Program-made: the position numbers and the translations under genes
Source of the DNA: an uncultured Erysipelotrichaceae bacterium
GTDB taxonomy: Bacteria; Bacillota_I; Bacilli_A; RF39; UBA660
DNA: 41,139 bases
Direction: 5' to 3'
Assembly: GCA_902797995.1 (NCBI GenBank)
Contig: CADBUX010000008.1
Span: 1-41,139, forward strand
Shown: one piece after another, positions 1 to 41,139 of the stretch
Numbering within the stretch: the stretch's first letter is position 1
Layout of the letters: each line of letters opens with the position of its first letter
The notes under the pieces: model-generated
What the model was told of the DNA's origin: nothing
Seen by the model: the letters and a program-made list of their open reading frames with translations, nothing else
The model's database searches: none

Positions 1-29
1 TGGATTATATATTATCAAAAAGAATATAA

Positions 30-61
30 AAAATACAAATTAATTACATAACTTGTATTTT
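30..61 (-). terminator. Terminator of the uvrA-lgt-trxB operon
   Basis: Arms AAAATACAA and TTGTATTTT pair 31-62 nt beyond the trxB stop. On the minus strand the hairpin runs straight into further T residues. It marks the end of the operon. Confidence 0.65.
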
Positions 62-91
62 CTCTTAAAATTTTCCAACATTTACTTTACT

Positions 92-1009
92 TCACCAATC
101 TTTTATATCTTTAATAGCAGAGACGGCCGCTAAAGCTCCATCTGATACTGATGTTACTATTTGGAAAGCTTCTTTTTTTACTATGTCTCCCGCTGCATAG
201 ATGCCATTTATTTTAGTTCTATATTCATTATCTACAATTACATATCCGTTTTCATCTAAAATATCTAAGTCTTTTAAGAATTCTGTTGCTGGTTCATAAC
301 CAATAAAGATGAAACATGCTTTAGTTTCTAATTCTACTTTTTTACCATTTTCATTTAATGTAAGTGAATGAAGTATTCCATCTTCTCCATTAAACTCTTC
401 AATGGTTGAATTATACACTGTTTTGATATTTTTCGTGTTTTCGATTCTTTCTATTAAGACACTGTCACCTTTTAATTTTTCACTTCTACAGATAATAGTG
501 ACGCTTTTACAAATCTTTGATAAATATAGGGATTCTTCAAGAGCACTGTTGCCTGATCCGACGATTGATACATCTTGTCCTTTATATAGGTTCCCATCAC
601 ATAAAGAACAATAACTTATTCCTTTTCCTTCAAGACTATCAAAGTTTTCGCTTGTTAGTTTCTTTGGTTTCCTTCCAAGTGCTAAAATAATAGCTTTTGT
701 TTTTATTTTCTTACCATTTTTTAGCGTTATTACCTTATCATTTTTGTTTACTTTGATATTTGTGACTTCTGAAAATAATTGTTTTACTTCTAAGCTATTT
801 AGTTGGCTATAAAACTTTTCTACAAGTTCTGGGCCTGATATTTTTGTATATCCTGGATAGTTTTCAACAACTGATGTTTTATTAACTTGACCTCCAGGCA
901 TTTCTTTTTCAATGATTGCACAGTTTAAATTACTGCGAGAGGCATAGATAGCCGCTGCAATACCTGCTGGTCCCGCTCCAATTATTACTACATCAAAACT
1001 TTCTTGCAT
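92..1009 (-). CDS. trxB: Thioredoxin reductase (TrxB-type flavoprotein)
   Basis: A 305-aa FAD-dependent disulfide reductase that would keep cytosolic thioredoxin reduced. Visible features are the N-terminal FAD motif GAGPAG (residues 11-16), the redox pair C134-S-L-C137 followed by DG, a second nucleotide motif GSGNSA (151-156) and the C-terminal FAD motif around YAAGD (271-275). The length is normal for the low-Mr class. The motif that usually binds the NADPH 2'-phosphate (HRRxxxR after the second Rossmann strand) reads CRSEKLKGD here, so the electron donor may not be NADPH. The ATG at 1009 has AAAGGATG upstream and lies inside the last 17 nt of lgt, which implies coupled translation. The stop is TGA. 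Confidence 0.93.
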   Translation of the reverse strand: MQESFDVVIIGAGPAGIAAAIYASRSNLNCAIIEKEMPGGQVNKTSVVENYPGYTKISGPELVEKFYSQLNSLEVKQLFSEVTNIKVNKNDKVITLKNGKKIKTKAIILALGRKPKKLTSENFDSLEGKGISYCSLCDGNLYKGQDVSIVGSGNSALEESLYLSKICKSVTIICRSEKLKGDSVLIERIENTKNIKTVYNSTIEEFNGEDGILHSLTLNENGKKVELETKACFIFIGYEPATEFLKDLDILDENGYVIVDNEYRTKINGIYAAGDIVKKEAFQIVTSVSDGALAAVSAIKDIKDW

Positions 1010-1805
1010 AAAATTCCATCCTTTCTTTTAACTTATTTATTCTTGTTTGTTTTTTCTTTCTAAATAACAAGTATAATCCTAATATGAATAATAGTACTGA
1101 GATTGCTTGGGCTACTTTTATGTGTCCTAGCATAAGAGAATCTGTTCTTAAACTTTCAATAAAGAATCTTGCCACACTATACCATATAAAATAGATTCCT
1201 GTAAGCCCTCCTCTTCTTAATTTTACCTTTTTCTTTAATGTTATTAAAATGATAAAACCTAATAAACACCATACACTTTCATAAAAGAAGGTTGGATGAT
1301 AATATACTCCATCAATATTCATTCCATTTATTACGAATTTTGGTATGGGTAGTTTTTCCAGAACTTCTCTTGCTACTTGTGGTCCATGAGCTTCACTATT
1401 AAAAAAGTTTCCCCATCTTCCTATAGCTTGTCCTAAAATAAGAGATGGTGCTAAAAGGTCTGCTAATCTTAAAAAACTTTTTTTGTATTTTAGGCAATGA
1501 TAAAGAAGGCAAATAGATCCTCCAATTATACCACCATGGATTGCTAAGCCTCCATTCCATACTGCTATTATTTCTAATGGATTTTTTAAATAATATCCTA
1601 AATTGAATATTACATAATATAATCGCGCTCCAATAATAGCAAATATTATGGTATAAAATATCAGATTTGTTAAGAATTCTTCTTTATATCCTTCTTTTTT
1701 TGCAGCTTTTAGAAAGATAACACTCCCTATTAGCATAGCTAAAAGTATTATTACTGAATACCAATATATTTGAATAGGTCCTAAATCTATTAAAATAGGA
1801 TTCAT
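993..1805 (-). CDS. lgt: Prolipoprotein diacylglyceryl transferase
   Basis: A 270-aa polytopic membrane enzyme that moves diacylglycerol from phosphatidylglycerol to the lipobox Cys of prelipoproteins, the first step of lipoprotein maturation. Family signatures are visible: the HGGIIGG segment near residue 90 and the Lgt signature GRWGNFFNSEAHG near residue 130. Around seven hydrophobic helices are predicted, and the C-terminus is basic and cytosolic. The start has a strong AAGGAGG site 5 nt upstream. It lies 10 nt downstream of uvrA and overlaps trxB by 17 nt, so the three genes form one transcription unit. The lgt/trxB/uvrA neighbourhood is also found in Bacillus. Confidence 0.95.
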   Translation of the reverse strand: MNPILIDLGPIQIYWYSVIILLAMLIGSVIFLKAAKKEGYKEEFLTNLIFYTIIFAIIGARLYYVIFNLGYYLKNPLEIIAVWNGGLAIHGGIIGGSICLLYHCLKYKKSFLRLADLLAPSLILGQAIGRWGNFFNSEAHGPQVAREVLEKLPIPKFVINGMNIDGVYYHPTFFYESVWCLLGFIILITLKKKVKLRRGGLTGIYFIWYSVARFFIESLRTDSLMLGHIKVAQAISVLLFILGLYLLFRKKKQTRINKLKERMEFYARKF

Positions 1806-1815
1806 ATGTTCCTCC

Positions 1816-4629
1816 TTATTGTTCTAAGACTTTTTTTAAATATCTTCCTGTGTGAGATTTTTCTGCTTTAGCTATTTCTTCAGGTGTTCCAGTTGCTATT
1901 ACTTCTCCACCTTTATCTCCACCTTCAGGTCCTAAATCTATGATGTAATCTGCTGTTTTTATCATGTCTAGATTATGTTCTATTACTATAACACTATCTT
2001 TATTATCTACTATTTTGTTAATTATTGCAAGTAACTTCTTAATGTCATGAGAGTGAAGTCCTGTTGTTGGTTCATCCATAACAAATAATGTTTTTCCAGT
2101 TGGTTTTTTTTGTAATTCTTTAGCAAGTTTAACACGTGATGCTTCTCCTCCTGATAAAGTTGGTGCTGGTTGTCCTAGTTTTATATATCCAAGGCCTACA
2201 TCTTCCATTACTTGCAATTTTCTTTTTATTTTTGGATGATTTTCAAAAAATTCTAAGGCTTCAGATACTCTCATATCTAATACTTCAGTTATATTTTTAT
2301 CTTTAAATTTTATTTTTAAACTTTCAGTGTTATATCTTGCTCCATGACATACTTCACATGGTACATAAACATCAGGCAAGAAGTGCATTTCTATTTTTTT
2401 AACTCCTTCGCCCCAACATGCTTCACATCTTCCACCTTTTACGTTGAATGAAAATCTTCCTTTATCATACCCTAGCATCTTAGCTTCTTTAGTTTGGGCA
2501 AAGACATCTCTTATGTCATCAAACACTCCAACATATGTTGCAGGGTTTGATCTTGGAGTTCTTCCTATTGGGCTTTGTGAAATATAAACTATCTTATCTA
2601 TATTTTCTAGGCCTTTGATGCTTTTATATTTACCTGGTTTTTCTTTTGAATTATAGATATGTTGGTATAAAGCTTTTGTTAATATTTGATTTACAAGTGT
2701 ACTTTTTCCACTTCCTGATACTCCTGTTACACAAGTAAATGTTCCAAGGGGAAACTTGACATTAATATCTTTTAAATTGTTTTCCTTAGCCCCTTTGACT
2801 TCAAGATATTTTTTATTGCCTTTCCTGCGTTTTTTTGGAATTTCAATACATTCTTTGCCACTTAAATATCTTCCAGTAAGACTATTATCGTCAGCAGCCA
2901 CTTCTTCTGGAGTGCCTATTGACACAATTTGTCCGCCTTTTTCTCCTGCTAAAGGGCCAACATCTACTAAAAAGTCACATTGTTTCATAGTATCTGTATC
3001 GTGTTCTACTACTATTAGGGTATTGCCTAAATCGCGCATACTTTTCATCGTTTGAATTAACCTATCATTATCTCTTTGATGAAGACCAATACTTGGTTCA
3101 TCAAGTACATATAATACTCCAGTAAGTCTTGTCCCTACTTGAGTAGCTAGTCTTATTCTTTGTGCTTCTCCCCCTGATAGAGTCCCCGCACTTCTTGCAA
3201 GTGTTAAATAATCAAGTCCTACATTGATAAGAAAACTTAGCCTATCAGATATTTCTTGTACAATCATTTTTGATATTTCTTTCTTTTCTTCAGATAGTTT
3301 TAGATTTTGCATGAAGTCATATAATTTTTTTATACTTAATTGAGTTACTTCATAAATGTTTTTATTATTTATTTTGACAGAAAGTACTTCTTCTTTTAAT
3401 CTAGCACCTTTACATGTTGGGCATTCAAGCTCTACCATGTATTTTTCAAGCCATTCTCTTATCCAAGTACTTGTTGTTTCCATATATCTTCTTTCTAAGT
3501 TTGTTATTATCCCTTCAAATGTTCCGAAACTGTCTGAAAGCCTTCCATTTTTACTTCTGAAGTGATAATGAATAATATCATCTGTTCCATATAGAATCAT
3601 ATCTAATTCTTTTTTTGTAAAATCTTTTATTTTTTTATTCAAATCTATTCCATAGTGTTCACAAAAATTTTCTAGTTTTAAATAATTTATGTTTTCTGGA
3701 TCATCTCCGAAAGGCACTATTCCACCTTCTGCAATAGTTTTATTTCTATCTGGTATTACTAAATCTACATCCATTACTAATTTTACTCCAAGTCCTTTAC
3801 AATCTGGACATGCTCCGTATGGGGCGTTAAAACTAAATGTACGTGGTTCTAGTTCACTTAGTGAAAAGTTACAGTATGGACATGAAAAGTTTTCAGAAAA
3901 CACCAATTTCTCTTTACCTAGAACATCTACGAATACTTTTCCTTTTGATAATTTAGCTGCTGTTTCAAGTGATTCATATAGTCTAGATCTTACTCCATCT
4001 TTTATAACTAATCTATCTATTATTACTTCAATGTGATGTTTTTTATTCTTTTCTAAATCTATGTCTTCTTCTAAATCATAATCTTTATCATCTATTTTTA
4101 CTCTTACATAACCACTTTTTCTTAGGTCTTCTAAAAGGTCTTTATGGGTTCCTTTTTTTCCTTCGATTACTGGAGATGAAATAATTATTTTTGTTTTTTC
4201 TTCCATACTCATTACTTTATTAGTCATTTCTTCAATACTTTGATTTTTTATTGGTATATTATGAGTAGGGCAATATGGTGTACCAGCTTTTGAAAATAAT
4301 AATCTTAAATGATCATATAATTCTGTAACTGTTCCTACAGTAGATCTTGGATTTTTATTAGTTGTTTTTTGATCTATTGATATCGCAGGACTAAGTCCTT
4401 CGATAGAATCTACATCTGGCTTTTCAGTTCCACCCAAAAACTGTCTAGCATATGCAGATAAACTTTCTAGATATCTTCTTTCTCCTTCTTTGTAAATAGT
4501 ATCAAATGCTAAACTAGATTTTCCACTTCCTGATACTCCAGTCATTACTATAAATTTATTTTTAGGTAGTTCTAAAGAAACATTTTTTAAATTGTTTTCC
4601 CTTGCACCTTTTATTATTATTTTTTCCAT
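1816..4629 (-). CDS. uvrA: Excinuclease ABC subunit A
   Basis: A 937-aa DNA-damage sensor of nucleotide excision repair that loads UvrB on lesions. It has two ABC ATPase halves. The first P-loop is GVSGSGKSS (31-39), and the second, GVSGSGKST, lies in the C-terminal half. Each half has an ABC signature (TLSGGEAQRIRLA and TLSGGEASRVKLA). Zinc-finger cysteine pairs are visible (CPYC...CPDC in the first half, CEAC...CEVC in the second). The length is typical. The promoter upstream contains a LexA/DinR-like box, consistent with SOS control. It is first in an operon with lgt and trxB. Partner uvrB lies 4.6 kb away in a separate operon on the same strand. Confidence 0.97.
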   Translation of the reverse strand: MEKIIIKGARENNLKNVSLELPKNKFIVMTGVSGSGKSSLAFDTIYKEGERRYLESLSAYARQFLGGTEKPDVDSIEGLSPAISIDQKTTNKNPRSTVGTVTELYDHLRLLFSKAGTPYCPTHNIPIKNQSIEEMTNKVMSMEEKTKIIISSPVIEGKKGTHKDLLEDLRKSGYVRVKIDDKDYDLEEDIDLEKNKKHHIEVIIDRLVIKDGVRSRLYESLETAAKLSKGKVFVDVLGKEKLVFSENFSCPYCNFSLSELEPRTFSFNAPYGACPDCKGLGVKLVMDVDLVIPDRNKTIAEGGIVPFGDDPENINYLKLENFCEHYGIDLNKKIKDFTKKELDMILYGTDDIIHYHFRSKNGRLSDSFGTFEGIITNLERRYMETTSTWIREWLEKYMVELECPTCKGARLKEEVLSVKINNKNIYEVTQLSIKKLYDFMQNLKLSEEKKEISKMIVQEISDRLSFLINVGLDYLTLARSAGTLSGGEAQRIRLATQVGTRLTGVLYVLDEPSIGLHQRDNDRLIQTMKSMRDLGNTLIVVEHDTDTMKQCDFLVDVGPLAGEKGGQIVSIGTPEEVAADDNSLTGRYLSGKECIEIPKKRRKGNKKYLEVKGAKENNLKDINVKFPLGTFTCVTGVSGSGKSTLVNQILTKALYQHIYNSKEKPGKYKSIKGLENIDKIVYISQSPIGRTPRSNPATYVGVFDDIRDVFAQTKEAKMLGYDKGRFSFNVKGGRCEACWGEGVKKIEMHFLPDVYVPCEVCHGARYNTESLKIKFKDKNITEVLDMRVSEALEFFENHPKIKRKLQVMEDVGLGYIKLGQPAPTLSGGEASRVKLAKELQKKPTGKTLFVMDEPTTGLHSHDIKKLLAIINKIVDNKDSVIVIEHNLDMIKTADYIIDLGPEGGDKGGEVIATGTPEEIAKAEKSHTGRYLKKVLEQ

Positions 4630-4728
4630 ATAAATCAGTCCTTTTTACTTCGTATATTATAACATAACTTTTATATTTTACTACTGTTAGTTTTTGGTAA
4701 ATATTTTATTTTTATGTATTACTTTAAT

Positions 4729-4757
4729 ATAATAACATTTTAAACAAATGTTCGCAA
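4729..4757 (-). promoter_or_regulatory. uvrA promoter with overlapping LexA/DinR-like box
   Basis: On the minus strand a -35 TTGCGA (4752-4757) and -10 TATTAT (4729-4734) are 17 bp apart. The 14-mer CGAACATTTGTTTA (4741-4754) sits in the spacer and -35. It matches the Firmicutes SOS box CGAACRNRYGTTYC at 12 of 14 positions, with one change in the GTTC half-site. The leader to uvrA is about 95 nt. A second TATAAT at about 4660-4665 has no clear -35. Confidence 0.6.
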
Positions 4758-4768
4758 GTAGATAAATT

Positions 4769-4809
4769 AAAAAAGCAAATAATTATTTTTTAGTTTTATT
4801 TGCTTTTTT
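4769..4809 (-). terminator. Terminator overlapping the helicase 3' end
   Basis: Arms AAAAAAGCAAATAA and TTATTTGCTTTTTT form a 14-bp stem. The upstream arm (minus strand) contains the last codons of the helicase gene, and the downstream arm supplies a U-rich tail. Confidence 0.6.
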
Positions 4810-7086
4810 TACATTTGATTCTTCTTTTATATTTTTAACATTAGATACTTTTTTCCTGTTTGTTACTGTCCAATCTCCCAAAGCATCTAGTTTTGCTTTC
4901 CTTCTGTCTGATAATTTTTCATTTTTGCATAATTGTTTTTGCCTACTCAACCATTTACCTAATCTTTGACCATTTTGTGGTGGGAATTTCCCATGATGGT
5001 TTTCTACATATTGTTTTAATAATCTATATTTTTCGTCCCATTCTTCTTCATTTTTTATGGCTTCACAACTTATTAACCAATTTCCTAATTCATCTAGTTT
5101 CTCTTTTCTTTCTTTACTTAACCCTTCGTTTTTGTATGCTTGTTTTTGGTTACTTAACCAGCTTCCTATTATTGGTTCTTGATGAGGTGGAAATTGTCCA
5201 TTATGGCTCTCTATATATTGTTTTAATAGTTCATATTTTTCGCTCCATTGCTCTCCATGTTTACCTTTTAACCAATCTCCTAATGCGTCTAACTTTATTT
5301 TTCGTCTTTCGCTTAATTCTTTATTTTTGTATAATTGTTTTTGATGAATAAACCACGTTCCTATTTCTGGTTCTTGCTCTACTGGAAATTTTTCATTATG
5401 GCTTTCAACATACTCTTTTAATAACTCATATTTTTGGTCCCATTGTTCATCTTCTTTTTGATTTCTATAACTTGTTAACCAATCTCCTAGTTTATCTAGT
5501 TTTTCTTTTTTTTCTTTACTTAATTCTCCTTTTTTGTATTTTTCTTTTTGCCAAATTAACCAGTTCCCTATTATTGGCTCTCTGTTTTGCGGAAGTTTTC
5601 CATTATGGTTTTCAACATACTCTTTTAATAATTCATATTTTTTGTCCCATTGTTCATCTTCTTTTTGACTTCTATAGCTTGTTAACCAATCTCCTAATTC
5701 ATTTAGTTTGTCTTTTCTTTCTTTACTTAATTCTCTTTTTTTGTATAATTGTTTTTGTCTATCTAACCAATTACCTATTATTGGTTCGCTCATAGGTGGA
5801 AACATTCCATTATGGTTTTCGACATATTGTTTTAATAATTCATATTTTTCATTCCAACCATATGTTGCATTTATATCAAGTTCTTTTATTAATATTGATA
5901 TATTTTTATAATCATCTATTATTTTAAATGTTTCTTCCATTCTTTGTATTTCTTTTTTAGGTTTATTAGATTTTTCCATTATTTTTATAACCGTATCTCT
6001 TAAAAGTTCTATATCTTTTAAACATTCTATGTTGTTTACTACATCAAATACTAACGGTTCGTGTTTTTTTCCGGTTGTTAAAGCCCTACCTAATTGTTGT
6101 TGGTATAGAATTGGAGATGATGTTGGTCTTAACATAATAACTCCATCTATATCATTAACATGTACTCCTTCGTTTAACATTCCTACTGAATATAGCAGTT
6201 TTAAATTATCGTTTTTAATATAATGAAATCTATCTAATGTATACTTATTATGATCTTCATCTTCTAGAGAGTGCATGTAGTGTGTTTCTATATTTTTATT
6301 TATTTGTTTAAACCAATTATTTGCTTCATCTTTCATTTCTTCTAGGTGATTTATATCTCTACAAAATACTAAATATTTTCCATTTGCTTTAGTCATATAT
6401 TTTTTAAATATATCTTCTATGTTTTCGGCATTTTCTATTGTTCTTTTGGCTAATTTTAATTCTTCTTCAAGCTCTTTTTGTCTTTCTTTGTCCGTTATTT
6501 TAGATATTTTTTCTTCTATTTTTTCTATTTCTTCTTTAAATGAATAAATAGCATTTATATATGTTGGAGGAGGAAGTATTCCTTCTGCAATTGCTTTTGG
6601 AAGGGTTATATGGCTTGCCACATTGCCACCAAATATTTCATCTGACATATCTCTATTTCTATTTAAATACCTTACAGGTGTTGCAGTTAATCCTAGAACT
6701 TTTGATTCTTTATTATTATCTAAGAACCTTTTTACCGCTTCTCCCCACTTTGGAGCGCCTGCTCTATGAAATTCATCTAAAACTATTAAGTCTGTTTTCA
6801 TATCGTTATTATGTAGTAATGATGAGTATGTTACTATTTTTAAATTAGGAAAGTCTTCTAAACTTAGATCGTTATCTCTTATAGTTCTTTCTAACTGATC
6901 TTTTATTGCTAGATGAGATGTTACATAAATTGCTTTTTTGTCTTTATTATCAAAAAGCCATTTTAAAGCTATATAACTTTTTCCCGTTCCTGTAGGATGA
7001 ATAATAGCACATCTATCTGTTTCCTTAAACATTTCTTTTGTTTTTTCATATGCTATTTCATTGTGTTTGTATAGTTCTATCTCCAT
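4783..7086 (-). CDS. Superfamily II DEAD/DEAH-type helicase with five helicase-associated (HA) repeats
   Basis: A 767-aa protein. Residues 1-400 are an SF2 helicase core: Walker A PTGTGKS (31-37), Walker B-type DEFH (104-107), motif III-like GLTATP (132-137), and motif VI QLGRAL (331-336) followed by a helicase C-terminal fold. From Trp411 to about residue 745 there are five tandem repeats of 65-70 aa. Each begins W-x-x-K-Y-x-L-L-K and continues with an IGxW-LxxQK core and KLxxLGxW, as in the helicase-associated (HA, PF03457-type) domain. The C-terminal tail is Lys-rich. It is a single-gene unit divergent from murI, with no nuclease, methylase or other defence partner beside it. The substrate is unknown; the HA repeats probably bind nucleic acid. 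Start context is GAGGAGTGTTAAT-ATG. Confidence 0.85.
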   Translation of the reverse strand: MEIELYKHNEIAYEKTKEMFKETDRCAIIHPTGTGKSYIALKWLFDNKDKKAIYVTSHLAIKDQLERTIRDNDLSLEDFPNLKIVTYSSLLHNNDMKTDLIVLDEFHRAGAPKWGEAVKRFLDNNKESKVLGLTATPVRYLNRNRDMSDEIFGGNVASHITLPKAIAEGILPPPTYINAIYSFKEEIEKIEEKISKITDKERQKELEEELKLAKRTIENAENIEDIFKKYMTKANGKYLVFCRDINHLEEMKDEANNWFKQINKNIETHYMHSLEDEDHNKYTLDRFHYIKNDNLKLLYSVGMLNEGVHVNDIDGVIMLRPTSSPILYQQQLGRALTTGKKHEPLVFDVVNNIECLKDIELLRDTVIKIMEKSNKPKKEIQRMEETFKIIDDYKNISILIKELDINATYGWNEKYELLKQYVENHNGMFPPMSEPIIGNWLDRQKQLYKKRELSKERKDKLNELGDWLTSYRSQKEDEQWDKKYELLKEYVENHNGKLPQNREPIIGNWLIWQKEKYKKGELSKEKKEKLDKLGDWLTSYRNQKEDEQWDQKYELLKEYVESHNEKFPVEQEPEIGTWFIHQKQLYKNKELSERRKIKLDALGDWLKGKHGEQWSEKYELLKQYIESHNGQFPPHQEPIIGSWLSNQKQAYKNEGLSKERKEKLDELGNWLISCEAIKNEEEWDEKYRLLKQYVENHHGKFPPQNGQRLGKWLSRQKQLCKNEKLSDRRKAKLDALGDWTVTNRKKVSNVKNIKEESNVKKANKTKK
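4852..5856 (-). repeat. Five tandem HA-domain repeats encoded in the helicase gene
   Basis: Repeats start at Trp residues 411, 480, 549, 614 and 683 (DNA about 5856, 5649, 5442, 5247 and 5040). The shared core is KYELLKQYVENHNG-x-FP ... EPIIGNWLxxQKQLYKN ... LSxERKxKLDxLGDW. Repeats 1-3 are closest to each other. The fifth has the most divergent core (QRLGKW replaces EPIIGNW). Confidence 0.85.
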
Positions 7087-7109
7087 ATTAACACTCCTCT
7101 ATTATATTA

Positions 7110-7145
7110 ATTATAGCATACTTTTTATTAAAAATAGTATATAAT
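7110..7145. promoter_or_regulatory. Divergent -10 elements between the helicase gene and murI
   Basis: On the minus strand an extended -10 TGC-TATAAT (TATAAT at 7110-7115) precedes the helicase. On the plus strand TATAAT at 7140-7145 precedes murI. Neither has a good -35. The two -10s are only about 24 bp apart, so the promoters overlap. Confidence 0.45.
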
Positions 7146-7162
7146 ATATTTAGGTGATTACA

Positions 7163-7882
7163 ATGGATAATAGACCAATATGTTTTTTTGATTCTGGTAT
7201 TGGAGGTGCTACCATACTTAGAGAAGTTGTTAAACTACTTCCTAATGAAGGTTATATTTATTATGCTGATAGTATAAATAATCCTTATGGAGAAAAGAGT
7301 AAGGAAGAACTTTTTTCTATTGTTAATAAGGTTGTTTCTAAATTACTTGAATATGATCCTAAAGCAATAGTATGTGCTTGTAATACTGCTACTGCTATGG
7401 TACTTAATGATATCAGAAAGAAATATCCTGATATTGTTTTTATTGGTACTGAGCCCGCAGTTAAGGTTGTTTATGATTATTATAGTGATAAAAAAACTAT
7501 TGTTCTTACCACAAAAGGTACTGGTGAAAGTGAGAAGTTTTTGGATTTGTTTCATAAATATGAGACTGATAATTGTAAATTAGTTCCTGCTCCAGAACTT
7601 GCTAATTTAATTGAGAATAATAAAGATGCTTCTTTTTACTTATCCACTTTATTGAAAGATTATATTGGTACTGAAGTAGTAGTTCTTGGATGTACTCATT
7701 TTCCTTTAGTAAAGGATGAAATTAGAAATGTTCTTGGTGATGTTTTATTTGTGGATGGTTCTGTAGGTATTGCTAATAGAGTTAACTCTCTTATTAAAAA
7801 GAATAATGGAAAGGGATATATTAAAGTTATATCTACTTCTGCTAATGTAGAAGATAGAATTCTTAATATTATTAGTAAATAA
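7163..7882 (+). CDS. murI: Glutamate racemase
   Basis: A 239-aa cofactor-independent racemase supplying D-Glu for peptidoglycan. The start is ATG 7163, with AGGTGA (7152-7157) as ribosome site; the in-frame GTG at 7154 lies inside that site and is unlikely to be used. Signatures are FFDSGIGG near the N-terminus (Asp10), the first catalytic Cys73 in ACNTATA, and the second, Cys177, in GCTHFP. Length is a little below the family's usual 260-270 aa, but both catalytic cysteines are present. It stands alone on the plus strand among minus-strand genes and ends at a shared bidirectional terminator. Confidence 0.93.
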   Translation: MDNRPICFFDSGIGGATILREVVKLLPNEGYIYYADSINNPYGEKSKEELFSIVNKVVSKLLEYDPKAIVCACNTATAMVLNDIRKKYPDIVFIGTEPAVKVVYDYYSDKKTIVLTTKGTGESEKFLDLFHKYETDNCKLVPAPELANLIENNKDASFYLSTLLKDYIGTEVVVLGCTHFPLVKDEIRNVLGDVLFVDGSVGIANRVNSLIKKNNGKGYIKVISTSANVEDRILNIISK

Positions 7883-7914
7883 AAAGTTATTAACAGTTGT
7901 TGTTAATAACTTTT
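7882..7914. terminator. Bidirectional terminator between murI and the HD gene
   Basis: A perfect 14-bp stem (AAAAGTTATTAACA with TGTTAATAACTTTT, loop GTTGT) lies between two convergent genes and has U-rich sequence on both exits. Confidence 0.75.
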
Positions 7915-8497
7915 ATCTTGTTTTAACATTGTTATCTTCATCGAACTTAACATCTAAGTATTTTTTACTTGATAGGTAATCACACATATGGACAAAGAAT
8001 TCATATTTATCACTTGGTTTAGGAAGTTCTATATCACTGTAATGGCTTTTATTCCACTGTCCCATATGGGAACTTATTACTCTTTTTAATAATTCTATTT
8101 CTTCTTTGGTTAATTCTGTTTTATCTTTGTTTTCTTCTATAAAAGATGCTGCAAGAAGAGGATGATCAAATCTAGTATATCTTTCCTCAGGGACTCCTAA
8201 TTTTTGAGTATCATGAAACATTATTGAAAGTAGTAGTAAATCTTTTTCATCACTAGTGAATAGACTATTTGTATATTCTAGTGATAATACTTCTTTTCCT
8301 ATTCTTACTGCTACTTTTGTATGTCTTAGAAGACCTCCATCACCTTGTGAAAAGCTCGGATGATATTTCCCTGTTGAAGATGCAGAAACTTTAAAGAAAT
8401 AATCTGGTACCAATTCTAAGAGATTTTCTGCACTTTTTCTTATTCTTTCATTTTTTATATATTCTAATTCTTGTTTAAATACTTCTTTTTTATTCAT
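7913..8497 (-). CDS. HD-domain metal-dependent phosphohydrolase
   Basis: A 194-aa soluble protein with the HD-superfamily metal-ligand pattern: His59 (LRHTKVA), His95-Asp96 (MFHDTQK) and the distal Asp173 (CDYLSS). Additional histidines at 112 (DHPLLA) and 144 (SSHMGQW) also fit the fold. Such proteins hydrolyse phosphomonoesters or phosphodiesters of nucleotides or nucleic acids; the substrate is not evident here. It is last in the uvrB-DUF1287-HD operon, 7 nt after the preceding gene, with AGGTGT as ribosome site. Confidence 0.8.
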   Translation of the reverse strand: MNKKEVFKQELEYIKNERIRKSAENLLELVPDYFFKVSASSTGKYHPSFSQGDGGLLRHTKVAVRIGKEVLSLEYTNSLFTSDEKDLLLLSIMFHDTQKLGVPEERYTRFDHPLLAASFIEENKDKTELTKEEIELLKRVISSHMGQWNKSHYSDIELPKPSDKYEFFVHMCDYLSSKKYLDVKFDEDNNVKTR

Positions 8498-8504
8498 ATT
8501 ACAC

Positions 8505-9260
8505 CTAACTATCTATTAATTCTTGCAATTTTTTACTATATTCAAATCTATAGTGGCCTGTTATTTTCATGTCTGTTTTTTCTAAACGGTTTTCTTCTTT
8601 CACTTTTTGTTTTTCATCTCTATTTTGAATTAAGTAAGGAACTCCATCTATGGTATATTTATCTGAAACCATGGCTATATGATCAGAATCATCAAATGTC
8701 AATATGTCTCCAGGAAGAAACTGTCCAATATTATACATATCTGTATCTAAGACTTTAGCATAACGCATAAAGAATGTTTCTTGCACATATACTCTTCTAA
8801 AATTGATATTTGAATCAATTGTATCTATATGATACTTTTTTCTGTTATTTCTTATATCTTTATCTATCATATCTTTTAAGTTATATCCTGCGTTTTTAAG
8901 AGCATACCATATTAGATCAGTACAAACTCCTTCTTTTTCTACTGGAGGATAGCCTCCATCATAATACTCATTTTTATATTTTGGATTAAAATCTGCATAC
9001 TGTTTTTCACCTTCGAAGATATCTGTATAATCATCTTTACCATTCTTATTATAGTCTGTGTTACTTACTGGAAATGCAAAACCAAAATCAGATATATTGT
9101 AATACTCTTTTTTTTCTTCAATTGGTGTTAGATCTTCATTATAGGTAAAGTAATATTCTGCTGCTTGCGCTGCTACTACAACTATTAGAATTATTGATAT
9201 TACTACTATCAGTCTTGTTAGTTTTTCTTTTACTTTTTTCTTTAATCTCCTTTTTGCCAC
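8505..9260 (-). CDS. DUF1287 family membrane-anchored protein
   Basis: A 251-aa protein with a basic N-terminus and one TM segment (about residues 14-34), so the bulk is probably extracellular. The domain has the DUF1287 look: YYDGGYPP, then GVCTDLIWYALKNAGY with a conserved Cys, an HIDTIDSNINFRR segment, and late DSDHIAMVSD. This is the Cys/His arrangement of an NlpC/P60-like papain fold, suggesting a cell-wall hydrolase or related role; that function is inferred. The start is GTG at 9260, preceded by GAGGG. It is 12 nt downstream of uvrB in the same operon. Confidence 0.75.
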   Translation of the reverse strand: MAKRRLKKKVKEKLTRLIVVISIILIVVVAAQAAEYYFTYNEDLTPIEEKKEYYNISDFGFAFPVSNTDYNKNGKDDYTDIFEGEKQYADFNPKYKNEYYDGGYPPVEKEGVCTDLIWYALKNAGYNLKDMIDKDIRNNRKKYHIDTIDSNINFRRVYVQETFFMRYAKVLDTDMYNIGQFLPGDILTFDDSDHIAMVSDKYTIDGVPYLIQNRDEKQKVKEENRLEKTDMKITGHYRFEYSKKLQELIDS

Positions 9261-9272
9261 TTATATCCCTCA

Positions 9273-11234
9273 CTATTTTGATTTTAGTTCGAATAATATG
9301 TCTCTTAACTCCATTGCACGTTCAAAGTCTAATTCTTTAGCTGCTTTTCTCATTTCTTCTTCGATTGTCTCTAGACTTGCTATACTATCAATATTAATTA
9401 TATCATCTTTTTTAGATTTTTCAATTTTTTCAAGGTTTTCTTCATCGTTGTTAGATATTAATTCTCTTATTTCTTTGGCGATTGTTTTAGGAACTATATG
9501 ATGTTCTTTATTATATTCTTCTTGTATACTTCTTCTTCTAGCTGTTTCATCAATTGCTTTTTGCATGCTATCTGTAACAGTATCAGCATACATGATAACA
9601 TGACCACTAGCGTTTCTGGCACATCTTCCTATTGTTTGGATTAGGCTTCGTTCACTTCTTAGAAAACCTTCTTTGTCAGCATCAAGTATTGCTATTAGAC
9701 TCACTTCAGGAATATCGAGTCCTTCTCTTAAAAGGTTAATTCCTACAACACAATCATATTTACCCATTCTTAGTTCCCTTATTATTTTTAATCTTTCTAA
9801 TGATTTAATTTCAGAGTGAAGATAGGCTACTTTTATGTCTAATTCTTTTAAATACTTAGTTAATTCTTCACTCATTCTTATAGTAAGAGTAGTAATAAGA
9901 ACTCTTTCGTTCTTTTCAGTTCTTTTTCTTATTTCTCCGATTAGGTCATCTATTTGCCCTTCGGTTTTTCTTATTTCTATTGTTGGATCAAGTAGTCCTG
10001 TTGGTCTTATTATTTGATCAACTTTATTTTCAGCACGCTCTAATTCATAATCTCCAGGAGTTGCTGATACATAAATGATTTGATCTGTTTTCTTTTCAAA
10101 TTCTTCAAATTTAAGTGGTCTATTATCTAGAGCGCTTGGAAGTCTAAATCCGTAGTCTACAAGCGTTGTCTTTCTGGCTCTATCACCATTATACATAGCA
10201 CGTACTTGAGGAAGAGTTACATGTGATTCATCTATTACTAGAAGATAATCATCTCCAAAAAAGTCCATTAAAGTTGTTGGCGTTTCTCCAGCTTTCCTAC
10301 CACTTAAATGACGAGAATAGTTTTCAACACCACTACAGAATCCTGTTTCTGTAAGCATTTCTATGTCATAATTTGTTCTTTGTTCTAGGCGCTGTGCTTC
10401 AAGAAGTTTATTTTGTGATTTTAATTCTTCTAGACGATCTTTTAATTCTTCTTTGATTGTTTCTATTGCTTTTTTCATTTTTCCTTCACTTGTTACGAAA
10501 TGCGATGCCGGAAATATTGTTATATTTTTTATTACTCTTTCTACTTTTCCTGTTAAAGAATCTATTTCTGAAATTCTATCTATTTCATCTCCGAAAAATT
10601 CTATTCTTATTCCGTTTCTATTTTCAGAAGTTGGTATTATTTCTAGAACATCTCCACGTACTCTAAAAGTACCCCGTTTAAAATCGTGATCATTTCTTTC
10701 ATATAGCATTTCAATTAATTTTTTCATTACTTTGTTTCTTTCTACTTCTTCTCCAGTTGTTAGGGTGATTGTGTTATTTTTATATTCTTCTACTTCTCCG
10801 ATACCATAGATGCATGAAACAGATGCTACTACAATAACATCATCATGTGATAAAAGTGCACTTGTTGCTGCATGTCTTAACTGATCTATTTCATCATTTA
10901 TCGATGAATCTTTTTCAATATAGGTATCCGTTCCTGGAATGTAAGCTTCAGGTTGGTAATAGTCATAATATGATATGAAAAATTCAACTTTATTATTAGG
11001 AAATAGTTCTTTTAATTCGGAATACAGTTGACCTGCTAAAGTCTTATTGTGAGCAAGCACTAATGTCTTTTTACCTGTTTCTTTTATAACATTGGCTATA
11101 GTAAATGTCTTTCCTGTTCCTGTTGCACCCAAAAGAACTTGGTGTTTTTTACCTTCATTTATGCCTTTTACAAGGCTTTCTATTGCCTGTGGTTGATCAC
11201 CACTTGGTTTATATTTAGATACTAAATCAAACAT
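9273..11234 (-). CDS. uvrB: Excinuclease ABC subunit B
   Basis: A 653-aa damage-verification helicase of nucleotide excision repair. It shows Walker A GATGTGKT (36-43), the beta-hairpin [10 protein letters not shown] that clamps DNA, the DEAD-like DESH box, motif [11 protein letters not shown], and a C-terminal UVR motif that contacts UvrA/UvrC (last about 35 residues, [20 protein letters not shown]). Its length is typical. Ribosome site is AAAAGGAGG. Unlike uvrA, no recognisable SOS box lies in the 85 nt upstream; a TATAAT is present about 35 nt before the start. It heads an operon with DUF1287 and HD genes. Confidence 0.97.
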
Positions 11235-11304
11235 AGGAATTCCTCCTTTTTATATGCTGATATTATAATACCACTTTTTTGTATATTTATTAAGATTTAT
11301 TTAT

Positions 11305-11338
11305 AAAAGCAATAATGAATTAATCACTACTGCTTTTT
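11305..11338 (-). terminator. Terminator of the phospholipase-like gene
   Basis: On the minus strand AAAAGCAGTAGTGA pairs with TCATTATTGCTTTT through two G-U wobbles. The wobbles fit only minus-strand RNA, so orientation is clear. The 5' arm contains the final codons of the gene ending at 11320. Confidence 0.65.
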
Positions 11339-12096
11339 TTTATCAATAACTTATTTATTTCTTTTATATCTTTTAAAGCTTTATCTATGCTTTTTTTGTA
11401 TAATGTATCGTAATCCTCTGTACTATCTTTTTTATTTATATCTTTAAACTTTACTTTGTGATTGTGATTAAATAAATCAATACTTTTATTAACTAGCATA
11501 AATTTGTTAAATCCTGATACTTTTTTTAGTAGAGGAATACCAAATAATGCATATAGTATTCTTATTTTTTTATATAACCAAATATTAAACTTATAATACC
11601 TTGATACATGTTTTGTATTATAGGTTTTTTCATATGCATAGTCTAACATTCTTGCTACTTTTTTTGTGATTTTTCCTTTGAATAAATCTTTGTTATCATA
11701 TTTATCTACTGGTGTATTATACTTTTTTCTTACTAAATATGCATCGTAATAGCTTTCTATCAAATTATGATTTTTTTTATTTCTTACACAAGTTCCTGAC
11801 ATTCTTCTTATTAAAGGATGTGCTGTATTATCAAGAGCATAATGACATATATGTCCATATAATACTCCAAGAAGTTCTGGATCGTTTTCTAAATTATTCT
11901 CTTTTAGATATTTACACATATTTTCAAAAAATTCTTTTTGATTTTTATGATGGCTATCATATCTACATTTTGCATATTTACAAAGATCTCCTCCGAGCGA
12001 ATGGGTTAATAAATAATCTAAACTAATGCTTTCTTTATTTTTTAACTTTTCATAAACATCTCTAGCCATTAAAGTATGACTTACATATGCTGGCAT
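11320..12096 (-). CDS. Zinc-dependent phospholipase C-like protein
   Basis: A 258-aa protein with the pattern of the zinc-dependent phospholipase C/S1-P1-like family. It has an N-terminal H8 and an LLTHSLGGDLCKY segment, then YGHICHYALDNTAHPLIRR, with the clustered His/Asp ligands of the trinuclear zinc site. No signal peptide is visible, so it is probably intracellular, unlike the secreted toxins of clostridia. It is a single-gene unit with GAGGTGAT as ribosome site. The lipid or nucleotide substrate cannot be told. Confidence 0.7.
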   Translation of the reverse strand: MPAYVSHTLMARDVYEKLKNKESISLDYLLTHSLGGDLCKYAKCRYDSHHKNQKEFFENMCKYLKENNLENDPELLGVLYGHICHYALDNTAHPLIRRMSGTCVRNKKNHNLIESYYDAYLVRKKYNTPVDKYDNKDLFKGKITKKVARMLDYAYEKTYNTKHVSRYYKFNIWLYKKIRILYALFGIPLLKKVSGFNKFMLVNKSIDLFNHNHKVKFKDINKKDSTEDYDTLYKKSIDKALKDIKEINKLLIKKSSSD

Positions 12097-12142
12097 AGTA
12101 TCACCTCTTTTTTATTTCTTGTTTATTATAACAATAAAAACT

Positions 12143-12167
12143 AAAAAAAGCATCTAGTTAGACGCTT
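12143..12167 (-). terminator. Terminator of the surface-protein gene
   Basis: AAGCGTCT-AACT-AGATGCTT on the minus strand, with one G-U pair, is followed by seven T residues directly after the stop at 12170. Confidence 0.75.
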
Positions 12168-12169
12168 CT

Positions 12170-13627
12170 TTACTTATTTTTATTTCTTTTTTTTATAGTT
12201 ATTAGAATTGTTGTTCCAAGAGTTAGGACCGCTACTGAGGGTGCAATAATATAAACTAAATTATTTTTGTTATTATTGGTTTCTTTTTTGTTACTTGTAT
12301 TATTAGTATTTTCCTTTTCAATATAAGTACCAGTATTTGCGTTTGTTTCCTTACCATTAACATATAATTTATGTCCATTTAAATAGATATTTGAGTTATC
12401 AGTAGTTTCATTTGTTAAGCTATCTACATATGTATCATTGGTTAGTACTAGTACTGAATCACTTGATAATGAAAGATTTACTTGTTTAGCTTGGTTTTCT
12501 TTATCAATTGATGTTTTTAATACACTTTTGTTTGATAAAGATAAATCAAGTGTTGAAATTTTATCAACGGTTATATCTCCTTCTGCTTTTTGATTTGTCA
12601 TTTTTAATGTAACATTACCACCATTTGAACCACTGTTACCCCATTTTGCTGCTCCGATTTTTAGGAAATTTCCTGTACTATCATTATTTATTATTTCATT
12701 GTTTTCTAAGTTAATCACTGTGTTTGTATTAGTGACAAAGATTATATCTCCTTTGTTATTAATAATTTTCGAGTCTTTTGAAGTAAATGATGATGTTCCT
12801 ACATCAGCATCTCCACTTATTGATTGATAAATAAAAATTGATTTATATGTTTCTGAGTTTCCATTAAGTTTTGTGTTCGTCGCTTCCATTGTAACATTAT
12901 TTAATGTAACTGAGTTTTTACCTTCGACTACTACACCTTCAGAAGCAGTTGACGTTAGTGCAGCATCATTTACAGTAATATCTGCAGTTGAGTATATTAC
13001 TGGAGATCCTGTTCCATGAGAAGTATATGTTCCTCCATTAACTGTTAGTGTTCCTCCACCTCTATCTGATCTAATTGGTGCTGAAGAATTACCATCAGTT
13101 TCTGCTGTTACATTGTTTGCTGTTAGAGTTCCTCCACCAGTTACCATTATTGCACCAGAATTATTACTGGTTGTTTTTATGCTAGAATCTTTTATATTTA
13201 TTATTCCTTTTCCATATGCAAATACAGCATTAGCATGGGCTCCATTTGTTGTTATATTTCCTTTGTTTATGTTTAGGGTTGCTCCATTATATACTAACAC
13301 TGCTGCATTAGTTCCATAAAAGTCTGCATCATCTCCACTCGAGTCTCCACTTTTTGTTATAGTGCAGCTATTAAGTGTGCTTGTACCTCCTGATACTAAT
13401 AAAGCATTTTGACTTCCTGTGGTACTTGAATATGTTTTATTTTCTTGTGACATATCTGACGTTATTTTTGTTTTTCCTGTACGTGATACATTTGCACTAC
13501 TGCTTTCAGGTTGTCCACCTGGTCCATTTCCACCACTTGGTGGTGCTGGTGGTGCTGCATATACGAGCATTGGTGTTATGGTTATTAAGACTGTTAAAAT
13601 TGTTAATATCTTTTTTATTTTTTTCAT
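12170..13627 (-). CDS. Secreted beta-solenoid surface protein with C-terminal membrane anchor
   Basis: A 485-aa protein. The signal peptide is residues 1-24 (MKKIKK, a hydrophobic core, then VYA|APPAPP). A Pro/Gly-rich stretch follows, then about 350 residues of imperfect beta-strand repeats of the form 'L-x-V/I-N-x-G-x-I-x-T/S', rich in Asn, Thr, Ser and Gly (for example GGTLTVNGGTYTS and GATLNINKGNITT), typical of right-handed parallel beta-helices. After an Asn/Thr/Lys-rich linker comes a TM helix (about 457-477) and a KKRNKNK tail; there is no LPxTG motif. It is likely an adhesin or polysaccharide-binding protein exposed on the cell surface. It is monocistronic and has an unusual regulatory region upstream. 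Confidence 0.75.
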   Translation of the reverse strand: MKKIKKILTILTVLITITPMLVYAAPPAPPSGGNGPGGQPESSSANVSRTGKTKITSDMSQENKTYSSTTGSQNALLVSGGTSTLNSCTITKSGDSSGDDADFYGTNAAVLVYNGATLNINKGNITTNGAHANAVFAYGKGIINIKDSSIKTTSNNSGAIMVTGGGTLTANNVTAETDGNSSAPIRSDRGGGTLTVNGGTYTSHGTGSPVIYSTADITVNDAALTSTASEGVVVEGKNSVTLNNVTMEATNTKLNGNSETYKSIFIYQSISGDADVGTSSFTSKDSKIINNKGDIIFVTNTNTVINLENNEIINNDSTGNFLKIGAAKWGNSGSNGGNVTLKMTNQKAEGDITVDKISTLDLSLSNKSVLKTSIDKENQAKQVNLSLSSDSVLVLTNDTYVDSLTNETTDNSNIYLNGHKLYVNGKETNANTGTYIEKENTNNTSNKKETNNNKNNLVYIIAPSVAVLTLGTTILITIKKRNKNK

Positions 13628-13766
13628 AGTTATCCTCCTTTTTTATAATATCATATTTTTTTAATTAATAGATTTAATTTCATGCTCTATTTCATTTTTT
13701 CTCCTTTCATGTTTCATAATATACTAAGAATATGAGAATAAACTGATGTTTTTATTAAAAATAGCA

Positions 13767-13792
13767 GAAAGGTTTATGAAAGATTTGTGAAA
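13767..13792 (-). promoter_or_regulatory. 11-bp-phased direct repeats upstream of the surface-protein gene
   Basis: On the plus strand GAAA recurs at 13767, 13778 and 13789 within GAAAGGTTTAT-GAAAGATTTGT-GAAA, an exact 11-bp period. On the minus strand this lies upstream of a candidate -10 TATATT (13718-13723). Same-face tandem repeats are typical of sites for OmpR-type response regulators. The rest of 13628-13852 holds a leader with two tiny ORFs (2 and 10 codons) and no real gene. Confidence 0.45.
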
Positions 13793-13807
13793 AACAGATT
13801 ATTTTGC

Positions 13808-13842
13808 AAAAAAAGACTATTGATTGGTTATCAACAGTCTTT
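13808..13842 (-). terminator. hpf terminator
   Basis: Minus-strand AAAGACTGTTGAT pairs with ATCAATAGTCTTT (one G-U) and is followed by T residues, 11 nt after the hpf stop. Confidence 0.75.
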
Positions 13843-13852
13843 GTTAATAAGT

Positions 13853-14383
13853 TTAGTCTTGTTCTATTATTCCGTAATCATTATGTTTTCTTTTATAGAT
13901 TACCGCTATCTTATCTGTTTCTATATTTTTAAACATGTAGAAGTCATGGTTGATTAATTCCATTTGAAGTATTGCTTCTTCTTCATCCATAGGTTTTAGT
14001 TCTACTGTTTTTCTCTTTACTATTTTATTTTTATTTTCTTCGTCAGCTTCAGGTTCAAAGTCAAGTATAAAATCTGTCTTATCTACTTTTCTTCTACTAG
14101 TTATTCTAGTTTTGTTCTTTCTTATTTGACGTTCAAGTTTATCAATAGAAGTGTCTACAACAGAGTAGAAATCATCTCCTTCTTCTTCAACTCTTAATGT
14201 GTAGTTTTTAAGAGGAATGGTTACTTCAATTATTTGTTGTGGACCATATACTTTAAATAGTATTGTTCCTGTTACATCATCACTATTTTCTAGATATTTA
14301 TCTAGTTTTTGCATTTTTTCTTCTGCATAATTCTTCATTGAAGCAGTTATTTGTGTTTTTTCACCACGAATATTCAATTTCAT
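13853..14383 (-). CDS. hpf: Ribosome hibernation-promoting factor, long form
   Basis: A 176-aa protein that dimerises 70S ribosomes into inactive 100S particles in stationary phase. Residues 1-100 are the S30AE/YfiA domain (MKLNIRGEKTQITASMKNYAEEK start, LERQIRKNKTR basic helix). After an acidic/Lys linker, residues about 118-176 are the C-terminal dimerisation domain (KRKTVELKPMDEEEAILQME, then HDFYMFKN). The long two-domain form is typical of Firmicutes. AAAGGAG lies 6 nt before the ATG. It is divergent from ssrA. Confidence 0.93.
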   Translation of the reverse strand: MKLNIRGEKTQITASMKNYAEEKMQKLDKYLENSDDVTGTILFKVYGPQQIIEVTIPLKNYTLRVEEEGDDFYSVVDTSIDKLERQIRKNKTRITSRRKVDKTDFILDFEPEADEENKNKIVKRKTVELKPMDEEEAILQMELINHDFYMFKNIETDKIAVIYKRKHNDYGIIEQD

Positions 14384-14471
14384 TATATCATTCTCCTTTC
14401 TTTAAGTTTATCATACTTTAGCGAAAAATAAAACTAAAAATGTCTACAGCAAGTTATATGATTGTTTTTTT

Positions 14472-14501
14472 ACCATATATTTATATTGATAAATATATGG
14501 T
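14472..14501. promoter_or_regulatory. 30-bp perfect palindrome over the ssrA -35 box
   Basis: ACCATATATTTAT (14472-14484) and ATAAATATATGGT (14489-14501) are exact reverse complements around ATTG. The palindrome covers the whole -35 TTGATA of the ssrA promoter and half its spacer. No known operator is recognised. As RNA it would end in a short T run, so a terminator of unknown origin is the alternative. Confidence 0.5.
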
Positions 14502-14514
14502 TTTGTGGTATAAT
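14486..14514 (+). promoter_or_regulatory. ssrA promoter
   Basis: -35 TTGATA (14486-14491), 17-bp spacer, -10 TATAAT (14509-14514). The tmRNA 5' end begins 10 nt downstream. This is a near-consensus sigma-A promoter, as expected for an abundant RNA. Confidence 0.8.
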
Positions 14515-14523
14515 TATGCCAAT

Positions 14524-14867
14524 GGGGACGATAGGGTTCGACAGAAGTATGCCGGTTTAAATAGCAAGTAGATGGCAATCTATAAATGCATTTTAAATAT
14601 AACTGGAAACAGACAATTACAATTCGCTTAATTAATAGATAGACAGCGAGCTCTTTTATATCTTTTGCTTACGAGGATATATGAGGGTAATACTTAGTAA
14701 GCTATATTATTATAGTTCCTATATATAATAATGAATTTTTATAGGATAGTTACTTATGTGGTTGTTAATTTCTTTGTAAGTAATGAACATTTAAAATTAA
14801 CTAAACTTGTAGAAGTTTAAATTTAGGCTATTTTTGGACAGGAGTTCAATTCTCCTCGTCTCCACCA
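14524..14867 (+). ncRNA. ssrA: Transfer-messenger RNA (tmRNA)
   Basis: A 344-nt RNA that rescues stalled ribosomes. The 5' GGGGACG pairs with 3' CGTCTCC before the encoded ACCA end. The conserved 5' block GGGGACGATAGGGTTCGACAG and the T-arm AGGAG-TTCAATT-CTCCT are present. By analogy with Bacillus (resume after UAACU), the tag frame starts at GGA 14605 and runs to TAA 14631. It encodes only eight residues, GNRQLQFA, with the usual added Ala in front. A stop-proximal FA end is reminiscent of Mollicutes tags. Other frames would give KQTITIRLINR or ETDNYNSLN. Cotranscribed tRNA-Thr begins 3 nt after the CCA. Confidence 0.95.
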
Positions 14868-14870
14868 AAT

Positions 14871-14944
14871 GCCAATTTAGTTCAGTGGTAGAACAGATGC
14901 ATGGTAAGCATCAGAGATCAGTTCAATTCTGTTAATTGGCACCA
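14871..14944 (+). tRNA. tRNA-Thr (anticodon GGU)
   Basis: A 74-nt cloverleaf: acceptor GCCAATT/AATTGGC, D-arm GTTC/GAAC, anticodon stem GATGC/GCATC around ATGGTAA (anticodon GGU, codons ACU/ACC), four-nt variable loop AGAG, T-arm ATCAG-TTCAATT-CTGTT and encoded ACCA. The T stem has a U-U mismatch at pair 50-64. It sits 3 nt behind tmRNA and shares its terminator. Its 3' tail is repeated at 19703, making it a candidate integration site. Confidence 0.9.
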
Positions 14945-14983
14945 TAAGAGAAAAAACCTAATTCAGGTTTTTTTGTTTTTAAT
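14937..14983 (+). repeat. Left copy of 47-bp direct repeat (tRNA-Thr 3' tail plus terminator)
   Basis: It begins with TGGCACCATAAGA, of which TGGCACCA is the last 8 nt of tRNA-Thr, and continues through the terminator hairpin to AAT 14983. It matches 19703-19749 at 44 of 47 positions without gaps. Candidate attL-type end of the island. Confidence 0.75.
14951..14980 (+). terminator. ssrA/tRNA-Thr terminator
   Basis: AAAAAACCT-AATTC-AGGTTTTTT followed by TGTTTTT, starting 7 nt after the tRNA CCA. Confidence 0.8.
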
Positions 14984-15157
14984 GATTTAAGAGTAATAGA
15001 GGGAAAAAGATAAAAGCAAAAAATCATGATTACAACAATAATAAATAATTGTAGGCTTTATAAAAATTATGCAAGCTGCTTGATGACATTTGAGTGAGTA
15101 TAGATTTGTAAATATGTACTTTTAATTTCAAAAAATGTAGTATAATGTAAATAGATA

Positions 15158-15166
15158 TGCTATAAT
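15158..15166 (+). promoter_or_regulatory. Extended -10 for the CYTH gene
   Basis: TGC-TATAAT (TATAAT 15161-15166) lies 28 nt before the start codon. A second TATAAT lies at 15141-15146. Neither has a consensus -35. The stretch 14981-15194 holds no gene beyond this promoter region. Confidence 0.4.
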
Positions 15167-15194
15167 ATAGCCATAGTTATTTGGTGGTGATACT

Positions 15195-15731
15195 ATGGAT
15201 AAAGAAATTGAAATAAGAATATTAAATATTGATAAAGAAAAATTTATTAAAAATATTATTGAACTTGGTGCAAAAAAAGATTCAGAATCATTGCAAAAAA
15301 GATATGTATATGATTTTAATCCTGTTGCTCCAAATAAATGGATTAGATTGCGAACTAACGATAAAAAAACAACACTAACAATAAAGGAAATCTTAGATAA
15401 AAATGCAATTGATGGAACAAATGAGTTGGAAATTGTAGTATCTGATTTTGAAAAAACTAACCTCATTTTAAAGGAATTAGGGTATAAACATAGAAACTAT
15501 CAAGAAAATTATAGAGAAATATATAGTTTTAATGGAGTTGAAATTTCTATAGATACTTGGCCTCTTATTCCAACCTATGTTGAATTAGAGGCTAAGAAAG
15601 AAGAGGATATAAAATCTCTATTGGAGCTTATTGATTATGAAAAAGAAAATTTAACTACCCTTGATGTTACATCTATATATAATGATATATATGGTATAGA
15701 TATTATGTCTATTAAGGAGTTGAAATTTTGA
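15195..15731 (+). CDS. CYTH domain-containing protein
   Basis: A 178-aa protein of the CYTH family (class IV adenylate cyclase/thiamine triphosphatase/inorganic triphosphatase tunnel fold). The N-terminal EIEIR (4-8) is the ExExK-like signature. Alternating charged strands follow: WIRLR, TLTIKE, NELEIVV, and YVELEAK near residue 133, which together line the tunnel with Arg, Lys and Glu. It would hydrolyse or cyclise a triphosphate substrate with divalent metal; the actual substrate is unknown. The ATG has GGTGGTGAT upstream. It is the first gene of the tRNA-flanked segment and is probably transcribed on its own. Confidence 0.8.
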   Translation: MDKEIEIRILNIDKEKFIKNIIELGAKKDSESLQKRYVYDFNPVAPNKWIRLRTNDKKTTLTIKEILDKNAIDGTNELEIVVSDFEKTNLILKELGYKHRNYQENYREIYSFNGVEISIDTWPLIPTYVELEAKKEEDIKSLLELIDYEKENLTTLDVTSIYNDIYGIDIMSIKELKF

Positions 15732-15793
15732 ATAGAATTAAGAGTATAAAGTAATGGTTGAGTTTAATTTTTCTGGATAGAAGGAGTTTTTTT

Positions 15794-16693
15794 ATGAATG
15801 AAAACATTAATTTAAACTTATACAAAATTTTTTATGAAGTTGCTAAAAACGGAAGTGCTAGTGTCACTGCAAAAAAACTATATATTTCACAGCCTGCCAT
15901 TAGTAAATCTATTAAAGCCCTTGAGCAAGAATTACATCAAAAACTATTTTATAGAACTAAAAATGGAATGTTTTTAACTAAAAAAGGAGAAGAATTATAT
16001 AAATGTATTGACGAAGCCTTTAGAATAATAGCCTACGGAAAGAAACAAATAACAATTGAAGAAAACTTTAGAAAGGGAATATTGCGAATAGGAGCGCCTT
16101 CTCATATTGTATCATTTTTATTAATGGAAAGAATTTATCAATTTCACCAAAAACATCCAAATATAGAAATGACAATTGTATGTAGGTCAACAGATGAACT
16201 ATTGAAAATGTTAAGAAATCATGATGTTGATCTCGTTATAGACATTTTATCATACAAAGATGATGTATCAGAATTGTCCATAAATAAATTGAAGGACATG
16301 GATCATTGCTTTGTAATGCGAAATGATTCAGAATTTATTGATTGTACTATTGAACACGATATATCTGAAATTAAAAACTTACCATTAATATTACCAGCTA
16401 AACATAGTTCACACAGACAGAGAATAAATGAACTAGCTAAAATCAATGGCTTCGCTTTAAATAACGTTTTTTCTATTGAAACTAGTGAAATAATATATGA
16501 CGCTATAAAAAATGGATGGGGCATAGGCTATATTTTACAGGATATAGTAAAAAAAGATTTAATTAATGGCACATTGAAAAAAATAAATATAAAAGAAAAA
16601 CTTCCTAAAGTTTCACTGTATCTTATATATGATGAAAAAACAATATCATCAGATTCATTAAAATTTATAAATGATTCCCTAAGGGGCATATAA
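15794..16693 (+). CDS. LysR-family transcriptional regulator
   Basis: A 299-aa regulator. The ATG at 15794 has AAGGAG (15781-15786) at good spacing; an upstream in-frame TTG at 15758 lacks a site. Residues 1-60 are the LTTR winged HTH (NLYKIFYEVAKNGSASVTAKKLYISQPAISKSIKALEQELHQ region). A linker helix follows, then the periplasmic-binding-like effector domain (about 88-290, starting GILRIGAP). It is followed by a terminator and a T-N11-A dyad in front of the next operon, so it probably controls the downstream small proteins and permease. The effector is unknown. Confidence 0.9.
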   Translation: MNENINLNLYKIFYEVAKNGSASVTAKKLYISQPAISKSIKALEQELHQKLFYRTKNGMFLTKKGEELYKCIDEAFRIIAYGKKQITIEENFRKGILRIGAPSHIVSFLLMERIYQFHQKHPNIEMTIVCRSTDELLKMLRNHDVDLVIDILSYKDDVSELSINKLKDMDHCFVMRNDSEFIDCTIEHDISEIKNLPLILPAKHSSHRQRINELAKINGFALNNVFSIETSEIIYDAIKNGWGIGYILQDIVKKDLINGTLKKINIKEKLPKVSLYLIYDEKTISSDSLKFINDSLRGI

Positions 16694-16718
16694 AAAATTG
16701 TTTATTTTTAAATTTTAT

Positions 16719-16743
16719 CTATGCATTTAGCATAGTTTTTTTT
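16719..16743 (+). terminator. Terminator of the LysR gene
   Basis: CTATGC-ATTTA-GCATAG followed by eight T residues, 26 nt after the stop. Confidence 0.75.
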
Positions 16744-16752
16744 AACTTTTGT

Positions 16753-16769
16753 TATAACTTATGGTTATA
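16753..16769 (+). promoter_or_regulatory. Candidate LysR-type operator
   Basis: The perfect dyad TATAAC-TTATG-GTTATA contains the LTTR T-N11-A pattern (ATA-N9-TAT). It lies directly behind the LysR terminator and about 73 nt before the next operon's first start. Confidence 0.55.
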
Positions 16770-16841
16770 TTATGTATAAAAAACGGATATTTGTAATATG
16801 AAAATAATAGAAGTATATTAATTGTGAAAGGAGGAATTTTA

Positions 16842-17171
16842 ATGTTAAAGGAAGAATTTAAAAAAGAACAACCAAGGCATCTAGAAAGAAAGGTTGAACC
16901 AAAATCGGTAAGAAAAGAAGAACATCCAAAACATTCAGAAAGAGAGGTTGAACCAAAATTAATAAAAAAAGAAGAACACCCAAAACATCATAAACATATT
17001 CCTGAAGAAATTGAAAGACATTTATTACCATTTCAAGAAGAATTAGAGATAATGATCAACTTATGTGGAAATAAAAAGGAGCTTATAGATGTTCTAAACC
17101 GCATCAATCACTTAATTGTTGATGCACCAAGAGAAATCAATAGTGAAGTTAAAGTGAAAAAATTAAAATAA
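16842..17171 (+). CDS. Small charged protein with tandem Lys/Glu/His-rich repeat
   Basis: A 109-aa protein not recognised as a known family. The ATG at 16842 has a perfect AAAGGAGG (16827-16834), so the upstream GTG at 16824 is rejected. The N-terminal 55 residues contain two copies of an 18-residue unit (R-K/E-VEPK-x-x-x-KEEHPKH), highly charged and probably disordered. The C-terminal half (IPEEIERHLLPFQEELEIM...) looks helical, with a single Cys. No signal peptide or TM. It is first in a five-gene operon ending with a permease, 21 nt before another His-rich small protein. Metal binding is possible but unproven. Confidence 0.65.
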   Translation: MLKEEFKKEQPRHLERKVEPKSVRKEEHPKHSEREVEPKLIKKEEHPKHHKHIPEEIERHLLPFQEELEIMINLCGNKKELIDVLNRINHLIVDAPREINSEVKVKKLK

Positions 17172-17192
17172 AAAGTGAAGGGAGAATATTAT

Positions 17193-17528
17193 ATGGAAGA
17201 TAAAAAAATCAATGATGAAAAATTGAGAAAATTTGAAGAATTGGTAGACAGACTTGAAAAAATAAGTGAAGAGAAAACTCACCAACATCCACATCATCCG
17301 GAGGGACCACATCCAAAACATCCACATCCACCAATTCCACCACATGAAAGAAAAGATTTTAAAATAGATTTTTCGAATGATAAAGAATTATTAGAAAATA
17401 TTTTTGGTGATGAAGACACAACAAAAGCAGTAATTGATGTAATCACAATTAGCCCAACTGAAATACAAATAGTTTTAAAAGTAGTTATTGATTTATATAA
17501 CAAAGTTAATGATTCTAAAGGAGAATAA
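17193..17528 (+). CDS. Small protein with a His/Pro-rich central segment
   Basis: A 111-aa protein not recognised as a known family. The ATG at 17193 has AAGGGAG (17178-17184); the in-frame GTG at 17175 precedes that site. It has an N-terminal charged helix (DEKLRKFEELVDRLEKI), then about 25 residues dominated by His and Pro (HQHPHHPEGPHPKHPHPP), then a C-terminal helical domain (about 60-111). The His/Pro stretch resembles metal-storage tracts of nickel, zinc or copper chaperones. It is the second gene of the LysR-linked operon; the permease downstream could move the bound ion or an organic anion. Confidence 0.65.
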   Translation: MEDKKINDEKLRKFEELVDRLEKISEEKTHQHPHHPEGPHPKHPHPPIPPHERKDFKIDFSNDKELLENIFGDEDTTKAVIDVITISPTEIQIVLKVVIDLYNKVNDSKGE

Positions 17529-17530
17529 CT

Positions 17531-17704
17531 ATGAATATAGGTATACGTTTTTCTCCTCCAATTCCTGATGAGAATGATCTTAAACTATTGTCTGAATCAT
17601 TTGATAATAATGTAGAAAAAATTGAAGAAATTCTTGATGAAGCACCTTATGAAATTTCTATTCTTGCATGTTTATTAAAACGATTAGATAAAATAATAAA
17701 GTAG
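17531..17704 (+). CDS. Small hypothetical protein (57 aa)
   Basis: Begins MNIGIRFSPPIPDENDLK and ends LLKRLDKIIK. The ATG lies 2 nt after the previous stop and has AAAGGAG (17517-17523) 7 nt upstream, which makes it credible despite its size. It is acidic in the middle with a short hydrophobic C-terminal helix. Not recognised. Tight packing in the operon is the main support. Confidence 0.55.
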   Translation: MNIGIRFSPPIPDENDLKLLSESFDNNVEKIEEILDEAPYEISILACLLKRLDKIIK

Positions 17705-17710
17705 TATAAA

Positions 17711-18289
17711 TTGAATATTAAAGATACATTAGATGAAATAGGCATTTTAGAAACAAACTTACAAATCGAAAAATATATTGATGATAAATCATTATTAAAT
17801 AATGTGTCCTCTGAAATTCCTATTCCTATAAAATGTGAGACTAAAGATATTATAGACAATGCGATGAATAGAATTTTAGAATTAAACAAAAAAAATGTTT
17901 TTATGCTTTCCAACGAAATTGCATTAATTGAAAAGATGTTGCTTTATAAAGATAAAATTCAAAACATTATAGTATGCTTATCGAGAAATTTATCTGATGA
18001 ACAAATAAATAATATTAAAAGCAATATTCCAAAAAATAGTAATGTGACATTTATAAATGAACTTGAGTATCCTAATATTATTAAACCAAAAGATTCAATA
18101 ATTTTGGTATTAGGTTATGTGAATGGTAATAATTGTATTGTTACTAATAACACTTATAGAATGGTTGAATTATATAAAAGCTTTCTTGGAAAAAAAGTTT
18201 TTGTAAGATGCATTAGTGATAATGTAAAAATTAAGCAAAAAAATTTTATAAGTATAAATGCGCAAAACTATTTTGATATTATAATTTAG
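17711..18289 (+). CDS. Hypothetical alpha/beta protein in the permease operon
   Basis: A 192-aa protein not recognised. It opens 6 nt after the preceding stop with TTG and no good ribosome site, so translation is probably coupled. No in-frame ATG occurs in the first 80 codons. The second half shows alternating hydrophobic strands and helices (IQNIIVCLSR, DSIILVLGYVNG, KKVFVRCIS) consistent with a Rossmann-like or other alpha/beta fold. No catalytic motif, TM segment or signal peptide is evident. It ends 8 nt before the permease start, so a cytosolic partner role is plausible. Confidence 0.6.
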   Translation: MNIKDTLDEIGILETNLQIEKYIDDKSLLNNVSSEIPIPIKCETKDIIDNAMNRILELNKKNVFMLSNEIALIEKMLLYKDKIQNIIVCLSRNLSDEQINNIKSNIPKNSNVTFINELEYPNIIKPKDSIILVLGYVNGNNCIVTNNTYRMVELYKSFLGKKVFVRCISDNVKIKQKNFISINAQNYFDIII

Positions 18290-18297
18290 GAGTTAAC

Positions 18298-19578
18298 ATG
18301 TCTAAGGAAAAAATTAAAAGTGAAATACCAAGTTATCTACTTATGGCATCAATATTTATTGTTTCAACGATACTTGCATTACTATTAAATATATCAATAA
18401 CAGATATTATGAAAGACTATCAATTTAGTGTGCTAATAATTCTAATAGTAATGGAATTATTTACAAATTTGATTTCAAGTACAGGCATGATTGAGAAAAT
18501 CTCATTAAAAATTTCAGTTATATCAAAAGGCAATAAAAAGAAATGTTTAATTTTATTTGGATTACTTATATTTTTTGTTTCAGCTTTTTTAAACAATATA
18601 ACTGCTGTTTTAATAGTTTTACCAATTATATTTGTTCTATTAAAAGCTATTGGAATAGATCAAAAATATGTAAACATATTTTTTGCTAGTATTCTTGCGT
18701 TATCAAATACTGGTGGCGCTTCTTCTCCGATTGGAGATTTTCCTGCTATAGTTATAATGAATAGTGGAATAACATCATTTAGAGCATATTTATTTAGAGC
18801 GTTTCCATTTTTCTTTGTAATATCAATTGCATTAATAACATGGTGGCAGTTTTTTGTGAAGGAAGCAAATAAGGATGATAAAAAAAAGAATTTATCTATA
18901 GACTTATTACAAAGCAAGTATAAAAATATAGAAGTAAACAAAAAAGTAGTGATTGGCCTATTAACAATTTTTGTGTTGATGTTTATATGTTGGAGTATTG
19001 TCCCACAGAATATAATTCCACCAGAAGTTATAGCACTTCTTGGATGCGTAATAGGAATAGTATATTCAGTAATATGTAGAGAAAAAATAAAATCACTCGT
19101 GGACTTTAAGCCAGTACTTACAATTGCATCATTTTTATTTCTAGCAAATGTAATTTCACATACAGGAATTTTAACAACTTTAGCTAATAATTTACAAAGT
19201 TTAATTTCAAATCCAAAATTATTATTAATAGCTATTATGATAATGACTTCATTAATTTCAGGATTATTTGGAGCGGGGCCTGCAGCATCGGCAATGATGC
19301 CTGTAATAGTTTATTTATGTGAAACTACTTTTAATACCCAATCTGATTGGATAGCAATAGCATATGCCTCATCAATATGTGCAGGTAGTTCGTTATTTAT
19401 GTGGTCTGCAACGGCGGGCTTTATACTATCTAAAAATGTTAATGAAGCTATTTTAATTGATTCAACAAGAAAGAGATTAAGTTGGAATATATCGAATTAT
19501 ATGAAGTGCGGAATTCAAAATTATGTTATTCAAATGTCTTTATCTATATTGCTTATTTATTTAGCAATAATGTTATAA
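18298..19578 (+). CDS. SLC13/ArsB-NhaD superfamily permease
   Basis: A 426-aa polytopic membrane protein of the ion transporter superfamily with about 11-12 hydrophobic segments. Each half contains a re-entrant-type signature: FLNNITAVLIVLP with SNTGGASSPIGDFPAIVIM in the first half and SGLFGAGPAASAMMP with SSICAGSSLFMWSATAGF in the second. These resemble the ion/substrate sites of citrate, dicarboxylate, arsenite and Na+/H+ carriers. Substrate cannot be assigned. GGAG lies 6 nt before the ATG. It is last in the LysR-linked operon and ends before a strong terminator. Confidence 0.8.
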   Translation: MSKEKIKSEIPSYLLMASIFIVSTILALLLNISITDIMKDYQFSVLIILIVMELFTNLISSTGMIEKISLKISVISKGNKKKCLILFGLLIFFVSAFLNNITAVLIVLPIIFVLLKAIGIDQKYVNIFFASILALSNTGGASSPIGDFPAIVIMNSGITSFRAYLFRAFPFFFVISIALITWWQFFVKEANKDDKKKNLSIDLLQSKYKNIEVNKKVVIGLLTIFVLMFICWSIVPQNIIPPEVIALLGCVIGIVYSVICREKIKSLVDFKPVLTIASFLFLANVISHTGILTTLANNLQSLISNPKLLLIAIMIMTSLISGLFGAGPAASAMMPVIVYLCETTFNTQSDWIAIAYASSICAGSSLFMWSATAGFILSKNVNEAILIDSTRKRLSWNISNYMKCGIQNYVIQMSLSILLIYLAIML

Positions 19579-19593
19579 AGTAATATTTTACGG

Positions 19594-19620
19594 AAAAAGT
19601 AGTAATAGTTCTACTTTTTT
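19594..19620 (+). terminator. Terminator of the permease operon
   Basis: AAAAAGTAG-N8-CTACTTTTT plus T run, 16 nt after the stop. Confidence 0.75.
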
Positions 19621-19702
19621 TGTTATGTGTCATTATTTACTTAGTTAGTAGATGTTACTATATCTATTCGCTTGTGAAAAAGTCACTCCACTTCTTTCTC
19701 AC

Positions 19703-19749
19703 TGGCACCATAAGAAAAAAAACCTAAATTAGGTTTTTTTGTTTTTAAT
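19703..19749 (+). repeat. Right copy of 47-bp direct repeat (tRNA-Thr tail plus terminator)
   Basis: TGGCACCATAAGA followed by the terminator hairpin, exactly 4,766 bp from the left copy with three mismatches in 47 bp. No tRNA body precedes it, which fits a displaced original tRNA tail. The interval 19622-19702 holds no gene. Confidence 0.75.
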
Positions 19750-19784
19750 AATAAAAATTAATCATATAATATATTGGTGATATT

Positions 19785-20045
19785 ATGTATAACTTACAAG
19801 ATGCACTTTATGCTGCCAATAAACTTGGTATTACTTTTGATAAATTCACTGAATTAGAGTTTTTAGATGGAATAAATATAGAAACGGAACATGGCTTTAT
19901 AAATACTATGACAAATGTAACAAATAATGACTTGCTTGCAACTGCGAAAATTGCTTTAGCACATTTGAACGAATTTCCTAATTACTATAACAAAGAATAT
20001 GGATTAAAAGTATTTGAAGAGTTTCTTAAAACTAAATTACAGTAA
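19785..20045 (+). CDS. DUF5661-like small protein
   Basis: An 86-aa cytosolic protein. The ATG is preceded by GGTGAT at 6-nt spacing. The pattern A-x-x-LGI-x-FDKFTxLEFLDGINIETEHG, then TNVTNNDLLATAKIALAHLNEFPNYY, resembles the conserved DUF5661 family as I remember it. Function is unknown. It is a single gene just outside the right direct repeat, convergent with the agr-like operon, with a hairpin between them. Confidence 0.6.
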   Translation: MYNLQDALYAANKLGITFDKFTELEFLDGINIETEHGFINTMTNVTNNDLLATAKIALAHLNEFPNYYNKEYGLKVFEEFLKTKLQ

Positions 20046-20052
20046 ATAAAAA

Positions 20053-20074
20053 ATATTCTACAAGCGTAGAATAT
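20053..20074. terminator. Terminator of the agr-like operon
   Basis: ATATTCTAC-AAGC-GTAGAATAT. On the minus strand it is followed by TTTTTTATTT, so it mainly serves the minus-strand operon; it may also stop the plus-strand gene. Confidence 0.65.
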
Positions 20075-20081
20075 GTTCCTT

Positions 20082-20330
20082 TTATGATATCAATTTTATA
20101 AATGCTTCTTTGTGAAAGTTATTTAAACTTCTCACTGAATAATACCTTTGTGGTTTTCCATATTTTGAAAAATCCATGTTGTATGATATGTATGCTAAAC
20201 TTTGTTTTTTCCAATATATTCTTAGTATTATTTCCATTTCATATCCATTTAAGCCTTTTTCTCTACATAACTCTATAAGATTATCTTTGTTAGTAGGCAG
20301 TGTCATTAATGCTTTTAATCTTCTTGGCAT
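20082..20330 (-). CDS. Small HTH-like protein (sigma-70 region 4-like) in the agr-like operon
   Basis: An 82-aa basic protein. Residues 17-60 (DNLIELCREKGLNGYEMEI, then LRIYWKKQSLAYISYNM) have the spacing of a sigma region 4/HTH segment: a helix, then a Y/W-KK-x-S turn and a recognition-helix-like stretch, ending with SVRSLNNFHKEAFIKL. This is a structural impression, not a family identification. It starts inside the 3' end of the AgrB-like gene (16-nt overlap) with AAAGGATG as ribosome site, so it is translationally linked. It could be the transcriptional output of the locus, which has no response regulator. Confidence 0.6.
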   Translation of the reverse strand: MPRRLKALMTLPTNKDNLIELCREKGLNGYEMEIILRIYWKKQSLAYISYNMDFSKYGKPQRYYSVRSLNNFHKEAFIKLIS

Positions 20331-20770
20331 TTGTCTTCATCCTTTACTACTATGTAATTCATATATATAGCAAGCATACTTCCTAACAATACACATAAGA
20401 ATACACTTATATATATACTTGGTATAAATTTAGTAATTATGAAAAATATTGTCCACGTGAATGTAGTACATGTTATTGTAGAGTTTAAATGGAATGTTTC
20501 TCCTAAAAACGATCTCACAAAGAAAAATCCTACTAAGAAAAATGATAATTCTGCAAATGCATCATTAAAGTATGCTATTACAAATACTCCTGCTGTTTGA
20601 AGCAATTCAAGCGGTATTGTTATCCCATAGAATATAATGTTTTCTAATATTTTTTCTAACTTAGCTGCTCTTTCTTGAGCATAGTATTCTATAGATTCAG
20701 TATTGTTAAACCATATACCATTTTTTCTTTTTCTCTTTTTTCCTTTATCATTCTCTTTTTTATTTTTCAT
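20315..20770 (-). CDS. agrB: AgrB-like membrane endopeptidase
   Basis: A 151-aa protein. After a Lys/Arg-rich N-terminus (1-18) and an amphipathic AQERAAKLEKILE segment come about four hydrophobic segments. The catalytic layout of AgrB is visible: Arg86, Gly90, His94 and Cys101, i.e. V-R-S-F-L-G-E-T-F-H-x6-C, with the same His-to-Cys distance as Staphylococcus aureus AgrB His77/Cys84. AgrB cleaves the C-terminal part of an AgrD propeptide and forms a thiolactone. The protein is shorter than usual (about 190-200 aa), lacking part of the C-terminal TM region. It has GGAGG before its ATG and follows a 34-codon Cys-containing peptide gene, the position expected for agrD. Confidence 0.65.
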   Translation of the reverse strand: MKNKKENDKGKKRKRKNGIWFNNTESIEYYAQERAAKLEKILENIIFYGITIPLELLQTAGVFVIAYFNDAFAELSFFLVGFFFVRSFLGETFHLNSTITCTTFTWTIFFIITKFIPSIYISVFLCVLLGSMLAIYMNYIVVKDEDKCQED

Positions 20771-20780
20771 ACTTCCTCCG

Positions 20781-20813
20781 TAAAATAGACAAGGGCCCCT
20801 TTTATCTATTTTA
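20781..20813 (-). promoter_or_regulatory. Intercistronic hairpin between peptide and AgrB-like genes
   Basis: Outer arms TAAAATAGA/TCTATTTTA (9 bp) enclose an inner AAGG/CCTT stem. There is no long U run, so it is more likely an mRNA stability or attenuation element that raises peptide over protease than a full terminator. Confidence 0.5.
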
Positions 20814-20827
20814 TTCTTTATATTTGC

Positions 20828-20932
20828 TTATTTAACTGCTTTTGCTACTTTTTTTGCTAGTTTTTTTGCTAGTTGTCCTTCTTTGTTGAATTTGCCCCAC
20901 CATAGCCAGCAAGTTCCTTGTCCTGGTAACAT
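20828..20932 (-). CDS. 34-aa Cys/Trp peptide, candidate signalling propeptide or bacteriocin
   Basis: Starts MLPGQGTCWLWW and, after a GKFNKEG hinge, ends QLAKKLAKKVAKAVK. ATG at 20932 has AAAGGAG eight nt upstream. Residues 8-12 are Cys plus four residues (CWLWW), exactly the ring size of staphylococcal autoinducing peptides, and the AgrB-like protease follows. The C-terminal 15 residues form a strongly amphipathic Lys/Ala/Leu helix. The order is reversed relative to AgrD, where the helix is N-terminal and the tail acidic. The whole gene but its last 4 nt is read in another frame as the tail of the upstream membrane protein. A leaderless Trp/Lys-rich bacteriocin is the alternative. Confidence 0.65.
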   Translation of the reverse strand: MLPGQGTCWLWWGKFNKEGQLAKKLAKKVAKAVK

Positions 20933-21524
20933 TGTCTTCACTCCTTTTATTTAAATATATTTCTTTTACTAAAATAATTATTGCTATAATTATAAAGTAG
21001 TCAAATGATAATAGGCTTTTTGTTGTATAATTTAATTTTGAATAATCTATAAATCTAACTTTATAAAAATATGCTATTCCCTGTACGACTGTATTAATTG
21101 TTAAGGCTATAACTCCATATGCCATATATTTGTACTGCTTTTCTGAATAAAAATAGCAAAAGACTATAATCCATCCAATTATAAATATATGCATAATGAG
21201 CGGAGATAAGAATAATGATAGGATTATATTTATAGCCAGATATAACAAAGCATATTTAAATATGTTTTTTGCTTCTTTTGCTCTAAACACCAACAATATA
21301 GTCGAATAAAAATTTAATATTAGTATTATCCAATTTGTTAAATACTCTAAAACTATATTATATTTAAAACTTTTGATATTATTATATGTAACTGCATAAT
21401 ATGGAAAACCTATACTTTCCATAGCTGTATTAAATATTATCAATGTAACCATTATTATTAGTAACCACACTATGACTTTTGCTATTTTTTCGTTAACCCC
21501 TAACCATTTAACAAAATCTTTCAT
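20832..21524 (-). CDS. Six-TM membrane protein heading the agr-like operon
   Basis: A 230-aa protein with about six hydrophobic helices (roughly 14-35, 61-78, 89-105, 107-127, 133-155 and 171-193). The first 190 residues resemble in size and topology the sensor half of AgrC-type kinases, but no kinase domain follows. The last 30 residues are Arg/Lys/Ser/Thr-rich (VTRTRNLLAMVGQIQQ, then RTTSKKTSKKSSKSS) and are produced by reading the peptide gene in a second frame. Function is unrecognised: receptor, immunity protein and transporter partner are all possible. The ribosome site is GAGGTAG, 9 nt from ATG. Confidence 0.65.
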   Translation of the reverse strand: MKDFVKWLGVNEKIAKVIVWLLIIMVTLIIFNTAMESIGFPYYAVTYNNIKSFKYNIVLEYLTNWIILILNFYSTILLVFRAKEAKNIFKYALLYLAINIILSLFLSPLIMHIFIIGWIIVFCYFYSEKQYKYMAYGVIALTINTVVQGIAYFYKVRFIDYSKLNYTTKSLLSFDYFIIIAIIILVKEIYLNKRSEDNVTRTRNLLAMVGQIQQRRTTSKKTSKKSSKSS

Positions 21525-21542
21525 ACTTACTACCTCACTTTG

Positions 21543-21591
21543 ATTATATCTTATTTTTATTCATTTTAAACGCAACTGTTACGCAAATTGG
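21543..21591 (-). promoter_or_regulatory. Promoter of the agr-like operon with phased direct repeat
   Basis: On the minus strand -10 TATAAT (21543-21548) has no good -35. Instead TTGCGT occurs twice at an 11-bp period (21570-21575 and 21581-21586), ending at the -35 position, with ACAGTTGCG resembling the Agr/LytTR repeat core ACAGTTAAG. An inverted repeat AATTGG/CCAATT (21586-21606) lies beside it. The arrangement suggests an activator-dependent promoter. Confidence 0.5.
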
Positions 21592-21646
21592 TAATTTTTT
21601 CCAATTCTTAGTTTAATTTTATCATTTTTATTTATTATTTGTATAT

Positions 21647-21684
21647 AAAAAAGGAAAAACTTTTTGTTTTATTTTTCCTTTTTT
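21647..21684 (-). terminator. Terminator of the tagO-like gene
   Basis: AAAAAAGGAAAAA pairs with TTTTTCCTTTTTT; the upstream arm overlaps the last codons of the gene. Confidence 0.6.
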
Positions 21685-22709
21685 TCTGCAATTATACTTG
21701 TTTTTGTTATTATTAATATTATTAACAAAAATATTATTATATATATTATTATTCCTAGTTTTTTATCATTAATTGTATAAATTATTGATGCAAGGGCAAA
21801 TAAGATATTCATTGCATATATCGCAAGTACTGTATTTCTATGTGATAAACCTAATTTTAATAGCTGATGGTGTAAATGTTCTTTATCTGGTTTATATATT
21901 GGTTCTTTTTTTAATGTTCTTCTTATTATGGCAAATACTGTATCTAGTATTGGTATTCCTAATAAAAGAATTGGGATAAAGAAAGATGTCATTGTTATTG
22001 TTTTAAATCCTAATAATGATATTGTTGCTATCATGAATCCTTGAAACATAGATCCTGAATCTCCAGAGAAGATTGTTGCAGGATGAAAGTTATGAATTAA
22101 AAATCCTAATGAGGCTCCAAGCATGATAAATGCTAATGATACGTCTAATCCTCCGAATCTTGCTTTCATAAAGGCTATTATTCCTATTGTTAAATAAAAT
22201 ATACTACATGTTCCAGTAGAAAGTCCATCTAGTCCATCTATTAGATTTATTATATTTATACATGCTACAATAAATAAAATTGTAAGTGGATAAGCAAATA
22301 ATCCAAAACTTATATGCAAGTTTGCTATTGTTATTTTGTCTAACATTATTCCACCATAAAACAAAACTACCGCTGCTGCAATTATTTGTCCTAAGAGTTT
22401 TGTAGTGGCTCCTAAAGGTCTTATATCATCAATTACTCCTACGGTTACTATAATAAATGCTCCAATTAAAATTGAATTCATTTGAATGCTTTGAACTCCA
22501 AATAACATATATCCAAATAGGAATGTTAGAAATACTCCTAATCCTCCAAGTCTTGGCATTGGTTTTGTATGTACTTTTCTTTTATTTGGTATATCCATAG
22601 CTCCAATATGGATTGCTATTTTTTTTATATAAAATGTAATTAAAAAACTGAATAAAAAGCATGTAAATACTATTATAAAAATATGTAAATGATTATTTAA
22701 ATCTAACAT
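21669..22709 (-). CDS. tagO: MraY/WecA-family glycosyl-phosphate transferase (TagO-like)
   Basis: A 346-aa polytopic enzyme with 10-11 TM helices. It transfers a sugar-1-phosphate, typically GlcNAc-1-P, to undecaprenyl phosphate at the cytosolic membrane face, starting wall teichoic acid or other glycopolymer synthesis. Visible are MPRLGGLGVF (motif near residue 51), VGVIDDIRPLGA with the catalytic DD, INLIDGLDGLSTG, and the cytoplasmic HLHHQLLKLG near 290 that is typical of TagO/WecA and differs from MraY. It lies next to mreB. The exact polymer is not determined. An extended -10 (TGT-TATAAT) precedes it. Confidence 0.85.
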   Translation of the reverse strand: MLDLNNHLHIFIIVFTCFLFSFLITFYIKKIAIHIGAMDIPNKRKVHTKPMPRLGGLGVFLTFLFGYMLFGVQSIQMNSILIGAFIIVTVGVIDDIRPLGATTKLLGQIIAAAVVLFYGGIMLDKITIANLHISFGLFAYPLTILFIVACINIINLIDGLDGLSTGTCSIFYLTIGIIAFMKARFGGLDVSLAFIMLGASLGFLIHNFHPATIFSGDSGSMFQGFMIATISLLGFKTITMTSFFIPILLLGIPILDTVFAIIRRTLKKEPIYKPDKEHLHHQLLKLGLSHRNTVLAIYAMNILFALASIIYTINDKKLGIIIYIIIFLLIILIITKTSIIAEKKEK

Positions 22710-22742
22710 AATACCACCTGTGTTAATTATAACATTGTTTCT

Positions 22743-22777
22743 AAAAAAAATATAGATAAATGATTTATTTATCTATA
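22743..22777 (-). terminator. Terminator of the spoIIQ-mreB unit
   Basis: An 11-bp stem TATAGATAAAT/ATTTATCTATA followed on the minus strand by eight T residues. It overlaps the final codons of mreB. Confidence 0.75.
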
Positions 22778-23754
22778 TAGTATAGTTTTTCTAGCATCAT
22801 ACCAGTTCCTTCGGCAACACATGATAATGGATCTTCTGCTTTTCTTACTGGTACTTTTAATTCTTCATGTAAAAACTCTGGTAATCCATTTAAAAGAGCG
22901 CCTCCGCCTGTTAAAACTATTCCTTTTTCTATTATATCTGCAGATAGTTCTGGTGGTGTTTGCTCTAATACAACTTTTATGGCTGTTACTATTTTGCCTA
23001 TACTTTCTTTTAAGGCTTCTTCTATTTCATCGCTTGTTACTGTTATTGTTTTAGGAAGACCTCCTACTAAGTCTCTACCTTTTACTTTCATTTTTTCTTT
23101 AGTTTTTCCTTGTTTTACTCTTCCTATTGTTATTTTTATAGATTCTGCGGTTTTTTCTCCAATTAATAGTTTATATTTATCTTTTACATATTCTATTATA
23201 TTTTGATCAAAGGTATTACCTGCAGTTCTTATTGACTGACTTGTAACGATATTTCCTAGTGAAAGTACTGCAATATCAGTTGTTCCTCCTCCGATATCGA
23301 CCACCATATTACCTTCAGGTTTTCCTATATCAAGTCCTGCTCCTACTGCTGCTACTTTTGGTTCTTCTTCTACAAATACTTTTTTGGCGCCAGTTCTTTC
23401 TGCTACTTCTTTAATAGCGTTTTTTTCTACTTCTGTTATATTTGATGGACAACATATTAAAATTCTAGGTTTACTTAATTTTGAGCCTACTTTTATTTTT
23501 TTTAAGAAATGTTCTAACAAAGATTCCACCATATCAAAGTTCGCTATTACTCCATCTTTCATTGGTTTTATTGCTTTTAGTTTACCTGGAGTTTTTCCAA
23601 GCATACTATTGGCTTCGTTTCCTACTGCAATGACATCTTTTGTGTCTTCATCTATTACTATAACACTCGGTTCATTTAAAACTATTCCTTCACCTTTTAC
23701 ATATATTAATACGTTTACTGTACCTAAATCTATACCTATATCTTTACTCAGCAT
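22765..23754 (-). CDS. mreB: MreB/Mbl-family rod-shape-determining actin homologue
   Basis: A 329-aa ATP-binding filament protein guiding sidewall peptidoglycan synthesis. It has DIGIDLGTVNVLIYVKG (phosphate 1), VDIGGGTTDIAVLS (phosphate 2) and IVLTGGGALLNGLPE (adenosine motif). The start MLSKDIGIDLGT fits the membrane-binding N-terminus of Mbl/MreB. Its place directly after spoIIQ, 1 nt downstream, parallels B. subtilis, where mbl lies close to spoIIQ and spoIIID, so this is more likely mbl than mreB proper. No mreC or mreD is adjacent. Confidence 0.93.
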   Translation of the reverse strand: MLSKDIGIDLGTVNVLIYVKGEGIVLNEPSVIVIDEDTKDVIAVGNEANSMLGKTPGKLKAIKPMKDGVIANFDMVESLLEHFLKKIKVGSKLSKPRILICCPSNITEVEKNAIKEVAERTGAKKVFVEEEPKVAAVGAGLDIGKPEGNMVVDIGGGTTDIAVLSLGNIVTSQSIRTAGNTFDQNIIEYVKDKYKLLIGEKTAESIKITIGRVKQGKTKEKMKVKGRDLVGGLPKTITVTSDEIEEALKESIGKIVTAIKVVLEQTPPELSADIIEKGIVLTGGGALLNGLPEFLHEELKVPVRKAEDPLSCVAEGTGMMLEKLYYIDK

Positions 23755-23755
23755 A

Positions 23756-24400
23756 TTAGTTTCCTTGATTGTTTGTGAAGAAATCTTCTGGATTTACTAA
23801 TATATTTTGATTATATAATTCAAAATGTAAGTGATTACCTAAATCACTACTTATACTATTGGTACCACTTTTTGCAATAATTTGACCTTGTGTTACTTGA
23901 TCATTTTCTTTCACTTCTGCACTTTTGACACTTTGATAGACACTTATTAGGTTATTATTATGCTCTATTTTTATAGTTGTTCCTACAATATCATCCTCTG
24001 TTACTGAAATAACTTTACCATCTGCTATAGCAATCACGTCAAATATATTTTTACTGGTGTAATCTACTCCTGTGTTTTGAATATAAGTATCTTTGTAATA
24101 TATTATTGAACTTTCTTGATTTGTTTCTTCTGCCTTGGAATCATAGTAGGTTTTACCGATTTGTACTGTTTCATCTGTATATGGTCTAATTACATTCCCA
24201 CTTGCTACTTCATCTTGTTTTATTGTTGGCATAACATTATCTGTTAATATTTCATATGAAACATATCTTAAATTGTCTTCTTCCTTATTTGTATTTTCTC
24301 TTAATGTAGTTGTTATAGCATAACTAATTAATAGAGTTACCCCAATTATTGCTACTACTATTCCACTTAATAAATAATACCTTGCACTTCTTTTTATCAT
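23756..24400 (-). CDS. spoIIQ: Stage II sporulation protein Q (M23/LytM-fold)
   Basis: A 214-aa forespore membrane protein with a single TM (10-30) and an extracellular LytM domain (about 105-208). SpoIIQ partners mother-cell SpoIIIAH in the engulfment zipper and feeding-tube complex. The second zinc motif HLH (190-192 in GNHLHFEL) is intact, but the first ligand position of HxGxD reads N109-T-G-V-D113. As in B. subtilis, the peptidase site is therefore probably degenerate. The sequence ID-x-FDVIAIADGKV ... IEHNNNLISVYQSV ... GNHLHFEL follows SpoIIQ closely. A hairpin with a sigma-F-like promoter covers its ribosome site. It is cotranscribed with mreB. Confidence 0.85.
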   Translation of the reverse strand: MIKRSARYYLLSGIVVAIIGVTLLISYAITTTLRENTNKEEDNLRYVSYEILTDNVMPTIKQDEVASGNVIRPYTDETVQIGKTYYDSKAEETNQESSIIYYKDTYIQNTGVDYTSKNIFDVIAIADGKVISVTEDDIVGTTIKIEHNNNLISVYQSVKSAEVKENDQVTQGQIIAKSGTNSISSDLGNHLHFELYNQNILVNPEDFFTNNQGN

Positions 24401-24408
24401 ATAAAATC

Positions 24409-24447
24409 ACCTCATTATAAGTTTTTACAAATAATGAGGTTTTATAC
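24409..24447 (-). promoter_or_regulatory. Sigma-F-like promoter and SD-sequestering hairpin before spoIIQ
   Basis: ACCTCATTAT and ATAATGAGGT form a 10-bp stem around a 12-nt loop; the downstream arm holds the spoIIQ SD core (GAGGT). GTATA (24443-24447), 14 bp, then GTAAAAACTT (24419-24428) resembles sigma-F sites (GywTA-N15-GGnrAnAnTw). Transcripts starting there would lack the upstream arm, whereas read-through from rpiB would contain the full hairpin. Confidence 0.5.
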
Positions 24448-24452
24448 ATTTT

Positions 24453-24650
24453 TTAAATAATTTTTGAAAGTGTTGCGCATTCATATATAAAGTTTGTTAC
24501 TAAATATATTAATGATACCGCTGTAAAAAAGAAAAATAATCTTGCTTGAAAAACTTTATTTTTTTTAAATATTTGGTTTATGTTTATTGAATCTAAAGAT
24601 AAAATTACAAATGGTGTAACCATTACATATAATAAAAACTTAGCGGTCAT
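24453..24650 (-). CDS. DUF1146 family membrane protein (YwzB-like)
   Basis: A 65-aa protein with two TM helices (about 3-20 and 38-58) joined by a basic loop containing the family segment FKKNKVFQARLFFFFTAVSL. In B. subtilis ywzB sits between the ATP synthase genes and murAA/spoIID/spoIIQ; here it likewise precedes spoIIQ. Function is unknown. The start overlaps the end of rpiB by 11 nt. Confidence 0.75.
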   Translation of the reverse strand: MTAKFLLYVMVTPFVILSLDSININQIFKKNKVFQARLFFFFTAVSLIYLVTNFIYECATLSKII

Positions 24651-25080
24651 TTTCGTAATTTAGTATTTGATTTACTCTTCTTTGATACTTTTCTTCTTTA
24701 TTTGGTTTTGATGTTAAAAATATTTTTATCATTTTTAAGGCTCTTTCTTTTTCTATCTTTCCAGAAAGGGCAATTATATTGGCATTATTATGTTCTTTGG
24801 CTAACCTTGCTTCTTCTTCGCTATTTATTTTGGCACAAATTACTCCTTTTACTTTATTAGCAGCGATTGATATACCTATTCCAGTTCCACATATTGCTAT
24901 TCCTAAATCTGCTTCTTTATTTTTTATTATTTCTCCAAGTTTTATTCCATACAAAGGATAATCAACTGTTTCTATACTATTTGTACCTAAATCTACTATT
25001 TCATACTCGTTTTCTAATTCTTTTATTATTTCTTGTTTTAAATTGTAACCTCTGTGATCACTAGCTATAGCTATTTTCAT
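24640..25080 (-). CDS. rpiB: Ribose-5-phosphate isomerase B
   Basis: A 146-aa RpiB/LacA/LacB-family enzyme interconverting ribose 5-phosphate and ribulose 5-phosphate in the pentose phosphate pathway. ASDHRGYNLK (6-15) carries the phosphate-binding and Asp/His residues; the catalytic Cys64 lies in ICGTGIGIS; ANIIALSGK is the family C-terminal motif. The active Cys and single-gene setting favour RpiB over a LacAB pair. Ribosome site GAGGTGA. It overlaps the DUF1146 gene downstream. Confidence 0.92.
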   Translation of the reverse strand: MKIAIASDHRGYNLKQEIIKELENEYEIVDLGTNSIETVDYPLYGIKLGEIIKNKEADLGIAICGTGIGISIAANKVKGVICAKINSEEEARLAKEHNNANIIALSGKIEKERALKMIKIFLTSKPNKEEKYQRRVNQILNYENDR

Positions 25081-25118
25081 ACTTTCACCTCAAGTTTATT
25101 ATATAATACTTTTTAATA

Positions 25119-25149
25119 AAAAAAAAGAAAAGTTCACTTTCTAACTTTT
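25119..25149 (-). terminator. Terminator of the 128-aa hypothetical gene
   Basis: AAAAGTT/AACTTTT stem followed by C and a run of T residues on the minus strand, overlapping the gene end. Confidence 0.6.
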
Positions 25150-25520
25150 GTTTTTGGCTTCTTTTCTTCTTTTTTTAATTGTTTAAAGATTCCTTTTTCT
25201 ACTAATGTGTCCATCTCTATGTTGTATGTTTCTACTATTTTTTTGGTTGTTTCAGTTGCCTTATAATTAGGATTTGCACTTACTATATAAAATGGTGTAA
25301 AGGGTTGTAAGAAATTTTCATCTAGTACTACAATATCAGTTTTTTCTATATCTAATATGTCGTTTTTGGTAACTGGTATTGTTATGTTTAACGTTACTTC
25401 TTTTGTAAATAGTCTTTTTATATAATATAAGCGATTCTTACTATAATTGGTAAATCCTGATTCTAATAATAGTTCTTTTGTTATATTACTGTTAATGCTA
25501 TACTCATTTATTTTAATCAT
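25134..25520 (-). CDS. Hypothetical protein
   Basis: A 128-aa soluble protein of no recognised family. The start MIKINEYSI at 25520 has AAAGGAG eight nt upstream; eleven further codons upstream (to 25553) are open but contain that ribosome site. It looks like a compact alpha/beta domain: LLLESGFTNYSKNRLYYIKRL, then strands VTLNITIPV, IVVLDENF and FYIVSANP. The C-terminus is Lys-rich (KKEEKKPKTKVRK). It is a single-gene unit between rpiB and rpmE. Confidence 0.7.
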   Translation of the reverse strand: MIKINEYSINSNITKELLLESGFTNYSKNRLYYIKRLFTKEVTLNITIPVTKNDILDIEKTDIVVLDENFLQPFTPFYIVSANPNYKATETTKKIVETYNIEMDTLVEKGIFKQLKKEEKKPKTKVRK

Positions 25521-25572
25521 CGTTTCGCTCCTTTTGTCTATATATTTTAGCATAACTGCTTTGTTTTCACAA

Positions 25573-25597
25573 CAAAAAAAGAACCTTATTAGTTCTT
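25573..25597 (-). terminator. rpmE terminator
   Basis: AAGAAC-TAATAAG-GTTCTT followed by TTTTT on the minus strand; the 5' arm is the last two sense codons. Confidence 0.7.
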
Positions 25598-25798
25598 CAT
25601 TCCATATTTTTGTTTGAATTTTTCAACATTTCCTGTTAATGTAGCAGTTCCTTGCTTTCCTGTATAGAATGGATGACAATTTGAACAAATTTCAACGTGA
25701 TATTCATCATCTTGAATTGTTGACATTGCTTTGAAACTATTTCCACATAAACATTTAAATGTTACTTCTTTTTGTTCCTTATGAATTCCTTTTTTCAT
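25589..25798 (-). CDS. rpmE: 50S ribosomal protein L31 (zinc-binding type)
   Basis: A 69-aa ribosomal protein with four zinc-ligand cysteines, C16-x-C18 and C38-x-x-C41. This is the zinc-containing L31, not the zinc-independent type made under zinc starvation. HPFYTGKQ and the C-terminal VEKFKQKYG are family hallmarks. It is monocistronic, with AAAGGAG before the ATG and a small hairpin in the leader. Confidence 0.95.
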   Translation of the reverse strand: MKKGIHKEQKEVTFKCLCGNSFKAMSTIQDDEYHVEICSNCHPFYTGKQGTATLTGNVEKFKQKYGMKN

Positions 25799-25815
25799 GT
25801 TTTTCTCCTTTCGCC

Positions 25816-25832
25816 ATGACTTTTTTAGTCAT
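25816..25832 (-). promoter_or_regulatory. Hairpin in the rpmE leader
   Basis: ATGACT-AAAAA-AGTCAT lies just upstream of the rpmE ribosome site. Autogenous L31 leaders occur in other bacteria; whether this short hairpin is one is unproven. Confidence 0.35.
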
Positions 25833-25868
25833 AGTAATAATAATTCTTTTGTAGTATAACAGATTTTA

Positions 25869-27134
25869 TTAATTTTTGCAAGGGATTTCTTCTAATTTTA
25901 TTGATGCACCAACATTGGTTAATTTTTCTATTATTCCTTCATATCCACGCAAAATATGTTCTACTTCTTTAATAACTGTTTCTCCTTCAGCAATAAGACC
26001 CGCGATTATAAGGGCCGCTCCTGCTCTTAAGTCTGTTGCTGTTACACTTTCTCCTTTTAAAGGAGTTTTTCCATTTATTGTTGCTATTCTATCTTTTGTT
26101 GTTATATTTGCTCCCATTTTGTTTAAATATTCTACGTGCATAAATCTATTTTCATAAATGGTTTCTTCAATTTTTGACTTACCACTGCACTGAGTTAAAA
26201 ATGTTGAAAACGGTTGTTGTAAGTCTGTAGGAAATCCTGGAAAATAATAAGTTTTTATATTAACTGCATTTAATTTATCCACTGCATTACAAATAATTGT
26301 ATCGTCTTCAATTACTATATCTGCTCCAGCTTCTTTTAGTTTTGAGGTCAATGCTTCAATATGCTCTGGAATAATGTTAGTAATTTTTAGATTGTCTCCA
26401 AGAAGAGCTCCCATTATAGTATATGTTCCTGCTTCAATTCTATCAGGAATTATTTCTGTGAATCCTTTGGTTAATTTATCTACACCTTTGATTTTTATAA
26501 TACTAGTTCCTGCTCCTACTATTTTGGCACCCATGTTGTTTAAAAATGTAGCAACATTAACTATTTCTGGCTCTCTAGCAGCGTTTTCTATGGTAGTAGT
26601 TCCTTCAGCTTTGGTTGCTGCAAGCATTAAATTAATAGTTGCTCCCACAGATGCTACATCTAGGTATATGTTAGCTCCTTTTAATTTTTCAGCTTTAATT
26701 ATATACTTGTCTCCATCTTCTTCTACAGTAGCTCCAAGTGCTTGAAATCCTTTAAGATGAAGATTTATTGGTCTAGATCCTATTTTGCAACCTCCAGGAA
26801 AGTACATTTCCACATATTTATATTTAGCAAGTAGTGCACCCATAAAATAATATGATGCTCTTAGTTTGTTTGATATTTCAGTTGGTATGACTTTATTTTC
26901 CATATTTATTGTGTTAATAACTATGGATTCTGTTGCTCTTTTAACATCAACATTTAAATAAGTTAATATTTCTTCTAATGATTCTATATCCGATATTTCT
27001 GGAACATTACATATTGTTGCTTCTTCGTCTGCTAAAATCGCTGCTGGAATAATTGCTACCGCAGCATTCTTGGCACCACTTATTCTGATTGTTCCTTTTA
27101 ACTTTTTGCTCCCATTTACTATAATTTTTTTCAT
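25869..27134 (-). CDS. murA: UDP-N-acetylglucosamine 1-carboxyvinyltransferase
   Basis: A 421-aa enolpyruvyl transferase for the first committed step of peptidoglycan synthesis. Lys22-Asn23 (GAKNAA) and the catalytic loop Cys116 (YFPGGCKIGSRP) are present, so fosfomycin sensitivity is expected. RAGAALIIAGLIAEGET near the C-terminus is a family hallmark. Two forms, MurA and MurZ, exist in many Firmicutes; the sequence alone does not settle which. It lies near rpmE as murZ does in Bacillus. It has its own promoter (TTGAAA-N17-TATTAT). Confidence 0.95.
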   Translation of the reverse strand: MKKIIVNGSKKLKGTIRISGAKNAAVAIIPAAILADEEATICNVPEISDIESLEEILTYLNVDVKRATESIVINTINMENKVIPTEISNKLRASYYFMGALLAKYKYVEMYFPGGCKIGSRPINLHLKGFQALGATVEEDGDKYIIKAEKLKGANIYLDVASVGATINLMLAATKAEGTTTIENAAREPEIVNVATFLNNMGAKIVGAGTSIIKIKGVDKLTKGFTEIIPDRIEAGTYTIMGALLGDNLKITNIIPEHIEALTSKLKEAGADIVIEDDTIICNAVDKLNAVNIKTYYFPGFPTDLQQPFSTFLTQCSGKSKIEETIYENRFMHVEYLNKMGANITTKDRIATINGKTPLKGESVTATDLRAGAALIIAGLIAEGETVIKEVEHILRGYEGIIEKLTNVGASIKLEEIPCKN

Positions 27135-27207
27135 ACTATTTACCTCTTATCTTTTCTATAGTAGTATATGCCTAACGACTTTGGCTGTTCCTATTACTTG
27201 TATTAAT

Positions 27208-27236
27208 ATAATAGCATTTTTTTATATGTTTTTCAA
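27208..27236 (-). promoter_or_regulatory. murA promoter
   Basis: Minus-strand -35 TTGAAA (27231-27236), 17-bp spacer, extended -10 TGC-TATTAT (27208-27213). The leader is about 65-70 nt. Confidence 0.65.
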
Positions 27237-27258
27237 ATATATTGCTTCATTTTATTGT

Positions 27259-27750
27259 TTAAAACATGTCTATTATTTCTTTCAAATCTTTTATAGTCAA
27301 AAATCCTTTCCCATTACCTTCTCTATTGAATCTTACCCCAACTCCTCCTTCTTGTTTCCATTCTCTTAAATTTCCTGCATAATCATCAATTAGTATCGAA
27401 TCCTTTGTGTGAATCATTTTTGTTTTGGATACTTCTTTAGGACAAGGTATAATTGTTATATCTTTAAAATATTGTCTTAGGTAATTTATTTTTAATACAG
27501 CTTCATTAATTGAATTAACATGTGTTAATATAGCAAGATTAAATTTATTACTGTTGATAATTTCGTATATATCATCAATAGCGTTATTTATTATGTATTT
27601 ATCATCAATTATGTTTTCCCAAGGATAGTTGGAAAAAAACATTTTGGCATTTTCTTTTGATATATTTTGATTCTGATAATCGTTATATAGTGGTGTTATT
27701 GTGTCTAATATTACTCCATCAAAATCTATATATAAGTTTTTTCTTTCCAT
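27259..27750 (-). CDS. HAD-family 5'-nucleotidase-like phosphatase
   Basis: A 163-aa HAD hydrolase of the 5'(3')-deoxyribonucleotidase (NT5C) type. The nucleophile motif is DFDGVILDT (Asp9 and Asp11), motif II is ILTHVNS (Thr), and motif III/IV is KDSILIDDYAGNLREW. The cap is minimal. It probably dephosphorylates nucleoside monophosphates. It is a single gene downstream of the two large repeat proteins, with no terminator visible before murA's promoter. Confidence 0.8.
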   Translation of the reverse strand: MERKNLYIDFDGVILDTITPLYNDYQNQNISKENAKMFFSNYPWENIIDDKYIINNAIDDIYEIINSNKFNLAILTHVNSINEAVLKINYLRQYFKDITIIPCPKEVSKTKMIHTKDSILIDDYAGNLREWKQEGGVGVRFNREGNGKGFLTIKDLKEIIDMF

Positions 27751-27787
27751 AGTTGCCTCCTTTAATACTATTTTATTATTTTATGTA

Positions 27788-27815
27788 TACAAAAGCAAGG
27801 CTTTATGCCTTGCTT
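27788..27815 (-). terminator. Terminator behind the two repeat-protein genes
   Basis: A perfect 9-bp stem AAGCAAGGC/GCCTTGCTT, 5 nt after the stop of the Cys-repeat protein, followed by TTTTG. Confidence 0.65.
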
Positions 27816-27819
27816 AATA

Positions 27820-29739
27820 TTAACTGATTTTTTCGTATTTTCCAGTATATTTGTATCCTTGATTAATTAATGATGCTTCATTACTACTGTAAGCCCACGC
27901 TATATATCTTTTTCTTTGTATCCATGCTTCTTGTGTTATAGTACGTGTCTTTCTGTGATAGTAATATGTTTTCTTTTCTTTTTCTACTTTATTTGTTACA
28001 TATCCTGCAAATGTTGATTGTTTTCCATAAATTGGGATTTTCTTTGTAACAACATTACTACATACTGCACTTACTGTTGAATAACTTGATGATGTTGAAG
28101 TAGTGGTTGCAGTACCAGCGTTTCTTGTATAAACATCAAAGATATAATATGGTTTTAGTGAACATGTACTTGTACAATAATCATAATTCATACCAATATA
28201 TACATATTTTTTAGTATTTGAACTCGATGGTTTTGATGACGTTGTAATTCTTCCTGATCTTGTCCAACCACCAGTGGCAGATCCTGTTGTTTTATAGGTT
28301 GTATTTGTGACACTATCAATATAATATGTATAACCATCACACGCATATTGGGTTTTATAGCCTAATAGCTTATCATATGTTACGTTGAATATTGGCTGAC
28401 TTTTATCTGCTTCCTCAACATAATATTTTGTTAACTTATAACCTAGTTTTTCATTTATTTCTAGTTCATGTGTTCCCCAATTGATGTTATTATTATTTGG
28501 ATTATACTCTATGTTTCCAGACCAATTAGACCACTTACTATATTCAGTTTCATGTTTGATATCTACTACTTTTTCGTATTTATATTTATATATTTCTGGT
28601 TCTGGTGCACTTGTACATTCTTTCTTATATGTTGCTTCGGTTACTACGTTACCTTTTTTACCATAGTATTTTCCATTATATAGTACGCAATAATGTTTTA
28701 CTTCTGGTGTTGTACATTCTTTCTTATATGTTGCTTCGGTTACTACGTTACCTTTTTTACCATAATATTTTCCATTATATAGTACACAATAATGTTTTAC
28801 TTCTGGTGTTTGTTCACATTGTTTTTTGTAATCAGTTTTACTTACTACATTACCATTTTTTCCATAATATTTTCCGTTAAATATACCACAATAGTGTTTT
28901 TCTGGTGTTGGTGTCTTTGTACACTCTTTTGTATAGGTAGATTTGCTTACTACATTACCATTCTTTCCATAATATTTACCGTTATATATTCCACAGTAAT
29001 GTTTAGTTTGTGTTTTTGTACATTCTTTTATATAAGTAGTTTTGCTTACTACTTTACCATTCTTCCCATAATATTTTCCATTATTTATAGTACATATATA
29101 CTTAGTTGCTGGTTTTGTTACTCTGCTAATGATATTTGTATTTGTATTTGTGTTTGTATATGTGTTTGTGTTTTCTTTTACTTGTGTTACAGTTTTCTTT
29201 TCGCATATATCATTTAAACAGTAATTATAACATCCTAAGTAAGAAATAATATAATCTTCTTCGTCATCGCAAGATAGATTTACTTTCATCTTATATTCAT
29301 TACCAGTTTTAGTAACTTCTACATAAGATTTATCTGTATCACACATTTTACCATTTTTATCTTTTATGGATAATAGGAGTTTCTTGTCTAACATTTCTCC
29401 TAAAGTTAATTTTATTGTTTCACCATCTTGTTTTGGTAATCTATCTGTTGTGAAGTATGCGGTTGCAACTTCTTTCATTGTATTTACGTTATCTCCAAAT
29501 ATTCTATCATATAATGGATTTAATTTTTCTTCAAATGTCTCTGTAAAAGCATCTGATATGCTATCTTTTATTGTGTCTTTTAATCCCGCTTTAGTTGGAA
29601 ATAGCCATAGTAATAAGAATATTAATAGTATTATTAAAATTAATCCTATTAAAAATCTTTTTATATGATAACTTAATGGCATATTGTTATTATTAACATA
29701 TGTAACATTTGGATTAGTATATTCATAATTATTATTCAT
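27820..29739 (-). CDS. Membrane-anchored extracellular protein with five Cys-paired repeats
   Basis: A 639-aa protein. Cytosolic residues 1-27 are Asn-rich, a TM helix spans 28-47, and the remainder is extracellular. Residues about 75-180 form a small Cys-containing domain of the kind seen in pilin-like surface proteins (LPKQDGETIKLTLGEML, then DKNGKMCDTD). After a TNTNTN linker come five repeats of 28 residues, each Cys-x24-Cys with core NGKYYGKxGxVV. The C-terminal third (380-639) is Ser/Thr/Tyr-rich and ends with an AWIQRKRYIAWAYSSNEASL segment. No family recognised. It is 21 nt behind the 691-aa gene and shares its strong promoter. Confidence 0.7.
   Translation of the reverse strand: MNNNYEYTNPNVTYVNNNNMPLSYHIKRFLIGLILIILLIFLLLWLFPTKAGLKDTIKDSISDAFTETFEEKLNPLYDRIFGDNVNTMKEVATAYFTTDRLPKQDGETIKLTLGEMLDKKLLLSIKDKNGKMCDTDKSYVEVTKTGNEYKMKVNLSCDDEEDYIISYLGCYNYCLNDICEKKTVTQVKENTNTYTNTNTNTNIISRVTKPATKYICTINNGKYYGKNGKVVSKTTYIKECTKTQTKHYCGIYNGKYYGKNGNVVSKSTYTKECTKTPTPEKHYCGIFNGKYYGKNGNVVSKTDYKKQCEQTPEVKHYCVLYNGKYYGKKGNVVTEATYKKECTTPEVKHYCVLYNGKYYGKKGNVVTEATYKKECTSAPEPEIYKYKYEKVVDIKHETEYSKWSNWSGNIEYNPNNNNINWGTHELEINEKLGYKLTKYYVEEADKSQPIFNVTYDKLLGYKTQYACDGYTYYIDSVTNTTYKTTGSATGGWTRSGRITTSSKPSSSNTKKYVYIGMNYDYCTSTCSLKPYYIFDVYTRNAGTATTTSTSSSYSTVSAVCSNVVTKKIPIYGKQSTFAGYVTNKVEKEKKTYYYHRKTRTITQEAWIQRKRYIAWAYSSNEASLINQGYKYTGKYEKIS
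28615..29103 (-). repeat. Five Cys-pair repeats, the last two a 99-bp tandem duplication
   Basis: Repeats correspond to residues about 213-240, 246-273, 281-308, 315-342 and 348-375. Copies 4 and 5 (DNA 28613-28710 and 28712-28809) differ at only two bases over 98, far closer than the other copies, which points to recent unequal exchange. Confidence 0.8.
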
Positions 29740-29760
29740 TTTTTACACCCCCTACTTAAC

Positions 29761-31836
29761 TTATTGTCTTACCTTTACTTTTGTGTCTTCTGTATTTTCT
29801 AGAGCTTCTTCTTTTTGTTCTTCTTGACGTTCTATTTTAACGACTTTTTGAGTTGTTGGTTTTTCACCATAAATATGAGTATCTTCTATTACTTCTTCTA
29901 CTACTTTTATATTAGATTGAGATGGAGCACTAGTTGTTGTACTTTCTTGTGGTTCTGATACTGTCGTTTCTTTTTCTTCCACAAATGTTTCTTCTGTTTT
30001 TGATTCAATTACTGAATTATCTGGTTTTGTTCCATAAATATGATTATCTTCTATCACTTCTTCTTTAATTTCTACTTTTTTAGTTTGAGTAGAACTTGAT
30101 GATGAAGTTGATTTTGATTCAGAATTCGAAGACTTATTAGTTGTTTTTTGTGTTGATGGTGTTCCGTATATATGAGTATCTTCTATTACTTCTTCTACTA
30201 TTTTAGGTTCCTTGCGGTTGTTATTACTATTATCATTTTCATTATTATTTTGTGGTGTTTCTTCATGAACCCAAATTTCTTCAGTTATAACTTCTTTTGG
30301 TTGATCATTTTTATGTTCTTCTTCATATTTTTTGATTTGTTCTTGTTTGTTTTCTTCGTCTTTCTTTTCGTTTTCTTTGATTAATTCTTCTTCACGTTTA
30401 TTTTCTTCTTCGTTTTTCTTTTGAATTTCTTTGTCTGCTTTCTTTACTGCTTCTTTAACTTGTTTTTCAGAAGTCATTTTTACTGCTTCAGATCTATTTT
30501 TTGTAACTTTTTTAACATGTTTTGTAATTGTTTTGCTATTTTTGAAGCCACTAGCATAACCAGTTACAGCTTCTCCTAAATCTAGATCACTTTTTCTATA
30601 ACCATCAATTGCTTCAGTCATATCAACATTCCTATCTAATCCTATAACTGTTTGATTTTGTCTTCTTGCAATTTCTTCGATTATTTCTTCTTTTCCATTT
30701 TCTTTCATTTCACAATTTACTACTTTTCCTATTTTGTTATAAATTGTTTCACATGTTAAAGTTTCATTTATTTCTACAAGTGAATTATACATATCTTCGT
30801 CTATAATACCTTCTAAATATAGATATGGAACTATTGCTGTTCCTATTATAGAGGAAGCTCCTGCGTTTTTATCCATTTTTGAATCAATATTACCACTCAT
30901 ATAGATGTCTTCAAGCATTTGTCTAATTTCTGCTTTAGTTGAATCATTCTTATTTTTGTTATATTCTAAGATTTTTGCTTCAAATTCATTAAATAACTTG
31001 GCTTCTTCTTCATTTTCAAATAAAGTTGATACCCCAGATGTTTCTGTTGCTCCTAATTGGTAATAATAACTTAAATTTAGACAGAATGATAAATAGTTAG
31101 CTGCTACTGACTCTTTATCAAGTTTTTCATATTCTCCATCTTCATTTAATAAAATTTTACTTTTACCAAAGAAACTTGATAATTTTTCTGAACTTACTGC
31201 TTTTGCATTTGCATAAAGATATGCAGATGTAGTTTCATCAAATGTTAAATATAATTGCTTATCACCTTGTCTTACCGTTGGTGCTGCAACTTCATTAAAG
31301 TAATCTTGAGTGTCAACAATTTTGTTAAATGCTTGTTGTTGTCCATCTTCATCCAACATATTAATAAGCTCATCTAATGTTTTGTTTTCCAAGTTTTCTT
31401 CTTCTCTTTCATCTGAAGCTTGAATAGTAGTTTGTTTTTTAAATCCTAAAACTTTTTTGGCTTTTGCTGCAATGTTGCCATCTTTAGCAAGTGCTATAGC
31501 TGATGTACCAACAATGAAAGCTAATGCAAGGGCTGCTATTTGTTTTATAGATTTACTATTAACTTTTTCTGTTATTTCTGGTACTGGTTCTTCTTTTACG
31601 TATTCTTTTTTCATTTCTTCTTCAAAGAATCTACCACTTGCAATTTCACATTTTCCATCGAAATAGTTTCTGAAGAAATGTCCATATTCATTGTTGATTT
31701 CTCTCATTTGATTCATGTACTTTGTTGCATCATCTTGATCTGTTATTTTTTTAATTACTAGACCTTCCGGAGTATTAATTCCAACATAATTAATTAATCC
31801 CTTACTATCAAGGTCGATTATATATTTTTTATCCAT
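29761..31836 (-). CDS. Large membrane-anchored protein with EEVIEDTHIYG repeats
   Basis: A 691-aa protein of no recognised family. An N-terminal cytosolic domain (about 1-90, IDLDSKGLINYVGINTPEGL start) is followed by one TM (about 97-117). A helical extracellular domain follows (150-440, rich in Tyr/Leu/Glu, starting near LDELINMLDEDGQQQAF), then a Lys/Glu coiled-coil-like stretch (450-530). The low-complexity tail (530-691) carries three copies of E-E-V-I-E-D-T/N-H-I-Y-G at about residues 546-558, 590-602 and 645-657, separated by Ser/Thr/Asn-rich linkers. GGGGG lies before the ATG. It is first in a two-gene operon with the Cys-repeat protein. Confidence 0.7.
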   Translation of the reverse strand: MDKKYIIDLDSKGLINYVGINTPEGLVIKKITDQDDATKYMNQMREINNEYGHFFRNYFDGKCEIASGRFFEEEMKKEYVKEEPVPEITEKVNSKSIKQIAALALAFIVGTSAIALAKDGNIAAKAKKVLGFKKQTTIQASDEREEENLENKTLDELINMLDEDGQQQAFNKIVDTQDYFNEVAAPTVRQGDKQLYLTFDETTSAYLYANAKAVSSEKLSSFFGKSKILLNEDGEYEKLDKESVAANYLSFCLNLSYYYQLGATETSGVSTLFENEEEAKLFNEFEAKILEYNKNKNDSTKAEIRQMLEDIYMSGNIDSKMDKNAGASSIIGTAIVPYLYLEGIIDEDMYNSLVEINETLTCETIYNKIGKVVNCEMKENGKEEIIEEIARRQNQTVIGLDRNVDMTEAIDGYRKSDLDLGEAVTGYASGFKNSKTITKHVKKVTKNRSEAVKMTSEKQVKEAVKKADKEIQKKNEEENKREEELIKENEKKDEENKQEQIKKYEEEHKNDQPKEVITEEIWVHEETPQNNNENDNSNNNRKEPKIVEEVIEDTHIYGTPSTQKTTNKSSNSESKSTSSSSSTQTKKVEIKEEVIEDNHIYGTKPDNSVIESKTEETFVEEKETTVSEPQESTTTSAPSQSNIKVVEEVIEDTHIYGEKPTTQKVVKIERQEEQKEEALENTEDTKVKVRQ
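29868..30200 (-). repeat. Three copies of the EEVIEDTHIYG motif
   Basis: Near-identical 12-13-residue motifs end at DNA about 29868, 30032 and 30163 on the minus strand, in unequal low-complexity spacers. Strict conservation between diverged linkers suggests a binding motif. Confidence 0.75.
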
Positions 31837-31868
31837 AAAAAATTCCCCCTTCTTTTTGGATGGCTTTT

Positions 31869-31897
31869 ATTGTAGCACTTTGATCGAAATCTGTCAA
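31869..31897 (-). promoter_or_regulatory. Strong sigma-A promoter for the repeat-protein operon
   Basis: Minus-strand TTGACA (31892-31897), exactly 17 bp, then extended -10 TGC-TACAAT (31869-31874). This is the closest match to consensus seen in the window, implying abundant constitutive expression. Confidence 0.85.
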
Positions 31898-31921
31898 TTA
31901 CTTTTAAATTAATACATTAAA

Positions 31922-31962
31922 AAAAGAAATATTAGCGTATGTATTTGTCAAATATTTCTTTT
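31922..31962 (-). terminator. spoIIR terminator
   Basis: A 12-bp stem AAAAGAAATATT/AATATTTCTTTT with T run on the minus strand; the stop at 31932 is inside the hairpin. Confidence 0.65.
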
Positions 31963-32474
31963 ATAAATAAACTATATTCCGTATTTTTGTTGTTATTACT
32001 ACTTTCTTCATCTTCTTCTAAAGAACAGATTGGAGGAAATAATACACACCACCAGTTATCTCCTTCTCCTTTGCCTAGTGTTACTAGTAATGACTCGTAT
32101 TCTCCTTCTTTGTACTTTACTCCTTTATATGTTTTTTCTGGAAAGTGATGATAACCATAATCTATGTTAAATTTTTGATTACTGTGTTCATTTTTTAAAG
32201 CTTGTTTTATTGTTTGTTCATATTTATTTAAGTTTGTTTTTATAATTTGTCTTGAAGTTTCTATTGTTTTGGAATTTTTTAAATCTTCTGCTAGATCTAG
32301 TTCTAAGTTTGTTTTTACTTGTTTTTTTAAATATTGATCATTTACATTATTACTATTGGGAATTATTCTGATTCTAATTGATTCATCTGGAATTATATAA
32401 TAATTTTCTTTGTAATTATTTGATACTGTTATCAACATTAAACTTGCTAAAATAAAAGGAATAAGTTTTTTCAT
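31932..32474 (-). CDS. spoIIR: Stage II sporulation protein R
   Basis: A 180-aa secreted signalling protein made in the forespore under sigma-F; it activates SpoIIGA and hence pro-sigma-E processing in the mother cell. A signal peptide is visible (MKKLIPFILASLMLITVSN). The SpoIIR signature IPDESIRIRIIPNSNNVNDQYLKKQVK and the C-terminal LGKGEGDNWWCVLFPPICS are clear. Start chosen at 32474 with AGGTGAT 6 nt upstream, not the GTG at 32483 that overlaps that site. It lies 48 nt after the PP2C gene. An inverted repeat surrounds its start region. Confidence 0.93.
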   Translation of the reverse strand: MKKLIPFILASLMLITVSNNYKENYYIIPDESIRIRIIPNSNNVNDQYLKKQVKTNLELDLAEDLKNSKTIETSRQIIKTNLNKYEQTIKQALKNEHSNQKFNIDYGYHHFPEKTYKGVKYKEGEYESLLVTLGKGEGDNWWCVLFPPICSLEEDEESSNNNKNTEYSLFIKEIFDKYIR

Positions 32475-32508
32475 TTCTATCACCTATCTAGATAATGGTA
32501 CTTATTCC
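32458..32508 (-). promoter_or_regulatory. Inverted repeat enclosing the spoIIR ribosome site and start
   Basis: GGAATAAGT (upstream) and ACTTATTCC (codons 4-6 of spoIIR) pair across a loop that contains the SD, the ATG and a TATCTAGATA palindrome. TTTTATTTTA follows. It may act as the terminator of the rpoE-prfA-prmC-PP2C unit or as translational control. Confidence 0.4.
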
Positions 32509-32522
32509 GTTTTTTTATTCAT

Positions 32523-33416
32523 TTATTTTCTTATATAAACTGCTGCAGTTGTATTATCAATTCCACCTTTTATTTCACTAATATAGTCTTCTTGAGTAAT
32601 TTTTTGTTTCTCTTCACCTAGTTCACTTATAATATCTTTAAGATAACTATTTGTTATTAAGGCAGTATCTACTATTTGTTTAGCTATATTATCACTTTTA
32701 TTATTAATTAGTATATTTTCTAATTGTTTTGCAGTCAGAGAGGATGTTACACCGTCTGTTACAGCAATGATTTGATCATATGTATTATCTATTATTTTAT
32801 ATGTTATCATATGTCCTAGGCTTGATGATATGGCATTTGTTAAATAGTTTGACCTTTTGTGAAATCTAATTAATTCTTCGGAAATAATTTGTTTATCTTC
32901 TAAAAGATTTTGAACTTCTGAATCATCTCTAGTTTCTTTTTGTAAATGGCTGTTTTCTAAAGTGTATATTCTAGAATCTCCGATGTTTGCTATTAGTGTT
33001 TTATTTTTGCCAATAAGTGCTAAAGATAATGTAGTTGCTGCTATAAAAGAAAAGTCTAAATTACTTTTTATATCATAACGCATATACATTAGTTCTGTTT
33101 TTAACTTACTAATATCATTTATTTTTTGTATATCTATGTTTTCAAACCAATTTATAATCCATTTAATGACATAGTTACTTATTTTTTCCCCGTCTTGTCT
33201 TCCTCCTAAGCCATCTGCTACGGCAATTAGCTTTAGATTTTCTATAATTGGGTGTTCCATAATAATAAATGAATCTTCTTGAATATTTCTATTTCCAATA
33301 TTGGAAGCTCCAAATAGGGTTTTTCCTATGGTATATTCGGTATGATCTTTAGTAACTTGGATGTTATTTAAAACATCTTCTTTACACTGGTTCTTATGTA
33401 TTTTTAAATTATTCAT
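32523..33416 (-). CDS. PP2C-family protein phosphatase
   Basis: A 297-aa metal-dependent Ser/Thr phosphatase. Signatures are GNRNIQEDSF (metal ligand region), VADGLGGRQDGE (Asp68), ANIGDSRIYTLE, VTDGVTSSL and GGIDNTTAAVYI near the C-terminus, in normal PPM order. The first 30 residues ([14 protein letters not shown]...) are unusual and precede the domain. No Hanks kinase lies beside it, unlike the prpC-prkC pair of Bacillus; here it follows prmC with an 8-nt overlap. SpoIIE-like function is unlikely because there is no membrane domain. Confidence 0.85.
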   Translation of the reverse strand: MNNLKIHKNQCKEDVLNNIQVTKDHTEYTIGKTLFGASNIGNRNIQEDSFIIMEHPIIENLKLIAVADGLGGRQDGEKISNYVIKWIINWFENIDIQKINDISKLKTELMYMRYDIKSNLDFSFIAATTLSLALIGKNKTLIANIGDSRIYTLENSHLQKETRDDSEVQNLLEDKQIISEELIRFHKRSNYLTNAISSSLGHMITYKIIDNTYDQIIAVTDGVTSSLTAKQLENILINNKSDNIAKQIVDTALITNSYLKDIISELGEEKQKITQEDYISEIKGGIDNTTAAVYIRK

Positions 33417-34233
33417 CTAGCTTACTTCCTTTAATAAATACATATCTATCAAAGCCATTATAATCTTTTTCTACTAATACTTTATCATTTGGTAAATAAT
33501 TATTTACTATTTTTCTAATTTTTTCTCCTTGATTTTCTCCAATCTCGAAGGCTATTAGATGTTTTTTATTTAAAATTGTTTTGATATTCTTTAATATTTT
33601 CTCATAATAATCTAATCCTTCTTTTCCTCCGTATAGGGCTAATAGAGGCTCGTTTTCTTTTACTTTTTTCTCTACTTTATTTGAATTATCTTTTATATAT
33701 GGTGGATTACTTATTATTATGTCAAATTTATCATTTATTCCTTTATATAGATCTGTATTTATAAATTTTATACTTGTATTATGTATTTTTTGGTTCTTTT
33801 TTGCTACTTTAAGAGCTGTTTTTGATATGTCTGTTGCTGTTATATTATAATTATTATTTAGATTATATAGGGCTATTGCTATTACTCCAGAGCCAGTTCC
33901 AATATCTAATATGTTTAGTTTTTGATTTTTAAATTCTTTTTTTATTAAATTGTGTGTTTTTTCTACTAAAATTTCCGTTTCTGGCCTTGGAATTAAAACA
34001 TTTTTGTTAACATAATACTCTGCATCATAAAAATAAGACTTTTTTAAAATGTATTGAATAGGAAGACCTTTTTTTAACTTTTTGTCTATTTTTTTATATT
34101 TTTTATAGTTTTTGTCTGTTAACTCTTGCTCTTTATTTAGAATAAGTTCTGGTATAGATAGATTTAAAACTTGCCCTAGAGCAAGTTTTTGTTCACTTGT
34201 AATATCTTTACTTAATATATCTTTAATCTTCAT
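33409..34233 (-). CDS. prmC: Peptide chain release factor N5-glutamine methyltransferase
   Basis: A 274-aa SAM-dependent methylase that modifies the GGQ glutamine of RF1/RF2. It contains [13 protein letters not shown], the SAM motif DIGTGSG (110-116) and the catalytic NPPY (176-179). The start at 34233 ([10 protein letters not shown]) overlaps the prfA stop by 11 nt and gives the usual length; fifteen more codons upstream lie wholly inside prfA and are probably untranslated. Gene order prfA-prmC is common. It overlaps the next gene by 8 nt. Confidence 0.93.
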
Positions 34234-35284
34234 CTTGTTGTAACTTTCTTCTTTGATCTTCTGCAATAAGAGCTTCAATTACTTCATCAAGTTCACCTTC
34301 GATGATTCTATCTAATTTGTTTAGTGTTAAACCTATTCTATGGTCTGTTACTCTATTTTGTGGATAGTTATAGGTTCTTATTTTTTCTGATCTGTCACCA
34401 GTTCCTATTTTGCTTCTTCTTTCATTTCCTTCAGCTTCTTCTTTTTTTCTTTGTTCTTCTTCGTATATTTTTGTTTTTAGAATTTGAAGTGCTTTTTCTT
34501 TATTTTGTAATTGGCTTCTTTCGTTTTGACAAGTTACTACAATCCCTGTAGGAAGATGGGTCATTCTTACAGCTGAATCTGTCGTGTTTACTGATTGGCC
34601 TCCAGCTCCTCCGCTTCGATAAACATCCACTTTTATATCTTCGGGCTTTACTTCAATTTCTACGTCATCTCTTTCCGGCATTACTATTACTGTTGCAGTT
34701 GATGTGTGGATTCTACCACCTGACTCTGTGGTTGGAATTCTTTGAACTCTATGAGCTCCACTTTCATATTTTAATTTTGAATAGACATTATCACCTTTTA
34801 TCATGCATTCTATTTGTGAAAAACCTCCAGATGATGATTCTTCAGCATTGATTATGTCTACTTTCCAACCTTGTTTTTCAGCATATTTTTGATACATTCT
34901 GAAAAGATCCCCAGCGAAGATATTGGCTTCATCGCCACCTGCTGCTCCACGTAATTCCATAATTATGTTTTTGTCATCATTTTCATCTTTTGGAAGTAGT
35001 AATGCTTCAAGTTTTTGTTCTAGCTCTACTTTTTGTGGTTCCAAAATTTGTAATTCTTCCCTAGCTATATCTTTTAAGTCTTCATCTTTTAAAAGTTCTG
35101 CATCTTCTTTAATGTTTTCTACTACATTTTTATATTTTCTATATGTTACTACCGTTTCTTCAAGTTTTCTTTGTTCTTTTGCTAGTTTTGTTAAAAGTTC
35201 TACATCTTGTAATGTTTCTGGTTTTGTTAACTCTGTACCAAGATCTTCATATTTTTTTTCTATTTCATTTAATCTTTCTATCAT
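34223..35284 (-). CDS. prfA: Peptide chain release factor 1
   Basis: A 353-aa class I release factor for UAA and UAG. The stop-codon recognition tripeptide PTT (184-186, in [10 protein letters not shown]) identifies RF1, not RF2. The catalytic GGQ is at 228-230 ([10 protein letters not shown]). Domain I is an acidic coiled coil. The ribosome site is AAGGTGAT. It lies 9 nt after rpoE and overlaps prmC, which methylates it. Confidence 0.96.
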
Positions 35285-35293
35285 TTTATCACC

Positions 35294-35725
35294 TTATTCT
35301 TGGTCTAATTCATCTTCGTCTACTATTACTAAGTTTTTATATTCATCAGTTATATCTGATATGTCATCATCACTATCATCATTATCAAACATTTCATCTT
35401 CTTTTTCTACTTCTTCATCATCGTAATCTTCAATATCTTCTTCATAGTCTTCTAAATCTTCATCATCGTTTAGTTTTTTAGCTTTATAGTTTTCTTGAAG
35501 ATCCCATGTTCCGTCTTCTAAAAGTACAAATCTTTTATCTTTGGTTAAAGCTGTATAAAAATCTCCGATTTTATTTTCTAAAGTTTTGTTTGATAACTCT
35601 AATAATTCTACTATTTGTTTAAATAGATCAAGTGTTGATACCTTCTGTTTAGCTTTTAGTAATAGATAAGCAATATCATTGTAAGACATCAATTCTAATT
35701 CTTCTTTTTTTAATCTTTTTGCCAT
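35294..35725 (-). CDS. rpoE: DNA-directed RNA polymerase delta subunit
   Basis: A 143-aa Firmicutes-specific RNAP subunit that increases transcriptional specificity and recycling. The N-terminal HARE-HTH domain (about 1-85: MSYNDIAYLLLKAKQK, then FYTALTKDKRFVLLEDGTWDL) is followed by a poly-Asp/Glu C-terminal tail (90-143). It is first in the rpoE-prfA-prmC-PP2C-spoIIR row; in Bacillus rpoE lies in the same chromosomal neighbourhood but next to pyrG. Confidence 0.92.
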   Translation of the reverse strand: MAKRLKKEELELMSYNDIAYLLLKAKQKVSTLDLFKQIVELLELSNKTLENKIGDFYTALTKDKRFVLLEDGTWDLQENYKAKKLNDDEDLEDYEEDIEDYDDEEVEKEDEMFDNDDSDDDISDITDEYKNLVIVDEDELDQE

Positions 35726-35764
35726 ATTTACATCCTTTCTTTAAACCATTATATGTACTTTATA

Positions 35765-36094
35765 TTATATTGTTTCATAGTTTATTTTTAAGAGAAAACT
35801 TGCGCCCTCTATCTGATAATTAATAATAACGTGTTTATGTTCATTAGTCAATGAAAATATTTCAAAATTATTACTAAATTTCTGGTTTTCTTTGACTAAC
35901 TCATAAATAACGGTTTTATTTTTAAAATCTATGTTTATTATTAATTCATCGTTTTCTTTTATTAATAGTAATTTCTTTTGGTCAAATGTTATTTTATCAC
36001 TACTATCTTTTACCACTAACACATCGTTATCTATTATGCCTTCTTTTTCTATTATATAATCATTTATTTCTATTTTTATTTTTGCTTTTTTCAT
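35765..36094 (-). CDS. Small beta-rich protein, possibly DUF1934-like
   Basis: A 109-aa protein of alternating strands: AKIKIEINDYIIEKEG, KLLLIKENDELIINIDF, NKTVIYELVK, HVIINYQIEG and FLLKINYETI. The beta-barrel look, size and position next to rpoE resemble YwiB/DUF1934 of Bacillus, but the similarity is weak. The start has GGTGAT upstream. It is divergent from the PBP gene and separated from rpoE by 39 nt. Confidence 0.55.
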   Translation of the reverse strand: MKKAKIKIEINDYIIEKEGIIDNDVLVVKDSSDKITFDQKKLLLIKENDELIINIDFKNKTVIYELVKENQKFSNNFEIFSLTNEHKHVIINYQIEGASFLLKINYETI

Positions 36095-36192
36095 AGTATC
36101 ACCATTTCAATTTCAGATTATAGCATATTTTTTTACTATTGCACATAATTTTATTATTTTTTTTCATACTAATTTTGAAAAGGAGTCTTTGT

Positions 36193-38178
36193 ATGAAAAA
36201 GAAAATACTTAAAAAAACTACTAAATTAATGTTTTTGTTTTTTTCTATTTTTTTTGGATTCTTTGTTTTGTTTAATTTAATTGGTTTTTTATATGCTTTT
36301 ATTACTCCTAAAATCGATATTAAAAGTGCAAATGCTTTTTCTGTATATGATAACAAAGGAGCTCTTGTTTTTCAGGGAAATGGTAATGATTCGTGGGTAG
36401 ATCTCAAAAATTGTAATTCTAATATTGTTGATGCAACAATAAGTGTTGAAGATAAAAACTTTTATAAACATTGGGGTTTTGATTATTTAAGAATAGCTAA
36501 GGCTATGGTTGTTAATATTTCTTCGGGAGGTATTAGACAAGGAGCTTCCTCTATTACGCAGCAATACGCTAAAAACTTATTCTTAGATTTTGAGCAATCT
36601 TGGAAAAGAAAATGGAAAGAAATGTGGCTTACTTATGAACTTGAAGCTCATTATAGCAAAGATGAAATTCTGGAAGGATATTTAAACACTATAAACTATG
36701 GTCACGGTATGTACGGAATTAGTAATGCTTCTAAATACTATTTTGGTAAGGATGTTAAAAATTTATCACTTGCAGAAGCTTCAATTTTGGCAGGTATTCC
36801 TAATAGTCCTTCAAATTATTCTCCGGTTGATAACTATAAACTTTCTAAGGAACGACAAAAAGTTGTACTTTCTAGAATGTATAATAATAAATATATAACA
36901 AAACAAGAAATGGATAACGCTTATAACGAACAACTTGTTTTTAAAAATGAAGAATTTGGTACAGGGCTTTCTTCTTTAATATATTATAATGATGCTGTTA
37001 TGAGTGAACTTAATGAGATTGGTACTATTCCTAGTAGTTATTTGGATACTGGTAATATTAAAATTTATACTACTCTTGATTTGGATGCTCAAAATGCTTT
37101 AGAATCTGGTCTTAAAAAGAATGCTGTTAATAAAAAGAGTGAGACAGCTAAAGTTATGATGAATCCTAATGATGGTTCAATTTTGGGATTAATCGGAGGA
37201 ATTAACTACGGAAATAGTCAGTTTAATAGAGCTATTAATTCATATAGACAACCTGGTTCTACTGTTAAACCTTTTTTATATTATAAAGCTTTAGAGAACG
37301 GTTTTACTCCAAGTACTTCATTTTTTAGTAAAGAAACTAATTTCTATTTTGACAAAAAACAGGTTTATTCTCCAAAAAACTATGGTAATATTTATGCAAA
37401 TAAGGAAATATCACTAGCGGCTGCAATTGCCTATTCTGATAATATTTATGCTGTTAAAACTCATTTGTTTTTAGGAGAAGAAGAGCTTTATGACACTTTA
37501 AGAAGTGTTGGAATAACTTCAAAACTTGAAAAGTCTCCTTCTCTGGCACTAGGAACTTATGAAGTTGGTATGGTTGAAATGACTGCCGCTTATGCTGCTT
37601 TGGCAAATGGAGGAAAACCTGTTTATCCTCATATGATAAGAAAAGTTGTGGATAAGAAAGGTAATGTTTTATATGAGTATAAAGAAAAACCTCTAAAAAT
37701 TATTCTTGATAGTGATATTACTTTTATTGTTAGTGAACTTCTTACTGGTACTTATGACTCTAATTTAATCGATTATACTTATCCTACATGTATAAGTATG
37801 ACAAGCAGCATTACTAATAAGTATGCTATTAAAACTGGTAGTACCGATACTGATTCGTGGGTTATTGGATATACACCAGATATTGTTTTTACATCTTGGG
37901 CTGGTTATGATGATAGTTCTAATATCCCTAGTGAGGTTATTGCGGGTAATAAAAATTCATGGGTTACTAGTATGGAGTCTTACTTTAAAAAGAGAGATGC
38001 TTCTTGGTATGATGTTCCTAAGGATGTGGTTGGTGTTTTAGTTAATCCAATAACTGGTAATGTGGTAAGAAGTTCTAACGAGAATAAGAAAATTTTATAT
38101 TATTTAAAAGGTACAGAGCCTATGTTATCGGAGGTGAATAGTGTTGATAAACAAAAAGAAATCTTCAATAAATCGTGA
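36193..38178 (+). CDS. Class A penicillin-binding protein (transglycosylase/transpeptidase)
   Basis: A 661-aa bifunctional peptidoglycan synthase. Start at 36193 with AAAAGGAG upstream; an in-frame ATG at 36139 lacks a site. It has a cytosolic basic start, a TM (about 12-36), and a GT51 domain with the catalytic Glu in VEDKNFYKHWG (about 86) and GASSITQQYAKNLFL. The transpeptidase has S356-T-V-K359 (SxxK), S415-D-N417 (SxN) and K547-T-G549. The domain order and length fit PBP1A-type enzymes. It lacks the long Ser/Thr tail seen in some Firmicutes PBPs. It overlaps a small downstream ORF. Confidence 0.92.
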   Translation: MKKKILKKTTKLMFLFFSIFFGFFVLFNLIGFLYAFITPKIDIKSANAFSVYDNKGALVFQGNGNDSWVDLKNCNSNIVDATISVEDKNFYKHWGFDYLRIAKAMVVNISSGGIRQGASSITQQYAKNLFLDFEQSWKRKWKEMWLTYELEAHYSKDEILEGYLNTINYGHGMYGISNASKYYFGKDVKNLSLAEASILAGIPNSPSNYSPVDNYKLSKERQKVVLSRMYNNKYITKQEMDNAYNEQLVFKNEEFGTGLSSLIYYNDAVMSELNEIGTIPSSYLDTGNIKIYTTLDLDAQNALESGLKKNAVNKKSETAKVMMNPNDGSILGLIGGINYGNSQFNRAINSYRQPGSTVKPFLYYKALENGFTPSTSFFSKETNFYFDKKQVYSPKNYGNIYANKEISLAAAIAYSDNIYAVKTHLFLGEEELYDTLRSVGITSKLEKSPSLALGTYEVGMVEMTAAYAALANGGKPVYPHMIRKVVDKKGNVLYEYKEKPLKIILDSDITFIVSELLTGTYDSNLIDYTYPTCISMTSSITNKYAIKTGSTDTDSWVIGYTPDIVFTSWAGYDDSSNIPSEVIAGNKNSWVTSMESYFKKRDASWYDVPKDVVGVLVNPITGNVVRSSNENKKILYYLKGTEPMLSEVNSVDKQKEIFNKS

Positions 38179-38320
38179 GTATTTATATTACTTAATGAAC
38201 GATCTTGGACTTTTAAATGATTATGAACTTGATAATCTTGATATTTCTTTTGATGATTTTGATGATCCTGATGATGAAGTAGTTGAAAAGTTAGAAAAAT
38301 ACCGTGACACTAAAAAGTAG
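38144..38320 (+). CDS. Small acidic protein overlapping the PBP 3' end
   Basis: A 58-aa ORF starting at TTG 38144 (GTG 38141 also possible), with GGAGGTGA (38130-38137) inside the PBP coding sequence. It overlaps the PBP gene by 35 nt in another frame. The N-terminus is basic (INKKKSSINREYLYYLMNDLG), the middle is Asp-rich (LDISFDDFDDPDDEVVE), and it ends KLEKYRDTKK. The strong site and the terminator directly behind it support expression. Unrecognised; perhaps a PBP-linked regulator. Confidence 0.55.
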   Translation: MINKKKSSINREYLYYLMNDLGLLNDYELDNLDISFDDFDDPDDEVVEKLEKYRDTKK

Positions 38321-38339
38321 AGATTTGACATCTCTACTT
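38315..38339. terminator. Bidirectional terminator between convergent genes
   Basis: AAGTAGAGA-TTTGACA-TCTCTACTT, overlapping the ends of both the small acidic ORF and the 352-aa gene; T-rich on both sides. Confidence 0.7.
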
Positions 38340-39392
38340 ATTTATTTGGGTACCTCCCCATTCTACCAAGGTGAATCCTTTTCTCTTTGGAGTCTTGATT
38401 TCTTGCTTTTTTATTTTGATTGGTTTATCTAAAGGTTTATATTCCATTAAAACTCTTATTATAGTATCTGGTTTCGGATTTACTTCTAGGGGCATAATGT
38501 TATTTATTGTTTCTATGCTTGCAAAATGGATGTAATTATATTTGTTATGTTCTAATTTTGGCAGCCAATATATTATAAATTCATTGGCTTCTCTTTCAGT
38601 TAATCCTATTTCTTTTAAAGTTTTTTCCAAGAATGATATTGTATCTTTTCCTCTTACAATGAAACCTTCTTTTTCTTCTTGACTATAATTATTGGTTCCT
38701 TCCCAATATAGTCCATATAAACTTCTTCCTGTTTTATTATCTATTAAATTTCCATTTGGATAAGCGGTAACATTCCAACTATTATCATATTTTGGATAAG
38801 TTGTTGTTAGGGTTTCTGATTTTAATAGTTTTACTGTAACATCTATTGTTTTTTCTGGGTAAAGATATATTATTGGTTTATAAGCGACCATTGGATCGCA
38901 CTTATACTTGTTTTCAACGATATAATTATAACTAACTTTGGAACTAGCATTTATTTTATTCTTTTCTATTGGTAAGATAAATAATTCGTATGTTGATGGA
39001 CAAGGACCACAACTTCCATCATATCCAATATCTATTTTTATTTCATTTTCGTGAATATTTATTTTTCTTATACCATTTGTTTTTCCACCACAATAATCAT
39101 TTTCTGCAAAAACAATTATGTAATTATGTTTACTAAAATCATTAGGTGTTAAACTTGTTTTTATGTTATATATATTAGTAAATTCTTGATATTCTTCATA
39201 TGTTTTTATTATCTGTTTGTCGTATTTGTTAATATCTTCATAGTCTTTGTTTTCAGAGCTATATTTTATAGTGTCAATATAATGATTATTTTTTGGTGTT
39301 TGACTCATTTTTTGATATATAATAATTCCTGAAATGATTACAACTATACATATAATTGCAATTATAATTATTAATTTCTTTTTGTTTTTCAT
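38334..39392 (-). CDS. Membrane-anchored hypothetical protein
   Basis: A 352-aa protein with one N-terminal TM (7-27) and an extracellular body. Residues 90-160 contain Cys pairs (NDYCGGKTNGIRKI, GYDGSCGPCPSTYEL). Residues 180-345 form a second domain starting KPIIYLYPEKTIDVTVKL, with YPKYDNSWNVTAYPNG and LYGLYWEG; I recall this as a conserved bacterial domain without a known role. No lipobox or catalytic motif. It is a single-gene unit convergent with the small acidic ORF and 12 nt behind pduL, possibly its operon partner. Confidence 0.7.
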   Translation of the reverse strand: MKNKKKLIIIIAIICIVVIISGIIIYQKMSQTPKNNHYIDTIKYSSENKDYEDINKYDKQIIKTYEEYQEFTNIYNIKTSLTPNDFSKHNYIIVFAENDYCGGKTNGIRKINIHENEIKIDIGYDGSCGPCPSTYELFILPIEKNKINASSKVSYNYIVENKYKCDPMVAYKPIIYLYPEKTIDVTVKLLKSETLTTTYPKYDNSWNVTAYPNGNLIDNKTGRSLYGLYWEGTNNYSQEEKEGFIVRGKDTISFLEKTLKEIGLTEREANEFIIYWLPKLEHNKYNYIHFASIETINNIMPLEVNPKPDTIIRVLMEYKPLDKPIKIKKQEIKTPKRKGFTLVEWGGTQINK

Positions 39393-39404
39393 AATGACCT
39401 CTTA

Positions 39405-39956
39405 TTATATTATTTCTACTTCCTCACTTTGTTTTATGTTAAAAGCATTAGCATCATCTGAATCTAGATGTAATTCAAAATAAGAATTTGGTGCTTCTTT
39501 TATTTTAACATTTGAAAGTATTCCACCTTTTTCACCAGTAACTTTTATTTGATATACATCTTTTATTAAATTATATTTTTCGCGTTCTTCTTTAGTTATA
39601 TGAATATGACGATCTGCAATTATGCAAGCCCTTCTAGATATTTTACCTTTTGGGCCAATTATAGTTATTTCTTCTGCTTCAGATAAATCTCCAGATGATT
39701 TTACTGGAGGACTCATTTTTAAAAAATAGGCATCAGTTCTAGATATTTCTACTTGAGTATAGTTTCTACATGGTCCAATTATTCTGACGTTTTCTATTTT
39801 TTTGCTATTTTTTTCTAATGTTACCGTTTGATTTGCAGAAAATTGTCCTGGTTGATTTAAACTTGTTTTTATAGATAGTGTCTCATCAAACAATTCTTTA
39901 TAATCTTCTTCTGTTAAGTGAATGTGTCTTAACGATATTCCTACTTTTATTTTCAT
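39405..39956 (-). CDS. pduL: Phosphate propanoyltransferase (PduL-type phosphotransacylase)
   Basis: A 183-aa zinc enzyme exchanging CoA and phosphate on acyl groups, converting acetyl- or propionyl-CoA to the acyl phosphate. Two PduL domains are visible: ISLRHIHLTEEDYKELF with its His pair at the N-terminus, and IADRHIHITKEEREKY near residue 120, plus QPGQFSANQTVTL. The start at 39956 has GGTGAT upstream; six upstream codons are rejected. No microcompartment gene is nearby, so it is probably the housekeeping phosphotransacetylase for acetate production. Confidence 0.9.
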   Translation of the reverse strand: MKIKVGISLRHIHLTEEDYKELFDETLSIKTSLNQPGQFSANQTVTLEKNSKKIENVRIIGPCRNYTQVEISRTDAYFLKMSPPVKSSGDLSEAEEITIIGPKGKISRRACIIADRHIHITKEEREKYNLIKDVYQIKVTGEKGGILSNVKIKEAPNSYFELHLDSDDANAFNIKQSEEVEII

Positions 39957-40049
39957 ATATATCACCAAATTCATTATATCTCTTTTTTTAGTATGTTTCT
40001 AGTATTAAATAGTATTACTTTTCATATATTTTACTGGAGATGATTTTTT

Positions 40050-40433
40050 ATGAATAATAGCTATTTTAATCCTAATAATAATCCTAATTTGGGATATAAT
40101 GACATGACTGGAAGTACTGGTGCTCCAAATATGGGAGTTAGTTCTGTATCTAATAATCCTAACTTTATTGCTCCTTCCAGTACAGACCTTCCTATGGAGC
40201 AATCATATGTTGAAAATATTTTAAGAATGAATAAGGGTAAAGTTGCTAGTTTTTATATGACGTTCCCTGATGCTGGAGAATGGAAAGATAGGATATTTAC
40301 TGGTGTTGTAGAGCAAGCTGCTAGAGATCATTTCGTTATTAGTGATCCAAAAACTGGCAAGTGGTATTTACTTTTAGCCATTTACTTGGATTATATCGTT
40401 TTTGATGAAGAAATTAATTATAAAATACTATAA
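40050..40433 (+). CDS. gerQ: Spore coat protein GerQ
   Basis: A 127-aa coat protein, cross-linked by transglutaminase and needed for germination-related CwlJ localisation in Bacillus. The N-terminal 50 residues are Asn/Gly/Ser/Pro-rich and disordered. The conserved C-terminal domain starts EQSYVENILRMNKGK and continues VASFYMTFPDAGEWKDRIFTG, then DHFVISDPKTGKWYLL and LDYIVFDEEINY. GGAGATGA lies before the ATG. An upstream CATATATT could be the -10 of a sigma-E-type promoter, without a secure -35. It is the third sporulation gene in the window. Confidence 0.9.
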   Translation: MNNSYFNPNNNPNLGYNDMTGSTGAPNMGVSSVSNNPNFIAPSSTDLPMEQSYVENILRMNKGKVASFYMTFPDAGEWKDRIFTGVVEQAARDHFVISDPKTGKWYLLLAIYLDYIVFDEEINYKIL

Positions 40434-40501
40434 TTTAAAGAATTTTGCTAAAAAGTTCTTTTTTTGTGATAAAATAGTATTTGTTTTTGAAAGGAGTTAT
40501 T

Positions 40502-41062
40502 ATGAAAGAAGATTTATTAAAAGAATTTAGAAATGAATATACTATGAAATTGAAAATGAAACAAAAGAATGATAAAGATTTAAAAACCTTAATGGAAAGA
40601 AAAAATATATTAGAAAACAGTCCTTTAATCAAGAGTTATATTGAATTAACAGAGGCAATCAATCAACTTAAGAATAATACCTGTTCAATTAATGATATTT
40701 TTTCAAGCACTTTATCTGAATTTGAAAGCAAAGGTTTAACTGATGAAACTAATGAAATATATTTTTATTTAGGATCTTTTGATATTGACGATCACGGGAA
40801 TGAATACCAAGTCGATAGAAATGATGATTTCATATTTCCTTTATTTAATTGTTATATGGACATTGAATCTAAAAAAGTTATTGAGATTCCTTTCGATGAT
40901 GCTGATGAATTTGAATATAAAAACAAAGTTATAATTACTTCAAGTTACCCTGATGCCCTTATGATTACTGATATTCGCAATGATTATTTTTGTGACGCTT
41001 TGTATGAAGGACAAGAAATTGCTTGTAAAAAAGTTTTATCTAGAAATAAAAAGAACTTGTAG
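40502..41062 (+). CDS. Hypothetical protein with N-terminal coiled coil
   Basis: A 186-aa soluble protein. The start at 40502 has AAAGGAG; seven upstream codons are rejected. Residues 1-62 are a charged helix (LLKEFRNEYTMKLKMKQKND, then LKTLMERKNILENS). Residues 75-186 are a mixed acidic domain with FYLGSFDIDDHGNEYQVD and IEIPFDDADEFEYKNK. The coding strand is more A-rich than neighbouring plus-strand genes. No family recognised. It ends in a good terminator. Confidence 0.65.
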   Translation: MKEDLLKEFRNEYTMKLKMKQKNDKDLKTLMERKNILENSPLIKSYIELTEAINQLKNNTCSINDIFSSTLSEFESKGLTDETNEIYFYLGSFDIDDHGNEYQVDRNDDFIFPLFNCYMDIESKKVIEIPFDDADEFEYKNKVIITSSYPDALMITDIRNDYFCDALYEGQEIACKKVLSRNKKNL

Positions 41063-41090
41063 ATTTTTATTTTAAAGTTCTTTTTTTTAT
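41050..41090 (+). terminator. Terminator of the 186-aa gene
   Basis: AAAGAACTT/AAGTTCTTT stem followed by eight T residues; the upstream arm overlaps the last codons. Confidence 0.7.
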
Positions 41091-41122
41091 GATATAATTC
41101 TTTAAGAAGATAGGTGATTTTT

Positions 41123-41139
41123 GTGATTATTTATGTTAT
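41123..41139 (+). CDS. Start of a partial CDS
   Basis: GTG ATT ATT TAT GTT begins 6 nt after AGGTGA (41112-41117) and 25 nt after a TATAAT (41093-41098). Only five codons lie in the window, so the product cannot be identified. Confidence 0.4.

Follow-up and report, generated by a model that had tools for sequence, protein, structure and literature searches.

Agr is the textbook example of kinase-based peptide quorum sensing in Gram-positive bacteria. In its Staphylococcus type, AgrB carries a His/Cys dyad, the small Cys/Ser precursor has a hydrophobic five-residue core, AgrC is the kinase, and AgrA has a LytTR DNA-binding domain and a phospho-Asp. In LytTR Regulatory Systems (LRS), such as HdrRM and BrsRM of S. 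mutans, a membrane protein keeps a LytTR activator in check, and this activator autoactivates the operon via direct repeats that precede the promoter (PMC6193735). Clostridial agrBD-only loci, such as C. difficile Agr1, consist of two genes, AgrB and AgrD being encoded without linked AgrC or AgrA (PMC8534292). In the Enterococcus faecalis Fsr system (FsrABDC), the peptide is a Ser lactone, fsrD is in frame with the protease gene fsrB, and FsrC is the kinase (PMC7028047).

The locus described here lies in a 41,139-nt contig (the window) of an uncultured Erysipelotrichaceae bacterium with a genome of 1.07 Mb (G000). A sequence-only reading of the window had proposed a compact agr-like operon of four minus-strand genes without kinase or response regulator. 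All four ORFs were present, and the same order was kept in eight genomes (Table 1). The operon has its own promoter. The overlap of the 82-aa gene with the protease gene, also claimed in that reading, was borne out and measures 16 nt. The last ~35 codons of the membrane-protein ORF traverse the peptide gene out of frame, and the Shine-Dalgarno sequence of the peptide gene is AAAGGAG. The hairpin between agrD and agrB may set the agrD:agrB expression ratio; its inverted repeat was visible in several relatives and absent in G002.

Table 1. Features of the four-gene operon and its control elements (window coordinates)
Feature	Position	Strand	Remarks
Membrane protein gene	20832-21524	minus	230 aa, starts MKDFVKWLGVNEK; polytopic, about 6 TM
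agrD-like peptide gene	20828-20932	minus	34 aa, MLPGQGTCWLWWGKFNKEGQLAKKLAKKVAKAVK, ATG at 20932
Predicted ring CWLWW of the 34-aa peptide	20911-20897	minus	
AgrB-type protease gene, shortened	20315-20770	minus	151 aa, His94/Cys101
82-aa helical protein gene	20082-20330	minus	possible sigma-region-4/HTH-like fold
-10 element TATAAT, operon promoter	21543-21548	minus	
Direct repeat TTGCG-TAACAG-TTGCG, putative LytTR operator	21571-21586	minus	
Palindrome TTGGAAAAAATTACCAA, second candidate operator	21588-21604		
GGGCCC-centred RNA hairpin between agrD and agrB	20784-20816	minus	
Intrinsic-terminator-like hairpin, operon end	20045-20073	minus	ATATTCTAC-GCTT-GTAGAATAT-TTTTTT, read from sequence

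Elsewhere in the window, positions 27820-29739 encode a membrane-anchored protein of 639 aa in which a Cys-containing unit (HYCxxYNGKYYGKxGNVV) is repeated in tandem about five times. Positions 4783-7086 encode a helicase with about five W..KYELLK.YVE.H.G..P units of the helicase-associated type, and two neighbouring small proteins rich in His/Lys/Pro are encoded at 16824-17528.

The module shares with Staphylococcus-type agr the AgrB His/Cys dyad, the small Cys/Ser precursor with its hydrophobic five-residue core and the AgrA-type LytTR DNA-binding domain, and it occupies the same chromosomal site as the canonical agr of the same bacterial family. Unlike canonical agr, it has no AgrC kinase, its regulator lacks the phospho-Asp, its AgrB is shorter, its precursor has no amphipathic leader and carries a cationic amphipathic tail where canonical agr has a short, mostly acidic one, and two extra proteins are present. 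On the output side, LRS are the closest precedent. LRS regulators have no receiver, whereas the module LytTR protein keeps a degenerate one; their gene is located upstream of the membrane gene, whereas the module LytTR gene is downstream or unlinked; most LRS membrane proteins carry DUF3021 or DUF2154, neither of which was recognised in the module 6-TM protein; and LRS have no AgrB or AgrD and a different repeat spacing (PMC6193735). Compared with the clostridial two-gene loci, the module is a conserved four-gene unit whose putative operator is common to a receiver-dead LytTR gene (PMC8534292). Fsr resembles it in the Ser-lactone peptide, here predicted, and in the merging of precursor and protease genes, but in the fused modules described below three proteins are joined and the precursor ORF lies inside their gene in another frame (PMC7028047). 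A literature search, with subscription journals mostly outside its coverage, found no such system.

The eight genomes with the four-gene unit belong to one family of small-genome gut Bacilli. They are G000, its congeners G001–G004, G031 and the genomes of loci L061 and L062 (the latter being G157). In L062 and G003 contig ends interrupt the locus, and the membrane-protein gene is therefore incomplete or found on a different contig. Among 147 relatives, the 82-aa protein was found in six, exactly those with the same AgrB; the AgrB search gave additional weak matches in G039 and G110. AgrB and the 82-aa protein are 63–89% identical across genera. The four genes thus co-occur as the sequence-only reading predicted, and the unit is not a chance arrangement, because the order is kept in eight genomes and the 82-aa protein is confined to genomes with its AgrB. 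At least one module genome came from goat omasum, and we infer a gut origin for the whole group. G004 contains the module twice, with 99.8% identity over 1558 bp (L052:6012-7569 and 8212-9769), and the copies flank tmRNA and tRNA-Thr; this duplication may be genuine or may have arisen in assembly. No module was carried by the viral contigs, phages or plasmids that were searched.

The 151-aa protein scored 35.6 bits against the AgrB profile PF04647 (cutoff 23), and the match spanned profile positions 6–119 of 185. Because the match stops there, the window AgrB lacks the C-terminal third. It is shorter than a full-length AgrB domain (~185–200 aa) and than the canonical AgrB proteins of the same family (199–227 aa). 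His94 and Cys101 were aligned and invariant in seven AgrB sequences, so that the claimed AgrB-like protease with its His-x6-Cys pair stood. It is the sole AgrB of the G000 genome.

Homologues of the 34-aa peptide were found in all module loci. The predicted rings of the eight unfused-module peptides are C-W-L-W-W, C-F-L-W-I, S-F-L-W-W, C-W-F-W-F, S-L-L-W-W, C-W-L-W-F, C-L-F-W-F and S-W-L-W-F. In these peptides, 3–8 residues precede the ring, which is followed by [GP] and a cationic amphipathic tail of 21–22 residues. With the peptides of the fused modules included, the ring pattern [CS]-[WFL]-[LFW]-[WFI]-[WIF] was present in 13 of 13, with Cys (n = 5) or Ser (n = 8) at the ring position, followed by [GPA] and an amphipathic tail. 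Cys/Ser alternation at one ring position is expected for (thio)lactones; both the AIP of S. intermedius and GBAP, for instance, are lactones formed with Ser (PMC10482373, PMC7028047). The module leaders have 2–8 residues, whereas those of canonical family AgrDs have 22–26, and the tails have charges of +3 to +7 versus −5 to +1 for the canonical DEP-type short tails. Thus, the module peptides share with AgrD the Cys/Ser and the short hydrophobic core able to form a (thio)lactone, and they lack both its amphipathic leader at the N terminus and its charged C-terminal tail, which is usually acidic. The NCBIfam profile quorum_AgrD (TIGR04223) did not match the compact peptides tested; one canonical family AgrD tested against it scored 37.6 bits. 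As judged from these predicted precursors, the layout is reversed relative to canonical AgrD, with little leader and a cationic amphipathic tail. These results supported an agr-derived, AgrB-processed cyclic peptide as a candidate product.

No AgrC-type kinase (PF14501 at 1e-10) was found in G000–G004 or G031; the same search found it in 59 of the 147 relatives. Two G000 proteins matched PF14501 weakly; by eye, their motifs are HisKA-like, and they are not AgrC-type; HisKA-type kinases thus persist in this genome. The claimed lack of a kinase is therefore right for the AgrC type across the whole G000 genome. The claimed lack of a response regulator is true at the locus but overlooks a receiver-dead LytTR protein encoded elsewhere in G000 (C7:41897-42613). 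With this AgrA-like protein there is a DNA-binding candidate besides the 82-aa protein, which had been put forward as the only one.

The LytTR gene immediately follows the module in G031, L061 and L062; in G000, G001, G002 and G004 the two are unlinked. No LytTR gene was found in G003, a genome that is 79% complete. The LytTR DNA-binding domain was intact (66.5 bits). The phospho-acceptor Asp of the receiver was absent in seven of seven module genomes versus two of the 56 other LytTR response regulators of the family (Fisher p 6.5e-8, with rows that are not phylogenetically independent). The two exceptions have no AgrC beside them, and every response regulator adjoining AgrC retains the phospho-Asp. 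LytTR regulators without the phospho-Asp were seen at two loci that have neither AgrC nor AgrB, L115:6344-7066 (G038) and L157:2563-3294 (G060). Pfam Response_reg matched the canonical regulator and did not match the four pseudo-response regulators tested. In the regulator tree, the module proteins fell into two groups, yet a single clade, and with it one origin, was not rejected (AU p 0.18).

In seven of seven readable unfused promoters, the direct repeat TTGC[GA]-N6-[TC]TGC[GA] begins exactly 38 nt before the -10 element. At the standalone LytTR genes the repeat is inverted and located upstream of a TTTACT-N17-TATACT promoter. Exact TGCG-N7-TGCG occurred at 11 sites in five genomes: six module promoters, three LytTR promoters and two places elsewhere, both in G002. 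The window repeat is the only exact site in G000, whose LytTR promoter has the repeat with one change. The module operon and the LytTR gene therefore have a putative operator in common. A large regulon was considered and rejected, the operator being nearly absent elsewhere in the genomes. The TTGCG repeat was absent from five of five fused loci. The palindrome TTGG-N9-CCAA was present in five of seven unfused promoters, with a single-base variant in one more; G004 and all fused loci lacked it.

The 230-aa membrane protein is a candidate receptor or membrane inhibitor. It matched no Pfam family with confidence, and neither of the membrane-inhibitor domains DUF3021 and DUF2154 was recognised in it. 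The six TM segments of the sequence-only reading are reasonable, although the predicted structure was poor (pLDDT 69) and this model gave no structural match. We considered that it might be a kinase-stripped AgrC sensor, but it had no profile similarity to the AgrC sensor domains of the family. Because no such relation was detectable, the earlier label "sensor-like" is still a guess. The 82-aa protein had no Pfam match. Its AlphaFold 2 model (pLDDT 83) had helices compatible with an HTH, and the best Foldseek matches in the PDB were sigma region 4 and KorA-type HTH domains, none of them significant (E > 1). The model thus supported the proposed HTH-like nature of this protein weakly.

Five of 385 genomes of the order (G039, G352, G197, G387 and G199, in three genera) encode a colinear 6TM::AgrB::82-aa-like fusion of 411–424 aa. 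In hhalign comparisons with the fusions, the membrane protein, homologous to their N-terminal domain, matched with E about 6e-7 and AgrB with 3e-10. The C-terminal domain is, weakly, 82-aa-like (E 2.5e-4 for the G039 protein alone and 0.04 for the five-sequence profile). The fused proteins scored 27.6–34.7 bits against PF04647, and H-x6-C was visible in all five.

In each fusion, where the first domain meets the second, a Shine-Dalgarno sequence and an ATG open a nested ORF of 27–30 codons. The nested ORFs are all in one alternative frame, out of frame with the host. The peptides, which begin MHIPGGSWFIFAKTDF, MHIPNGSWFIFAKETK, MWGGGSLFIFAKETK, MGDKFSWWFFGPTDF and MGSWLFFGPTDF, are reversed precursors like the unfused ones, with Ser at the ring position in five of five. 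In all 10 pairwise alignments, which are not independent of one another, the nested frame scored above the host frame. In codon-shuffled genes, ORF length plus Shine-Dalgarno alone arose in 1–7% each. Length and Shine-Dalgarno are thus weak singly; what decides against a chance origin of the nested ORFs is their position, their motif and a conservation stronger than that of the host frame. The fusions in five related genomes lend support to a physical membrane-regulator unit.

The chromosomal site between mbl-tagO and hpf-secA carries in relatives a canonical response regulator, AgrC and a convergent AgrB-AgrD pair. In G199 this set is present together with a fused module between the regulator and AgrC (L199:3011-7126); its canonical AgrD is MKKLLVSALVAIGSAIGTAATMGCIIFMFDEPEMPESLD, and the LytTR domain of its response regulator is cut short. 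G387 and G197 have the fusion and a kinase without polytopic sensor, and no LytTR gene. The ORFs at L200:6466-7206 and L201:4189-4902 are ~240-aa AgrC-type GHKL kinases without polytopic sensor domain, in genomes without LytTR. In G039 and G352 the fused module has no adjacent kinase, and there is no LytTR gene. A step of the canonical relay is thus lost or damaged in the module genomes examined, at differing points. One site across relatives shows canonical agrBDCA, mixed (G199), fused and kinase-less states, and a possible route from two-component to kinase-free signalling can therefore be traced; the order of events along it is our reconstruction.

On balance we lean slightly towards an agr-derived AIP module whose histidine kinase has been lost and which signals without phosphorylation. 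The shortened AgrB would cut the 29–35-aa precursor where its five-residue core, [CS]-x4, ends, shed the cationic amphipathic tail and close the ring as a thiolactone (Cys) or lactone (Ser). At the membrane, the exported cyclic peptide would be recognised, with the 6-TM protein as the likeliest sensor. The signal would then pass by protein-protein contact, probably via the 82-aa protein, to the LytTR factor, which lacks the usual phosphorylation site. This factor would bind TTGCG-N6-TTGCG and autoactivate the module operon and its own gene. We infer the cleavage, the cyclisation, the identity of the receptor, the role of the 82-aa protein and the direction of regulation. Membrane-to-regulator signalling without a kinase, as first proposed, is the leading idea because no AgrC-type kinase is encoded in the genome; what that proposal missed was the LytTR partner. 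Of known systems, the module comes closest to an LRS with an AIP module of its own. The repeat period counts against the reading given here: it is 11 bp in the module, and published LRS sites are 9-bp repeats 11–12 bp apart (PMC6193735). So do the lack of a recognised membrane-inhibitor domain in the 6-TM protein, the one change in the repeat at the LytTR promoter of G000 and the HisKA-type kinases left in its genome. Moreover, LytTR is not essential to every form of the module, because it is unlinked in the window genus and absent from four fused genomes; the fifth, G199, has the truncated domain.

The absence of LytTR from those four genomes leaves the 82-aa domain as the only regulator candidate at their loci. 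In line with the sequence-only reading, the 82-aa HTH-like protein might itself be the regulator, tethered to the membrane by the 6-TM protein and AgrB, released or switched by the peptide and bound to TTGG-N9-CCAA, with LytTR as an accessory. Its exclusive occurrence with the same AgrB, its covalent joining to the membrane protein in five genomes, the palindrome in most unfused promoters and the HTH-like model fit this proposal. We regard it as rather unlikely, since the HTH assignment is weak, the palindrome is missing in G004 and the fused loci, and the LytTR operator is better conserved and fixed in position. Somewhat easier to entertain, though still doubtful, is a single membrane unit comprising receptor, protease and DNA-binding output, with the precursor nested out of frame and no phosphorylation. 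If true, it would be a distinct class of cyclic-peptide quorum sensing, present as one polypeptide in three genera.

The peptide might instead be sensed by a remaining remote HisKA-type kinase, as proposed for clostridial agrBD-only loci, for which a remote kinase is suspected (PMC8534292). Two HisKA-like kinases are left in G000, but the AgrA-like partner is not phosphorylatable at the usual site in seven of seven genomes, no AgrC-type kinase was found in the unfused module genomes searched, and the two extra proteins are dedicated to the module, so we judge this orphan agrBD arrangement improbable. A bacteriocin, in which AgrB frees a cationic amphipathic helix or a hydrophobic cyclic peptide against competitors and the 6-TM protein confers immunity, would explain the tail charge and its high hydrophobic moment (0.46–0.65), as well as the weak similarity of the 34-aa peptide to the antimicrobial family Cupiennin (E 0.05). 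However, recognition by AgrB or the membrane would equally need a conserved amphipathic-helix tail, the locus has no exporter or classical immunity gene, and the ring pattern of Cys/Ser plus aromatic residues is invariably kept. The putative autoregulatory operator and the LytTR link also fit signalling, and there seems little chance that the peptide is a bacteriocin. It is very improbable that the locus is a decaying canonical agr with drifting ORFs. The lost kinase, the degenerate receiver and the small genomes would suit decay, but AgrB and the 82-aa protein have stayed 63–89% identical between genera, the His/Cys dyad is invariant, G004 has two copies of the module, the nested peptide frames outscore their hosts in every pair, and the promoter architecture is fixed to the base.

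The module is a real, conserved and unusual agr derivative. It adds a reversed precursor layout to the peptides processed by AgrB and offers a natural case of overlapping genes, and the question of how agrBD-only loci signal becomes directly testable. These gut bacteria seem to have rebuilt agr, keeping the cyclic peptide while the kinase and the phosphate relay are gone, which points to a simpler, hitherto undescribed inward path for the signal.
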